Origin: Thiobacillus sp.
GTDB lineage: Bacteria; Pseudomonadota; Gammaproteobacteria; Burkholderiales; Thiobacillaceae
Direction: 5' to 3'
NCBI GenBank assembly: GCA_016124745.1
Contig: WGNC01000025.1
Span: forward strand, 1-64,000
DNA length: 64,000 nucleotides
Part shown: positions 1 to 64,000 of the stretch, one piece after another
Numbering within the stretch: the first letter of the stretch is position 1
How the letters are laid out: the number at the start of each line of letters is the position of its first letter
Notes under the pieces: generated by a model
What the model saw: the letters and a program-made list of their open reading frames with translations, nothing else
Told to the model about the DNA's origin: nothing
Database searches by the model: none
Position numbers and translations under genes: made by a program

Positions 1-1
1 C

Positions 2-454
2 GATTTCCGCAACACCGTCATCGTGATGACCTCCAACCTGGGCAGCCAGATGATCCAGCAGATGTCGGGCGACGATTACCAGGTCATCAAACTCGCCGTG
101 CTGGGGGAGGTCAAGTCCTACTTCCGCCCCGAATTCATCAATCGCATCGACGAAGTCGTCGTGTTCCATGCCCTGGACGAGAAGCACATCGCCAGCATCG
201 CCCGGATCCAGCTGCACGCGCTGGAGGCACGTCTGGCGCAGATGGAGATGAAGCTGGAAATGTCGGACGCCGCCCTGGCCGAAATCGCCAAGGCCGGATT
301 CGACCCCGTCTACGGTGCGCGCCCCCTCAAGCGCGCGATCCAGAGCGAACTCGAAAACCCGCTGGCGCGCGAAATCCTTTCGGGCCGCTTCGGGCCCAAG
401 GACGTCATCCATGTGGGGGTGCGGGACGGGACGTTCAGCTTCGAGAAGGCGTAA
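2..454 (+). CDS. clpB: ClpB disaggregase, C-terminal fragment
   Basis: This is the last 150 residues of the Hsp100 chaperone that rescues aggregated proteins with DnaK in the cytoplasm. The reading frame is open from the window edge, so the N-domain, D1 and most of D2 lie outside. Visible are the sensor-1 stretch (VMTSNLGS), the arginine-finger region ([15 protein letters not shown]) and the sensor-2 motif ([10 protein letters not shown]) followed by the D2 small domain. The order and spacing match ClpB rather than ClpA or ClpC. A compact GC hairpin follows the stop, so the transcript probably ends here. Confidence 0.95.
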
Positions 455-461
455 GGTGGAC

Positions 462-486
462 CGGGGGCGCAAGCCCCCGTTTCATT
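462..486 (+). terminator. Intrinsic terminator after clpB
   Basis: A perfect 7-bp stem (CGGGGGC at 462-468, GCCCCCG at 473-479) closes on a GCAA tetraloop and is followed by TTTCATTT. It starts 8 bases after the clpB stop. Confidence 0.75.
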
Positions 487-577
487 TCCCCTCTCCGTAT
501 TGACGCTGCCTGCACAAGCCGGAGACACTCGCGTCAGGCACATTTGGGTTTTCCCCTCGACAACCGGCCCCCGAAGC

Positions 578-1825
578 ATGGTCCTGATCACCGTATTCGT
601 CGTTCTGGTCTTTTTCTACAGCCTGATCTCGAAGCGGCTGGAACGGAGTGTCCTCACCGCGCCGATCCTGTTCACCGCCGTTGGTGTCCTGACCATGCTG
701 GTGCCGTCGGCGCTGAGCGACCTTGCGCTCGACCGCTCGGCTTTCCTTGTGATCGCCGAGTTGGGACTGGTGATGACGCTGTTCACCGACGCGTCCCGCA
801 TCGACATGATTTCGCTGCGCGGTAGCCGTGGCCTGCGCATCCGCCTGCTCAGCACCGGCATGCTGCTGACGATCCTGCTGGGGGCGCTGGCGGCCATGGT
901 GCTCTTCGGCGGCTTGTCCTGGCTGGAGGCCGGAATCCTCGGCGCGATCCTCGCGCCGACCGACGCCGGGCTCGGGCAGGTGATCGTGAACAGCCAGCGG
1001 GTGCCGCCGCGGATTCGCGAGGCCCTCAACTTCGAGGCGGGACTCAACGACGGCCTGTCGGTGCCGTTCCTGCTGTGCTTCATCGCCCTGGCGATGGCCG
1101 AGCATCAGGGTACGGGCGCAGCATCGATACTGGCCCGATTCCTCGGTGAGCAACTCGGATACGGCACGCTGATTGGCCTGGGCGTTGGGCTGGCGGGCGG
1201 TGCGTTGCTGGGGCTCGCGCGGCGCCGTGAATGGATGGCGCCGCCGCTGACGCAGCTCGGCGTGGTGGCGATTCCGCTGCTGTGCGTGATGGCCTCGGAA
1301 GCCGTGCATGCAAGCATGTTCATCGCTGCCTTCGTTGCCGGCCTCGCCACCCAGATCGGCTTCCGGCACGTCGGCCGCCACAGCGTCGAGTTCACCGAGG
1401 ACTGGGGGCAACTGCTGAACTTCTTCGTGTTCTTCCTGTTCGGATTGATCGTGGCGCGGAACTGGGACGCGTTCACGCCGCAGATGTTCCTCTATGCGCT
1501 GGCGAGCCTGACCGTGGTGCGCATGCTGCCCGTGGCGCTGGCATTGCGGGGCACCGGCCTGAGCCGTTCGAGCGTGTTGTTCATCGGCTGGTTCGGCCCA
1601 CGGGGGCTGGCCTCCATCGTGCTGGGCCTGGTCTATCTGGAGCATCAGGTGAGCCTGCCTGGCGAGGAAACAATCCGCCTCACCATCATGATGACCGTGC
1701 TGCTCAGCATCCTGGTCCACGGGCTCAGCGCGCTGCCGGGAATCAAGCTGTACGCCAGGAGGATTGCCGCGCTCGACGCACGTGCGCCGGAGCTGCGGGG
1801 TGTTTCGGCTGGAGCGTCCGAGTGA
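578..1825 (+). CDS. Cation:proton antiporter, CPA1/NhaP-like
   Basis: Integral inner-membrane protein of 415 residues that probably exchanges Na+ or K+ for H+. The sequence is hydrophobic almost throughout, consistent with about 12 membrane spans. Family signatures are the APTDAGLGQ segment followed by an LNFEAGLNDG motif, whose acidic residues are the likely ion site, and a late GPRGLAS motif. The ATG at 578 is preferred; a TTG at 500 would add 26 polar residues ahead of the first membrane span. The gene stands alone between the clpB terminator and the tRNA-Glu terminator. Ion specificity cannot be read from the sequence. Confidence 0.85.
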   Translation: MVLITVFVVLVFFYSLISKRLERSVLTAPILFTAVGVLTMLVPSALSDLALDRSAFLVIAELGLVMTLFTDASRIDMISLRGSRGLRIRLLSTGMLLTILLGALAAMVLFGGLSWLEAGILGAILAPTDAGLGQVIVNSQRVPPRIREALNFEAGLNDGLSVPFLLCFIALAMAEHQGTGAASILARFLGEQLGYGTLIGLGVGLAGGALLGLARRREWMAPPLTQLGVVAIPLLCVMASEAVHASMFIAAFVAGLATQIGFRHVGRHSVEFTEDWGQLLNFFVFFLFGLIVARNWDAFTPQMFLYALASLTVVRMLPVALALRGTGLSRSSVLFIGWFGPRGLASIVLGLVYLEHQVSLPGEETIRLTIMMTVLLSILVHGLSALPGIKLYARRIAALDARAPELRGVSAGASE

Positions 1826-1835
1826 GTGACGCGAA

Positions 1836-1870
1836 CCAAAGAAAAAGGGCCTGCATCGCTGCAAGCCCTT
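1836..1870 (-). terminator. Terminator downstream of tRNA-Glu
   Basis: On the minus strand AAGGGCTTGCA pairs with TGCAGGCCCTT (one mismatch) around a 4-base loop and runs into TTTTTCTTTGG. It lies 8 bases past the tRNA-Glu 3' end and could also stop plus-strand transcription from the antiporter gene. Confidence 0.75.
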
Positions 1871-1878
1871 GATGTTTA

Positions 1879-1954
1879 TGGCGTCCCCACGGGGATTCGA
1901 ACCCCGGTTACCGCCGTGAAAGGGCGATGTCCTAGGCCTCTAGACGATGGGGAC
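1879..1954 (-). tRNA. tRNA-Glu (anticodon TTC)
   Basis: A 76-base tRNA including an encoded CCA. The acceptor arms GTCCCC/GGGGAC pair, the T-loop reads GGTTCGAATCC, and the anticodon loop CTTTCAC carries TTC. It is the last element of a minus-strand unit with tRNA-Ala and a small membrane protein gene. Confidence 0.97.
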
Positions 1955-2004
1955 CCGGACGACGGTGTGACCCGTCAACATTGCTGCTTCGGCTTGCGCC
2001 GTTG

Positions 2005-2190
2005 CTACTTGTTGCTGGAAAGCTGAGTCAAGGTTACGCCGAGCAGCAGACCGACGAAGCCCAATGGTACCAGCGAGATCCAGACTTCGGCACTCTCGCT
2101 GCCATGCAGCATTTTCCAGAATCCAACAACCAGTCCGACGATGCTCAGTATCAGTCCCAGCCAGGTGGTGGTGACGCCAAGCTTGTGCAT
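2005..2190 (-). CDS. Small two-span membrane protein between two tRNA genes
   Basis: A 61-residue protein with two clear hydrophobic segments (about residues 8-26 and 36-55) joined by a short loop, ending in a polar tail. The ATG at 2190 is preceded by an AGGAAG ribosome-binding site 5 bases upstream, which argues that this short frame is translated. It starts 16 bases after the tRNA-Ala 3' end and stops 50 bases before tRNA-Glu, and the only strong promoter seen lies upstream of tRNA-Ala, so the mRNA is probably cut out of a tRNA precursor. I do not recognise a family and cannot assign a function. Confidence 0.7.
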   Translation of the reverse strand: MHKLGVTTTWLGLILSIVGLVVGFWKMLHGSESAEVWISLVPLGFVGLLLGVTLTQLSSNK

Positions 2191-2206
2191 CGAACTTCCT
2201 GTCAGT

Positions 2207-2282
<76 letters not shown>

Positions 2283-2295
2283 AACGAAGCCGCGC

Positions 2296-2324
2296 ATTCT
2301 ATACATGCCTTTCGTGCTTGTAAA
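2296..2324 (-). promoter_or_regulatory. Sigma70-type promoter for the tRNA-Ala unit
   Basis: Minus strand: TTTACA (2324-2319), 17-bp spacer, TAGAAT (2301-2296), with the tRNA-Ala 5' end 14 bases further on. Both hexamers are close to consensus. Confidence 0.75.
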
Positions 2325-2352
2325 GCCTCTGCATCGACTGCGCCGCCAATAT

Positions 2353-3735
2353 TCAATCGGGAAAAAGCTTGCCGGGGTTGAGCAGTCCGTGCGGATCGAA
2401 TTGCTGTTTGATCGCACGCATGATGTCGAGGGTCGCGGGGTCGATCTCCAGCGGGACAAAGCGGCGCTTTTCGGTGCCGATGCCGTGTTCGCCCGAGAGG
2501 GTGCCGCCGAGTTCCAGGACCCGCCGCATCAGCGCTTCGAGGGCGATATGTGCGCGCGCCATCTCGTCTTCATCGTCGGGGTGCACCATGAGATTGACGT
2601 GCAGGTTGCCGTTGCCGGCGTGGCCGAACGACACCACCGCCAGTCGCTGCGCCGCGGCCGTGTGGTCGATGAAATCGACGAAGTCGGCGAGTTGCGAAAC
2701 CGGCACCACTACGTCCTCGTTGATCTTGAGCGGCGCAATCTGCTTGACCGCCTGCGACAGCGACTTGCGCGCGGTCCACAGCAGGGTGATGTCGTCGCGC
2801 GTGAAGCCGCTGCGCATGTCGAGCAGGCCATCGCCGACGAGGGATTTTTCCAGCGCGGCAATCTGGCGTGGCAGGTCCTGAATGGCGCCGTCGGCTTCGA
2901 CCATCAGCAGTGCGCGGGTGCCGGGCGGCAGATCATTTGCCGCTCCGGTCGGACGGATGGCGTCGATGGCCCGGTGATCCATGAATTCGAGCGCGCAGGG
3001 CGTGACGTCCTGATGCATGACGCGGCTGACGGCGTCGAGTGCGGCACGGTTGCTGGCGAAACACACGCGCAGGGTGGCGACCGCCTGCGGCGCGGGCAAC
3101 AGTTTCAGGGTGGCTTCGGTAATGAGGGCAAGCGTGCCTTCGGAACCGACCAGCAGGCGGGTGAGGTCGTATCCGGTGACGCCCTTGGTGGTGCGGCAGC
3201 CGGTGCGGATTTCCTGCCCGCTGCCGGTGACGCCACGCAGTCCCAGCACGAAATCGCGGGTGACGCCGTATTTGATGGCACGCGGCCCGGCGGCATTCAT
3301 GGCGAGGTTGCCGCCGATGCGGCAATAGGCCCCGCTGCCGGGGTCGGGCGGGTAGAACAGCCCCGCCCCTCGTGCGATGCGGTCGATTTCCTCGGTGACC
3401 ACGCCGGGCTCGACGACGATGAGTCGGTTGTCGGGGTCGAAGTCGAGCACGCGCCGCATGCATTCGAAGCTGACGACGACGGAACCGGGCGAGGGCAGGG
3501 CGCCGCCTACGTTGCCGGAACCGGCACCGCGCGGGGTCAGTCCGATGCGATGTTCGGAGGCAACGCGCACCAGGGCGACCACGTCGTTGTGCGACGTCGG
3601 GAACAGCACGGCGTCGGGCTCGACATGGCGCGGGGTTTCATCCTGGGCGTACAGCGCGCGCGTGGCGGCATCGTCGAAGACGCGCTCCGCCCCGAGGGCG
3701 GAACGGAATGCAGCGAGCGCACGTTCGGACAACAT
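2353..3735 (-). CDS. FAD-linked oxidase, GlcD/D-lactate dehydrogenase type
   Basis: A 460-residue cytoplasmic flavoprotein that probably oxidises a 2-hydroxy acid such as glycolate or D-lactate. The N-terminal FAD-binding PCMH domain carries the RGAGSGNVGGALP pyrophosphate-binding loop (about residues 69-80). The C-terminal domain has FGHAGNGNLHVN and SGEHGIGTEKRRF, both standard for GlcD-type enzymes. No GlcE or GlcF partner lies beside it, so it may work as a single subunit; the exact substrate cannot be read. It is 27 bp downstream of the SseB-like gene on the same strand. Confidence 0.88.
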   Translation of the reverse strand: MLSERALAAFRSALGAERVFDDAATRALYAQDETPRHVEPDAVLFPTSHNDVVALVRVASEHRIGLTPRGAGSGNVGGALPSPGSVVVSFECMRRVLDFDPDNRLIVVEPGVVTEEIDRIARGAGLFYPPDPGSGAYCRIGGNLAMNAAGPRAIKYGVTRDFVLGLRGVTGSGQEIRTGCRTTKGVTGYDLTRLLVGSEGTLALITEATLKLLPAPQAVATLRVCFASNRAALDAVSRVMHQDVTPCALEFMDHRAIDAIRPTGAANDLPPGTRALLMVEADGAIQDLPRQIAALEKSLVGDGLLDMRSGFTRDDITLLWTARKSLSQAVKQIAPLKINEDVVVPVSQLADFVDFIDHTAAAQRLAVVSFGHAGNGNLHVNLMVHPDDEDEMARAHIALEALMRRVLELGGTLSGEHGIGTEKRRFVPLEIDPATLDIMRAIKQQFDPHGLLNPGKLFPD

Positions 3736-3762
3736 GGTGGGCGAGGCAGGCGGACTGATGAC

Positions 3763-4182
3763 TCAGGATGCGCGTTCGGGCGGCAACTGCGCGATCAGTT
3801 GCGCGATCATGTCGGCATCGAAGTCCATGCCGATATCCCAGCCCGGATTGATTGAAATCGGGACACCGCCGCCAATGCGGCGCAGCAGCCAGGAAAATTC
3901 GGTCAGGATGCCGCCCGAATACTCGGGGTAGTGTTCGACGAAGGGCTTGGCCCGCTCGGGACTGGTGAAGATAGCCAGGATGCGCTCGCCGTTTTCGTCC
4001 TCGATGATCATCAATTCGGCCTGGGTCGAACGCTGGAATCCCTGGATGGGATTCTTTTCGTCGCGCACGGGCATGAACAACTGCTGGTCGATCAAATGCA
4101 GGACGAAGGTTTCGGGATCGAGCGTGCCGGCATGCACGGCCGCCAGTTGCTCTTCGAGGGCATTGTGGGGAATGAAATTCAT
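3763..4182 (-). CDS. SseB-family protein
   Basis: A 139-residue soluble protein without signal peptide. It resembles the SseB N-terminal domain: an alpha-helical start, a LFMPV strand, the IIEDENGERILAIFTSPERA block and an acidic C-terminal helix. In enterobacteria SseB enhances serine-sensitive phenotypes; in most bacteria the role is unknown. It precedes the GlcD-like gene and may be cotranscribed with it. Confidence 0.75.
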   Translation of the reverse strand: MNFIPHNALEEQLAAVHAGTLDPETFVLHLIDQQLFMPVRDEKNPIQGFQRSTQAELMIIEDENGERILAIFTSPERAKPFVEHYPEYSGGILTEFSWLLRRIGGGVPISINPGWDIGMDFDADMIAQLIAQLPPERAS

Positions 4183-4326
4183 GATGTCGGGCTCTTGTCT
4201 CGGTCTTCTTCAGTGTGGGGCCCAGTTTAACCGATGGGGCCTGCAGTGGGATGAGGCTGGGGCGGGTGAGGGCGTTCTTGGCGTCCAACCACCTTCAGAT
4301 ATTTCCTGGGGGCTGAAGCAAGGTAG

Positions 4327-4353
4327 CCCTTCGACTGTGCTCAGGACGAACGG
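4327..4353. repeat. REP-like palindromic element, copy 1
   Basis: The string CCTTCGAC..GCTCAGGACGAACGG sits in a 181-bp spacer. Two related copies lie between nrdA and nrdB. The ends (CCGTTCG / CCTTCGA) are partly self-complementary in the style of dispersed extragenic repeats. Confidence 0.6.
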
Positions 4354-4363
4354 ACCAAGCTGC

Positions 4364-4795
4364 TCAGGGTTCCCAGCGTTCAGGGTGCGCCCAGTGTCGC
4401 GCATTCAGCCAGTCCGGCACCGTCTTGTAGGTTTCGAGATCGTAATAATGGATGCGCCTGTCACCCCCTGGGTCGACTGCGGTCTGCATGAAGCCGAGTG
4501 AAAGAAACATGGGCTCGTCGAGGACGCAGTCCGAGGGTACCGCGAGCAGGATGCGCGGCGCAGCATAGAGGCGCGCCTGGCTGATCCGGTGCAGAGCCTG
4601 CCGGGCATTCAGGCCGTTCAGTGCATCGATGCCCAGCGCCAGCGCGCAGGGCGCTTGCGGCAGCATGCCCTGAAATACGATCGGCGTCTGGGGCAAAACG
4701 CTGCCGGCCAGGTCGCGCGCGGTGGCATCCAGGGCGAGCACGCTGGTGGGCTGCAACAGCAGCAGGCGCTCCTGCAGGATGTCGCGCCAGTTCAT
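4364..4795 (-). CDS. Conserved hypothetical protein (DUF6231-like)
   Basis: A 143-residue soluble protein starting at the ATG at 4795. It has alternating hydrophobic strands and helices (SVLALDAT near residue 19, CALALGIDAL near residue 50, RILLAVPSD near residue 80), suggesting a Rossmann-like alpha/beta fold. It may belong to DUF6231, but I am not certain of that. The start lies 4 bp before the stop of the upstream RDD gene on the same strand, so the two are probably translated from one mRNA. No catalytic motif is recognisable. Confidence 0.65.
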   Translation of the reverse strand: MNWRDILQERLLLLQPTSVLALDATARDLAGSVLPQTPIVFQGMLPQAPCALALGIDALNGLNARQALHRISQARLYAAPRILLAVPSDCVLDEPMFLSLGFMQTAVDPGGDRRIHYYDLETYKTVPDWLNARHWAHPERWEP

Positions 4796-4799
4796 TCGC

Positions 4800-5237
4800 T
4801 CAGGCCTTGCGCGGCACGCGTACCAGCCGGGTGCCTGCGATCCGGTCGTGGAGAAACTGCCGGTCGCGGTCGAACAGGGCCCACCAGAAACCGGCTCCTG
4901 CAAGCGCCAGGCCGACCAGCGCGATAACGAATCGCAGCGCAGCCTGTTTCAGGGTCAGGCGGGCGCCACCCCGGCTGATCAGCCGGATGCGCCAGGTCTT
5001 CATGGCCAGTGTTTGCCCGCTGCGCAGCCAGAACGCGCTGAAATAGGCGAACAGAACTGCAAGGATATAGACCTGGAAAAGGTGCCGCTGCCACGGCGCC
5101 TGCAAATCACCAACGACAGGGATGATGAGGAAGGATGCCACGAACACCACAGCGGTCACCAGCAGCAATTCATAGACCATGGCCGCAATGCGGATAAGGA
5201 ATGGCGCAGGGGGAATTACTATTGCGTTGTCTTGCAT
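4800..5237 (-). CDS. RDD-family membrane protein
   Basis: A 145-residue inner-membrane protein with three to four hydrophobic segments. The RDD signature appears as an early PFLIRIAA arginine segment, WLRSGQTLAMKTWRIRLIS in the middle and LFDRDRQFLHDRIAGTRLV near the C-terminus. RDD proteins are poorly characterised and some have been linked to ion transport. The ATG at 5237 is used; a longer frame begins at 5300 but would run into the promoter region of the divergent cluster. Confidence 0.85.
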   Translation of the reverse strand: MQDNAIVIPPAPFLIRIAAMVYELLLVTAVVFVASFLIIPVVGDLQAPWQRHLFQVYILAVLFAYFSAFWLRSGQTLAMKTWRIRLISRGGARLTLKQAALRFVIALVGLALAGAGFWWALFDRDRQFLHDRIAGTRLVRVPRKA

Positions 5238-5317
5238 GGTGGCTCTATATTGCGACTTGGCGCGGCAATTTGCCACAGCGCGCCGAACATAATCAATCAA
5301 AAACAGGAGGGGGCTCG

Positions 5318-5722
5318 ATGCATATCGTAAAGCAGCTCATGGCCATTCCCGGCGTCATCGCCGCCGGCGAATACGCGTATCGCGGCGACCGTTTTTCCTA
5401 CCAGGGGGCTCTGACCGACGAGTTCGCGCGCATGGCGTCGATCCTGTGCCGCGGCAACACGCTGTCGGTCAACATGCAATCCGAGATATTCGATTCCTTT
5501 GCCGAAAACTGCGGTTGCCGTCCGGTGCAGGGCTGGATCGTGCGGGGTGCGCAGGTCACGGTGTGCGCGGTAGGCAATTATTTTGCCTTCATCGAAAACC
5601 GGGAGGAATTGCTGAACGACGTCATGACGATCATGCGTGCCAAGGTAGGCGACATCCAGGACGATCTGCTGGTCAATCTGTATGCCAGGCTCGGTGGCGA
5701 CACCAAGGAAGCCTTGTACTGA
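5318..5722 (+). CDS. DUF2173-like protein, paralogue 1 of 3
   Basis: A 134-residue soluble protein beginning at the ATG at 5318 behind a strong AGGAGG site. The N-terminal block (LMAIPGVIAAGEY, then FSYQG) and the late block GWIVRGAQVTVCAVGN resemble DUF2173, a small family I associate with sulfur-oxidising bacteria. Two further paralogues follow directly. The alternating strand/helix pattern could suit a roadblock/LC7-type fold, but that is inference. It is 20-30 residues longer at the C-terminus than its paralogues. Function unknown. Confidence 0.75.
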   Translation: MHIVKQLMAIPGVIAAGEYAYRGDRFSYQGALTDEFARMASILCRGNTLSVNMQSEIFDSFAENCGCRPVQGWIVRGAQVTVCAVGNYFAFIENREELLNDVMTIMRAKVGDIQDDLLVNLYARLGGDTKEALY

Positions 5723-5751
5723 ATCTTGATATGAACACGGGGGAGACAAAT

Positions 5752-6090
5752 ATGAATCTGGAAAGAATGATGGAGCTGCCGGGTGCGCTGGCCGCGTTTA
5801 CCTACTCCGACAAGGGCGACCTGGAGTCACACGTGCTGCGCGAGGGGACCGAACTGACGAAGCAGGTCCTCGACCTGTTGACGCATTCATGCGTCGCCAA
5901 TCAGGCGATCGCCACCATGGAGGCGCGCGGCTGGGAAGCCGTCACCGGGCAGGGCGGGTTCGAGCCGCTCAAGGGCTTTTCGGTGGTGGGGCTGGAGTGG
6001 TCCGTGGTCGTGAATGGCAACTGCGGAATCGTCGTCAGGAATCGCGACGCTGACTACGAAGCCACCTTCAATGCCTTGCAGGCTGCCTGA
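5752..6090 (+). CDS. DUF2173-like protein, paralogue 2 of 3
   Basis: A 112-residue soluble protein starting at 5752 behind GGGGGAG; an in-frame ATG at 5731 is less well placed. It shares the opening pattern (RMMELPGALAAFTYSDKGDL) and the late core (GFSVVGLEWSVVVNGN) with its neighbours but has lost the TVC(A/S)VGN cysteine. It lies 29 bp after paralogue 1 and 9 bp before paralogue 3, so the three form one operon. Closest in sequence layout to DUF2173. Confidence 0.75.
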   Translation: MNLERMMELPGALAAFTYSDKGDLESHVLREGTELTKQVLDLLTHSCVANQAIATMEARGWEAVTGQGGFEPLKGFSVVGLEWSVVVNGNCGIVVRNRDADYEATFNALQAA

Positions 6091-6099
6091 GGAGCGCGT

Positions 6100-6435
6100 A
6101 TGTCGCTGAGAAAAATACTGGTGCTGGAAGGCGTCACGGCGGTATGCCGTTTTCGTGACGACGGCGTGCTCATGGAGGCAGAAGGCATCCTGCCGCAGGA
6201 CCTGATGGATCGCCTGGCGAAGTTTGCCCAGTGGTATCGCCGCATGGTGTCGAGCAATACCGACCTGCTGTCGCTGTTTTCGCAAATGCGTGGCTGGTCG
6301 CCGTCGCAGGGGTGGGTCGTGCAGGGCGCTGGAATGACGGTGTGCAGCGTGGGGAATATGGTCTGCCTGTTCGACAACGCACAGGGATCGATGAACGAGA
6401 TCATGGATGCGCTGAGGGAAGCGGCGCACGAATAG
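6100..6435 (+). CDS. DUF2173-like protein, paralogue 3 of 3
   Basis: A 111-residue soluble protein with a GAGGAG site ahead of the ATG. It keeps the GWVVQGAGMTVCSVGN core that matches paralogue 1 nearly residue for residue (GWIVRGAQVTVCAVGN), and the final helix with an acidic residue run. The N-terminus is more diverged. Last gene of the three-gene operon; a bulged hairpin follows the stop. Confidence 0.72.
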   Translation: MSLRKILVLEGVTAVCRFRDDGVLMEAEGILPQDLMDRLAKFAQWYRRMVSSNTDLLSLFSQMRGWSPSQGWVVQGAGMTVCSVGNMVCLFDNAQGSMNEIMDALREAAHE

Positions 6436-6446
6436 TCAAACGGGTG

Positions 6447-6486
6447 CGCCCTCCATTCCCGGAAAGCCGGGGGGCGGAACATTTTT
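6447..6486 (+). terminator. Possible terminator after the DUF2173-like operon
   Basis: CGCCC (6447-6451) pairs with GGGCG (6472-6476) around an inner CCCGG-AAAG-CCGGG hairpin, with a bulge between; ATTTTT follows at 6481. The bulge makes this a moderate call. Confidence 0.5.
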
Positions 6487-6903
6487 CTTTGCTGGTCGAG
6501 TTGCCGAATGAACGCACCGGGTGCAATGGGGGCGCAGGCATGGCGGATCGTGCTTCGTCCGACAGGCCGAAATTGAATCCAGGGTGCGCGTCGCCAGGCC
6601 TGGAGGGCTATGGCACCAGATTCTGTGAGTGGAGTCGTCAACCAGCAAATTTAACGGAAGCCCCGGTTTCCCCGTGGGCTGCCAGACTCCAGGCAGATAC
6701 GATCAACGTGATGGCAAGTCCGGGACTAGCCCCGTCTGCTCCGGATAGAACTTGAAACCTCTCCGTCATACCCTCTGTGGCATTTATCGTCATATTCCGC
6801 AAGAAGATTGCCGGGCAGCCGCCTCAGCGCACGATTTCTTGACCGGATCGGGGCAAAACGATTACCCTCACAGGTTCACCAACGAATTGATTTTTACCAG
6901 TTT
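6487..6903 (+). promoter_or_regulatory. Long untranslated leader region of ilvB
   Basis: About 400 bases without a credible gene. It holds at least two hairpins: CTGCC/GGCAG at 6679-6696 and TCCGG/CCGGA at 6719-6745. The stretch GGCAAGTCCGGGACTAGCCCCG recalls part of a cobalamin riboswitch, but the rest of that fold is not seen. No leader peptide rich in Ile, Val or Leu was found. The ilvB start has no clear ribosome-binding site. Confidence 0.35.
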
Positions 6904-8616
6904 ATGGAAGCCACGGGCGCCGAGATCGTCGTACGTTGTCTGGCCGAAGAGGGGGTCGAATTTGTATTCGGCTATCCCGGCGGGGCTGTGCTCAACATCT
7001 ACGACGAAATCTTCAAGCAGGACAAATTCAAGCATGTGCTGGTGCGCCATGAACAGGCGGCCGTCCACGCGGCGGACGCCTATGCGCGCTCCACCGGCCG
7101 CGTCGGGGTGGCGCTGGTCACCTCGGGCCCGGGCGTCACCAATGCGGTGACCGGGATTGCCACCGCCTACATGGATTCCGTCCCGATCGTCGTCGTCACC
7201 GGCCAGGTGCCGACCGCGGCGATCGGGCTGGATGCGTTCCAGGAAGTCGACACCGTGGGCATCACGCGTCCCTGCGTCAAGCACAACTTCCTCGTCAAGG
7301 ACGTGAAGGATCTCGCGGCGACGATGAAAAAGGCTTTCATCATTGCCGCAACCGGACGCCCCGGTCCGGTGGTGGTCGATGTGCCCAAGGATGTGACCTA
7401 TCACACCACCGACTTCGATTATCCGGCGACGATCGAGATGCGCTCATACAACCCCGTGGTCAAGGGCCATACCGGGCAGTTGAAGCGCGCCGTGCAGATG
7501 CTGCTGGAAGCCAAGCGCCCGATGGTCTATGCGGGTGGCGGCGTGGTGCTGGGCGATGCATCGGAGCATTTGATCGAGCTGGCCCGCCTGCTGGGCTTTC
7601 CAGTCACCAACACCCTGATGGGCCTGGGCGGCTATCCCGCCACCGACCGGCAGAACCTCGGCATGCTGGGCATGCACGGGACCTACGAAGCCAACATGGC
7701 GATGCAGCACTGCGACGTGCTGCTGGCCGTCGGCGCGCGTTTCGACGATCGCGTGATCGGCAACCCGGCGCATTTTGCGCGCGAACAACGCCGCATCATC
7801 CATGTCGATGTCGATCCGTCGTCGATCTCCAAGCGCGTCAAGGTCGACGTGCCCATCGTCGGCGACGTGAAGAACGTGCTGGGCGACATGCTGTCGCTGC
7901 TGAAGCAGGCCAAGGAGCGGCCCGATTCGGCCGCGCTGAATGCCTGGTGGACGCAGATCGAATTGTGGCGCTCGAAGAACTGCCTCAATTACAATCGCAA
8001 CAGCCCCATCATCAAGCCGCAATACGTGGTCGAGAAGCTGTGGGAGGTCACCCAGGGCGATGCCTATGTGACGTCAGATGTGGGACAGCACCAGATGTGG
8101 GCGGCGCAATACTACAAGTTCGACAAGCCGCGCCGCTGGATCAACTCCGGCGGCCTCGGCACCATGGGCGTCGGCCTGCCGTATGCCATGGGCGTGCAGC
8201 TTGCCTTCCCGGATGCGCAGGTCGCCTGCATCACGGGCGAATCGAGCATCCAGATGTGCATCCAGGAACTGTCGACCTGCAAGCAGTACCGCATCCCGGT
8301 CAAGGTCATCACGCTCAACAACCGCTACATGGGCATGGTGCGGCAGTGGCAGGAGTTCTTCTACGGCAGCCGCTATGCCGAGTCCTACATGGAATCGCTG
8401 CCCGACTTCGTGAAGCTCGCCGAGTCCTACGGCCACATCGGCATGCGCATCGACAAGCCGGAAGACGTCGAGGCCGCGCTGAAGGAAGCGTTCTCGCCCG
8501 CGCTGAAGGAACGCCTGGTGTTCATGGACTTCCAGACCGACCAGACCGAGAACGTCTTCCCCATGGTCGAAGGCGGCAAGGGACTGTCCGAAATGATTCT
8601 GGCGGAGGAGCTCTGA
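6904..8616 (+). CDS. ilvB: Acetolactate synthase, large subunit
   Basis: A 570-residue TPP enzyme that condenses two pyruvates, or pyruvate with 2-oxobutyrate, in the first common step of Val, Leu and Ile synthesis. Order: N-terminal PYR domain with GYPGGAVLNIYDE and the catalytic Glu in VRHEQAAVHAADAYA; central FAD domain; C-terminal PP domain. The TPP motif, usually GDG-S, reads G-E-S-S followed by IQMCIQEL and then NN at the normal distance. The ATG at 6904 gives the family length; upstream in-frame starts would add an unrelated leader. The stop is 1 base before the small-subunit ATG. Confidence 0.95.
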   Translation: MEATGAEIVVRCLAEEGVEFVFGYPGGAVLNIYDEIFKQDKFKHVLVRHEQAAVHAADAYARSTGRVGVALVTSGPGVTNAVTGIATAYMDSVPIVVVTGQVPTAAIGLDAFQEVDTVGITRPCVKHNFLVKDVKDLAATMKKAFIIAATGRPGPVVVDVPKDVTYHTTDFDYPATIEMRSYNPVVKGHTGQLKRAVQMLLEAKRPMVYAGGGVVLGDASEHLIELARLLGFPVTNTLMGLGGYPATDRQNLGMLGMHGTYEANMAMQHCDVLLAVGARFDDRVIGNPAHFAREQRRIIHVDVDPSSISKRVKVDVPIVGDVKNVLGDMLSLLKQAKERPDSAALNAWWTQIELWRSKNCLNYNRNSPIIKPQYVVEKLWEVTQGDAYVTSDVGQHQMWAAQYYKFDKPRRWINSGGLGTMGVGLPYAMGVQLAFPDAQVACITGESSIQMCIQELSTCKQYRIPVKVITLNNRYMGMVRQWQEFFYGSRYAESYMESLPDFVKLAESYGHIGMRIDKPEDVEAALKEAFSPALKERLVFMDFQTDQTENVFPMVEGGKGLSEMILAEEL

Positions 8617-10152
<1,536 letters not shown>

Positions 10153-10257
10153 GGATCTAGGGGCTAGGATTTAGGATATAGGGGGTGCGCGGCTGCGTCG
10201 CGCTTCCTCAACTCCCTAGCCCCTAGCTCCTAACCCCTAGCCCCTAGCCCCTAAGAC
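10153..10257. repeat. Inverted arrays of 7-base repeats between ilvC and psd
   Basis: Six contiguous 7-mers of the form CCCTAGC run from 10214 to 10255 (variants TCCTAAC, CCCTAAG). Facing them, five 7-mers of the form GG(A/G)NNTA (GGATCTA, GGGGCTA, GGATTTA, GGATATA, GGGGGTG) run from 10153 to 10187. The two arrays are roughly reverse complements and can pair into a long imperfect hairpin around a 26-base centre. The array reaches to 2 bases before the psd ATG and leaves it without a recognisable ribosome-binding site. Confidence 0.85.
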
Positions 10258-10884
10258 ATGACACATCCCCTCATCGCCCGCGAGGGCTGGCTGGTACTGC
10301 TGGCGGCGTTTTCCGCCGCATTGATCGCAACCTGGCTCATCGGCTGGTGGTCGGTCCCGTTCTGGATCTGGGCGGTGTTCGCGCTGCAGTTTTTCCGCGA
10401 CCCGGCACGCGTGCCGCCGGCCGACGCCGATGCGGTGATCGCGCCGGCCGACGGCCGCATCGTCGCGGTGGAGAAGGTCAACGACCCCTACCTGGAACGC
10501 GAAGCGCTGAAGATAAGCGTGTTCATGAACGTGTTCAACGTGCATTCCAACAAGAGCCCCGTCGACGGCGAGGTCAAGGGACGGTGGTACAACCCGGGCA
10601 GCTTCGTCAACGCCGATCTCGACAAGGCCTCGACCGAGAACGAGCGCAACGCGATCTGGATCCAGGGCGCGCGCGGCGATGTGACCTCGGTGCAGATCGC
10701 CGGCCTGATCGCGCGCCGCATCCTCTGTTACGTACGCACCGGCGACAAGCTCGTGCGAGGCCAGCGCTATGGCTTCATCCGCTTCGGTTCGCGGGTCGAC
10801 GTCTACTTGCCGACCACTGCACGCGCCGAGGTCACGATCGGACAAAAAGTGACGGGTGGACGTACGATCCTGGCACGCTGGTAA
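10258..10884 (+). CDS. psd: Phosphatidylserine decarboxylase, short form
   Basis: A 208-residue proenzyme that decarboxylates phosphatidylserine to phosphatidylethanolamine at the inner membrane. Two N-terminal hydrophobic segments (about residues 10-45) anchor it. The FFRDPAR motif, the APADGRIV segment and the NVFNVHSN histidine block are present. The self-cleavage site is Gly177-Ser178 within RFGSRVD, the archaeal-type GS rather than LGST, as expected for this length class; the Ser becomes the pyruvoyl group. It sits 12 bp before pssA. Confidence 0.93.
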
Positions 10885-10896
10885 ACTTTCCCCTGC

Positions 10897-11691
10897 ATGC
10901 TCGACTTTCGACACAACAAATCCGAAACCAGACGCGCGCGAATGCGTGATCGCGGCATTTATCTGCTGCCGAATCTCTTCACCACCGGCGCGCTCTTCGC
11001 CGGGTTTTATTCCGTGGTGCAGGCGATGAATGGGCGCTTCGAGCATGCGGCGGTGGCCATCTTCATCGCCATGGTGCTCGATGGGCTCGATGGCCGCGTT
11101 GCGCGCATGACGCATACCCAGAGTGCGTTCGGTGCCGAATACGACAGCTTGTCCGACATGGTGTCTTTCGGTGTGGCGCCAGCGCTGGTCATTTACGAAT
11201 TCGCCCTGCAGGGCATGGGTAAGTTGGGATGGATCGCCGCTTTCGTCTATTGTGCCGGCGCAGCCCTGCGCCTGGCGCGCTTCAATACCCAGCTTGAAAC
11301 CGTGACCGACAAGCGCTTTTTCCAGGGAATGCCGAGTCCGTCGGCCGCGGCCCTGGTTGCGGGCTTTGTCTGGGTGATGGTCGAGTATGGCGTGGATGGG
11401 CATGAGGTGCGCTGGCTTGCAGCGTTTGTTGCGCTGTTCGGCGGGCTGACCATGGTCAGCAACTTCCGCTACTACAGCGGCAAGGAGATCAACCTCAGGA
11501 AAAGTGTGCCGTTCTTCGTCATCCTGCTGGTGGTGCTGGCCTTCATCCTGGTGTCGACCAGCCCGCCCGAGGTGCTGTTCATCGTGTTCGCCTTGTACGC
11601 CCTGTCGGGATATGCCGATGCGCTGCTGCGACGCATGCGTCGCAAGAAGGCGGCCGACGCGCCGCCCCCCTTGCGGGGAGACGGAAAATAG
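10897..11691 (+). CDS. pssA: CDP-diacylglycerol-serine O-phosphatidyltransferase
   Basis: A 264-residue membrane enzyme making phosphatidylserine, the substrate of the adjacent Psd. The CDP-alcohol phosphatidyltransferase motif is complete: D65-G66-x2-A69-R70-x8-G79-x3-D83-x3-D87. Several hydrophobic spans follow, and the C-terminal tail is basic. It is the type II enzyme common in Betaproteobacteria and Gram-positive bacteria. The psd-pssA pair follows ilvC in the order typical of this class. Confidence 0.95.
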   Translation: MLDFRHNKSETRRARMRDRGIYLLPNLFTTGALFAGFYSVVQAMNGRFEHAAVAIFIAMVLDGLDGRVARMTHTQSAFGAEYDSLSDMVSFGVAPALVIYEFALQGMGKLGWIAAFVYCAGAALRLARFNTQLETVTDKRFFQGMPSPSAAALVAGFVWVMVEYGVDGHEVRWLAAFVALFGGLTMVSNFRYYSGKEINLRKSVPFFVILLVVLAFILVSTSPPEVLFIVFALYALSGYADALLRRMRRKKAADAPPPLRGDGK

Positions 11692-11698
11692 ATACAAT
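11671..11698 (+). promoter_or_regulatory. Candidate promoter for the leuA leader
   Basis: TTGCGG (11671-11676), 16-bp spacer, TACAAT (11693-11698). Initiation would fall near 11705, at or next to the ATG of the small leader frame, making that mRNA nearly leaderless. A second perfect TATAAT lies nearer leuA (about 11848-11853) but lacks a good -35. Confidence 0.45.
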
Positions 11699-11705
11699 TT
11701 AGACC

Positions 11706-11795
11706 ATGTCTAATCAGTCGCACCCGTCCTATCTCACCTGCCTGTCGAATGTCCTGTTCGGCAGCCTGCTGCTGCGCGTCGCGCGCGCACATTGA
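11706..11795 (+). CDS. Candidate leucine leader peptide upstream of leuA
   Basis: A 29-codon frame with six Leu codons (codons 10, 13, 17, 21, 22, 23), including three consecutive CTG followed by R-V. This is the layout of an attenuation leader for leucine synthesis. It lies between pssA and leuA and has no ribosome-binding site, but a candidate promoter places the transcript start at or next to its ATG. Downstream are a GCCGC/GCGGC hairpin near 11824-11842 and a GTCGGC/GCCGAC hairpin near 11856-11872. Neither is followed by a good T-run, so the attenuation mechanism is unproven. Confidence 0.4.
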   Translation: MSNQSHPSYLTCLSNVLFGSLLLRVARAH

Positions 11796-11888
11796 ACTCC
11801 CCCCCCAGTTGTACCCTCGCGCCGCAAGCTTCGCGCGGCAGCCTTATATAATGCGTCGGCCTGACGCCGACCCAGCATGGAGCCAGCC

Positions 11889-13424
11889 ATGAAAGACCGT
11901 TTGTTTATTTTTGACACCACCTTGCGCGACGGCGAGCAAAGCCCCGGCGCGGCGATGACCAAGGATGAGAAATTGCGCATTGCGCGCCAACTGGAGAAGC
12001 TCGGCGTCGACGTGATCGAGGCCGGCTTTGCCGCGGCGAGCCCGGGTGACGCCGAAGCGATCCGCACGATCGCCGAGACGATCCAGAACTCGACCGTGTG
12101 TTCGCTGGCGCGCGCCAACGAACGCGATATCCACGCGGCCGGCGGCGCCATCAAGCCGGCGAGGTCGGGGCGCATCCATACCTTCATCGCCACCAGCCTG
12201 ATCCACATGGAGAAGAAGCTGCGCATGCAGCCGGACCAGGTGGTCGAAGCGGCGGTCAAAGCGGTCAAGCTCGCACTCGAATATACCGACGACGTCGAGT
12301 TCTCTGCCGAAGACGCGGTGCGCTCCGACATGGATTTCCTCGTCCGCATCTTCGACGAGGTGATCAGGGCCGGCGCCAGAACGCTCAACGTGCCCGACAC
12401 CGTCGGCTACAGCATCCCCGCCCTGTGGGGGGAGCGCATGAAGCAGTTGATCGAGCGCGTGCCGAATTCCGACAAGGTGATCTGGTCGACCCACTGCCAC
12501 AACGACCTCGGCATGGCGGTCGCCAATTCGCTCGCCGCCGTGATGAACGGCGCGCGCCAAGTCGAATGCACCATCAATGGCCTCGGCGAGCGTGCCGGCA
12601 ATGCTTCGCTGGAAGAAATCGTGATGGCGGTGCGCACGCGCAAGGATGTGTTCAATTGCGACACCCGGATCGATGCCACCCAGATCGTGCCGTCGTCGAA
12701 GCTCGTCTCTTCCATCACCGGCTACCCGGTGCAGCCGAACAAGGCTATCGTCGGCGCCAATGCCTTTGCCCACGAGTCCGGCATCCATCAGGACGGCGTG
12801 CTGAAGCACCGCGAGACCTACGAAATCATGCGCGCCGAAGACGTGGGCTGGAACGCCAACCGGCTCAGCCTCGGCAAGCTGTCTGGCCGCAATGCATTCA
12901 GGACCAAGCTGGCCGAGCTCGGCATCGTGCTGGACAGCGAGGAGGCGCTGAATGCCGCGTTCGCCCGCTTCAAGAGCCTGGCCGACAAGAAGCGCGAGAT
13001 CTTCGACGAAGACCTGCAGGCACTCGTTTCCGACGAAGGCTACGCGACCGAGCACGAGCGGTTCAAGCTGGTGTCGATGAAAGTCTGTTCCGAGACGGGC
13101 GAAATTCCACGTGCACGAATCACGTTCACCGACGATGGTGAAGAAATGGAGGCGCGCGGCGAGGGGTCCGGTCCGGTCGATGCGACCTTCAAGGCGCTGG
13201 AATCGGTGGTCGCCAGCGGCGCCAACCTGCTGCTGTATTCGGTCAACAACATCACCAGCGGCACCGATGCGCAGGGCGAAGTGACCGTGCGGCTGGCGCG
13301 GGACGGCCGCGTGGTCAATGGGCAGGGTGCCGATACCGACATTGTCGTGGCTTCGGCCAAGGCCTACCTGCACGCGCTCAACAAGCTGCATAGCAAGAGC
13401 GAACGCGCGCATCCGCAAGTGTAG
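11889..13424 (+). CDS. leuA: 2-isopropylmalate synthase
   Basis: A 511-residue enzyme that condenses acetyl-CoA with 2-oxoisovalerate in the first committed step of leucine synthesis. The [12 protein letters not shown] motif opens the TIM barrel, the metal ligand motif HCHND lies near residue 200, and NGLGERAGN and the [10 protein letters not shown] block follow. The C-terminal regulatory LeuA dimerisation domain (about residues 370-505) binds leucine for feedback inhibition. The ATG at 11889 has GGAG 8 bases upstream; an in-frame ATG at 11877 is less well placed. Confidence 0.95.
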
Positions 13425-13426
13425 TC

Positions 13427-13465
13427 CCCTGCAGAGAACGCCCCGACGGGGCGTTCTCTGCAGGG
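13427..13465. terminator. Long perfect hairpin after leuA
   Basis: Nineteen-base arms (CCCTGCAGAGAACGCCCCG and its exact complement) flank one central base, 3 bp after the leuA stop. There is no T-run on either side, so it may act as an mRNA-stabilising or Rho-independent-like structure. Confidence 0.6.
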
Positions 13466-13663
13466 ACGAACGCAATGCCAGGCGGGGACTCCCCGTAAAC
13501 CTCGGTCGTGTGGAACCCGTACCCATTGGACGGGACGTTCTGCCGTGGCGGGTCGGCCACTGTGCGTGGGTTTACAATGCATGGTCCATTCTGTCGGCCA
13601 GATTTTGGCTGACGCGTAGTAAATTGCGATATAAGTTGGGGTTCGGAAATACGGGAAACAGAC

Positions 13664-16600
13664 ATGAACAGATTCAATCATTCGGGTCCGGGCCCGCTCG
13701 ATGAGGCACAGCGTGAACAGGTCAACCTGCGTCTGTACATCAACCTCAAGCTGGCATCATCCGGCCAGCCTCCCGTGCGCGGCCAGGAGAGCGACGAGTT
13801 CATGGAAGTGGCGCATGACCTGCTCATGGCCTACCGGGCCAAGAACTGGCTGCTGTCCGATTTTCTGAGTCCGCCCGACCGGCGCATTCAGCAATTCCTC
13901 GAACGCTACCTGGCGGGTGTGGACGAGGTGCCGCATCTGCCCGGCCAGACATTCATCCTCGACCATGAGGGACTCGCGCGCGAGTTGTCGCTGCCGGTCG
14001 ATTCGGACGTGTTCCGCTCGGACATCGTTTCCAGCTACCGTGTACGCCAGGGCGTACTGCACAACCCGGCCAGCGACCGCCGCACCACCAAGGGCCTGTT
14101 CCACATCGCCGAAGGCGGCCTGCCCATTCCCGGCGACAAGAAAGCCGTCCCGCGCGAGGTGTTCGCGCGCATGCTCAAGCATGCCTTCAACCCGCCGCAG
14201 GACCTGCTCGCGCTGCCGTACACCATCAACCAGCCCGATCCCGCACGCATGTTCGTCTCGCTGCTGTTGCGTCCGGTCATCTGCCCGGCCATTCCCGGCA
14301 TGGCGCCGGAGAAGAGCATGGAGATCCGCTTCTTCGCACCCGGCAACCTGGTCAGCAATCTGGATTTCGTCGAGAGCATCTTCGGCAACGGCGGCAATCC
14401 CCTGATGCCGGAGCATGACGCTGCCCTCGACGTCGAACACTGGAGCGGACACACCGGCTGCGTGGTGCTGGCGCCGCATCTGACCCGCCTCACCAAGCGC
14501 GAACTGGGCCTGCCGCAATGGGATGCGGCGAACGAGCGCCAGCGCCGCGAGGGCATGTGCTGGAAACAGCCGGACGAACGCTACAACGACGGCCAGGCCT
14601 TCAAGCTCACCGCGCGCGATGCCAGCGGCGTCATGGTCACCATCCTGGCCGACAACTACTTCGGCTACTGCAAGAAAGAGGTCAAGACCCAGATCAGCTT
14701 CGCCGCCAATCTCTACGGCCTGGCCGAGGAAGAGCATGCCGGCGGCGCGTTGCTGTTCCAGTGCCGCAACCATGGCGAGGAATACGGCGTCGACAGCGTC
14801 ACGCGGGAGCCGGGGTATTCCTTCCACGACATGGTGGCGCGCTACGGTCAGTTCATGCGCGTCATGCCCGAGGGTCATGCCGTCGACGTAAATTATCCGG
14901 ACATCGTCTACGTGCCGCAGGCGGTGCGCTTCGACCTCAATGCACAGAGCATCAGCTGGGAACACGATCACCGGACTCATCGTATCCGCCTGATGCCGGG
15001 CAAGATCTACATGCAGCCCAACGGCTACAAGCTTGAAATGCGCCGGCATCCGGGCGCGCCATCGTGGCGCCTGATCGGCATCGAACCGGAGGGCACCTTC
15101 TGCCACAAGCCGTGCACGGTGTCCGGCGGCGGCAAGTCGGAGATTTCCAAGTCGCTCGAGGATGCCGTGCTCTACGGGCCCTTGTTCATCGACGACCTGG
15201 AGCGCGACCTCGCCTGGGTGCGGAGCATATTCGAAGCCGATTACAGCACGCGTTTCAGGCCTGGCTTCGAGCTCGAGGATCGCGACGCTGCGCGCAAGCC
15301 ATTGAGCATGGAACGCAGTCTCGGCTCGGTGATCAAGTTGCTGACGCCCTCGTCGAGCTACACGGACGAATACAACGCCTGGCTCGACAGCATCCCGCCG
15401 CGCATCCTGGCGCTGGTGTTCCTGATCAAGCGTTTCTATCGCGCGGAGTGGATCGGGCGTTGGGATGAGGAACTCACGGTCGACGTGGTGGACGGCGCGC
15501 CGGGACACGAACTGAAAATGTTCGGCAGGCGCATCATCGCGAGCTACCTGCGGGTGGGATTCGATGACGACGAGCAGTGGCGGACCTTCAAGCTGCGCCA
15601 GGATTTTATCCCCGCCGAGAAGGTGCAGATGGAAGACGACATCACCGTGTCGGTGGTCGCGCCCGTGGCCGGGACGACCCACTGCAAGCCGGGACTGGGG
15701 CAGCCGGGCAGCGTCAAGCTGACGCACAATTGTGAAATGCGCCTGTTTCAGCGCCCCGACGATGCAGTCACGCCGGGCTACGACAAGCAGGCCGAGGCCG
15801 ACATGGCCCTGCCCGACAACTTCATTTCGAACTTCGAACCGCTGACCGGCGCCGCGCTTGCCGCCGAAGTCGAGGATGTCTTGAGTCTGTACGGCTATAC
15901 GCCGCCGATGCGTGACCTGCTGCTGGAGGCGGCGCGCACGGAGCAGATCGTCGTTTCCTCCGCGCGTCCGCGACTGGTCGACGGCAAGCCGTCGAAGAAC
16001 CCGCGCTATCTGCAATTGCGTCCAGACATCGCCAACCCGATCCGCAAATATGCGGCCGAAATGGGCATGCGCTTCCACCGCAAGCTGGCTGCCGATGCCA
16101 CGGTGTGCGTGAGCGTCGACGCCGTCTTGTCCGGGCGCCGCAACAATCCGCCGGGCAAGGACATCCGGCCGCTGGCGGTTTACAACCCGCTGCATTATCA
16201 GGCACTGCCGGAACTGTTCATGGACTACATCTGTTCCCTGACGGGAACCTCGCCGTCCACCACCGGTGCGGGATCGGAAGGCGCGCTCACCAAGGGACCG
16301 TTCAATGCGCTGCGGCCCACGACCGATCTCAACAACGCGCTGGTCTCGATGATACTCACCGGGTACGACGGCTTCTCGACGCCCGCCGGGCATATCGGGT
16401 CGCAGCTGCGCGTGGACCACGACATCAGCCTGCTGATGCCGGAAATCTGGGCCCGGATGCAGCGCGAGCATCGCGAGGCATCCTGGCTCATCGGGCAGGG
16501 CTACATGGAAGCGCTGGAGGATTTCGACTTCGAGGGCAGGCGCGTGCTCGCCAGCCGGCTCGGCTACCGCATCAACGAGCGTTTCGTCGCCCACTACATG

Positions 16601-17188
16601 GGCAAGATCTTCGACAACCCGCGTGCGGTCTTCACCGAGGCCATCCTCAAGCCGGAAACCCAGGACCTGGCGGTCTTCGCCGACGGCGTTCACAACATCG
16701 TCGAGGCCCAGGAGCGCGTGGCAAGGCGCTATTTCGAGGACGGCAGCATCGAAGAGGCCTGCCCGCCGTTGAAGGTGCTGCTCGCCATCATGGCTGATGG
16801 CCATTACCAGGGCCTGGATGTGCATGCGCCGGAGATCCGTGCCATGTTCACGCGCGAGGCCCTGCTCGAATCCGACTGGTATCGGCAGCGCCTGCAGGTC
16901 AAGCGCGAGCGCGATATCGCGCTATGGACGCGCAACCTCGACGAACTCACGCGCTTCGCGCATAACCCGCGCAACGTCGACGAGTCGCGTCGCCTCGAAC
17001 TGGACGCGCGCATCGCCTATGTCCAGGCGCGGCTCGACGATCTGAACGATCCCGAGTCCTGGCGCCTGTTTGTCGGAACCATTGGCGCCGACCCGATGGC
17101 ACCGATCGAGGATTCCGGCATCGGTATCGGGGACGTACCCGCTACCGGCGATTGCCGGGAACGTGAGACCGCGACGGCAATGGGTTGA
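13664..17188 (+). CDS. Candidate PPi-type phosphoenolpyruvate carboxykinase
   Basis: A large soluble protein of 1174 residues without signal peptide. Its length and several blocks match my recollection of the pyrophosphate-dependent PEP carboxykinase family known from Propionibacterium and Entamoeba: TCHKP-like FCHKPCTVSGGGKSEISKS (residues about 480-500), SVIKLLTPSSSYTDEYNAWL, LFQRPDDAVTPGYDKQAE and the TGAGSEGALTKGPFNAL block (about residue 865). The GGGKSE stretch resembles a kinase-1a loop. Such enzymes interconvert oxaloacetate plus PPi with PEP, CO2 and phosphate. It stands alone, with long non-coding spacers on both sides. The family call rests on recalled motifs, not an alignment. Confidence 0.7.
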   Translation: MNRFNHSGPGPLDEAQREQVNLRLYINLKLASSGQPPVRGQESDEFMEVAHDLLMAYRAKNWLLSDFLSPPDRRIQQFLERYLAGVDEVPHLPGQTFILDHEGLARELSLPVDSDVFRSDIVSSYRVRQGVLHNPASDRRTTKGLFHIAEGGLPIPGDKKAVPREVFARMLKHAFNPPQDLLALPYTINQPDPARMFVSLLLRPVICPAIPGMAPEKSMEIRFFAPGNLVSNLDFVESIFGNGGNPLMPEHDAALDVEHWSGHTGCVVLAPHLTRLTKRELGLPQWDAANERQRREGMCWKQPDERYNDGQAFKLTARDASGVMVTILADNYFGYCKKEVKTQISFAANLYGLAEEEHAGGALLFQCRNHGEEYGVDSVTREPGYSFHDMVARYGQFMRVMPEGHAVDVNYPDIVYVPQAVRFDLNAQSISWEHDHRTHRIRLMPGKIYMQPNGYKLEMRRHPGAPSWRLIGIEPEGTFCHKPCTVSGGGKSEISKSLEDAVLYGPLFIDDLERDLAWVRSIFEADYSTRFRPGFELEDRDAARKPLSMERSLGSVIKLLTPSSSYTDEYNAWLDSIPPRILALVFLIKRFYRAEWIGRWDEELTVDVVDGAPGHELKMFGRRIIASYLRVGFDDDEQWRTFKLRQDFIPAEKVQMEDDITVSVVAPVAGTTHCKPGLGQPGSVKLTHNCEMRLFQRPDDAVTPGYDKQAEADMALPDNFISNFEPLTGAALAAEVEDVLSLYGYTPPMRDLLLEAARTEQIVVSSARPRLVDGKPSKNPRYLQLRPDIANPIRKYAAEMGMRFHRKLAADATVCVSVDAVLSGRRNNPPGKDIRPLAVYNPLHYQALPELFMDYICSLTGTSPSTTGAGSEGALTKGPFNALRPTTDLNNALVSMILTGYDGFSTPAGHIGSQLRVDHDISLLMPEIWARMQREHREASWLIGQGYMEALEDFDFEGRRVLASRLGYRINERFVAHYMGKIFDNPRAVFTEAILKPETQDLAVFADGVHNIVEAQERVARRYFEDGSIEEACPPLKVLLAIMADGHYQGLDVHAPEIRAMFTREALLESDWYRQRLQVKRERDIALWTRNLDELTRFAHNPRNVDESRRLELDARIAYVQARLDDLNDPESWRLFVGTIGADPMAPIEDSGIGIGDVPATGDCRERETATAMG

Positions 17189-17431
17189 CACGGCCATCGC
17201 GAGACGCGAAGCAGGGGCTCATGTCACGGCCTTACCCATGGCAATTGTTTCGAACATTAGAAAGGCTTTCCCGGAAGGTATGGCGAGAGGCGTTGGCAGG
17301 CGTAAGCTTGTGGTGCGAGGGGGTGGAGTCGCCTCTTCCCGGGCCAGCCTCCAGGGGCCGAGGATGCAAGTGGCCTGCTACGGATTCAAAATCGCCGCAC
17401 TTCTTTGAGCACTTGGGCTGATTCTGCAACT
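17189..17431. other. Intergenic spacer, convergent genes
   Basis: 243 bases between two converging genes. I see no gene, and no clean terminator hairpin with a T-run. Confidence 0.4.
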
Positions 17432-19411
17432 TCAGACCCAAGGGCAGCTTGAAGGCGGAAGGCTTGCTGAATTGACGTATGCGTTGGCCGCTGTATGGGG
17501 GAAGGATCTTGAAGGCTGATTGATCTCCTCGATGGGCGGTTCTTCGCTCATCGAGGGGCTGGCGGGAATTTCCAGGGTGGACGACATATGGGCTAGCACG
17601 CCCATATTTACAATCGCCAAGAACTGCTCGAAAAGGGGCATTTTGGGGTCGCGAGCGACTTCCTTTGCCATGGAGCGCAATCTTGACTCATCAATGGGGC
17701 CGTCCGTGATTCGGGATCCTTCTACAGCCTGATCCAGCAACTCGCCCTGTTTGCTCATCAATAAGCCATGCATCATCCGGAAAGTGTGGTGCTGTTCCCC
17801 TCCGTAAAAGAGGGGCCCCTTGCAGCGATTCACGATGTCAATCGGAAGCAGATCCTTTATGGCATGGCGCAATATCCTTTTATCGGTAAAGAGTTCCGCA
17901 TGGAGCCGCACCGGGATCTGGGCCAGAAACTCGACCAGACGGTGATCAAGGAACGGCACTCGGTTCTCGATCGAGTGCGCAGCCGCAGTGCGGTCTTCAT
18001 GCCAAAGATGGGTATCCAGGTTTCCCCGGTATAGCTTTACATACCTGTCCCAGATGGACAGGCCGCTTTCTCGCCCGCCCAGGACGGAAGAGATGAAGTC
18101 CTGCCGAATGACACCCTGCCTGACCAGGTGTCCAGCCCGTCCGACCAGACCCGTGGTAAAGGCCACATGGGCAACATCCTCCCTGCGTATGGCTTCATCC
18201 ATCCGCAGCCAGTCCTGGTCTCCGAAAGGCGGTGAACGGTCCAGCAGCATGCTCAGATAACCGCCATTGAACTCATCGCTACCCTGGCCAAGCAGGATCA
18301 CTTTGAGCGCTGGATAGCGCTGACGTGCATAGGCGTGGAGGTAATACTTGAACAGCTGCTCGGCGTTGATGTCTGCGTACTCGCAAGTCCATAGAATCCG
18401 GCGCCAGTGATCCGGTTTGAGGCCGGCTGCCGATTGATCGAAACTGATTTGATGGTTGGGCATCCCCAGATGTCTGGCAACCCGTGCCGCTGCTTCAGCA
18501 TCCTCAAGCGTGCTCGCGTTCCGTATGCTGAATGTCGGCATGGATTGCCGATGGCTGGCGAGTGCTGCCAGCGCGGAGGAATCGATGCCGCCACTCAAAA
18601 AGAGTCCGCAACCAACATCGGCAACCTGCCGCAAACGCATGCTGTCGTCGAGCAGGGCTCGATACTGCTCGATACATTCATCCGCATTGGTCTGATGGTT
18701 CGAGTCATCGCGGTCAGGCAACCGCCAATAGCGGTGGATCCGATAACTTCCATCATGCAGCGAGAGGTCCATCATCGCCCCGGCAGGAAGGCGGTCTATT
18801 CCTAGATAGCCAGAAGGGCGTTCACCTGCGGTCATGTCGATGTTCTGTACACGGGTAAGCATCGTCTGCCAGTCGAATCGCCGAGGTACTTCTGGATGGA
18901 CGAATAGCGCCTTCAGCTCGGACGCAAAGACCAGTGTCTGACCGGATGGCAACACGCTATAGAACAAGGGCTTTTCACCCAGTCTGTCACGTGCCAGGAT
19001 CAAGCGATTCAAATGGCGATCGAGCAGTGCGGTTGCGTACATCCCGTTAACCGGATCGAACATCTCAAGCCCACGGTCCAGGTAAAGAAAGGGCAGTACT
19101 TCGCAGTCGGACCTTGTACGGAATTCATGGCGCTTCGCCAGATGGGTACGCAGATCGCGATGGTTGTATATTTCGCCGTTGGTGATTGAACTGATACGTC
19201 CATCCAGCGTATGAAACGGCTGCGCGCCACCATCGATATCAATGATGGAAAGGCGCCGGAATACTAGCCCCAAGTTGTTCCAAACCGTTATGCTCGCGTC
19301 GTCTGGACCGCGATGCTGCATTGCGTTACCCATACGCTCGAGAATCAGGCGATCCGCCGGATCTGATAATGGCCTTCCATCAAGGTGGACAAGACCGGCT
19401 ATGCCGCACAT
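17432..19411 (-). CDS. asnB: Asparagine synthetase (glutamine-hydrolysing)
   Basis: A 659-residue two-domain cytoplasmic enzyme forming asparagine from aspartate, glutamine and ATP. Cys2 is the glutaminase nucleophile, followed by HRGPDD and NGEIYNH of the Ntn-hydrolase domain. The synthetase domain has the ATP-pyrophosphatase loop SGGIDSS at 273-279 and GQGSDEFNGGY later. The last 50 residues are a low-complexity tail. Base composition is lower in GC than the flanking genes, which may point to transfer. AsnB paralogues also act in lasso peptide and exopolysaccharide clusters, but no such partners are nearby. Confidence 0.9.
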   Translation of the reverse strand: MCGIAGLVHLDGRPLSDPADRLILERMGNAMQHRGPDDASITVWNNLGLVFRRLSIIDIDGGAQPFHTLDGRISSITNGEIYNHRDLRTHLAKRHEFRTRSDCEVLPFLYLDRGLEMFDPVNGMYATALLDRHLNRLILARDRLGEKPLFYSVLPSGQTLVFASELKALFVHPEVPRRFDWQTMLTRVQNIDMTAGERPSGYLGIDRLPAGAMMDLSLHDGSYRIHRYWRLPDRDDSNHQTNADECIEQYRALLDDSMRLRQVADVGCGLFLSGGIDSSALAALASHRQSMPTFSIRNASTLEDAEAAARVARHLGMPNHQISFDQSAAGLKPDHWRRILWTCEYADINAEQLFKYYLHAYARQRYPALKVILLGQGSDEFNGGYLSMLLDRSPPFGDQDWLRMDEAIRREDVAHVAFTTGLVGRAGHLVRQGVIRQDFISSVLGGRESGLSIWDRYVKLYRGNLDTHLWHEDRTAAAHSIENRVPFLDHRLVEFLAQIPVRLHAELFTDKRILRHAIKDLLPIDIVNRCKGPLFYGGEQHHTFRMMHGLLMSKQGELLDQAVEGSRITDGPIDESRLRSMAKEVARDPKMPLFEQFLAIVNMGVLAHMSSTLEIPASPSMSEEPPIEEINQPSRSFPHTAANAYVNSASLPPSSCPWV

Positions 19412-19682
19412 TTCGTTTGAATCTCTGGATACACATGTCGAGAGAGCATGATCACATGTTTTGGGCGGAACAACGCGGGCGCCACGTACTTCTCTCAGCT
19501 GAGAAACAGGTGGCTACAGTTTATGTAACGGTTTCCTGTGGTCGGCCCCGCGACCTGGCAATATCAAAACCGAACGCGGGAACGGCTGCGTCCACCAACG
19601 TGGTTGTCGCCCCACAGCACTGGCTGCCCGGGTCTTTTGCGGTGCGACGCCCGGGCCGCCTGGAATGCCTGGCTCCGGCTTA

Positions 19683-20045
19683 ACCCCGTTTCCTCGTTTC
19701 CAGCATTGCCTTCAGATCGGCAAAGGGACTGAACGTGGAGGCCGGCGGGGAGCCTTTCGGATCGATGCGGCCCGCCAAGTCCTTCAGCTTGGAGTGTTCA
19801 TGCTCATGGCAATAGGTGCAGAGCAGTTCCCAATTGCCGCCATCCGACGGGTTGTCGTCGTGATTGCCGTTCTTGTGGTGAACTTCTAGCAGTTGAAGAT
19901 TGCTGTGCGTGAACGTTCGGGCACAGCGCCCGCATACCCAGGGAAAGAGCTTGAGCGCCTGCGATCGATAGCCCTGAGCCCGCTTCTCGGCATTGCGTCG
20001 CGCTTCGAGAATAACCTGGTCCAGCCGACTATTTGATTTTTCCAT
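19683..20045 (-). CDS. YajD-type HNH nuclease-domain protein
   Basis: A 120-residue soluble protein. It has a CGRC knuckle near residue 39, then the HNH core EVHHKNGNHDDNPSDGGNW and LLCTYCHEHEH, with a second Cys pair completing a structural zinc site. YajD proteins are widespread, stand-alone HNH domains of unknown role. No mobile element or restriction partner is adjacent. Confidence 0.8.
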
Positions 20046-20463
20046 CAGGGCCTCGCTCGTGTGTATGCCTGGGTTCCAGCCGTCAGCTTACGATGAAAAG
20101 CTGGGGAAATGAACCGGCTGCAAACCATCTTTGGCGTGGCGATGACCGCCTTGATAAGATGACGGGGCGCTTCAGGTCCGCAAGACACAATATCGAAGAT
20201 TGGTATGGTGGCCGAACCTGGCGCAGCGCTGATGCTCAACATTCATGCGTGCCTGCGTTCAAGCACAGGGCGCGGCGCGTCAGCGCGCCTGGCGCATCGC
20301 TTTCGTAGAGCCCGGCGTGTCATTGGCGGACACTTGTTCATCCGCAAGCGACGGGTTGCATGTCGGGAAGGCAAGGCGCTTCAGGGCCGATGGCCGCCAC
20401 AGGCTCCGCACGGGCTTCGATTATCATTCTGTTTCCAGACACCAGACCCTTGAAAGGAAGCTC
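20046..20463. other. Intergenic spacer without recognisable gene
   Basis: About 420 bases between divergent genes. I find no credible frame, tRNA or strong promoter. A GGAAG ribosome-binding site for the psiF-like gene lies at its right end. Confidence 0.4.
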
Positions 20464-20781
20464 ATGAAATCCCTTATTGCCCTCCTCGGCGCCCTCGTTC
20501 TGTCGTCCCCGGCATTTGCCGCCGACAGTGCCTGCATGGCCCAGGCTCAGGAGAAGAGGCTTGCAGGCGCCGCGCAGGGCAGCTTCATGCGGAAATGCGT
20601 TCGAGACAGTTGCGAAGTGACATCCGCGGAAAAGAAGCTCGCCGGGGCGGCCAGGAGCAGCTTCACGAAGAAATGTGTGGCCGATGGATTGATGCCGTAT
20701 TGCGAGGAGCAGGCGGCTGGCAAGAAACTTCATGGTGCTGCCAAAACGAGCTTCATGAACAAATGCCAGTCCGCCAATTGA
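20464..20781 (+). CDS. PsiF-repeat secreted protein
   Basis: A 105-residue protein with a signal peptide (cleavage after PAFA, residue 19) and three tandem PsiF repeats, each of the form C-x10-(K/R)-L-x-G-A-A-x3-S-F-x3-C. The two cysteines per repeat suggest disulfides in the periplasm. PsiF was first seen as a phosphate-starvation gene in E. coli; the biochemical role is unknown. A GC hairpin follows the stop. Confidence 0.88.
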   Translation: MKSLIALLGALVLSSPAFAADSACMAQAQEKRLAGAAQGSFMRKCVRDSCEVTSAEKKLAGAARSSFTKKCVADGLMPYCEEQAAGKKLHGAAKTSFMNKCQSAN

Positions 20782-20839
20782 CCGGGTCGTTTCATGGGTC
20801 CGGATGCAGCGGATCCCCCCACGCTGCGCAAGCCGTCTG

Positions 20840-20858
20840 GCCCCCGGGTTTCGGGGGC
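20840..20858 (+). terminator. Hairpin after the psiF-like gene
   Basis: GCCCCCG (20840-20846) and CGGGGGC (20852-20858) pair around a GGTTT loop, 59 bases past the stop. No T-run follows, so termination is uncertain. Confidence 0.5.
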
Positions 20859-21028
20859 TGTCACCGCGGCACAGGGCCAGCTTTGTGATGAGGAATCTTG
20901 ATGAAGCTGCTGAGAAGCTGACGCCGTTCCACGGTCCGGCCTAAAAATAGTTAAATAATTCATGGGGTTCTAGGCGGGCACGCGCATTGCTGATCACTGG
21001 CCAGGAAAGGCGGATCGCGGGGGCCCAA

Positions 21029-22816
21029 ATGTTAAAAAAACTTCTCGGTAGTGTCAGTCTGGGTCAGGCCAGCACGGATGATTCAGGCCATGTTCAAGGC
21101 GCCGCCTCGACACTTCTGGCGCGTCTAGACCGCCCGGCCATCGTGACCGACATTGCCGGAGTCGTTCAGTACATGAACGAGCCCGCTGAAACACTCACCG
21201 CCTGGTCGGTGGCCAATGCGGTCGGCAAACCGCTTGGCGAGATCATAGTATTGGCTGGCAACACGCTCAGTGGATCCATCGTTGGGCATTTGACCCAGGC
21301 CCTGGCAAAGGGCACGGCAATGCCGCTGGGAGCAGATGCCGTCCTGATACGGGCGGATGGCACCCAGACAGCCGTGGAAGGCAGTGTGGCGCCGGTGCAG
21401 CGAGCGAACAACCATATCGCCGGTGCGCTGGTGCTGCTGCAGGACGTCACCCGGCTGCGCAGGATCGCCGATGGCCTGGCACACGAAGCACGGCACGACA
21501 CGCTGACGGGGCTGGTGAACCGGCGCGAGTTCCAGACGCGTCTTGAAGCGGCCTTCCTCGGTTCGCGCCGCCGCAACGAGAAGCATGTCGTGTGTTATCT
21601 GGACCTGGACCAGTTCAAGGTCATCAACGACAGTTGCGGCCACGCCGCGGGCGACCAGTTGTTGTGCAATATCACGGAACTGCTCAAATCGCTGCTACCG
21701 GGGGATGAAACGCTGGCGCGTCTGGGCGGAGATGAATTCGGCCTGCTGATCCAGAATGCAGGGCTGGATGAGGCCGCACGCATCACCGAAAACATGCTGT
21801 CCGCAATCAAGGCCTTCCGTTTCCATTGGGAAGGCCGGACGTTCGGTATCGGCGTAAGCATTGGCGTCACCGTCATCACGCGCAAGTCAATTGATTTGAA
21901 AACGGTCATCAGCATTGCGGATGCGGCTTGCTATGCCGCCAAGGAAAAGGGCCGCAACCGCATCCAGGTCTACAACCCGGACGACGTCGAGCTGGACCAG
22001 CGTCAGCAGGAAATGCGGGTTTTGTCGCGCATTACCTCGGCTCTCGATGAGAATCGCTACGTGCTCTATTACCAGCCCATCATTCCCGTATGCGCCACGC
22101 CTGACAACAGTCAGCATTGCGAAATCCTGGTGCGCATGATCGACAAGGATGGCACGCTCGTACAACCTGCCCAGTTCATACCCGCAGCGGAACGCTACAA
22201 CCTGATGCCCGCGCTCGACCGCTGGATCATCAAGCGGGTGTTCGAAGTTTTCCACAAGCGCCATCCGACCCCTGAACTCAAGGGTGCGCATCAGTGGTCG
22301 ATCAACATCTCGGCCACATCACTTTCCGATAAGGGCTTCATCGATTTCATCCGCGATCAGGCGGCACGTCATCACATTACGCCGCAATCGATCTGCTTCG
22401 AGATAACCGAAACTGCGGCCATTGCCGATATCGACCGTGTCAGTGATTTTCTCTGGGGGTTGCGCCTGGATGGATTCCGTTTCGCGCTGGACGACTTCGG
22501 CATCGGCATGAGTTCGTTCTCCTATCTAAAGAGCCTGCCGGTGGACTACGTGAAGATCGACGGCGAGTTCGTCAAAAACATCCTCGACGAAAAAATCAGC
22601 CTGGCGATGACCGAGGCGATCACGCGCGTGGTGAGCGTCATGGGCATCGAGGTCGTGGCCGAATATGTCGAAAGCATCGCCATTCTCGACAAGCTCCGCG
22701 AAATCGGCGTCGACTACGCGCAGGGGTATGGCGTCAGCGAACCGATCTGGCTGGATGAAAGCAGCAATGTGTCTTCGCTGGCGGAAACGCGCTTGCGCAA
22801 GTTGAACTACGTCTAG
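21029..22816 (+). CDS. PAS-GGDEF-EAL cyclic-di-GMP protein
   Basis: A 595-residue soluble signalling protein. Order: PAS domain (about residues 25-135), GGDEF domain with an intact LGGDEFG motif (about 145-310), and EAL domain (about 325-585). The EAL signature reads E-I-L instead of E-A-L, but the other metal and catalytic residues appear kept: NISATSL, FEITET, DDFG, VKIDG, AEYVE and the YAQGYG glutamine. It could therefore both make and degrade c-di-GMP. There are no membrane spans. The ATG at 21029 is preferred over a TTG at 20987. Confidence 0.92.
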   Translation: MLKKLLGSVSLGQASTDDSGHVQGAASTLLARLDRPAIVTDIAGVVQYMNEPAETLTAWSVANAVGKPLGEIIVLAGNTLSGSIVGHLTQALAKGTAMPLGADAVLIRADGTQTAVEGSVAPVQRANNHIAGALVLLQDVTRLRRIADGLAHEARHDTLTGLVNRREFQTRLEAAFLGSRRRNEKHVVCYLDLDQFKVINDSCGHAAGDQLLCNITELLKSLLPGDETLARLGGDEFGLLIQNAGLDEAARITENMLSAIKAFRFHWEGRTFGIGVSIGVTVITRKSIDLKTVISIADAACYAAKEKGRNRIQVYNPDDVELDQRQQEMRVLSRITSALDENRYVLYYQPIIPVCATPDNSQHCEILVRMIDKDGTLVQPAQFIPAAERYNLMPALDRWIIKRVFEVFHKRHPTPELKGAHQWSINISATSLSDKGFIDFIRDQAARHHITPQSICFEITETAAIADIDRVSDFLWGLRLDGFRFALDDFGIGMSSFSYLKSLPVDYVKIDGEFVKNILDEKISLAMTEAITRVVSVMGIEVVAEYVESIAILDKLREIGVDYAQGYGVSEPIWLDESSNVSSLAETRLRKLNYV

Positions 22817-22945
22817 CTGGGTCGACCCGGACTTCGGACGCGCGCTCAAGTGGGCCGCGATTTTTCCAGGGCCTGTTCAAACCATTTTGCATGCCTTCGT
22901 CGAGGATGAGCCGCTGTGCCGGACAAACCAGCGCATGCGTTCCCA

Positions 22946-24046
22946 TCAATCTCCGAAACTCGTCCCCACGCTGCGTGCACTGGCCACCCAAGGGTGGTCC
23001 GGCGGTACGGTCTTGACCTGACCGGCAACGTCTTCCAGCGCGACGGGTGTGCTCGATTCGCCGCGCGCGGCGACCATGAAACCATATTGCTTCGCCTGGA
23101 TCAGGTCGGCGGCGGCCGTGCCCAACCGCGTGGCGAGCAGGCGGTCGGCGGCGGAGGGCGTGCCGCCCCGCTGCAGGTGACCGAGAATGGTCGGCCGGGA
23201 TTCCAGGCCGGTCAGCAATTCGAGTTGATGCGCCAGACGCAGGGTGCGTTCGGCATAGACCAGCTCGGGTTCGGCAACCACTTCCTTCGCTTTCTTGTCC
23301 TTCTTCCTCGCGGTGACGGCCTGCTGCTCAGCGAATTCCTCCTGCGTCAGCGCGCCTTCCGCGACAGCGACGATGCTGAACGGTTTGCCCTTGCGTTTGC
23401 GTGCCTTGATGGCATCCGCCACGGCTTCCACCTGGTAGGGAATTTCCGGGATCAGGATCACGTCGGCGCCGCCGGCGATGCCCGCGCCCAGAGCAAGCCA
23501 GCCGGCGCGGTGCCCCATGATCTCGACCACGATGATGCGGTGATGGCTGTGCGCGGTGCTGTGCAGGCGGTCGATGGCGTCGGTCGCGATGCCGAGCGCG
23601 GTATCGAATCCGAACGTGGTCTCGGTCAGCGCCACGTCGTTGTCGATGGTCTTCGGCAGGCTCACGATGTTGAGGCCCGCCTGCTGCAATCGCAGCGCAT
23701 TCTTCATGGTCCCGCCGCCGCCGAGGCAGACCAGGCAATCGAGTTGATTGGCGTGGTAGTTGGCGACGATGGTCTCGGTCATGTCGAGCACCTTGCCGTT
23801 CATCGGCATCTTGTGCGGCTTGTCGCGGCTGGTACCGAGGATGGTGCCGCCCTTGGTAAGGATGCCGGACAGCGTATCGCCATCCAGTACCATGGTGCGA
23901 TTCTCCATGAGGCCGCGAAAGCCGTCGCGAAAGCCGATGATGTGCATGCCGTAATGCGACAGGCAGGCTTTGCCGACGCCGCGTATGGCGGCGTTGAGGC
24001 CAGGCGTGTCGCCGCCCGAGGTGAGAATGCCAATGGATTGAGTCAT
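22946..24046 (-). CDS. 6-phosphofructokinase, unusual phosphoryl-donor motif
   Basis: A 366-residue PfkA-superfamily enzyme phosphorylating fructose 6-phosphate (or running in reverse with PPi). The N-terminus has [22 protein letters not shown] carries Lys where ATP enzymes of the E. coli type have Gly; the sugar-phosphate motif MGHRAGWLA is present. The donor site reads GGGGT where GGDG (ATP) or GGDD (PPi) is usual, so donor choice cannot be settled. A lysine-rich insert (KKDKKAKE) lies near residue 250. The ATG at 24046 is the start that matches the family. Confidence 0.87.
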
Positions 24047-24733
24047 GGTGATTGCCAGGTTGCTATTGATCAAAGAGTAACCGATTGTCGCTTGTGGTCG
24101 GCCCGGAATCCAGTCTGTCCGGCGGCATCCGTCCTGTCGCCTGCATTGGGGGACCGTTCGCGAGCTCCCGCATTCACGGTTCGCCAATCATGTTGATGCG
24201 TGGGTGGCTGTAGCTTCGCACAAACCTGCGTGCCATGCGCTACCCAAGATTCGTGACGATGATGCCGATCGCATGTTACATGTCCAGGAATACGGGTCTT
24301 GCAAACAGGTTGGTGGAGGGGCACTCGAAATGCCGGGTTGATGGGCTCGCCAGCGCCGCCAGGGATCCGATTCGATTCATCGAGGCAGGGTGCAAGGCCG
24401 GGCGCGAAGTAGACGCAGTGGGCAGGGAAGGGCATCGATTCGATCCGGTCTTGCCCTGCCTGATGTGGCACATTCAATGACGCTTCAAGTAAACTGAGGC
24501 AGGAATTTGGCGTTACGCACTTTTGTCACGGCCGGTTCATGCGGCCACCGTAAAATTCATCCACTCCTCGCTCACATCCGGGACATCCCCTGCAAGCCAT
24601 GCTGCATGGGCCCGGTAATTGCTTAAAGACTTTCATGACACGATGCTGGCGTTTGCATATCACCCAACCCGGGACGCACCGCATCTGCGCCCAAGGAATG
24701 ACACATGATTGAAATCCGACTGGAGAAGCGCGC
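24047..24733. other. Long intergenic region upstream of the por cluster
   Basis: About 690 bases between the divergent pfk and porG genes. Open frames exist on both strands but none shows a ribosome-binding site, family motif or codon pattern I trust. It probably holds the promoters of both units; I could not place them. Confidence 0.4.
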
Positions 24734-25309
24734 TTGATCGAGGTCCGCATTCATGGGCGCGGCGGCCAGGGCAATGTGGTCGCGGCGTACCTGCTGGCAA
24801 CGGCCGCAATCGACGAGGGCCATTTTGGACAGGCCTTTCCCGCTTTTGGTGCAGAACGACGCGGTGCCCCCGTGGTGTCCTTCGTCCGCATCGCCGAGCG
24901 CGCCCTGCGCCGGCGCAACCAGGTGCTGCAACCCGATTTTCTGATCGTGCAGGATCGTGCCCTGCTCAAGGTGCCTGGCGTACTGGACGGACTGCGGCCA
25001 GGCGGCGGCATTCTGGTCAACACCTCGCTCGACGCGGCCACCATCGGCGAGCAGGTGGGCAGTGCCGTGGTGACCCTGCCCGCCACCCAGCTCGCCAAGA
25101 CGCATCTCGGCCGGCCCGTTCCCAACACTGCCTTGCTGTCGGCCTTTCTCACCCTGACGCAGATCCTGCCCATGGACGCCCTCACCAAGGCGCTGGAACA
25201 GAAATTCAGGGGCGACATACTCGAGCGCAACCTGCGCCTGATCGAGGCCGCGTCGCAGCACGTACCGGCAGGACACTGGAAGGAGAGGGCGCATGCGACA
25301 GGCGCTTGA
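24734..25309 (+). CDS. porG: 2-oxoacid:ferredoxin oxidoreductase, gamma subunit
   Basis: A 191-residue subunit of pyruvate:ferredoxin oxidoreductase, which interconverts pyruvate plus CoA with acetyl-CoA, CO2 and reduced ferredoxin. The GRGGQGNVVAAYLLA loop opens the domain and FPAFGAERRGAPV follows, both standard for the gamma fold. It starts at TTG behind GGAGA, with no ATG in a better place. Its 3' end overlaps porA by 17 bp. It leads the four-gene por unit. Confidence 0.9.
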   Translation: MIEVRIHGRGGQGNVVAAYLLATAAIDEGHFGQAFPAFGAERRGAPVVSFVRIAERALRRRNQVLQPDFLIVQDRALLKVPGVLDGLRPGGGILVNTSLDAATIGEQVGSAVVTLPATQLAKTHLGRPVPNTALLSAFLTLTQILPMDALTKALEQKFRGDILERNLRLIEAASQHVPAGHWKERAHATGA

Positions 25310-26465
25310 AGGTTCACAGGCGATCGCGCGGGCGGTCGCGCTGTGCCGGCCGCAGGTCATCGCGGCGTATCCAATCACCCCGCAGACGCATATCGTCGAA
25401 AACATCGCCAAGCTGGTCGCCGACGGCAAGCTGGTATGCGAGTACGTCAGCGTGGAAAGCGAGTTTTCCGCCGCTTCCGTGGTGCTGGGCGCGGCGGTCG
25501 CCGGCAGCCGCACCTACACGGCCAGCGCTTCGCAGGGCATCCTGCTGATGAGCGAGGTGCTGTTCAACATCGCGGGCAGCCGCGTCCCCATCGTCATGAC
25601 CTGCGCCAACCGCGCGGTCGGCGCGCCGCTGTCGATCTGGAACGACCAGCAGGATTCCATGGCGGTGCGTGACGCAGGCTGGATCCAGCTTTACTGCGCC
25701 GACAACCAGGAAGCGGTCGATACCACGATCCAGGCCTACCGCATCGCCGAGCGAACCGAACTGCCGGTGATGGTGTGCGTCGACGGCTTCACGCTGACCC
25801 ACACGCTGGAGCCGATCGACGTACCGTCGCAGCAGCAGGTCGACGCCTTCCTGCCGCCCTATCATTTCGCGCGCACGCTCGACCCGATGAAGCCGATCAG
25901 CATGGGGACGCTGGTGTCGCCCGACTTCTATCCCGAAGCCCGCCATTCGCACCACCAGGCGCTGCTCAATGCGGCTGCCGAGATCGTGGCGGCCGACGCC
26001 GACTGGTGCGCGCTCACCGGACGCAGCCAGGGCAGCCTGGTGCAGGTCGAAGGCGATGCCGATGCAAGCGTGGCCATCCTGACGCTGGGTTCGGTGATCG
26101 GCACGCTGGCGGATGCCCGCGAAATGCATCCCGAACTGGGGACGGTCAAGCTGATCCGGCTGCGGGCTTTCCGGCCTTTTCCCAGCGAGGCCCTGCTGCA
26201 GGCCTGTGCGGGCGTGACCGATCTGGTGGTGCTGGAGCGCGCACTCTCGCCGGGCGGCGGCGGCATCGTCGGGGCGGAGGTCAAGGCTGCGCTGTTCGAC
26301 ATGCCGAACCCGCCGCGCGTGCACAATTTCGCCGTCGGCCTGGGCGGCCGCGACATTCCGCTGGACATCTACCCGCGCCTGCTGCAAGCGGTGCGGTCGC
26401 AATCGCCACGCCCGTTTGCAGTGTTCGATGTCGAACTCGACAAACTGCCGGCGGAAGACCGCTGA
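25293..26465 (+). CDS. porA: 2-oxoacid:ferredoxin oxidoreductase, alpha subunit
   Basis: A 390-residue alpha subunit. It opens with EGSQAIARAVALCRPQ, then AAYPITPQTHIVE, the PFOR-type pyrimidine-binding segment, and the VESEFSAASVVLGAAVAG block with the conserved Glu. The late segment LERALSPGGGGIVGAEVKAAL marks the C-terminal domain. The PITPQT form favours pyruvate, but 2-oxoglutarate enzymes are close relatives, so substrate is not certain. It overlaps porG, and its stop is 25 bp before the porB ATG. Confidence 0.92.
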   Translation: MRQALEGSQAIARAVALCRPQVIAAYPITPQTHIVENIAKLVADGKLVCEYVSVESEFSAASVVLGAAVAGSRTYTASASQGILLMSEVLFNIAGSRVPIVMTCANRAVGAPLSIWNDQQDSMAVRDAGWIQLYCADNQEAVDTTIQAYRIAERTELPVMVCVDGFTLTHTLEPIDVPSQQQVDAFLPPYHFARTLDPMKPISMGTLVSPDFYPEARHSHHQALLNAAAEIVAADADWCALTGRSQGSLVQVEGDADASVAILTLGSVIGTLADAREMHPELGTVKLIRLRAFRPFPSEALLQACAGVTDLVVLERALSPGGGGIVGAEVKAALFDMPNPPRVHNFAVGLGGRDIPLDIYPRLLQAVRSQSPRPFAVFDVELDKLPAEDR

Positions 26466-26490
26466 ACCGCTTCCTGGAAGGCCACGCACC

Positions 26491-27489
26491 ATGAACACGA
26501 CTTCTCAAACCACGATTCCCATCGCCGACCTGCGGCGCAGCCAGCCGCGCTTCCAGGGCATCGAATCGGGCCACCGTGCCTGCCTCGGCTGCGGCGAAGC
26601 GCTGGCCGCCCGTCTCGTCACCGAGGCCGCCGGTCCCGACGTCATGATCGCCAACGCCACCGGCTGCCTGGAAATTTTCACCACGCCGTGGCCGGAGTCT
26701 TCCTGGCGCCTGCCGTGGATGCATTCGCTGTTCGAGAACACGGGCGCCATTGCCGCCGGCATGGAAGCCGCGCTCAAGGCGCAGGGCAAGTCGACCAAGG
26801 TGCTGGCCTTCGGTGGTGACGGCGGTACCTTCGATATCGGCTTCCAGGCGCTGTCCGGCATGCTCGAACGCGGCCATAACGTGCTGTATGTCTGCTACGA
26901 CAACGAGGCGTACATGAACACCGGGATCCAGCGCTCGAGTTCGACCCCGCATGCCGCGATGACGACCACCTCGCCGGTCGGCAGGGACCGCATGGGCAAG
27001 CGCCATCTCAAGAAGGACATCCTCTCGATCATCGCCTCGCACCATATTCCCTTTGCCGCTTCGGCTTCGGTGGCCTATCCGTCGGATATCCGCAAGAAGG
27101 TGCGACGGGCGATGGAAATCGAGGGTCCGACCTTCCTGCTGATCCATTCGCCGTGCCCGCTCGGCTGGGGCCATGACGGCGCGCTCAGCATCGAAGTGGC
27201 CCGGCTGGCGGTACAGAGCGGACTGTTTCCGCTGATCGAACTGGAGCGCGGCGAACTGATCGGCACCATGCCGCTGCGCCAGCCGCGTCCGGTGACCGAC
27301 TATCTGCGTCTGCAGCAGCGCTTCAGCCACCTGTTCAAGGACGATTCGCGTGCGCGCGAGGAACTGGAACATCTGCAGGCGCTGGCCGAGCGCAACATCG
27401 AGTATTACGGCCTCAACAGCAATCGCGACGACCCGTGCGACAGCGAAGGCGCGGACACGGTGCGGCGTGGCGGCCAGCGCTGGGGCTGA
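26491..27489 (+). CDS. porB: 2-oxoacid:ferredoxin oxidoreductase, beta subunit
   Basis: A 332-residue TPP-binding subunit. The CLGCGEALAAR block supplies iron-sulfur cysteines, and the TPP/Mg motif GGDGGTFDIGFQAL (about residues 109-122) is followed by DNEAYMNTG. The long C-terminus contains the LIHSPCPLGWG segment typical of pyruvate enzymes. Starts at the ATG at 26491. Together with PorG, PorA and the downstream oxidoreductase it forms a complete pyruvate oxidation module feeding or using low-potential electrons. Confidence 0.93.
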   Translation: MNTTSQTTIPIADLRRSQPRFQGIESGHRACLGCGEALAARLVTEAAGPDVMIANATGCLEIFTTPWPESSWRLPWMHSLFENTGAIAAGMEAALKAQGKSTKVLAFGGDGGTFDIGFQALSGMLERGHNVLYVCYDNEAYMNTGIQRSSSTPHAAMTTTSPVGRDRMGKRHLKKDILSIIASHHIPFAASASVAYPSDIRKKVRRAMEIEGPTFLLIHSPCPLGWGHDGALSIEVARLAVQSGLFPLIELERGELIGTMPLRQPRPVTDYLRLQQRFSHLFKDDSRAREELEHLQALAERNIEYYGLNSNRDDPCDSEGADTVRRGGQRWG

Positions 27490-27499
27490 GGGGATGACG

Positions 27500-29188
27500 A
27501 TGACTGAACTGACACGTGGCGCCTTTGCGCATCCCGGCACCTCGCTGGCTTTCAAGACGGGCAGCTGGCGGGTCCAGCTGCCGGTCCACCAGCACCGTCC
27601 GGCGCCCTGCCACAATGCCTGCCCGGCGGGGGAGGATGCACAGGCCTATCTAGGACTGCTGGCGACGGGCCAGGCGCAACAAGCCTGGGAGACGATCGTC
27701 AGCGCCAATCCGCTGCCTGCGATCACCGGGCGGGTCTGCCATCATCCCTGCGAGTCCGCCTGCAACCGCGGCCAGTACGACGAAGCCGTCGGCATCCATG
27801 GCGTCGAGCGCTTCCTCGGCGACGAGGCGATCCGTCTCGGCTGGGCCTATCCGGTCTCCCGGCCGGCCGCCGATGCGCGCAAGGTCGCGGTGGTCGGCGC
27901 CGGCCCCGCTGGTTTGTCGGCTGCCTATCATCTGCTGCGCGCCGGCTACCGGGTGAGTCTGTTCGACAGCCTGCCCGAAGCCGGCGGCACCTGCCGCATG
28001 GCGATTCCGCCGTATCGGCTGCCGCGCAGCGTGCTGGATGCAGAGGTCGGACGCCTGCTGGCGGCCGGGATCGATTTTCGCGCGCAGCAGCAGCTCGGGC
28101 GCGACCTGTCGCTCGCCGAGCTGCGGCAGGATTTCGGCGCGGTGTTCCTCGCGCCCGGCACCCAGAAAAACCGCGAATGGAGCATCGACGGGGCGGTACC
28201 GCGCGACCTGCACGTGGGGCTCGATCTGCTCAAGGAATGGATGACGGTCGGATCGATGATCCAGGCCACCAGCGTCGCCATCATCGGCGGCGGCAACACC
28301 GCGGTCGACATGGCGCGCGTGCTCAGGCGCTGCGGCGTGCCCCAGGTCCACATCATCACCCACGAGGCGCTGCCGGGCGCCGGCATCCCGGCCGACGACG
28401 CGATGCGTGCGATTCCGCGGGAAATCGCGCAGGCGCAGGAAGAGGGCGTCATCATCCATCCGCATCGCGGCATCCGGCGCCTGATCCTGCGCGGCGAACG
28501 CGTGGTCGGCGTGGAAATGGTGCACATGAAGAAGCTGCGGCGTCCGGACGGCAGCGTCGAACGGGTGGTGTTCGAAGGCACCGAAACCGTGATGCACGTC
28601 GACCAGGTCATCCCTGCCATCGGCCAGCAGGTGGATGACACGGGCCTCGCGGAACTGTTGCACCGCCAGGCTTTCTTTGCTCCCGACCCGCAGGGCGCCC
28701 TGTCCGGCCACCCGGGCGTGTTCGTCGGCGGCGATGCGCGGCCCGGCGGTGGTTCGGTCAGCGCTGCCGTCGGCGACGGACGTCGCGGCGCCCTGGCCAT
28801 GGACCGCTTCCTGCGCGGCATGGCTGCGCAGGCGGACGTCGCGGTCACGGCAGTCGGCTTCGAGCAGCTCAACCTCAATTACTTCGAATCCGCCCCGCGC
28901 GGCGAAGCACCCATCCTGCCGCCCGAACAGCGCAAGGGCCAGGAAGAAATCGAAGGCGGACTGATCGCCAATCAGGCACGCCAGGAAGCCGAGCGCTGCC
29001 TGTCCTGCGGCAACTGCTTCGCCTGTGACAACTGCTGGACGCTGTGCCCGGACAGTGCCGTCCTGAAAACGACCGAGCAGGCCGCGGACGGCTCGCACTA
29101 CGTGTTCGATTACGACTACTGCAAGGGATGCGGCCTCTGTGCGAAAGAGTGTCCGTGCGGTTACATCACGATGGAAGACGAGGCCTGA
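27500..29188 (+). CDS. GltD-like FAD/NAD(P) oxidoreductase with fused ferredoxin domain
   Basis: A 562-residue protein. Order: N-terminal helical Fe-S domain (CHNACPAGEDAQAYL and RVCHHPCESACNRG), FAD loop VVGAGPAGLSAAY, NAD(P) loop IIGGGNTAVDMA, and a C-terminal double-cluster ferredoxin (CLSCGNCFACDNCWTLCP and CKGCGLCAKECPCG). The last part corresponds to the PorD delta subunit, fused to the pyridine-nucleotide module. It likely passes electrons between NAD(P)H and PorAB. The GAGGGG site 7 bases ahead favours the ATG at 27500; 27494 is possible. It is 10 bp after porB. Confidence 0.88.
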   Translation: MTELTRGAFAHPGTSLAFKTGSWRVQLPVHQHRPAPCHNACPAGEDAQAYLGLLATGQAQQAWETIVSANPLPAITGRVCHHPCESACNRGQYDEAVGIHGVERFLGDEAIRLGWAYPVSRPAADARKVAVVGAGPAGLSAAYHLLRAGYRVSLFDSLPEAGGTCRMAIPPYRLPRSVLDAEVGRLLAAGIDFRAQQQLGRDLSLAELRQDFGAVFLAPGTQKNREWSIDGAVPRDLHVGLDLLKEWMTVGSMIQATSVAIIGGGNTAVDMARVLRRCGVPQVHIITHEALPGAGIPADDAMRAIPREIAQAQEEGVIIHPHRGIRRLILRGERVVGVEMVHMKKLRRPDGSVERVVFEGTETVMHVDQVIPAIGQQVDDTGLAELLHRQAFFAPDPQGALSGHPGVFVGGDARPGGGSVSAAVGDGRRGALAMDRFLRGMAAQADVAVTAVGFEQLNLNYFESAPRGEAPILPPEQRKGQEEIEGGLIANQARQEAERCLSCGNCFACDNCWTLCPDSAVLKTTEQAADGSHYVFDYDYCKGCGLCAKECPCGYITMEDEA

Positions 29189-29213
29189 AAGCGGACATTT
29201 CCTCGGGCACGAC

Positions 29214-29561
29214 CTATCGGGCCATGCGCGACGGTGCGCTGAGCCTGGCGTAATAAATCGAGGCGAAGAAAAACACGCCCGACAGCACCACCTCGACACC
29301 GGCGAGCCAGGCCGACAGCCCCGTGTCCGACCATGCCCGCACCACGCCTTCGGTGAAATAGACAAGGATCAGCATCGGGGCCCATTGGTAGGTGTAGCGG
29401 CGGCCCTTGAGTATGCCCATCAGCGGCAGCAGCAGCGGCAGGGTTTTCAGCACCAGCCAGGAACCGCCGGGACGGATCGGGGCCAGCCACAACTCCCACG
29501 CCAGAGAGACGAAAATCAGCAGGATCAGGCTGGCGCTGGATACGGCCTGCAGTGCTTTCAT
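29214..29561 (-). CDS. DUF2069-type membrane protein
   Basis: A 115-residue protein with four hydrophobic spans and the LKGRRYTYQWAPMLILVYFTEG segment in shortened form (RRYTYQW then YFTEG), typical of DUF2069 proteins that sit next to wrbA in many Betaproteobacteria. Here wrbA is the next gene upstream on the same strand, across a repeat-bearing spacer. Function unknown. Start chosen at ATG 29561; a TTG at 29594 would add 11 polar residues. Confidence 0.8.
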   Translation of the reverse strand: MKALQAVSSASLILLIFVSLAWELWLAPIRPGGSWLVLKTLPLLLPLMGILKGRRYTYQWAPMLILVYFTEGVVRAWSDTGLSAWLAGVEVVLSGVFFFASIYYARLSAPSRMAR

Positions 29562-29607
29562 GCGGCAGGCCTCGTCACGGTTTTCGCCCGACAAGCTGCT
29601 TCATGCC

Positions 29608-29775
29608 GGCCTCCAGCAGCATTCGCCTCGCCGTCGATCCCGCTGCGCGGGGCCGTCGTCGGGGGGCTCATGCGCTCGGTCTGGCAGGAGTCGTCGCCAG
29701 GGCAAAACACCTGATGTTGGCCTCCAGCAGCATTCGCCTGGCCGTCGATCCCGCCATGCGGGTGGCTCATGCGCT
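29608..29775. repeat. Two-copy direct repeat between wrbA and its neighbour
   Basis: Copy 1 (29608-29676) and copy 2 (29719-29775) both begin GGCCTCCAGCAGCATTCGCC, continue with a shared GCCGTCGATCCCGC and end GGCTCATGCGCT. They are separated by 42 bases and differ by small insertions. No gene overlaps. Confidence 0.85.
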
Positions 29776-29789
29776 TGGCCTCACACCCT

Positions 29790-31956
<2,167 letters not shown>

Positions 31957-31960
31957 GGAT

Positions 31961-32815
31961 TCAGTCGAATACGACGGTCTTGTTGGCGTACACCAGCACG
32001 CGGTTATCCAGATGCCATTTCACCGCGCGCGACAGCACCACCTTTTCCAGGTCGGCGCCCTTGTTGATCAAATCGTCGAGACTGTCGCGGTGCGAGATGC
32101 GCGCCACGTCCTGTTCGATGATGGGACCGTCGTCCAGTGTCTCGGTGACGTAGTGCGCGGTCGCGCCGATCAGCTTGACGCCGCGCTCGAACGCCCGGTG
32201 ATAGGGCTTGGCGCCATGGAAGGCGGGCAGGAAGGAATGGTGGATATTGATGATGCGATTGGGGAAGTGGCGGATGAAATCCGCCGACAGCACCTGCATG
32301 TAGCGCGCCAGCACGATGAAGTCGACCTGCTGGTCGCGCAGGATCGCCAGCTGCATCTGCTCGGCCTCGTGCTTGGCATCCCGGAGCACGGTCAGGTGCT
32401 GGAAGGGGACGCGGTAGGCGTCGGCCAGCCAGCGCGTGTCTTCATGGTTGCTGAGGATGATCGGCAGTTCGCAGTGCAGCTCGCCGCTCTGATAGCGGTA
32501 CAGCAGGTCGGCCAGGCAATGGTCGAAGCGCGACACGAACACCACCAGCCGTGGCTTGCGGCTGGATTCTGCGAGTCGCCAGGTCATCCCGAAACGGCTG
32601 GCGATCGGCTGGAACGCAGCGGAAAACTCGGCCAGGTCGAGGCTGAATCCATCGAGTTCCCACTCGACTCGCATCAAGAAGAGCTTCAGTTCGGCATCCT
32701 GGTGTTGGTCTGCGTGCACAATGTTGGCATTATGCAACAAAAGGAAATCGGCAATGGCGGCGACCAGACCCTTCTGGTCGGGGCAGGAAATCAGCAGGAC
32801 GGCGGTATGGCGCAT
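31961..32815 (-). CDS. purU: Formyltetrahydrofolate deformylase
   Basis: A 284-residue enzyme releasing formate from 10-formyl-THF, balancing one-carbon pools and supplying formate for purine synthesis. An N-terminal ACT domain (LLISCPDQKGLVAAI) precedes the formyltransferase domain. Catalytic residues appear in NIHHSFLPAF and in the DDGPIIEQ aspartate segment. The ATG at 32815 gives the usual family length. First gene of a minus-strand unit with the PilZ-like gene and wrbA. Confidence 0.95.
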   Translation of the reverse strand: MRHTAVLLISCPDQKGLVAAIADFLLLHNANIVHADQHQDAELKLFLMRVEWELDGFSLDLAEFSAAFQPIASRFGMTWRLAESSRKPRLVVFVSRFDHCLADLLYRYQSGELHCELPIILSNHEDTRWLADAYRVPFQHLTVLRDAKHEAEQMQLAILRDQQVDFIVLARYMQVLSADFIRHFPNRIINIHHSFLPAFHGAKPYHRAFERGVKLIGATAHYVTETLDDGPIIEQDVARISHRDSLDDLINKGADLEKVVLSRAVKWHLDNRVLVYANKTVVFD

Positions 32816-32942
32816 GGCAAGGCCCGGTTCTTCTTGAGGGTTACTTGGGCCCAATCATAACCAATATTTCCCATGGTCTGTTCCGACCATCCCGTCTTAA
32901 TCATTCCGCTCCGCCGTCCAATCGGGTTAGAATCCGGGCTGT

Positions 32943-32971
32943 TTATTAGTTACTGTTAATAAGCTTAATTT
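32943..32971 (+). promoter_or_regulatory. AT-rich inverted repeat upstream of exbB
   Basis: TTATTA (32943-32948) and TAATAA (32957-32962) face each other across 8 bases, 64 bp before the exbB start, and continue into GCTTAATTT. It stands out from the GC-rich surroundings and could be an operator or promoter core. No clean Fur consensus is seen. Confidence 0.35.
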
Positions 32972-33025
32972 ATCGCGTGCACTGCCGGATCGGGCGCCGC
33001 ACGTGTCAATCAGAGGCTATCTCGC

Positions 33026-33703
33026 ATGTCATATCTCACCAATTCCGTCGCCGTGAACCTCACTCTGGCAGTGTTGTTCGTGTTTTCCGTCGTGACCTGG
33101 GCGCTGATTCTGTCCAAGTTCTGGCAGAACACCCGCGGCAACAAGAAGGATGCTGCCTTCAAGCAGGCTTTCTGGGCGGCCAAGGACCTGCACGAAGGCG
33201 AAAAGGTGGCACGCGCCCACACCGGTGACATGGCCGAGCTGACAACGGCAGGCTTCGCCGCACTGGCGCAGACCACGGAAGTCAGCCTCAGTCTCGACAG
33301 CCTGGGCGACCGCAAGGACATCCTCGAGCGCACCCTCAAAAGCGAACTGCAGCAGATCCAGCACCGCAAGGAGCACGGCCTCATGGCGCTGGCCAGCATC
33401 GGCAGCACGGCGCCTTTCGTCGGCCTGTTCGGCACCGTCTGGGGCATCATGCACGCGCTGAAGGACATCAGCCTGTCCAACTCGGCCAGCCTCGACATCG
33501 TGGCCGGCCCGGTGGGCGAGGCACTCATCGCGACGGCATTCGGTATCGCCACCGCGATTCCGGCGGTGCTGGCCTACAACTACGGCCTGCGCCGCGTCCG
33601 CACCACGGTGGCGGGTCTCGACCAGTTCGCCACCGCTTTCCTGCACCTCGTGATGAAGACGCCTTATCGTGCAGAGGGCAAAAAGGCCGAGGTCAAGGAC
33701 TGA
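33026..33703 (+). CDS. exbB: ExbB/TolQ-type proton channel
   Basis: A 225-residue inner-membrane protein forming the proton channel that energises TonB. Three membrane spans: near the N-terminus (residues 8-28), and two after a long cytoplasmic loop, LMALASIGSTAPFVGLFGTVWG and ALIATAFGIATAIPAV, each written here as the family-defining hydrophobic blocks. It begins a four-gene operon with exbD, a TonB-like gene and a Sel1 gene. ExbB rather than TolQ is favoured because the third gene is TonB-like and no tolA, tolB or pal is present. Confidence 0.92.
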   Translation: MSYLTNSVAVNLTLAVLFVFSVVTWALILSKFWQNTRGNKKDAAFKQAFWAAKDLHEGEKVARAHTGDMAELTTAGFAALAQTTEVSLSLDSLGDRKDILERTLKSELQQIQHRKEHGLMALASIGSTAPFVGLFGTVWGIMHALKDISLSNSASLDIVAGPVGEALIATAFGIATAIPAVLAYNYGLRRVRTTVAGLDQFATAFLHLVMKTPYRAEGKKAEVKD

Positions 33704-33704
33704 C

Positions 33705-34127
33705 ATGGCCCTGCTGCCCCAATCCGACTACAAGGCGATGAGTGAAATCAACGTCACGCCGCTGGTCGACGTGATGCTGGTGCTGCTCGTCATCTTCATG
33801 GTGACCGCGCCGTTCCTGCTGCAGGCGGTGCCGGTCAATCTGCCGAAGACCGCACCGGTGGCGAAGCTGATTCCGGTCAAGAAGATCGAACTCATCATCG
33901 ACGCCGAAGGCCAGGTCTACGTCGACCAGGAAATGGTTGCCGGCGCCGACCTCGAGGAGCGCCTGAAAGCCCTGCTGGCTGCCGATCCGGAAATCACCGT
34001 GCAGCTGAAGGCCGATTACCGCGTGGCCTATGGCCGCATCGCCGAAGTCATGGCAGCCGTCAGCCGTGCCGGCATCGTCCGGCTGTCCTTCGTCACCTCA
34101 TCAGACAGGCTCGATGACGCGCTCTGA
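33705..34127 (+). CDS. exbD: ExbD/TolR-type membrane protein
   Basis: A 140-residue single-span protein. The membrane segment with the proton-carrying aspartate is INVTPLVDVMLVLLVIFMV (Asp in LVDVML). The periplasmic domain follows, with the VQLKADYRVAYGRIAEVM block. Its ATG is one base past the exbB stop, and its own stop overlaps the next start by 14 bp, so translation is coupled through the operon. Confidence 0.93.
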   Translation: MALLPQSDYKAMSEINVTPLVDVMLVLLVIFMVTAPFLLQAVPVNLPKTAPVAKLIPVKKIELIIDAEGQVYVDQEMVAGADLEERLKALLAADPEITVQLKADYRVAYGRIAEVMAAVSRAGIVRLSFVTSSDRLDDAL

Positions 34128-36276
34128 ACGCTTTCCCTGGCTGAAAAGGGATGGCGGTCCGTTCGCCATTTCGCTCATCCTGCACGTGCTGCTGTTGCTG
34201 CTGCTCGCCCCCTGGCTGGTGATGCGCACCATTCCCGACACGCAACTCGTGGTCGAGGTCATGCTGGAGCCCGACACGCAGGTCACGCCGCGCAGCCGTC
34301 CCGAGCAGACGACCACCGTCCTGAAGGGCCCGGCCAAGGCGCTGCACCCGCTCGTCCAGCCGCTGCCGAGGCCGGTTCAGACGCCGCCCGTTGTGACGGC
34401 CCGGATCAAGCCCGAGCCCCAGACCCCGCCGCTGGCGAGCGACACGCCTGCCGCCGAGACGGGCCAGGGACAAACGGGAAGCAGTGCGCTGGCACCGCGT
34501 GAAGTGGCCGGCCTGTCGGCGCCGGCCTCCCCGGGCCTGCGCAGCGCCTCGGCACCGAGCCTCAGCGGCGCGTCCGTGCTGCAGCCAGCCAGCGAACAAA
34601 CGAGTGCGCTCGCGCCGCAGGTGCCGGCAACGCGTGAAGCAGGCGCGCTGTCGGCGATGAAGAACCCGGACGTGCGTTATACCGCGTCGCCGCTCGGCAC
34701 CGGCCTGATGGCTTTGCAACGCGGCAGCGAAGAGGCCAGCCCGGTCGCGCCGCAATCGCCGAGCCAGGGCAGCATTCCGCAGCCCAGTGCGCGCGCCGCA
34801 GCCGCGCCGTCGCGTCCAGGCGAGGATCGACAGGACGGCCCGGTCACGCTGGCCGGGCCGGCCGCGCAAGTGCAGTCCGCGCAGCCTGAATTCCGCCAGG
34901 CCTCGCGCCAGGGTGGACAGGTCAGCATGCGCGGCGGCAGCAAGGCGCCGTCCGACGGCCTCGCGACCCAGTCGGGCTCGCCGGAGCAGGTTGCGCTGCT
35001 GGCGGCCCGTTCGGTGCCGCAGTCGCTGCCTGGCAGCGGGGCGGCGCCGGGCGTCCCGGCCATGGCGGCGCCCGCTGCCCGCAGCAGCGGACAGGGCCGT
35101 GCAGCGGCGAGTGAGAATGCAGCGCCCAGCCTGGCCCAGTCGGCGGCACCCGCTCCCGGAACACGAGCGGGAAGCGTCACGGCCGCCAAGGCGCCCACGC
35201 TCGCCACCCCTGCTGCCCGCGCGAGCAGCGGGCAGGGCAGCTCGGTCGCAAGCGAAAACACCGAATCCAGTCTGGCGCAGGCTGCCAGCACCGGCACCCG
35301 TTCGGAGGCGGCGCCGGCAGGACCGTCAGGACCGGCCCCGGCGCTGGCGGCGCCCGCCGCGCGTAGCAGCGGGCAGGGCAGTGCCGCAGCGAATGAAAGC
35401 GCCGATTCCAGGCTGGCTTCGGCGGCCGCTCCCGCCACGGGGTCGGCCGCCGCCGTCGCCAGCCGTGCGCCAGGCACAGGCGGGCAGACCAGCGCCGGGA
35501 CCGGCAGCGCCAGCCGTACGGCCAATCCCAGCGAACAGGGACGCAGCGGACTGATGGCGGCTGCCACGCAGGTGGAGCCCGGCACCGGCACGGCGCTGGC
35601 CGGTGGCGGACCCGGTGCCAGCGAAGCGGGCCAGGGCCGCTCGCAGGTGCGGGCCGGCAGTGGCAGCGCAGCGCGCGAAGCGGCGTCGCCGCTGCTCGCG
35701 GCGGCAGGCAGCGCTGCCGCTGCGGCGAGCGCAGGGGCCGACAGCAGCGCCGGTCAGTTGAGCGGCCGTGCAGAGACCGTGGCGCTGGCGCAGTCGGCTG
35801 GCGAAGCGCGCGTGGCGACGATGCAGATACAAAAACCCAGCGGGCAGGCGCGCGTGATCGAGGAGCGCTTCGCCGCGAGCACGCTCAAAGTCGATTCGCC
35901 GCGATCGATCTGTTCGCTGCCGCTGATGTTCGCCGGCCTCGACCGCAAGCCCATTCCACAGGGACTGGACTCGATCAACGCCACTGCCGCCCGGCTGCAG
36001 GACGAGACGCCGCCGCGTCATTTCCCGACCAACCAGTCGCCGCGCTATCCGCTCGCCGGGATTGCCTCGCGCGCCCAGGGCCGGGTGCTGGTACGTGCCG
36101 AAATCCGTCCCGACGGCAGCATCGGCAAGCGCTGGATCAAGCAGAGCAGCGGCTTGCAGGTGCTCGACCTGGCTGCGCTCGAAACCGTGAACGGATGGCG
36201 CTTCTACCCCGCCCAGCGGCACGGCCTCGCCGTCGCCGTCTGGATCGACGTTCCCATTGAATACAAGTTGCCGTAA
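34114..36276 (+). CDS. TonB-like energy transducer with long repetitive linker
   Basis: A 720-residue protein. Residues 1-40: cytoplasmic start and one membrane span (SLILHVLLLLLLAPWLV). Residues about 60-570: a very long Ala/Ser/Gly/Pro/Gln-rich linker with at least three near-repeats of the type (A)APAARSSGQG...SEN near 35065, 35200 and 35345. Residues about 630-720: TonB-like C-terminal domain with PRYPLAGIASRAQGRVLVR and YPAQRHGLAVAVWIDVPIEYKL. Classical TonB is about 240 residues, so the linker is remarkably extended and could span an unusually thick periplasm. Confidence 0.82.
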   Translation: MTRSERFPWLKRDGGPFAISLILHVLLLLLLAPWLVMRTIPDTQLVVEVMLEPDTQVTPRSRPEQTTTVLKGPAKALHPLVQPLPRPVQTPPVVTARIKPEPQTPPLASDTPAAETGQGQTGSSALAPREVAGLSAPASPGLRSASAPSLSGASVLQPASEQTSALAPQVPATREAGALSAMKNPDVRYTASPLGTGLMALQRGSEEASPVAPQSPSQGSIPQPSARAAAAPSRPGEDRQDGPVTLAGPAAQVQSAQPEFRQASRQGGQVSMRGGSKAPSDGLATQSGSPEQVALLAARSVPQSLPGSGAAPGVPAMAAPAARSSGQGRAAASENAAPSLAQSAAPAPGTRAGSVTAAKAPTLATPAARASSGQGSSVASENTESSLAQAASTGTRSEAAPAGPSGPAPALAAPAARSSGQGSAAANESADSRLASAAAPATGSAAAVASRAPGTGGQTSAGTGSASRTANPSEQGRSGLMAAATQVEPGTGTALAGGGPGASEAGQGRSQVRAGSGSAAREAASPLLAAAGSAAAAASAGADSSAGQLSGRAETVALAQSAGEARVATMQIQKPSGQARVIEERFAASTLKVDSPRSICSLPLMFAGLDRKPIPQGLDSINATAARLQDETPPRHFPTNQSPRYPLAGIASRAQGRVLVRAEIRPDGSIGKRWIKQSSGLQVLDLAALETVNGWRFYPAQRHGLAVAVWIDVPIEYKLP

Positions 36277-36286
36277 GGAGCTAAAG

Positions 36287-37840
36287 ATGAACCGACTGAT
36301 CGTGGCACTGCTTTGTGCAGGCTTCATCCACACCGCGAGCGCCGCCGAGGCGATGCCCGACTGGCTGCGTTATTACCAGATGGCTGCCGAACGCGGCGAT
36401 CCCGAAGCACAGATGAAAATGGGCTGGGCCTACGACAAGGGCGATGGCGTCGAACGCAATCCCAAGCTTGCGGTGGACTGGTACCGTCGCGCTGCCCTGC
36501 AGAACGAGCCGACCGCGCAATACAACCTGGCGCTGCTGCTGATCGAGGGCCGCGATGTGCCGAAGGACGTTCCCACCGGGATCGAATTCCTCACCCATGC
36601 CGCTGCGCAAAACCTGATCCTGGCGCAAACTTACCTCGCCTCGCTCTACGAGAAGGGCGAAGTGGTCGCGAAGAACGACGCCGAGGTCGTCAAATGGTTG
36701 ACGCGTGCGGCCAACAACGGCGACGCCGCCGCGATGAACAACCTGGCGCTCAAGTACGCCCGCGGCGAAGGCGTGGAACGCGACCCGGCCAAGGCGCAGA
36801 AGCTGTTGACGGACGCCGCGCAGCAGGGCAACGCGCTGGCCCAGGCCAACCTCGGCACGCTCTATCGCGAAGGCCTGGAGGGCACCGCGGTCGACTACGG
36901 CCAGGCGCTGACCTGGCTCACGCTCGCCGCCGAACAGGGCAACGTCACCGCGCAGGCCAAGCTCGGCTGGATGTACCTCAAGGGACAGGGCGTGACCGCC
37001 AATCCGGCCGAGGCCGTGAAGTGGTTCGTGCTGGCGGCCAACCAGGGCGATGCCGACGCCCAGACGCAGTTGGGCTGGATGGCCGAGCAGGGCCAGGGCA
37101 TGGAGAAGAACGAGCAACTGGCGGCCCAGTCCTACAAGCAGGCCGCCGCCAACAAGCAGGCCGTCGCCGCCAACAATCTCGGCACGCTCTACCGCGACGG
37201 TCGCGGCGTGGCGGCCGACCCGCAGGAAGCCGCGCGCTGGTTCCGGGTTTCGGCGGAGGCCGGTGATGCGCTCGGCCAGTACAACCTGGCCACGCTGCTG
37301 GAAGCCGACGCCGCCACGATGGACGAAGCGCTGGCCTGGTATCGCCGCGCTGCCGAACAGAAACTGGCGGCCGCACAGAGCCGGCTCGGCTGGCTGCTGC
37401 TCGAGCGCGGCGACGATGCCGAGGCGGTCAAGTGGCTGACCCGCGCCGCCGAGCAGAACGACGCGCAGGCGCAGAACAACCTCGGCGTGATGTATGAAAC
37501 CGGTCGCGCGGTGGAGAAAAACGCCACCACCGCGGCCAGCTGGTACCGCCGCGCTGCCGAGGCTGGCGACGCCGCTGCGCAGAACAACCTCGGCGCCTTG
37601 CTGCGTGATGGCCTCGGGGTGCCGCAGAACTATGACGAGGCGGCCGCCTGGTTCAAGCGCGCTGCCGATCAGGGCTACGCCAAGGCCATGCTGAACCTGG
37701 GCGCGCTGTACGAACTGCAGGCCAAGGCCGGCACCGGCCAGAGGCGGGCCGCCAGCAGCCCGTCCACGCCTGCCGCCTCCGCACCGACCGCAATCCCGCT
37801 GCCGGCGACCGCCGCGCCGGTGGGCAAGCCGCTGCAATAA
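36287..37840 (+). CDS. Secreted Sel1-repeat protein
   Basis: A 517-residue protein with a signal peptide (cleavage after HTASA) and about 13 Sel1-like repeats of 36 residues with the A-x3-L-x-Y/W-x2-G-x-G-V pattern. The C-terminus is a short Pro/Ala tail. Such proteins act as scaffolds for protein-protein contacts, here probably in the periplasm. It follows the TonB-like gene by 10 bp with a TAAGGAG site, suggesting a shared function in envelope energisation. Confidence 0.88.
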   Translation: MNRLIVALLCAGFIHTASAAEAMPDWLRYYQMAAERGDPEAQMKMGWAYDKGDGVERNPKLAVDWYRRAALQNEPTAQYNLALLLIEGRDVPKDVPTGIEFLTHAAAQNLILAQTYLASLYEKGEVVAKNDAEVVKWLTRAANNGDAAAMNNLALKYARGEGVERDPAKAQKLLTDAAQQGNALAQANLGTLYREGLEGTAVDYGQALTWLTLAAEQGNVTAQAKLGWMYLKGQGVTANPAEAVKWFVLAANQGDADAQTQLGWMAEQGQGMEKNEQLAAQSYKQAAANKQAVAANNLGTLYRDGRGVAADPQEAARWFRVSAEAGDALGQYNLATLLEADAATMDEALAWYRRAAEQKLAAAQSRLGWLLLERGDDAEAVKWLTRAAEQNDAQAQNNLGVMYETGRAVEKNATTAASWYRRAAEAGDAAAQNNLGALLRDGLGVPQNYDEAAAWFKRAADQGYAKAMLNLGALYELQAKAGTGQRRAASSPSTPAASAPTAIPLPATAAPVGKPLQ

Positions 37841-37850
37841 CTCCCCTGCA

Positions 37851-37880
37851 AATCGGGCCCGGCAGATGCCTGGCCCGATT
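37851..37880 (+). terminator. Hairpin closing the exb operon
   Basis: Fourteen-base arms (AATCGGGCCCGGCA / TGCCTGGCCCGATT, one mismatch) start 10 bases after the Sel1 stop. There is no T-run, so a processing or stabilising role is also possible. Confidence 0.55.
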
Positions 37881-38150
37881 GCCGCTGCCGACCCAGCCGG
37901 TCGCGCCTCTCGCCCAGCCGGGCACATCGCATAAAAAATCAGCAGGGTTTGCGCATCAAAACCCGTATTCGTGCTTGCTAATAAGCTGAATTTCGACGCA
38001 TTCATGGGCCCGATTGAGCGTTTCTCGGCGCCAGCCCGCATCCAGCCGTGTCCCTGTTCAATTTTTGAGCACGCCTTGGGGCAGAATGCCTGAATTGACG
38101 CGGTGTTTCGCTACCCATAAAAAATCTCGCACAAACGAGCAGGTTTCCTG

Positions 38151-38178
38151 TTGACATGCCCGGATGAAAACCTAGAAT
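38151..38178 (+). promoter_or_regulatory. Strong sigma70 promoter of nrdA
   Basis: TTGACA (38151-38156), 16-bp spacer, TAGAAT (38173-38178). Expected start near 38185, about 130 bases before the nrdA ATG. Confidence 0.75.
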
Positions 38179-38201
38179 TTGTATCCGCTGCCTCGTGACA
38201 C

Positions 38202-38260
38202 CACAACATGTTGTGAATAAATGTGTGCGCGAGGGCTGGGCAAGCTGTGTATAAGTTGTG
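38202..38260 (+). promoter_or_regulatory. Probable NrdR boxes in the nrdA leader
   Basis: A perfect 14-bp palindrome CACAACATGTTGTG (38202-38215) and a weaker relative CTGTGTATAAGTTGTG (38245-38260) lie 44 bp apart centre to centre, about four helical turns. NrdR binds paired 16-bp AT-centred palindromes upstream of nrd operons. The pair lies just downstream of the promoter start site, where repressor binding would block transcription. Confidence 0.5.
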
Positions 38261-38317
38261 AAAAGCAAGTCCCGCTGCCCGGTTTTTTATTGTCGCACCC
38301 ACCAAGGAGCCCCATCG

Positions 38318-41263
<2,946 letters not shown>

Positions 41264-41766
41264 GGGGGATGGGTTCGTAGGGCCGGGGTTGCCGGCCGGC
41301 AAGTCACTTTCTTTGTCTCGCCAAAGAAAGTAACCAAAGAAAGGCGACCCCGCTGCGCCACCCCTGCGGGGCGGGCCTCGACTGGACCGAGCCATCGGGG
41401 CGGCTGCGCAACTCGCCCTGGCGAGGCGCACAAAACGCGCCTCACTGCGGAGCTCGAACAGTGCTCGCCTGCATCCCCGCTGACTCGATCCAGTCGAGGT
41501 GGCGCAGAAGGGTGACCGGTGCGCAGAGGTTCGCGAGTGTGATTATTCGCTACTCGTTCGGGCTGAGCTTGTCGAAGCCTCGCCCTGTTTAGAGAGCTGG
41601 TCGAAGGGATGGTTGAAGGGTACGGACAACGCGTAAGACAGAAACCGCAGTTCCGTTCGCCCTGAGCTTGTCGAAGGGCCAGTAGCAAACCAGAAGACCG
41701 TAGCAACAAGATTTGAAAGCCGGTGGTCACCCACCGTGGTTACAAGAACCAGAGGAGACGTAAACG
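41264..41766. repeat. Repeat-rich insert between nrdA and nrdB
   Basis: A 503-base spacer without a trusted gene. It contains CTTTCTTTG/CAAAGAAAG inverted arms (41307-41330) followed by a third CAAAGAAAG, and inverted arms CCTCGACTGGA (41376-41386) and TCCAGTCGAGG (41489-41499). Two REP-like palindromes of the form CGTTCG..CTGAGCTTGTCGAAG lie at 41555-41579 and 41653-41678. I have seen similar AAAGAAAG-type dispersed repeats in Beta- and Gammaproteobacteria, where minus-strand frames such as the one at 40718-41431 are often annotated as proteins. I treat this as a non-coding repeat. Confidence 0.75.
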
Positions 41767-42903
41767 ATGCTGAACTTTGAAGAAGATTACACCCCCGCCG
41801 CCCCCCGCATGGCCGCCCCTGCGCCCATGCCTACTGCGCCCGTTGCCGATGCCCCCGCCGCCCCGCGCCAAGCTGAATCCACCCAGCAACGCGTGCGCGC
41901 CGCCGACAAGCGCATCATCAACGGCGCGACGGATGTGAACCAGCTCGTTCCCTTCAAATACAAATGGGCGTGGCAGAAATACCTGGATGCGTGCGCCAAC
42001 CACTGGATGCCGCAGGAAGTGAACATGAGCCGCGACATCGCGCAGTGGAAAGACCCCACCGCGCTGACCGAAGACGAGCGCCGCCTGGTCACGCGTAACC
42101 TCGGCTTCTTCGTCACCGCCGATTCGCTGGCCGCCAACAACATCGTGCTCGGCACCTACCGCCACATCACCGCGCCCGAGTGCCGCCAGTACCTGCTGCG
42201 CCAGGCGTTCGAAGAGGCCATCCACACCCACGCCTACCAGTACATCGTCGAATCGCTGGGCCTGGACGAAGGCGAGATCTTCAACGCGTATCACGAGGTG
42301 CAGAGCATCCGCGACAAGGATGAATTCCTCATCCCCTTCATCGACACGCTCACCAACCCCCAGTTCAAGACCGGCACGCCCGAGGCCGACCAGGCCCTGC
42401 TCAAGTCGCTGATCGTCTTCGCCTGCATCATGGAAGGCATCTTCTTCTATGTCGGCTTCGTGCAGATCCTTGCACTCGGCCGCCAGAACAAGATGACCGG
42501 CGCCGCCGAGCAGTACCAGTACATCCTGCGCGACGAGTCCATGCACTGCAACTTCGGCATCGACCTCATCAACACCATCAAGCTCGAAAACCCGCACCTG
42601 TGGACCAGCGAGTTCAAGACCGAAATCCGCAGCCTCATCCAGAAAGGCGTCGAGCTCGAATACCGCTACGCCGAGGACACCATGCCGCGCGGTGTGCTGG
42701 GCCTGAACTCGGCGCAGTTCAAGGAATACCTGCGCTTCATCGCCAACCGCCGCTGCCAGCAGATCGGCCTCGACGAAATGTTCCCCGGCGTCACCAACCC
42801 CTTCCCCTGGATGGCGGAGATGATCGACCTGAAGAAGGAGAAAAACTTCTTCGAGACGCGCGTCACCGAGTATCAGACGGGTGGGGCGTTGAGCTGGGAT
42901 TGA
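41767..42903 (+). CDS. nrdB: Class Ia ribonucleotide reductase, beta subunit
   Basis: A 378-residue ferritin-like subunit that holds the diiron-tyrosyl radical. Metal ligands appear in SRDIAQW (Asp), the [11 protein letters not shown] block (Glu, His) and the CIMEGIFF and DESMHCN segments. The Tyr four residues after the first ligand His (IHTHAY) is the radical site, so it is the tyrosyl class Ia rather than the Phe-type class Ic. The first 45 residues are a Pro/Ala-rich extension. A good site (AGGAGA) precedes the ATG. Confidence 0.96.
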
Positions 42904-42939
42904 GCGGCTGTCCGCTGATCATTCACATCTCATCTAGAA

Positions 42940-44025
42940 ATGAGCGTCCTCGATGAAGTAAATAAGCACCGTACCGATATCGTTACGGATACTTACACTG
43001 TGACTTGGCGCGAAATTCTTGCGCAATATAAAGACGGAGAGCTGGTAATCGACCCTGATTACCAGCGTCTATTTCGGTGGGATCTGGACCAGCAAACGCA
43101 ATACATTGAATCTCTTTTACTGAATATTCCATCCCCTCCGCTTTTCTTCGCCCAAAATCCAGATGGAAATTTTGAGGTAATTGATGGCTTGCAGCGTATT
43201 AGCACGCTGCTAAAGTTTTTCGCACAAGATTTGTTTGGCCAGGAAGCAACGGCCGGGGTAGATGAAGATGTAAATCGAAATGACATCAAGACCCCTACCA
43301 TTCTTACAGCTGGACCAATCATTGGGTCCCTTGAAGGTTTTTCTGCATCAACGCTTCCGGAAACGCTGCTCAGGACCATTCGCTACTCACGAATTACCAT
43401 AATTCTGATTGAGAAAGAATCAAGTACGCGAGCGCGCTATGAGGTTTTTCGTCGCCTCAACAAATCAGGCTCATTGCTAAGTGATCAGGAAATTCGGAAT
43501 TGCACTAGCCGGCTTTATGGAAAAGATTTCCCATCTAAGCTACGTGTGCTGGCTGAAAAAGACATCGTACGTGCGGCTATGTCTTTAAATGAAGATGCAA
43601 CTAGACGCATGGGAGTAGAGGAGGCGCTTCTTCGCTTGTTGGCGTTCAACTTTAGTGACAAACCTTTGAAGCATGAAATCAGAGAATACCTGGATGATTT
43701 CATGATCGATGCCGCTAGCGGTAAATTCGACCTGACTCCTGATATTGAAAACCGTATTGAAAAGTGTTTTGCCTTAATTCAAGAGACTCTTCCTGATGGT
43801 CAGGCATTCCGTTTTCCGAAACAGGGATTCAGCACGAATCTTTTCGATATCGTTGCTACAGGAGTTTTTCATAATGTCGAACAATTGACCGCTGAATCCT
43901 TCGGGCAAAAACATTCTGACCTTTTGGAATCCCCTGATCTCAAGCTATTAACTGGTGCAGGGTCTAACACACGTAAGAAGTTGGTAGGGCGTATCCAACT
44001 TGGAAAAACGTGGTTTTCCACATGA
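42940..44025 (+). CDS. DUF262 domain protein of a defence-type operon
   Basis: A 361-residue soluble protein. The DUF262 (GmrSD N-terminal type) motifs are intact: DPDYQRLFRW with Tyr41-Gln42-Arg43, and IDGLQRIST with Asp82-Gly83-x-Gln85-Arg86. The DGxQR motif is the nucleotide-binding or hydrolysing site in known relatives such as GmrSD and BrxU. There is no HNH (DUF1524) C-terminal nuclease domain here; the partner is the HEPN protein encoded 9 bp downstream. GC content is clearly lower than in the flanking genes, a sign of transfer. Confidence 0.85.
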   Translation: MSVLDEVNKHRTDIVTDTYTVTWREILAQYKDGELVIDPDYQRLFRWDLDQQTQYIESLLLNIPSPPLFFAQNPDGNFEVIDGLQRISTLLKFFAQDLFGQEATAGVDEDVNRNDIKTPTILTAGPIIGSLEGFSASTLPETLLRTIRYSRITIILIEKESSTRARYEVFRRLNKSGSLLSDQEIRNCTSRLYGKDFPSKLRVLAEKDIVRAAMSLNEDATRRMGVEEALLRLLAFNFSDKPLKHEIREYLDDFMIDAASGKFDLTPDIENRIEKCFALIQETLPDGQAFRFPKQGFSTNLFDIVATGVFHNVEQLTAESFGQKHSDLLESPDLKLLTGAGSNTRKKLVGRIQLGKTWFST

Positions 44026-44034
44026 GCACTTTCG

Positions 44035-44751
44035 ATGAGCATCAATGTCTTTGAAGATGCGATCAATCAGATCGAATTTGTTCGTGATGAGTGCATTGAG
44101 ATATTTGAGGCACTGAAGAAATTCTGTCCTGCTGATGCGGATGAAAATTACCCGGATACCTTCAGGTTAATTGCCACTCCGATGTTTTACTCAGTTTGGG
44201 AGCGTTGTTTCACAACATGCCAAGCGGTATCTCTTCGTATGATTCGGGATAGAACATCCAAAGCATGCGATTTGCCACCTTCACAAAGGACGGCATGGCT
44301 CTTGCGAGCTCCCTTTTATCAGAGCTTTTGTGCTCAGCTGAAGAACAACAACTTCAATTTAGATCCCTTGAAGGAAGCGAAGAAAGGTCAATTCGCAATT
44401 ACGGCTGAATTTTTGTCATCGCTTGAGCAATGGGCAAGCGCACCCCTCGACCCGGCGTGTGACGCCGATGATGTTGTGATGATTTTTTCTAATGTAAATC
44501 CAGATGTTGTTAAAGTGAATTCCAACGCTGTTGGAATCGATTCGGATGAGGATTTCAAAAAGCTGAAGTTCGGACGCCTACATGACCTTGTGGGCCTTAG
44601 AAATAGCATTGGTCATGGTGCAATTATTTCGGCTCCATCAAACGACCAATTTAGGGATCTTTGGGAATTTACAGAAGATTTGATTAAGGACTACTGTGCG
44701 ACATTTGTTTCTTGGATAAGGTCGCAACAATCCATGATTGAGCGTGGGTGA
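44035..44751 (+). CDS. HEPN-domain protein (MAE_28990-like), likely RNase
   Basis: A 238-residue soluble, mostly helical protein. It carries the HEPN catalytic signature Arg189-Asn190-x3-His194 in GLRNSIGHG, near the C-terminus as in MAE_28990-type HEPN families. HEPN proteins commonly cleave RNA, often in toxin-antitoxin and abortive-infection modules. It starts 9 bp after the DUF262 gene and shares its low GC content, so the pair was probably acquired together and acts together. The substrate is unknown. Confidence 0.78.
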   Translation: MSINVFEDAINQIEFVRDECIEIFEALKKFCPADADENYPDTFRLIATPMFYSVWERCFTTCQAVSLRMIRDRTSKACDLPPSQRTAWLLRAPFYQSFCAQLKNNNFNLDPLKEAKKGQFAITAEFLSSLEQWASAPLDPACDADDVVMIFSNVNPDVVKVNSNAVGIDSDEDFKKLKFGRLHDLVGLRNSIGHGAIISAPSNDQFRDLWEFTEDLIKDYCATFVSWIRSQQSMIERG

Positions 44752-44764
44752 ATGGCTCACAATT

Positions 44765-45763
44765 ATGAATAAACCAGAACGTCTCTCACCACCCGACTAC
44801 ACACACTGGTTACCTACCAGCTTGCGAGATCACGCGGACGACCAGAAGGCGATCCCGCGCATTGCCAAGGATGCCGCGTTGATGCGCGAGATCGAGGCGG
44901 TGTTGCCGGCGATTCCGACCACGCATGATTTGTGGCGGGGCGATGCGCGGGCGCTGGACTTCATCCCGGACAACAGCGTGCATCTGGTGCTGACGTCGCC
45001 GCCTTATTGGACGCTGAAGGCCTACAACACCTCGCCCGCGCAGATGGGCGACATCGAGGACTACGAGGCGTTTCTGACCGAGCTCGACCGGGTGTGGCAA
45101 CACTGTTACCGAACGCTGGTGCCGGGCGGGCGGCTGGTGTGCGTGGTGGGTGACGTGTGTCTGTCACGCCGCAAGAATGCCGGCGAGCATACGGTGGTGC
45201 CGTTGCATGCGTCGATTCAGGAGCATTGCCGGGTATTGGGGTTTTCCAATCTGTCGCCGATCATCTGGAACAAGATCGCTAACGCGGTGTACGAGGCCGA
45301 TGGCAACGGCGGTGGGTTTCTCGGCAAGCCCTACGAGCCCAACGGCGTGATCAAGAACGATATCGAGTTCATCCTGATGGAGCGCAAGCCAGGTGGGTAT
45401 CGCAGTCCGACGCTGGCGGCGCGTCTGCTTTCTGTTATTTCTACGGAAAACCATCGCACCTGGTTCCAGCAAATCTGGACGGGGGTGACGGGCGCGTCGA
45501 CGCGCCAGCATCCCGCGCCTTATCCAATCGAACTGGCAGAGCGGCTGATCCGTATGTTCAGCTTTGTTGGTGATACGGTGCTGGATCCGTTCATGGGAAC
45601 GGGCACGACGAATATTGCCGCTGCTCGCTGGGGTCGCAGCAGCATCGGTGTCGAAGTGGATCCCGAGTACTTCGCACTCGCTGCCAATCGAATTGAGGCC
45701 GACACGCAGAAGCTGCTTACGACGCGCGACATTTATTTGCACCATCAGGATAGCCATGCTTGA
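44765..45763 (+). CDS. Beta-class DNA methyltransferase
   Basis: A 332-residue site-specific methyltransferase. Motif IV is TSPPYW (Thr77-Trp82) and the SAM-binding motif I is LDPFMGTGTT (Asp274 onward), in the IV-before-I order of the beta class. SPPY favours N4-cytosine methylation, though N6-adenine cannot be excluded. The stop overlaps the next gene by 8 bp, marking a restriction-modification pair with the endonuclease. GC returns to about 60%, unlike the two genes upstream, hinting at separate origins. An in-frame TTG at 44738 is an alternative start. Confidence 0.88.
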   Translation: MNKPERLSPPDYTHWLPTSLRDHADDQKAIPRIAKDAALMREIEAVLPAIPTTHDLWRGDARALDFIPDNSVHLVLTSPPYWTLKAYNTSPAQMGDIEDYEAFLTELDRVWQHCYRTLVPGGRLVCVVGDVCLSRRKNAGEHTVVPLHASIQEHCRVLGFSNLSPIIWNKIANAVYEADGNGGGFLGKPYEPNGVIKNDIEFILMERKPGGYRSPTLAARLLSVISTENHRTWFQQIWTGVTGASTRQHPAPYPIELAERLIRMFSFVGDTVLDPFMGTGTTNIAAARWGRSSIGVEVDPEYFALAANRIEADTQKLLTTRDIYLHHQDSHA

Positions 45764-46490
45764 TGTTCAGAAAGAGTTAGCCAAGGCAGTAAAGCACTTC
45801 TGGAAGACGCGTGCTAACCAGCAGGAAAAACAGGGTGGCGGGTCTGGCGTGAAGGATGCCGGTAACCGCAGCGCAGTTACCGGGGGCAAGCATGCCGACG
45901 AATTCGTGTCGCTTATCGCGGCCATCGTGCGTGATGCCGGCTTGCCCAATATCGCGATCCATACCACCAGAAAAACCGAGCGCACCCTTCCCGGCTATTA
46001 CCGCCCAACCAAGGAATGGGATGTGGTGGTGCTCTCCGATAACGATTTGGTTGCGGTTGTAGAAGTGAAGTCGCAGGTTGGAAGTTTCGGCAACAACTTC
46101 AACAACCGTGTCGAGGAAGCTTTGGGCAACGCCACCGATTTCTGGGCTGCATATTCCAAGGGCGCGTTTAAACCTTCTGCGCAGCCATGGCTTGGTTATC
46201 TATTCATGCTTGAAGAAAACCCGGCATCGACCCGCCCCACCAGGCGCACCAATCTGTCGCCCTACTCTGTGGACGAGGCCTTTCAGGAACTTTCCTACGC
46301 CCGCCGCTACGAGGAAGTATGTCAGCGCCTAGTGCGCGAACGTCTTTATGATGCCGCCTGCTTTTTTACCTCCGGCGCCAGGGATGGTCTGAAAGGAAAG
46401 TACACCGAGCCCAATGGCGAACTCGGTATACGCAACTTTGCTGTGTCGCTAGCCGCACGGGCAGCGGCATTCGCAAAGCTGCGCCGATAA
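45756..46490 (+). CDS. PaeR7I-family type II restriction endonuclease
   Basis: A 244-residue nuclease close to the length of R.PaeR7I (246), a XhoI isoschizomer recognising CTCGAG. The fold shows a PD-(D/E)XK arrangement: Asp89 in EWDVVVL, then Glu103-x-Lys105 in VVEVKSQ. The GNNFNNRVEEALGNATDFW block is the family signature in my recollection. It overlaps the methyltransferase start-to-stop by 8 bp. Its recognition site here is inferred from the family only. Confidence 0.83.
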   Translation: MLDVQKELAKAVKHFWKTRANQQEKQGGGSGVKDAGNRSAVTGGKHADEFVSLIAAIVRDAGLPNIAIHTTRKTERTLPGYYRPTKEWDVVVLSDNDLVAVVEVKSQVGSFGNNFNNRVEEALGNATDFWAAYSKGAFKPSAQPWLGYLFMLEENPASTRPTRRTNLSPYSVDEAFQELSYARRYEEVCQRLVRERLYDAACFFTSGARDGLKGKYTEPNGELGIRNFAVSLAARAAAFAKLRR

Positions 46491-46649
46491 AACCGAGCTA
46501 CCGACAATTAAATTAGTAGGGCCCGGTTCAACAGCGCGACGCAATCACTGAAGAGGTTATGCCATGAGCGAGTGCCATGAGGGTCAGACTCCTTTCTCAT
46601 ATTCCTGCTTTCTGACTAACGGGACGTTTGTCATCACGAAGGAGAATTA

Positions 46650-46997
46650 ATGGATACGTTGCCTATTCATCTCTTCAAAGACAGCTTCGGCCCGTTCCTG
46701 GCGCTTCTTAATGAGCATCAGGTCAAGTATCAAATGCGAGAAGTTCGCTCTGGCGTACCAATGGCTTCGTCGGGTGTCATTGAGATTGTTCAGGCCGTTG
46801 GAAACGCCGCAATGTGGGGCGCACTCGCGGCGGTATTGATTGCGTTCATACAGAGTCGGCGCGGGCGAAAAGTCATCATCACCACGAAAGACAATACGGT
46901 CATCCACGCCGAGGGTTTGTCACCGAAAGAGCTGGAACAGGTTCTGAGCCACGCCAAAAGCCTTACGGCAATCGATCCGAACAAAAATCAGAAGTAA
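46650..46997 (+). CDS. Small membrane protein (EACC1-like pattern)
   Basis: A 115-residue protein. Residues 1-40 are soluble and mixed; residues about 50-68 form one membrane span (AMWGALAAVLIAFIQS); a basic SRRGRK boundary follows and then a short ordered domain (VIITTKDNTVIHAEGLSPKELEQVL). This layout recalls the effector-associated constant component EACC1 proteins, but resemblance is weak. It has a GGAG site and sits 160 bp after the endonuclease, so it may belong to the same defence island. Confidence 0.6.
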   Translation: MDTLPIHLFKDSFGPFLALLNEHQVKYQMREVRSGVPMASSGVIEIVQAVGNAAMWGALAAVLIAFIQSRRGRKVIITTKDNTVIHAEGLSPKELEQVLSHAKSLTAIDPNKNQK

Positions 46998-46999
46998 AC

Positions 47000-47064
47000 A
47001 ATAGGGGACAGACCACGGTTTCCATATGCTTCACCAATTCAACAACCGTGGTCTGTCCCCTATT
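47000..47064. repeat. Perfect 21-base inverted repeat, copy 1 of a hairpin family
   Basis: Perfect 21-base arms containing GGGGACAGACCACGG face each other around a 23-base loop, TCCATATGCTTCACCAATTC plus 3 bases. A degenerate copy with the same loop core lies at 49742-49800. Elements with GGGGACAGACC-type arms resemble REP sequences associated with IS200-like RAYT transposases. Confidence 0.9.
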
Positions 47065-47149
47065 CCTATCTTCATGAGCCTATGAACCGCTGCGCGGGTT
47101 ACACTTTCTGCTCCGCTGCCTTCTGGCCAATCTGGGGGAATAACCGACC

Positions 47150-48088
47150 ATGTCCCAGCAGCATCCCATCATCGCGGTGACCGGCTCGTCCGGTGCCGGC
47201 CTGTCCACGATACGCCACGCGTTCAAGTTCATTTTCCAGCGCCTGAACATCAACCCCGCGATCGTTCATGGCGACGGTTTCCGGCGCTATACGGATCGGC
47301 AGTTCGCCGCCCTGCTCGAGGAAGCGCGGGGCAGCGGCCGCAAGTTTTCCTGGTTCGGGCCCGAGTGCAATCATTTCCAGGAGCTGGAATCCTTTTTCAG
47401 GACCTATGGCGAATGCGGCAGCGGGGTGGTTCGCCAGTATGCGCACACGGCCGGGCACGGCGAGGAACTGGGCGTGCAGGCGGGCGAGTTCACGCCCTGG
47501 GCGCCGCTGCAGCCGGGCAGCGATCTCCTGTTCTACGAGGGGCAGCATGGCGGCCTGATGGCCAACACCTGGACGCGCCGCAAGGTCGACTCGCGCCACT
47601 TTCCGCCGGAAATCGATCGTCGCGCGGGTCGCCAGGGCATCGACGTGGCCCAGCATGTGGACCTGCTGATCGGCGTGGCGCCCGCCATCAACCTGGAATG
47701 GATACAGAAGATCCACCGCGACTGCAATAAGGGCACGTGCTCGCCCGAGGAATCGGTGGAAACCATCCTGCGCCGCATGGACGACTACATCCATTACATC
47801 GTTCCCCAATTCGGCTTGACCGATATCAATATCCAGCGCATGCCGCTGGTGGATACCTCCGACCCCTTCATTGCGCGCGACGTGCCGCTGGCCGACGAAT
47901 CGCTCTGCGTCATCCACTTCCGCGACCGCGAGCGCCATGACTTTCCCGACATGCTCAGGCGCATTCCCGACGCCCAGATGTCGCGTCCGAGCACCATGGT
48001 GATTCCCAGCAGAAGCCTGCGCCTGGCGCTGGGCGTGATTTGCGGCCCGATCCTGGCCGGGTTCATGGAGGCGCGCGGCAAGGCATAG
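47150..48088 (+). CDS. prk: Phosphoribulokinase
   Basis: A 312-residue class I proteobacterial enzyme that makes ribulose 1,5-bisphosphate from ribulose 5-phosphate and ATP for CO2 fixation. The P-loop is G12-S-S-G-A-G-L-S19 (usually GAGT), followed by VHGDGFRRY with the catalytic Asp and ribulose-phosphate Arg. FGPECNHFQELE and the FYEGQHGG block fit the family. No RuBisCO or other Calvin gene is adjacent, so regulation in a larger cbb operon is not visible here. The P-loop Leu and the diverged FGPECNHF segment are slightly unusual. Confidence 0.9.
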   Translation: MSQQHPIIAVTGSSGAGLSTIRHAFKFIFQRLNINPAIVHGDGFRRYTDRQFAALLEEARGSGRKFSWFGPECNHFQELESFFRTYGECGSGVVRQYAHTAGHGEELGVQAGEFTPWAPLQPGSDLLFYEGQHGGLMANTWTRRKVDSRHFPPEIDRRAGRQGIDVAQHVDLLIGVAPAINLEWIQKIHRDCNKGTCSPEESVETILRRMDDYIHYIVPQFGLTDINIQRMPLVDTSDPFIARDVPLADESLCVIHFRDRERHDFPDMLRRIPDAQMSRPSTMVIPSRSLRLALGVICGPILAGFMEARGKA

Positions 48089-48160
48089 GGACTGGCTCGG
48101 GCCGCGGTGTCCCCTTGAATCGAACCGCCGGCAACGCAGGGTAAACGGACAAGGCGCCGC

Positions 48161-48180
48161 AACGGGGCCACACCCCGTTT
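48161..48180 (+). terminator. Hairpin after prk
   Basis: AACGGGG (48161-48167) and CCCCGTT (48173-48179) pair around CCACA, followed by a short TT. It lies 73 bases past the prk stop. Confidence 0.5.
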
Positions 48181-48410
48181 CCTGGCCAGCGCGGTATCGT
48201 CTTGAACCTTGCACCTGCGTGCAGCCAGGTAACAATCGGTTACTTGTGTGGCCGCTCCTTCGCAAGTAAAACAGACAACAGCAGGAAGATCATTGGCAAC
48301 CCATCCGGGCAGGAACGGGCTCGGCAAGGCCGTGGCGAGAGCGCAATGGGGTGCGCCCGATAACCGTGCAATGCCCCGGAATTAACGATCAATATTTGGA
48401 AGAGCGGAAA
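48181..48410. other. Spacer between prk and the lipoprotein gene
   Basis: With the terminator region it makes up 322 bases without a gene. I see no promoter of high quality; GGAAGAGCGG provides the ribosome-binding site for the next gene at its right end. Confidence 0.4.
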
Positions 48411-49721
48411 ATGAAGAAGTCTTACCTCATCATTGCGGTATCGATGACCCTTATCCAGGGTTGCTATGTTGCGCCTCCCTACCAGCCATCCACGCGTGTC
48501 GCGGTCGGCGTCGGCTATCCGGGTGTCAACATCGGCATCAATTATTCGACCTACCCGGATCTCGTCCCGATACCGGGCTACCCCGTCTACTACGCGCCCT
48601 GGGTGGATTCGAACTACTTCTTTTACGACGGCCTCTACTGGGTGTTCCAGGGCGACAACTGGTATGCGAGCAGCTGGTACAACGGGCCGTGGTATGGGGT
48701 GAGTTATTACGATGTGCCGGTTTATGTGCTGCGCGTCCCGGTTCGCTACTACCGCCTGCCGCCGCCGTATTTCCGTGGCTGGCGCGCTGATGCGCCGCCA
48801 CGTTGGGGGGATCACTGGGGCCACGACTGGGAGCAGCATCGAAGCGACTGGGACCGTTGGGACCGCGGCGATGCGCTGGCGCCTGCACCGTTGCCGATCT
48901 ACCAGCGGAATTATTCCGGCGACCGCTATCCTCATGGAGTAGAACAGCAGCATGCGATCCGGTCCGAGAATTACCGCTATCAGCCGCGTGACCCGGTTGC
49001 ACAGCAGTATTATGAATCGCGTGGGCAGCATGACCCGCAGCGCCAACAGCGTCAGCAAGACCAGCCGCGTCAGCAGGAATGGCAGCGTCAACAGGATCAA
49101 CAACAGCAGCAGGAGCTACAACGCCAGCAAGACCAGCAACGCCAGCAAGAATTGCAGCGCTCGCAAGAACTGCAGCGTCAACAGGATCAGCAGCGTCAGC
49201 AAGAATTGCAGCGCCAGCAAGACCAGCAGCGCCAGCAAGACCAGCAGCGCCAGCAAGAATTGCAGCGTTCGCAAGAACTGCAGCGTCAACAGGATCAGCA
49301 GCGTCAGCAGGATCAGCAACAAGCTCCGCAGCGGCAACGCTCACAACCTGAGCCGAAGGACGTGGCCAAGGACCGCAAGGCTGCGCCACAAGACCAGCAG
49401 CGTCAGCAGCACCAGCAAGATCAGCAACGTCAGGAAGATCTGCAACGTAAGCAAGGCCCGCAGCGTCCGCAAGGCCAGCAACGGCAGCAGGAGCTACAAC
49501 GTCCACAGGACCAGCAGCGTAAGCAGGAACAGCAACAAGCTCCGCAGCGGCAACGCTCACAACCTGCTCCGAAGGACGCGGCCAAGGACCACAAGGCTGC
49601 GCCACAAGACCAGCAGCGCCAGCAGCAAGCCCCGGATTCGAAACACTCACGACCTGAACCGAAGGATGTGGACAAGGACCGCAAGGCTGCGCCACAAGAC
49701 CCGGACAAACAGGACAATTAG
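48411..49721 (+). CDS. Lipoprotein with long Gln/Arg/Asp-rich tail
   Basis: A 436-residue protein. The N-terminal signal ends in a lipobox (LIQGC, Cys18). Residues 20-140 form a Tyr/Trp/Pro-rich domain with WV, YYF and GW motifs, similar to YXWGXW-type surface proteins. Residues about 205-440 are a low-complexity tail built from imperfect (QRQQ[DE][LQ]) units at DNA level of about 18-24 bases, interrupted twice by a block QAPQRQRSQP-EPKD. Such tails are probably extended and highly soluble. Expected location: outer membrane or periplasm. No function assigned. Confidence 0.82.
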   Translation: MKKSYLIIAVSMTLIQGCYVAPPYQPSTRVAVGVGYPGVNIGINYSTYPDLVPIPGYPVYYAPWVDSNYFFYDGLYWVFQGDNWYASSWYNGPWYGVSYYDVPVYVLRVPVRYYRLPPPYFRGWRADAPPRWGDHWGHDWEQHRSDWDRWDRGDALAPAPLPIYQRNYSGDRYPHGVEQQHAIRSENYRYQPRDPVAQQYYESRGQHDPQRQQRQQDQPRQQEWQRQQDQQQQQELQRQQDQQRQQELQRSQELQRQQDQQRQQELQRQQDQQRQQDQQRQQELQRSQELQRQQDQQRQQDQQQAPQRQRSQPEPKDVAKDRKAAPQDQQRQQHQQDQQRQEDLQRKQGPQRPQGQQRQQELQRPQDQQRKQEQQQAPQRQRSQPAPKDAAKDHKAAPQDQQRQQQAPDSKHSRPEPKDVDKDRKAAPQDPDKQDN

Positions 49722-49741
49722 AAAAACAGGCGTTGAACAAT

Positions 49742-49800
49742 GGCGGACGAACCGCAGTTTCCATGCGCTTCACCATTTTTGAAAAACCGCGGTCCGTCCC
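49742..49800. repeat. Hairpin repeat, copy 2 (degenerate)
   Basis: GGACGAACCGCAGTTT faces a near-complement (14 of 16 positions) around CCATGCGCTTCACCATTTTTG, the same loop core as copy 1 at 47000-47064. The pair brackets prk and the lipoprotein gene. Confidence 0.75.
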
Positions 49801-49858
49801 GAATTGCTGGTCATGCGCTTAACTACAATGCAGGCGATCGAACCCAAAGGATGAAGCC

Positions 49859-51361
49859 ATGACGACACGCCAACGTTTTCCCATTATCTATGTGCGCGGC
49901 TACGCGATGACGAAGTCGGAGATCACCGAGACGACGTCGACGCCCTACATGGGACTGGAATACGGTTCGACCAAGTCGCGCCAGGCCTGGGACGGCGCGG
50001 TGCGCAAGGTGTTCTTCGAGTCGCCCGTCGTGCGGCTGATGAAGCTGGGCTACCACGACATCTACCAGGACGGCCTGCAGCTGGAAAGCGGAAAGATCGC
50101 GCCGGAGAGCATCGTCATTCATCGCTACTATGATGTGGCCGATCCCGATTTCGGCAGCGGCAAGGTGCCGACGATCGAGCAGGCGGCACAGGGTCTCTCC
50201 GACCTGATCCTGCGTGTGCGCGACCAGGTGTGCCGCGACGGCCAGTTGAAGCCCGAAGACTTCAAAGTCTATCTGGTGGCGCATTCCATGGGTGGGCTGG
50301 TTTGCCGATGCTTCCTGCAAAACGAGAAGTCCGGCAGCGAGGCGGCGCGCAAGCTGGTGGACAAGGTGTTCACCTACGCCACGCCGCACAATGGCATCGA
50401 AATGGCAGGCATGAACGTGCCGGGTTTTTTCGAGCTGTGGGACATGAACAATTTCAACCGTGACCGCATGCGCGACTACCTGGCGATCAAGGACAAGCAG
50501 GCGCCCGCGAATTCGCTCGACGGCAAGTTCGATGCGGCGCGATTCTTCTGCCTGGTGGGTACAAACAGCAAGGATTACGCCGTGGCGAAAGGTGCGTCAC
50601 GCCTGCTGGCCGGCGAACTAAGCGACGGCCTGGTGCGGATCACGAATGCCTATGTGGACGACGCGCCGCGCGCGCATGTGCACCGCAGCCACAGCGGACC
50701 CTACGGGATCGTCAATTCGGAAGAGGGGTTCCAGAACCTGACGCGCTTCCTGTTCGGTGACCTGCGGGTGGAAGGCGTGCTCTGGGTGGATGATCTGCCG
50801 CTGCCATCCATAGGCATGGTGCGCAAGCTGCTGGGCACCCAGGTTGGGTACTACTTCGAGGTCACGGTGGCGACCCGCGGGGCGCTGGACTTCGATCTGA
50901 CGCGCCGCACGACTGCGAACAACAGCGCCATCCTGCGCAAGCGGTCCGACCTGTTCGACGATGCCGGCGCGCTGCGCGGGGACGCCAGGCAGCCGACGTT
51001 GTTTTCCGTGTTCCTCGACACCTCGAAGCGGCCGGAAACCAGCAAGGAGATGATGTTCTCCGTTCAGCTTGGGGTTTCGATGCTGACCTACCGGGGAGCG
51101 GATTCGTCGGTGGACGACCACTATGTGCCGGGCGAATACCTGTTCCGCGATACCCTCGTGATCAACGCGATCCCGCCCGACACGCCAGGTGCATCGTGGC
51201 GCGTGGGTTATGTGCTGGCCGATAGTGGCTGGTCGAACGCCAAGGACCAGATCGCCGCAAGCAGGAAAGACGAACAGGGCAAACCCTACGTCGCGATCCC
51301 CCTCGAGAACCGGAAGGGCTTCAAGGCCACGCTGCGACTGTACGGCACGCACTGGCAATGA
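49859..51361 (+). CDS. Alpha/beta hydrolase, lipase-like
   Basis: A 500-residue soluble protein without an obvious signal peptide. The nucleophile elbow is VAHSMGGLVCR (Ser about residue 143), followed by TYATPHNG. The N-terminal FPIIYVRGYAM strand carries the oxyanion region. The C-terminal 200 residues form a beta-rich extension (EVTVATRGALDFDLTRRT and later strands) that may be a C2-like or lid domain. This fits a PGAP1/lipase-type esterase, but the substrate is unknown. Confidence 0.8.
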   Translation: MTTRQRFPIIYVRGYAMTKSEITETTSTPYMGLEYGSTKSRQAWDGAVRKVFFESPVVRLMKLGYHDIYQDGLQLESGKIAPESIVIHRYYDVADPDFGSGKVPTIEQAAQGLSDLILRVRDQVCRDGQLKPEDFKVYLVAHSMGGLVCRCFLQNEKSGSEAARKLVDKVFTYATPHNGIEMAGMNVPGFFELWDMNNFNRDRMRDYLAIKDKQAPANSLDGKFDAARFFCLVGTNSKDYAVAKGASRLLAGELSDGLVRITNAYVDDAPRAHVHRSHSGPYGIVNSEEGFQNLTRFLFGDLRVEGVLWVDDLPLPSIGMVRKLLGTQVGYYFEVTVATRGALDFDLTRRTTANNSAILRKRSDLFDDAGALRGDARQPTLFSVFLDTSKRPETSKEMMFSVQLGVSMLTYRGADSSVDDHYVPGEYLFRDTLVINAIPPDTPGASWRVGYVLADSGWSNAKDQIAASRKDEQGKPYVAIPLENRKGFKATLRLYGTHWQ

Positions 51362-51545
51362 CCAAAAACGTTACTGCCCCCGACTCGTGCCTCGAACAAC
51401 AGGCGCTGACCATGACGGGTCCCGGCAGCGATGGGGATTTCAGCAAGTAAGCGATTCGCCCTGTCTTTCATCCCCAGGGACGACGCACAGCAAACCAGGC
51501 ACTGAACAGCCGGCTGCCGGTATTGCCTGCCAAGCAGCAAAGGGG

Positions 51546-51902
51546 TCAGGGATGCGTGTAACCCAGCACCAACAGCAGCAGTGCCGCCAGGGCCATGGCC
51601 GCGTGGAGGCCGACGCCGATCATTGGCGGAGGCGAGCGATGTTCGCGATCACCCATGCGCACGGCCAGAAGCACCAAGCCGCCGAACAGCGCCAGAACGA
51701 ACAGCAGTGCCGCATCGTTGTACAACATGTGAACGGGACTGCTGAAGATATGCCGCCCCAGCAAGCCCAGGCCCAGCAGGGCGACGCCAGCGTGTGCCGC
51801 CGCCAGGGCCCGGGAACCGCGCCGGTGGCGCACGCCCAGAACCACGAGTCGCAGGCCAAGCCCCGCGGCCAGACAAAACAGAACGATTGCGGCAAGGATC
51901 AT
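51546..51902 (-). CDS. Small four-span membrane protein
   Basis: A 118-residue, strongly hydrophobic protein with four predicted spans (about residues 2-24, 31-52, 62-81, 93-115), Leu/Ala-rich and otherwise featureless, with basic residues on alternate loops. Starts at ATG 51902. It is followed on the minus strand by a long spacer. I do not recognise the family. Confidence 0.6.
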   Translation of the reverse strand: MILAAIVLFCLAAGLGLRLVVLGVRHRRGSRALAAAHAGVALLGLGLLGRHIFSSPVHMLYNDAALLFVLALFGGLVLLAVRMGDREHRSPPPMIGVGLHAAMALAALLLLVLGYTHP

Positions 51903-51954
51903 GCGTTTTCCCGGATCTTAAAGTCACAACAGGGGCCAGGATCGACCGCCCCGA

Positions 51955-52257
51955 CTACAGCACGGCCTCGAAACCCTCGAATTGCGGCGGACCCAGGTAG
52001 ACGCCCTTGGAGGTGCCTGCATGGGCGTGGGCTTGCCGGAAGGCCTCGGAGCGGGTCCAGGCTTCGAAAGCCTCCTTCGACTCCCAGATCGAATGGGAAG
52101 CGAAGAGCGTGAATACGTCGTTGCTGGCCCCCTGCAGCAGGTTGAAGGTCCTGAACCCCGGCACCCGATCGAGATGGGTCTCGCGCTTGCGCCATATCTC
52201 GATGAACTCCGCCTCTTTGCCGGCTGCAATCCTGAATCTGTTCATCGCAACGAACAT
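51955..52257 (-). CDS. Antibiotic-biosynthesis-monooxygenase / heme-degrading-type protein
   Basis: A 100-residue ABM-fold protein. It opens FVAMNRFRIAAGKEAEFIEIWRKRE, written here as the conserved N-terminal strand and helix, with VPGFRTFNLLQG later and a C-terminal strand. The pattern is that of HmoA/IsdG-like heme oxygenases and related small monooxygenases. Key heme residues are not certain. The ATG at 52257 has GGATTCC upstream; an in-frame ATG at 52275 is less likely. Confidence 0.72.
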   Translation of the reverse strand: MFVAMNRFRIAAGKEAEFIEIWRKRETHLDRVPGFRTFNLLQGASNDVFTLFASHSIWESKEAFEAWTRSEAFRQAHAHAGTSKGVYLGPPQFEGFEAVL

Positions 52258-52308
52258 CGTGGAATCCTTTCGCAAACCGTGACGCCCGTCAGGCGCCGTA
52301 TGAATAAA

Positions 52309-52323
52309 TGGGGTCGGACCCCA
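52309..52323. repeat. Short palindrome TGGGGTCGGACCCCA
   Basis: A 15-base perfect palindrome with one central base in the 96-bp spacer between two minus-strand genes. It resembles the GGGGTC/GACCCC remnants of REP-like hairpins seen elsewhere in this window. Confidence 0.5.
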
Positions 52324-52353
52324 TCGATACTGCGTGAGCTGCTTTGCAGATGG

Positions 52354-52998
52354 CTACTTCAGTTGACCAGCGGTGTTGGCCGCTGTGTTCTTCAGGTACC
52401 GGTCAAGCGGCACCAGCAGGTTTTTGGCCTGGCTCATTTCGGACGTCAGGGTCTGTGCCGCTGCGATGACCGCGGGTGTCAAACCCCGGGTGCTCGAAAT
52501 GTTCTGCTTGGCATGGTTTTCGGGTGAACTGTCCATGGTGGCCGACAGCAATAGCAGCGCCAGGCCGGCGACCCTGTCTGCTTTCACACCCTGGCCGCGC
52601 AAATACAGCATGCCGAGATTGCCGATGGCGAGCGCATCGCCTTGCACCGCAGCCTTGCGGTACCACTGGTTGGCTTTCGCAAAGTCAACGGCGCCGCCCC
52701 GGCCATTCTCATAGAGCACGGCAAGATTGTATTGAGCGTTCGAATTTCCCTGCTCCGCGGACTTTCGATACCAGGCCAGCGCTTGCTTGTCGTCTTTGCT
52801 GACCCCGATGCCCTGCTCGTACATCAAAGCCAGATTGAACTGGGAATTGGCGTCACCCTTTTCAGCGGATGCGCGAAACTCCTTGACGGCCAGCGGAACA
52901 TTGCCGGCTTCATAGGCTGCAACGCCTGCCTCCAGATCGGCCAGGGCCGGGGTGCTCAGGATGCTGGCGAACAGGGCAGTGAGGATGAGTGACTTCAT
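52354..52998 (-). CDS. Secreted Sel1-repeat protein
   Basis: A 214-residue protein with a signal peptide (cleavage after TPALA) and about three Sel1 repeats (ALAWYRKSAEQGNSNAQYNLAVLYENG and neighbours in shortened form), followed by a non-repeat C-terminal helix region. Related in type to the larger Sel1 protein of the exb operon. Probably a periplasmic scaffold; no partner is evident nearby. Confidence 0.85.
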   Translation of the reverse strand: MKSLILTALFASILSTPALADLEAGVAAYEAGNVPLAVKEFRASAEKGDANSQFNLALMYEQGIGVSKDDKQALAWYRKSAEQGNSNAQYNLAVLYENGRGGAVDFAKANQWYRKAAVQGDALAIGNLGMLYLRGQGVKADRVAGLALLLLSATMDSSPENHAKQNISSTRGLTPAVIAAAQTLTSEMSQAKNLLVPLDRYLKNTAANTAGQLK

Positions 52999-53178
52999 GG
53001 CACAAGGCGGTCATTGAAAGGTGCGCGCATTCTCAGCGCCCACGCAACTGCGGTCAACAGGGCAAGAGAAATAACGATGGGATCCCGTAGTGCGTTCAGC
53101 GATGACTCCAGATGATCAAGACAAAAGGAAACGGACCACGCTTTCTCGTTCAATGGCTGACAGAGCAAGGATAGCGAT

Positions 53179-54040
53179 ATGAAACATATACACGGTTATT
53201 ACTCGCCGAAAGATTTGTACAACAGCATCATCGAGGGGCTCAAGAAGGTTGGCAAGGACTTGTCCAGGGTCACACTCGATGATCTTCAGCCGGTGGATGA
53301 ATTTCATATTCGCGGTGATGTGGCAACAAAAGAGCTGATCAAGCTCGCCAATTTCACGCCCGAAATGCACATCCTTGATGTCGGCTGTGGCGTGGGCGGT
53401 TCAACGCGGCGTTTGTCGCATAGGACCGGTTGTTGCGTGACCGGTATTGATTTGAGCGACGAATACATCGATGCCGCGGACAAGTTGACCCGGTTGCTCG
53501 GCATGCAGGAACGCGTAAGGTTTCATGCTGCGAGTGCGCTTGATCTGCCCTTTTGATGACAATGCCTTTGACGGTGCCTGGTCGATCCAGATGAACATGA
53601 ATGTCGAGGACAAGCTGGGATGGCTCAAGGAAGTCTGTCGTTTGCGCAAGCCCGGTGGGCGGGCTGTCTTGTATGAGGTGTGCGGCCACAAGAACACGCC
53701 GGTCTATTTTCCGGTGCCTTGGGCGCAGGACGGTTCAATGAGCTTTCTGGTGCCGCCGGAATCGTTCCGCGAGATCATCGCCTCGGCCGGTTTCGATATC
53801 GAAGTCTCGAATGACAAGACCGGTCTCGCACAGAAGGCCTTTGCCAGCATGACGGAGCCCGTGGGTGAGCAGGATCTGCCGGAACTGGGCGTGCATCTGC
53901 TGGTGGGGAACGACATCCGGAGCAAGGCGTTCAATCTGCATCGCAATTTGGATGAAGGACGCGTCAGCCTGATCGAGGCTGTCGCGGTAAAGCCTCATAA
54001 TTGGAGAAATCAAAGAGATCAGGCTCGAGTTGAAGTATGA
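53179..54040 (+). pseudogene. Class I SAM-dependent methyltransferase, single-base frameshift
   Basis: The first part (53179-53556) has the SAM loop LDVGCGVGGSTR and motif post-I GIDLSDEYI but ends after LDLPF at a TGA. The rest continues in the next frame from within 53525-54040 as DDNAFDGAWSIQMNMNVEDK and on to a normal C-terminus. Removal of one T from the TTTT run at 53551-53554 restores a continuous frame of about 286 residues of the UbiE/glycine-sarcosine methyltransferase type. The two halves are otherwise intact, so this is either a recent mutation or a sequencing error. Confidence 0.85.
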
Positions 54041-54125
54041 GGGAACAGACTGAGCCACCCCGGTTTTCTCGTCTCTGACAGCCTAATCAAGCACCGCTCC
54101 ACTCCTGTTCCACCTGTACTGGCGA

Positions 54126-54854
54126 TTATGCAGACAGCTTGCCAGCGAGCGAGCGCAAGAGGCGCGCGCCATCGCCCCGCCAGGCGCTGCCATGCATGCA
54201 GGCCAGTGTCGTCGGCTCGGTCGAGGCAAGACGTTCCAGCATCCCGGTGGCATTTTTCGTATGAGAGAAGTAATCCATTTGTGAACGAAACGCTTCACTG
54301 GGATCGAGAATGTCTGCCTCGGTAACAGGCAGGGCGCCTGCGCCGGGCTGGGTGAACAGATCGCCGCAAAACAGGGTCCTGGTGGTTTCCTCTATCAAAA
54401 GCCCGCATTCCCAACCATGGGGCAGGTGCGGGGTATCCATCCAGCGCACGCGATGACTGCCAAGTGAAAGCACCTCGCCGTCCGCCAGCGTGCGCGGCGG
54501 GCGATCGGCCATATCGTTGATGGACACCATCCCGGCCACCTGGCTGCAGAGAGGAGCGGATTTCGGAGCGGCAGCCAGCCATTCGTTGAGCGAGCCGCAT
54601 TCGTCTGCTTCGACATGGGAAAAGCCGATATAACGCAGTGACTCGACCGGCAGCACGCTGGACACGGCTTCACGCACCAGCGCGAACATCTTGCGCGGCC
54701 CGGTGTGGAACAGCAGGGGCGCGTCGTCATCGACAAGGTACTGGTTGAACGAGAACTCGAGGCCCCCTTCGAACACCACCGGCGTGTTGATACGATAAAT
54801 CCTGTCTGCCACTTCGTGCACGTTGGTTCCGGATCGTTGGTTGGTGATGGCCAT
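54126..54854 (-). CDS. MBL-fold metallo-hydrolase, ODP type
   Basis: A 242-residue soluble protein. Metal ligands resemble flavodiiron oxygen-reducing proteins without the flavodoxin domain: H80-x-E82-x-D84 in FSHVEADECG, His in PHLPHGWECG, Asp in FCGDLFTQ and His in CMHGSAW. That ligand set suits a diiron site. It is divergently transcribed from a TetR gene and the intergenic region holds two copies of a candidate operator, so it is probably TetR-controlled. Confidence 0.8.
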   Translation of the reverse strand: MAITNQRSGTNVHEVADRIYRINTPVVFEGGLEFSFNQYLVDDDAPLLFHTGPRKMFALVREAVSSVLPVESLRYIGFSHVEADECGSLNEWLAAAPKSAPLCSQVAGMVSINDMADRPPRTLADGEVLSLGSHRVRWMDTPHLPHGWECGLLIEETTRTLFCGDLFTQPGAGALPVTEADILDPSEAFRSQMDYFSHTKNATGMLERLASTEPTTLACMHGSAWRGDGARLLRSLAGKLSA

Positions 54855-54902
54855 GATGTTTTCCTTTGCTTAGGGCTCGCTGTTGGAATCTGGATTTAGC
54901 TA

Positions 54903-54983
54903 AACATGTATGTTCACTGGATTGAACTTAGGACAGGTGATGGGGGTTGTCAAGTATTGAATGAACAGATATGTTTACTGGAT
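54903..54983. promoter_or_regulatory. Paired TetR operator candidates with promoter
   Basis: Two 20-base direct copies, AACATGTATGTTCACTGGAT (54903-54922) and AACAGATATGTTTACTGGAT (54964-54983), differ at three positions, and each contains an AACA..TGTT palindrome. TTGTCA (54947-54952), 17-bp spacer and TATGTT (54970-54975) form a promoter for the TetR gene whose -10 lies inside the second copy. Start would fall next to the ATG at 54984, giving a nearly leaderless mRNA. Confidence 0.65.
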
Positions 54984-55586
54984 ATGAAGAATCGCAAATA
55001 CACCAAAACTCGCCGGGCGGATCAGCAGGACGAGACACGCGCGAGGATTGTCGAAGCGGCAGTGAAGCTGCACGAGGCGCTTGGGCCGGCCCATACCTCG
55101 ATCAAGGCCATCGCGGAAGAGGCGGGGGTGCAGCGCCTGACGGTCTATCGCCACTTTCCGGACGATGCCAGTCTGTTTCAGGCTTGCACCTCGCACTATC
55201 TGGGTCTGCATCCCCCGCCCGACATGGCCGCGTGGGCAGCAGTCGTTCCTGCAAGGGAACGCAGCGTCACTGCCTTGGCGGCGATGTATCGTTACTATCG
55301 CCAGACTGAAAGAATGTGGACCGTGGCTTATCGCGACGTGGATCAGCTTGACGCGCTGCAGGGCCTCATGGGGTTGTTCGAAGCTTATCTTGATCAGGTG
55401 TCCGATGACCTTGTCGAGGCCTGGAACGAAACACATACCTCCAAAAAACAATTGCAGGCCACCCTGCGGCACGCATTGCGATTCGCTACCTGGAAATCAT
55501 TGAAGACAGCAAAGCTGACAGACAAGAAGATGGCCGAATTGGTGCAGACCTGGCTGGCGGGTATCGGGATAGCCGGGGAAGCGTAA
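54984..55586 (+). CDS. TetR-family transcriptional regulator
   Basis: A 200-residue repressor. The N-terminal helix-turn-helix reads RARIVEAAVKLHEALGP, then SIKAIAEEAGVQRLTVYRHF (about residues 20-65). The C-terminal ligand domain is helical and rich in aromatics. It is divergent from the MBL-fold gene and likely autoregulates through the paired operator. The first residues before ATG 54984 in the longer frame are not needed. Ligand unknown. Confidence 0.88.
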   Translation: MKNRKYTKTRRADQQDETRARIVEAAVKLHEALGPAHTSIKAIAEEAGVQRLTVYRHFPDDASLFQACTSHYLGLHPPPDMAAWAAVVPARERSVTALAAMYRYYRQTERMWTVAYRDVDQLDALQGLMGLFEAYLDQVSDDLVEAWNETHTSKKQLQATLRHALRFATWKSLKTAKLTDKKMAELVQTWLAGIGIAGEA

Positions 55587-55706
55587 ACGCATATGAGGTC
55601 AGGCGCCTCGTCAGGAAAAGCGTGGGCAGGTCTGCGTGAACACCCTGCCGGTGGCGGCCAGACCGCCCCGCACCGACCGCAGCCCCGTGCTACCATCCGC
55701 CGCGCC

Positions 55707-56720
55707 ATGCGACTCCCTGAACTCCGACAACGTCTGCGCGACCTCGGCGCCGCGCCCTGCCATGAGGGGCGCGTGCTGCGCGCCTGGGTGCAGGGCCGCT
55801 CGCTCGACACCAAGCGACGGCACGCTGTCGACTTTCTGCCGCTGGCCGTGCGCAATGACCTGCCCGGCCTGTTCGACGAGCTGCGGGGCCTGGCGCGCGT
55901 GCATGCCGAAAGTCCCGGCGAGGATGGCTCGGTCCGCCTGCTGGTGGCGCTGGCGGATGGCCAGACCGTGGAAGGCGTGCTGTTGCCGCGCGATGGCCTG
56001 TGCGTGTCCACCCAGGTGGGCTGTGCGGTGGGCTGCGTGTTCTGCATGACCGGCCGCGCCGGCCTGCTGCGCCAGCTCTCGAGCGCGGAGATCGTCGCCC
56101 AGGTGGTACTGGCGCGCAGCCGCCGTCCCGTGAAGAAGGTCGTGTTCATGGGCATGGGGGAACCGGCCCACAATCTGGACAGCGTGCTGGAAGCCATCGA
56201 TTTGCTCGGGGTCGAGGGCGGCATCGGCCACAAGAACCTGGTGTTTTCGACCGTGGGCGACCGGCGCGTGTTCGAGCGCCTGCCGCATTCCACGGTCAAG
56301 CCTGCCCTGGCGCTTTCCCTGCACACCACCGATGCCGATCTGCGCCGACGCCTGCTGCCGAAGGCCCCCGACATTACGCCGGTCGAACTGGTGGAACTGG
56401 GCGAGACCTATGCCCGCAATACCGGCTACCCGATCCAGTACCAGTGGACGCTGCTCGAAGGGATCAACGACAGCGAGGCCGAGCTGGATGGGATTGCGCG
56501 ACTGCTGGCCGGCAAGTACGCGGTGATGAACCTGATTCCCTACAACAGCGTCGAGGGGGTCGACAGTTTCGACTACCGCCGCCCGAGCTGGGAACGCGCC
56601 GCCGAGATGGCGCGCCGCCTGCATGTGCGCGGTGTCCTCACCAAGCTGCGCCACTCCGCGGGGCAGGATGTCGAGGGCGGCTGCGGACAGTTGCGGGCGC
56701 GGGCGCTGGGCGGCGCATAA
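55707..56720 (+). CDS. RlmN/Cfr-family radical SAM RNA methyltransferase
   Basis: A 337-residue enzyme. The [4Fe-4S] motif is Cys106-x3-Cys110-x2-Cys113 (CAVGCVFC). FMGMGEPAHN is the SAM-binding GGE region. Cys99 and the C-terminal GGCGQL cysteine match the methyl-carrying pair of RlmN. The RTR-like LLRQL loop and the short length place it as a diverged RlmN-type paralogue rather than the housekeeping RlmN, whose usual neighbours (ndk, hisS) are absent. Probable substrate: adenosine in rRNA or tRNA. Start at ATG 55707. Confidence 0.85.
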   Translation: MRLPELRQRLRDLGAAPCHEGRVLRAWVQGRSLDTKRRHAVDFLPLAVRNDLPGLFDELRGLARVHAESPGEDGSVRLLVALADGQTVEGVLLPRDGLCVSTQVGCAVGCVFCMTGRAGLLRQLSSAEIVAQVVLARSRRPVKKVVFMGMGEPAHNLDSVLEAIDLLGVEGGIGHKNLVFSTVGDRRVFERLPHSTVKPALALSLHTTDADLRRRLLPKAPDITPVELVELGETYARNTGYPIQYQWTLLEGINDSEAELDGIARLLAGKYAVMNLIPYNSVEGVDSFDYRRPSWERAAEMARRLHVRGVLTKLRHSAGQDVEGGCGQLRARALGGA

Positions 56721-56862
56721 GGAATGAAGGGTCCGGCATCGAATGGATTGCCGGAACCCCTGGGAAAAATGCAGAGACAGTCCACGTACAACTTTGCATG
56801 TTGCGTAGCGTGGTATGAGAAAGTGGTTGCCAGAGATCGAGAACGACGAGGGGGAAACCGAT

Positions 56863-58083
56863 ATGCTGCGCCTGATTCCTGAAAAGCTCCGCCAGTTTCA
56901 GCAACGTCTCACCCGCATGGACGATCAGCCCTTGGGCCGGGCGGCACTGGTGGTCATCATCTTTCTCGATCTCTTCATTCTCGTCTCGATCTTTGACGGG
57001 CTTGCCGATCACACTGCGCAGCTGGCCGGGCCGGACGAACGGGTGCCGCCGCTGTGCCGCAGCCTGGTGATTGACCGCGAGTGGAACCCGACCAATCGCC
57101 TCGATGGCCTGGCGCGGATCGTGTCGGATTATCAGGCCGATCCCTACCGCAAGGCGGTGCGAACCGATCGCGGCCAGCAGCATCCGCTGTGCGCGCCGAT
57201 TGTGGGCGCCTACGAGGCGATCCGCGACAACGCGGGTCTTGCGCGTACGCTCGAGGAATCGCGCAGGCTGCGGAAGGAAACACAGGATCTGCGCGCGGAA
57301 CTGGAGCGCATGAAGGGCGCTTACGACACGGCCCTGCTCGAAACCATCGCCGGAGCGCAGCCGGCGGACAAGGACACTTCCGCGATCCGCAAGACGATGG
57401 CAGACAAGGCGGTCGTCCTCAACGATCGGGTCGGCAGGCAGGCCCTGCTCGACGCATCGATCGAGCAGGATCCCCGCGTGCACAAGCTGTTCGAATCGGT
57501 GGAGCGCGTCTCCGACACTCAGCGCACGGACCTGCGCGACGAGTTGCGCAGGCTGAACTTCTGGTACCCGGCCAAGCGCTTGGGCATGGAGATGCTGTTC
57601 CTGCTGCCGCTGCTCGCGGTCTTCTATTTCTGGAACGCGAAGAGCATCGCGGCCACGCGCCCGTTCCAGATCCTGGTGTCCTCGCATCTGCTGGTGGTCG
57701 CGTTCATCCCGGTCTTTTTCAAGATCGCCGAACTGGTCTACGACATCATCCCGCGCAAGTTGCTGCGGCAGGTGATCGAGTTGCTGGAGTCGCTCAAGCT
57801 TGTCGCCATCTGGTACTACCTGCTGATCGGCGCGGCGATCATCGCGGCGCTCGCGCTGATCTACCTGTTCCAGAAGAAACTCTTCTCACGCGAGAAGCTG
57901 CTGCAGCGGCGCATTGCCAAGGGACTCTGCCAGATGTGCGGCCTGCAGCTTCCTTCCGACAGCCCGTACTGCCCGGCGTGCGGGGCGGGGCAGTTTCGGA
58001 CGTGCAGCCGCTGCAATGCACTCACGCATGTGCACGGGCGCTTCTGCCGGGAATGCGGCCTTGATGCGCAGTCCGGGAATTGA
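56863..58083 (+). CDS. Membrane protein with C-terminal double zinc ribbon
   Basis: A 406-residue protein. One N-terminal span (about 25-45), a periplasmic stretch of about 180 residues with a coiled-coil segment (ESRRLRKETQDLRAELERM), then three spans (about 245-340) and a cytoplasmic tail with two zinc ribbons (CQMCGLQLPSDSPYCPACG and CSRCNALTHVHGRFCRECG). The architecture suggests a zinc-regulated or protein-interaction membrane sensor. I do not recognise the family. ATG 56863 has GGGGG upstream; 56815 is a less likely start. Confidence 0.72.
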   Translation: MLRLIPEKLRQFQQRLTRMDDQPLGRAALVVIIFLDLFILVSIFDGLADHTAQLAGPDERVPPLCRSLVIDREWNPTNRLDGLARIVSDYQADPYRKAVRTDRGQQHPLCAPIVGAYEAIRDNAGLARTLEESRRLRKETQDLRAELERMKGAYDTALLETIAGAQPADKDTSAIRKTMADKAVVLNDRVGRQALLDASIEQDPRVHKLFESVERVSDTQRTDLRDELRRLNFWYPAKRLGMEMLFLLPLLAVFYFWNAKSIAATRPFQILVSSHLLVVAFIPVFFKIAELVYDIIPRKLLRQVIELLESLKLVAIWYYLLIGAAIIAALALIYLFQKKLFSREKLLQRRIAKGLCQMCGLQLPSDSPYCPACGAGQFRTCSRCNALTHVHGRFCRECGLDAQSGN

Positions 58084-58139
58084 GATGGTCGGGCTCGCAA
58101 AGCAAAGGAGGCATGCTCGAACCAACTCCTTCGCGCTGG

Positions 58140-58160
58140 ATGGGCCAGGTCTCGGCCCAT
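58140..58160. terminator. Bidirectional hairpin between converging genes
   Basis: ATGGGCC (58140-58146) and GGCCCAT (58154-58160) pair around AGGTCTC, between the membrane protein stop and the tex stop. No T-run. Confidence 0.45.
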
Positions 58161-58179
58161 GTAATCCGGACAGTCCGAC

Positions 58180-60537
<2,358 letters not shown>

Positions 60538-60819
60538 GGACAGATCTACAAATGAATCGGCCGCCACGTTGCGAGGCCGACAGGTGAAAACTTCGAGATG
60601 CGCATTATGCCAAACCGGCGCGGCTTCTTCGCGCTTTCGCCATGGTTTTCCGCGCTTCCTATACTTGGGCCTGCTAGAGAGAACAGTGAGGGTCTGCGCG
60701 GATCAAATGGAAGCTTCCGTAATGTTTGCACGGCATTCAACGGGACGTGCCTCGAATGATTGATCAGAGCGAATTAAACGCGTCGCCCTGATTCTGACGG
60801 CTTTGGTGCGCTGTTTGCC

Positions 60820-61140
60820 GTGTTGGCCGCCACGGCCACCCTGTGCGATGACGAAGCGGGCCGGGTTGTAGCTGCGCTGGAAACCGATCTGGCGCGCGGC
60901 CATTCGCCGTCGTCGATCAAAGCTATGCTGGAGGCTCGCGGCATGCGCTACAGCCTGGTTTCCGATGCCAGATGCCGTCAATTGGCGCTGGACACTCCCG
61001 AGACATGCCGGGGCGGCCCGATACTGATGGCCGAACACCGGCTCCCGTGTATGGCCTGCCGGATCGTCCAGGGTGGCCGCATCGAGGTGGACATCCGCTT
61101 CGACGGCGCGCAGCAGGACGCCTGGATCACAATGTGGTGA
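60820..61140 (+). CDS. Hypothetical secreted protein with uncertain start
   Basis: A 106-codon frame starting at GTG 60820 with no ribosome-binding site. Residues 1-15 (LAATATLC) look like the end of a signal peptide, and the body (ARGMRYSLVSDARC and TCRGGPILMAEHRLPCMAC) has five cysteines. Immediately upstream, another frame reads RVALILTAL, a plausible signal start, so the true N-terminus may have been lost to a frameshift. I do not recognise the family. Confidence 0.4.
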   Translation: MLAATATLCDDEAGRVVAALETDLARGHSPSSIKAMLEARGMRYSLVSDARCRQLALDTPETCRGGPILMAEHRLPCMACRIVQGGRIEVDIRFDGAQQDAWITMW

Positions 61141-61241
61141 TGACGCCGAGTTCCGCCTGGGCACCCATTCGGTCGCGGCTCGCTTCCTGGACGACAAAAT
61201 AGAAGCCGGTCAGAAATCCGGGACCGGGCTTGAAGGTTTCC

Positions 61242-61616
61242 CTAGAACTGCCCGGTGCGCAGCAGCACCAGCGTACAGGCCTGTTCGTGGGCGATGCCGG
61301 CCTGGTCCAGGCGCGCTTCGAGTTCCGGGCTTTCGCTGCCGGGGTTGAAGATGACGCGCCCAGGGCGGAGCTGGACGATCGCTTCGGCGATGGCGCTGGA
61401 CCGTTCCGGGCCGATGTATAGGGTGAGCGTGTCCACCGCGCCGGCGATCTTGCTCAGGGCGTGAACGACCTGCAGGCCCTCGACCTCGTCGAGCCTGGGG
61501 TGGACCGGGATCACCTCATGGCCATGTTCCTGCAGCAGGCGTATGGCCTGATTGGAGTAACGCTCGGGCTTGTGGCTGGCACCCATGACGACGACACGTT
61601 TTCTGTTATGGCTCAT
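61242..61616 (-). CDS. CoA-binding-domain protein (YccU type)
   Basis: A 124-residue Rossmann-fold protein with VVVMGASHKPERYSNQAI as the nucleotide loop (about residues 8-25) and a second beta-alpha half containing PGRVIFNPGSES. Proteins of this family bind CoA or similar nucleotides; no enzymatic role is known. Starts at ATG 61616. Confidence 0.85.
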   Translation of the reverse strand: MSHNRKRVVVMGASHKPERYSNQAIRLLQEHGHEVIPVHPRLDEVEGLQVVHALSKIAGAVDTLTLYIGPERSSAIAEAIVQLRPGRVIFNPGSESPELEARLDQAGIAHEQACTLVLLRTGQF

Positions 61617-61770
61617 GCTGTTCTGCTTTGAGTGTGGGGATCAGGGAGTCAGCTTCGAATTGTTTTCGGATCAATCGATTTCCGCAACTCGAGAAAACAA
61701 TGGCAAACGGAAAATCGAAGCCAAGCCTTTTGATCCCTGAGGGTCGATGGCCTCCACCCGCAGGCGCCAT

Positions 61771-62196
61771 TCACTCTGTCTTGGCCGGTGTCCAGGAATG
61801 AGCGTAAAAGCCGTTCTCAAGATCGTAGTCGAAGTAGTAATTGCCCTCCTTGGCGCGGAAGACGGCGAAGCAGGTCATGTCCGTGCCCTTTTTTTTGCGA
61901 ACGTCGAGGCAGTAGGCATTCTTTCCTTCATCGAAGCGCCATGAGCCACTAAAGTCCTGAAAGGCCTTGCGCTCGTAACTGCCATCCGGCTTGAAGGTTC
62001 TTGTGCTCTTTCCCTTCGTTCCCTTGGTATCGTGGGTCCCGGGTATGAAGGCCTTGAGGTCCTCCACGCTCAGGCGTTGCAGTCCTTGGCCCTCCGCCTC
62101 CTTCAGATTCACGGGGGGTTCCGGAAACCCGCCTTGTGCCAGGACCGAGGTGGCCGCAAACAGGGAGAGAATGAGTGCATGGCGTGCGAAGGGCAT
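61771..62196 (-). CDS. Small secreted protein, unknown function
   Basis: A 141-residue protein with a signal peptide (cleavage after SVLA). The mature part holds STRTFKPDGSYERKAF, a beta-rich core with FSGSWRFDEGKNAYCLDV, and two cysteines that may form a disulfide. It looks like a small periplasmic beta-barrel or lipocalin-like protein. It stands alone on the minus strand. Confidence 0.65.
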   Translation of the reverse strand: MPFARHALILSLFAATSVLAQGGFPEPPVNLKEAEGQGLQRLSVEDLKAFIPGTHDTKGTKGKSTRTFKPDGSYERKAFQDFSGSWRFDEGKNAYCLDVRKKKGTDMTCFAVFRAKEGNYYFDYDLENGFYAHSWTPAKTE

Positions 62197-62440
62197 GGAG
62201 TTACTCCTTGATGAAAAAAAGCCAATCGAGACAGTCTTATCAAGGCCAGATCGCTGACTTGGCCTTCATCTTCTCTGTATAGATCATTGCGGACATATAG
62301 GATCGGACACCTCAATGCCATGTCGTTTCGAGACAGATCCTGCTAATTCGAGCAGAAGCACCCAAAGATTGGATGGCCCCGCATGCCCGCAGTTGTTCCA
62401 AGAGAATCCCGCGCCGGCAACGCGGTGACGCACCAACGCC
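62197..62440. other. Intergenic spacer
   Basis: 244 bases between same-strand minus genes. No gene or clear regulatory motif was found. Confidence 0.35.
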
Positions 62441-63097
62441 TCAAGCCCAGCGCACCACCTGTTCCATCGCCTGGCGTGTCTTCACCGGCTGCGGGTTGAC
62501 GCGGTAGCCGAATGCGACCATGACGGCGAGGCCGAAGCGTCCGTCTTCCAGCAGGCCGGCCTCATGCAGCACAGCCTCGGCGTTGGCCTCGTTGAAGCCT
62601 TCGATGGGGCAGGAGTCGATGTCGATCAGGGCTGCGGCGGTCATCATGTTGGCCAGCGCGATGTAGGCCTGGCGGCAACTCCAGTCGAACAGGGCGCGCG
62701 GTTCCTGCAGACGGAAGTCGGTTTCCATGAATTGCGGGTAGAACCTGTGGCGGCGGGCGATGGCCTCGTCGGACAGCTTCTGCACGTCGCGCATGAAGTT
62801 TTCCGTGTAGTCGGACCCGGGGCGCATGTCCTCCTTGCGCGCGAGGACGGCGATGACGTGGCTGGCGGTCGGGAACTGGCCCTGCGCGCCCCAGCTGACG
62901 GCGCGCAGTTTTTCGCGCAGGGCCACGTCCTGCACAACGAGGAAGCGCCAGGGTTCGAAGCCGAAGGAACTGGGCGACAGCCGGCCCGCTTCAAGGATGA
63001 GGCGGAAGTCGTCGTCTGGAATCTTGCGCGCCGGGTCGAAGGTCTTGCAGGCATGGCGGAAGTGGAAGGCATGCAGGAGGGCTTGCTTGTCGATCAT
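62441..63097 (-). CDS. NAD(P)H nitroreductase, NfsB type
   Basis: A 218-residue FMN enzyme that reduces nitroaromatics and quinones. The FRHACKTFDPARKI start, the SPSSFGFEPWRFLVVQD segment and the SCPIEGFNEANAEAV block are the usual FMN-contact regions. The ATG at 63097 with GGAAG upstream gives the family length; a longer frame to 63232 would add an unrelated leader. Confidence 0.9.
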   Translation of the reverse strand: MIDKQALLHAFHFRHACKTFDPARKIPDDDFRLILEAGRLSPSSFGFEPWRFLVVQDVALREKLRAVSWGAQGQFPTASHVIAVLARKEDMRPGSDYTENFMRDVQKLSDEAIARRHRFYPQFMETDFRLQEPRALFDWSCRQAYIALANMMTAAALIDIDSCPIEGFNEANAEAVLHEAGLLEDGRFGLAVMVAFGYRVNPQPVKTRQAMEQVVRWA

Positions 63098-63312
63098 GGC
63101 GTAAGTCTTCCGGTTCGGGATGGATAAATTGTAATGGAGGCCGGGCCAGGGTTTCCTCGAAGAAGCCTTTGCAACAGGAGGGTGGTTTCGGCCCCTGTTT
63201 CGGAGTAGAAAAGCGGGCAGGGCGCCGGACATCCCTGATGTTTTTCACCCGTGGGAATCAAGGGTGCCAGGCGCGTTTCAATCCGGTCATGCATGCAGAA
63301 GGAGACCCCAAG

Positions 63313-63507
63313 ATGTCAGGCATCACCCCCTACCGCACCTTGCACGATATCGCGCGCGCCGCGCCGGGCCTGACCAGGCGTGCGGAAATCGAGGCGGCGC
63401 TCGACGAGCTGGAATATCTTTTCGAGGTGATTCCGCCCGAGCTGCAGGAATACGCCGAGCCGGTGATCGCGTCCTTGCGCGACAAGCTGGCGGCGGCGAC
63501 GGACTGA
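63313..63507 (+). CDS. Small helical protein
   Basis: A 64-residue soluble protein, acidic and helical (AEIEAALDELEYLFEVI, then VIASLRDKLAAA). GGAGA lies 9 bases before the ATG, and it is followed 21 bp later by the cupin gene in the same direction. I do not recognise a family; function unknown. Confidence 0.6.
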   Translation: MSGITPYRTLHDIARAAPGLTRRAEIEAALDELEYLFEVIPPELQEYAEPVIASLRDKLAAATD

Positions 63508-63528
63508 GCATGCTTCAACGGGTCCGGA

Positions 63529-64000
63529 ATGTGCGGAAGGGTGGGTGCGGCGATAAACACTGATCTGAGTGCCCGCGTCGTCGTCGACACGCAATCGACG
63601 GAATGGCTGGTGGCGAGCGTGGCGGGGGAGAAGTGCAAGCTGCTCGCCGGCGATGGTGCTGCAGCGGGCACGACCCGCATGCTGAAGTGTGCGCCCGGGT
63701 GTGCGCTCGACTCACCCACGCGCGGCATGGGTGAGGAAATCCTGGTGCTGGAAGGTGTGCTGGCCGATGCGCGGACAGAGTATTCGGCGGGGGCGTACCT
63801 GCGCAATCCGCCGGGCGCGCCCGGATCGCTGCGCAGCGATCGGGGCTGCGTGATGTTCGTCAAACGCTACCCGTTCGAGCCGACGGATACCGCTGTCGTG
63901 CGCATCGATACGGCGAACACGCCCTGGCGCCAGGGCCTGATACCTGGCCTGAGCGTCATGCCCTTGCATGAGCATCAGTACGAACATATCGCGCTGGTTC
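63529..64000 (+). CDS. ChrR-like double-cupin protein, N-terminal part
   Basis: An open frame of 157 codons that runs off the window. The first cupin contains GEEILVLEGVLADA and LRNPPGAPGSLRSDRGCVMFVKRY; the second begins PGLSVMPLHEHQYEHIALV with the metal-binding His-x-His. This matches the ChrR-type anti-sigma cupin pair, in which the cupin senses oxidative stress. In the first cupin the usual H-x-H is replaced by S-P-T-R-G-M, so it may not bind metal. An alternative GTG start lies at 63541. Confidence 0.78.
   Translation, partial: MCGRVGAAINTDLSARVVVDTQSTEWLVASVAGEKCKLLAGDGAAAGTTRMLKCAPGCALDSPTRGMGEEILVLEGVLADARTEYSAGAYLRNPPGAPGSLRSDRGCVMFVKRYPFEPTDTAVVRIDTANTPWRQGLIPGLSVMPLHEHQYEHIALV

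Follow-up and report, generated by a model that had tools for sequence, protein, structure and literature searches.

Why should a single operon hold three versions of one small protein? The window analysed here, a 64,000-nucleotide stretch of a Thiobacillus sp. contig, poses this question through three tandem genes of the Pfam family DUF2173 (Table 1). In order to answer it, the family membership of the three proteins, their relationships across genomes, their predicted folds and the company that they keep were examined. The explanation that we favour, to which we give a probability of roughly 0.55, is that the operon encodes three obligately co-inherited and functionally distinct subunits of Roadblock/LC7 fold, which would form a putative cytoplasmic hetero-oligomer with a role as scaffold or sensor in sulfur lithotrophy.

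The DUF2173 triad and its surroundings

All three open reading frames score far above the PF09941 family cut-off of 26.1 bits (126, 112.9 and 116 bits for copies 1, 2 and 3, respectively), which bears out the three tandem DUF2173-like genes proposed in an initial annotation of this DNA. The NCBIfam profiles gave no meaningful match for any of the three window proteins, and a search of viral contigs with copy 3 returned no relative. Pairwise identities among the three copies are 25.0, 24.3 and 23.1%. The motif sequences that had been quoted (GWIVRGAQVTVCAVGN in copy 1, GWVVQGAGMTVCSVGN in copy 3 and GFSVVGLEWSVVVNGN in copy 2), a spacing of 9–29 bp and a ribosome-binding site (RBS) for each gene are all as read in the sequence: the gap is 29 bp between genes 1 and 2 and 9 bp between genes 2 and 3, and a purine-rich, RBS-like stretch lies ahead of every ATG.

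Table 1 Features of the window discussed in the text
Feature	Position	Strand	Remarks
DUF6231-family protein gene	4364..4795	-	adjoins RDD gene
RDD-family membrane protein gene	4800..5237	-	PF06271 E 4.1e-20; divergent from triad
Divergent intergenic region, RDD gene to triad	5238..5317		80 bp; RBS-like CAGGAGGGGG ahead of gene 1
Triad gene 1	5318..5722	+	DUF2173, 134 aa; PF09941 E 9.3e-37; position-1 orthologous group
Triad gene 2	5752..6090	+	DUF2173, 112 aa; PF09941 E 1.1e-32; position-2 orthologous group
Triad gene 3	6100..6435	+	DUF2173, 111 aa; PF09941 E 1.2e-33; position-3 orthologous group
Gene for 1174-aa protein	13664..17188	+	no Pfam or NCBIfam match at E ≤ 0.001

The intergenic region upstream of the triad is partially conserved in an alignment of seven genomes of the genus, the conserved block taking in the first codons of the divergent RDD gene, whose start codon was picked by eye at MQDNAI. 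A scan of positions 5000–6950 found neither a sigma-70 promoter nor a terminator consensus. The RDD gene is a frequent syntenic neighbour of the triad, lying outside the triad operon, and a relative of the adjoining DUF6231-family gene is present in seven triad loci, that of the window included. Elsewhere in the window, the 1174-aa protein matches the solved PPi-dependent PEP carboxykinases 6k31 and 8e1u over nearly its whole length.

Distribution of the triad

DUF2173 was found in 46 genomes, the window's own included, of a class sample of 369 genomes that had been drawn evenly, and loci were retrieved from all 45 of the others. Three tandem same-strand copies are present in 39 of these, among them one genome with two such sets (G264) and one in which the first copy is cut by a contig end (G597); a further genome, G431, has two copies plus a third that runs off the contig end. 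The triad is thus found in 40 of the 45, two of which (G431 and G597) touch a contig end, and this near-obligate co-occurrence speaks against the pattern that the initial annotation had named as contrary to its reading, namely single copies with no conserved neighbourhood. The remaining five genomes hold one pair and four single copies, whose proteins fall outside the three groups described below and do not represent partial triads.

In a sample of 100 genomes from the window's own family, 50 were DUF2173-positive and 39 of these carry exactly three or six copies. The exceptions have 5, 5, 7, 7, 4 and 2 copies, together with five genomes that have 1; genomes with 1, 4 or 7 copies lie mostly outside the set of loci that was assigned to groups. 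Six copies occur in 13 of the 39, and in many genomes of the window's genus a further triad lies at another site. Ten loci of this second type, all from that genus, hold all three genes in the order 1-2-3. In two genomes of one genus (G033 and G078) gene 1 lies on a different contig from genes 2 and 3, and all three are retained. A phylum-wide sample of 200 genomes contained DUF2173 only in the window's own genome, a frequency that is not comparable with that of the class sample since the two were apparently drawn differently.

Taken over all retrieved loci there were 82 triads, reduced to 77 distinct ones (40 from the class sample and 37 others) by removal of five duplicates, and 31 proteins from non-triad arrangements were tallied separately. 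Across the 77, the gap between genes 2 and 3 has a median of 9 bp, and the two genes overlap in 17.

Three orthologous groups in a fixed order

A FastTree phylogeny of 277 proteins placed 82 first, 82 second and 82 third genes in separate groups with support values of 69, 99 and 96, and an IQ-TREE analysis of 92 rows gave 88/55, 99/95 and 100/99 for groups 1, 2 and 3 (for the latter tree, and for the residue counts given here, the proteins were trimmed to 125 residues). Group 1 is the least firmly supported, with only moderate tree support. Profiles built from the 40 class-sample triads put each of the 111 genes from the remaining 37 triads at the right position, and the reverse test was correct for 120 of 120, amounting to 231 of 231 genes in both directions; because these cross-group profiles place every gene correctly, the order 1-2-3 is never scrambled. 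Local tandem duplication was considered as the origin of the operon and is ruled out, each position being its own orthologous group across genomes. The window genes represent three ancient, distinct forms of a single small protein. As the three orthologous groups stay together in fixed order, the sub-functionalised set that had been suggested from the window is supported. Our literature searches turned up no description of such a division of DUF2173, with its three orthologous groups arranged in an invariant three-gene operon.

The initial annotation had also called copy 2 diverged, which is misleading. Copy 2 belongs to an orthologous group of its own, with F rather than W at the motif position in 73 of 77 triads, and it varies least from genome to genome: over four subsets, each of 34 to 40 triads, the mean distance was 0.58–0.60 for copy 2, 0.67–0.69 for copy 1 and 0.70–0.72 for copy 3. 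Copy 2 is therefore the slowest-evolving and best conserved of the three, and is no decayed copy. Mirror-tree correlations among the three genes were high, at 0.87–0.90 over 76 triads and 0.72–0.87 in control subsets (L185, where gene 1 is truncated, was excluded from both the distance and the mirror-tree comparison). As they overlap with the correlations of the triad genes with the unrelated lptF/lptG (0.72–0.88), the mirror tree shows nothing beyond shared descent, and co-evolution was dropped as a line of support.

Proteins that are 23–25% identical, in groups that each have their own invariant residues, might also be three separate homodimeric regulators, each with its own target, sharing one operon merely for co-expression; the Roadblock proteins MglB and MglC are each described as forming homodimers (PMC7949163). 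We consider such an arrangement unlikely, because modules that work independently should drop out one at a time, whereas all three members are present in 40 of 40 triad-bearing class-sample genomes (two touching contig ends) and full sets are kept both in the split operons of G033 and G078 and in the ten second-type triads. The simplest explanation for three genes that stay and move together would be a hetero-oligomer, as in the reading that we favour.

Predicted Roadblock/LC7 fold

AlphaFold models were obtained for copy 1 (mean pLDDT 87.1, pTM 0.78, from an 80-sequence alignment) and copy 2 (mean pLDDT 95.7, pTM 0.87, from a 61-sequence alignment). Both have the order alpha-beta-beta-alpha-beta-beta-beta-alpha, and gene 1 encodes in addition a C-terminal extension of about 24 residues that is modelled with low confidence. 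The closest structural match was 3kye_C, a Roadblock domain from Streptomyces (Z 13.0 over 102 residues at 2.1 Å for copy 1 and Z 13.4 over 100 residues at 2.0 Å for copy 2). Archaeal Roadblocks, MP1-p14/Ragulator and MglB came next, the MP1-p14 chains with Z of 11–13, and every structural match listed is either a Roadblock protein or a relative that has a Roadblock, longin or profilin-like domain. Identities in the structural alignments are 8–19%. A Foldseek search with copy 1 gave a modest best E of 9.2e-4, with one match at E ≤ 0.001, and the matches shown are Roadblock proteins or complexes of which these form part.

Sequence profiles point weakly the same way. All 80 aligned DUF2173 proteins match PF09941 at E ≤ 10, and weak matches to Robl_LC7 (PF03259) and to the LAMTOR5 profile appear in seven (best E 0.0034) and three of them, respectively. 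The Robl_LC7 profile had no match among the three window proteins at E ≤ 1, nor in copy 1 at E ≤ 10, and a sequence-profile search of solved structures returned only two chance-level matches. On the strength of the models, copies 1 and 2 have a predicted Roadblock/LC7 fold, and copy 3 is assigned to it via its DUF2173 membership.

Genomic neighbourhood and sulfur-oxidation genes

The triad has no constant operon partner across the loci compared, and no sulfur genes were recognised by eye beside it in the listed loci. An lptF, lptG or RDD gene is found in the retrieved flank of at least 47 of the 77 distinct triads (24 of 40 in the class sample and 23 of 37 others), this being a lower bound because clustering missed one locus, L036, that sits at the same site. 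None of the three was found at the other 30, which include the ten second-type triads and nine with a flank of less than 3 kb. Three triads (L140, L142 and L160) adjoin cbb3-oxidase-like genes and maturation factors, and at L170 two cbb3-oxidase maturation-factor-like genes lie upstream of the triad; these neighbours were named by eye.

Association with sulfur metabolism was assessed by gene content, with soxB (E ≤ 1e-100) and dsrA (E ≤ 1e-60) as markers, and by Fisher tests in which relatedness was handled only by one-genome-per-family sampling. Within the class sample, soxB or dsrA is present in 45 of 46 DUF2173 genomes against 117 of 323 without DUF2173 (p 5e-17), so that the family is nearly restricted to sox/dsr genomes; a single DUF2173-positive genome, G546, lacks both genes. 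With one genome per family, the counts become 19 of 19 with DUF2173 and 52 of 138 without (p 6e-8). DUF2173 is absent, however, from 117 of the 162 soxB/dsrA genomes of the class sample. In the family sample soxB is above the cut-off in 88 of 100 genomes and dsrA in 82 of 100, while half of the sample lacks DUF2173. The sulfur link of DUF2173 is therefore supported by gene content and is not universal: the connection drawn in the initial annotation stands for the class sample, but within the window's family soxB and dsrA do not separate genomes with DUF2173 from those without.

Candidate traits that might account for the presence of DUF2173 were also considered and set aside. Both soxB and dsrA occur in genera of the window's family without DUF2173 and were ruled out as the separating trait there, and among soxB-positive genomes dsrA showed no association with DUF2173 (31 of 43 against 74 of 107, p 0.84). 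Autotrophy fared no better, RuBisCO being present in 18 of 19 DUF2173 families and in 43 of the 52 sulfur oxidisers that lack DUF2173. Some genomes of the window's family, G192 among them, contain more than one full-length dsrA match; in G192, a single-contig genome, there are three. Outside these samples, the control genome of Methanosarcina acetivorans, which is not known to be a sulfur oxidiser, carries DUF2173. Literature searches on roadblock/LC7 with Thiobacillus or sulfur oxidation gave nothing relevant by title, others led to general Roadblock/MglB papers, and no paper was found on Thiobacillus denitrificans expression or under COG4831, which we take to be the COG number of DUF2173.

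The triad might instead be a passive hitch-hiker beside housekeeping genes (lptFG-RDD, ilvBHC, pan/pcn), inherited vertically in lineages that contain sulfur oxidisers, as the frequent lptF, lptG or RDD neighbours and the way in which triad distances track lptF/lptG would allow. We regard this as quite improbable: some of the 30 triads away from these genes lie at different sites, for example beside the cbb3-oxidase-like genes, and with one genome per family soxB or dsrA is present in every DUF2173 family, against 52 of 138 families without it.

Search for a partner GTPase, and a helix-2 cysteine

Multi-paralogue Roadblock sets are familiar mainly from eukaryotes and gliding bacteria, where they act as scaffolds linked to GTPases. 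A further explanation for the triad would be a group of MglB-like regulators, working as GAP/GEF dimers on a Ras-like GTPase whose gene lies elsewhere, with a role in polarity, motility or attachment to solid sulfur. Copy 2 does have the MglB fold (Z 12.9 and 18% identity to Thermus MglB, 1j3w_C), and MglB is reported to bind its paralogue MglC (PMC7949163). By eye, however, no MglA/Ras-like GTPase gene was recognised beside the window triad or in the listed triad neighbourhoods; GTPase genes of other types do lie close to individual loci, for example a SelB-like one close to L094. The Arf-type profile PF00025 at E ≤ 1e-8 matched in just 1 of 20 genomes (the window's and those of 19 DUF2173 families) and in 6 of the 52 sulfur oxidisers that lack DUF2173, a search of doubtful sensitivity because the Thermus control was silent at this threshold and positive at 1e-3. 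At the same threshold, and with the same doubt about sensitivity, no stand-alone PF00025 GTPase was found in the window's genome, and a 165-aa ORF of G375 fell just short of it at 1.7e-8. When the threshold was relaxed to E ≤ 1e-3, the only match in the window's genome lay within a 944-aa ORF, as would be expected for IF-2. MglB-like regulation of this kind appears doubtful to us. It overlaps with the preferred explanation because such regulators could also be heteromers, and the odds that we attach to the rival explanations likewise overlap with that of the preferred one, are not exclusive and have a sum that differs from one.

A cysteine on predicted helix 2 is found in gene 1 of 76 of 77 triads, in gene 2 of 73 and in gene 3 of 14, and in 17 of 18 DUF2173 proteins from pairs or single copies. 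The corresponding position of gene 3 is Ala in 62 of 77 triads, and gene 3 of the window is without the family's usual Cys. Among third genes, the Cys is present in all ten second-type triads (L091 and L094–L102), most of the first type having Ala, and beyond these only in L142, L153, L160 and L166. Speculatively, the near-invariant helix-2 Cys of subunits 1 and 2 could be a redox or sulfane-sulfur switch. It is conceivable, if a long shot, that the triad is a bacterial counterpart of Ragulator, in which an obligate three-Roadblock complex without a Ras-like GTPase would use the cysteines of its first two subunits to sense sulfane sulfur or redox state, and would govern sulfur lithotrophy across many proteobacteria that oxidise sulfur.

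A second DUF2173 arrangement

Five DUF2173 genes are present in the genome of the window, the triplet and a pair on another contig (L029, contig C41:92000–110000, with the two-gene cluster at 7912–8580 of this segment). Upstream of the pair, at 1896–7844, lie genes for a multihaem-type cytochrome, a DmsB-like FeS subunit, a TorD-like chaperone and a 4Fe-4S protein, together with a Tat-signal molybdopterin oxidoreductase of DmsA/YnfE type that scores under the cut-off of that model; an SCP2-domain gene follows the pair. An SCP2-like gene adjoins DUF2173 pairs in six of six pair loci (L032, L033, L103, L109, L148 and L029), and a sigma-54 activator-like gene lies beside the pair in five of the six. 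These neighbours were named with Pfam in the case of SCP2 on L032 and L029 and of the activator on L032, and by clustering or by eye for the rest. The pairs are perhaps a second conserved DUF2173 module, controlled by sigma-54.

Proposed role of the triad and comparison with known systems

Roadblock proteins dimerise via strand pairing and helix-2 contacts, and paralogous Roadblocks are described as binding one another, MglB with MglC and LAMTOR2-3 with LAMTOR4-5 (PMC7949163). By the explanation that we favour, the three subunits of the triad would most likely come together as a single cytoplasmic hetero-oligomer by way of these usual interfaces, with pairing of central strands and packing of helix 2 as in Ragulator subunits and MglB-MglC, and the complex would probably serve as a scaffold or sensor during sulfur lithotrophy. 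The heteromer, its cytoplasmic location and its sulfur role are the parts of this explanation that we infer. What had been three anonymous DUF genes can nonetheless be described as a single conserved module, to which a predicted fold, a set gene order and an association with a metabolism can be assigned. A three-subunit Roadblock set tied to sulfur-oxidation genes with no visible GTPase would be a new use of this fold, and would be a candidate regulator or scaffold that has been missing from a metabolism of global importance.

With respect to known systems, the triad is a new arrangement of a known fold. The Pfam entry to which all three proteins belong, DUF2173 (PF09941), has no function in its title. 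MglB and MglC of the MglA polarity system have the same predicted fold and topology as copies 1 and 2 and are likewise paralogous Roadblocks that bind one another (PMC7949163), but that system comprises two paralogues, whereas the triad has three and no MglA-like gene was recognised adjacent to it. The Ragulator/LAMTOR complex, with its MP1-p14 and LAMTOR4-5 heterodimers, resembles the triad in having several different Roadblock subunits. It is, however, eukaryotic and about 10% identical to the triad proteins, and no counterpart of its Rag-type GTPases or of a p18-like anchor was noticed. Lastly, the only paper that we found to name DUF2173 concerns Sulfolobaceae that oxidise sulfur strongly. 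The DUF2173 protein described there is, unlike the triad proteins, a membrane protein that has several transmembrane segments, and a single such gene is mentioned, as opposed to a triad (PMC11323534). It nevertheless belongs to the same Pfam family and is strongly induced by elemental sulfur, on which the DUF2173-domain gene was up 99- and 32-fold in two Sulfolobaceae (PMC11323534).
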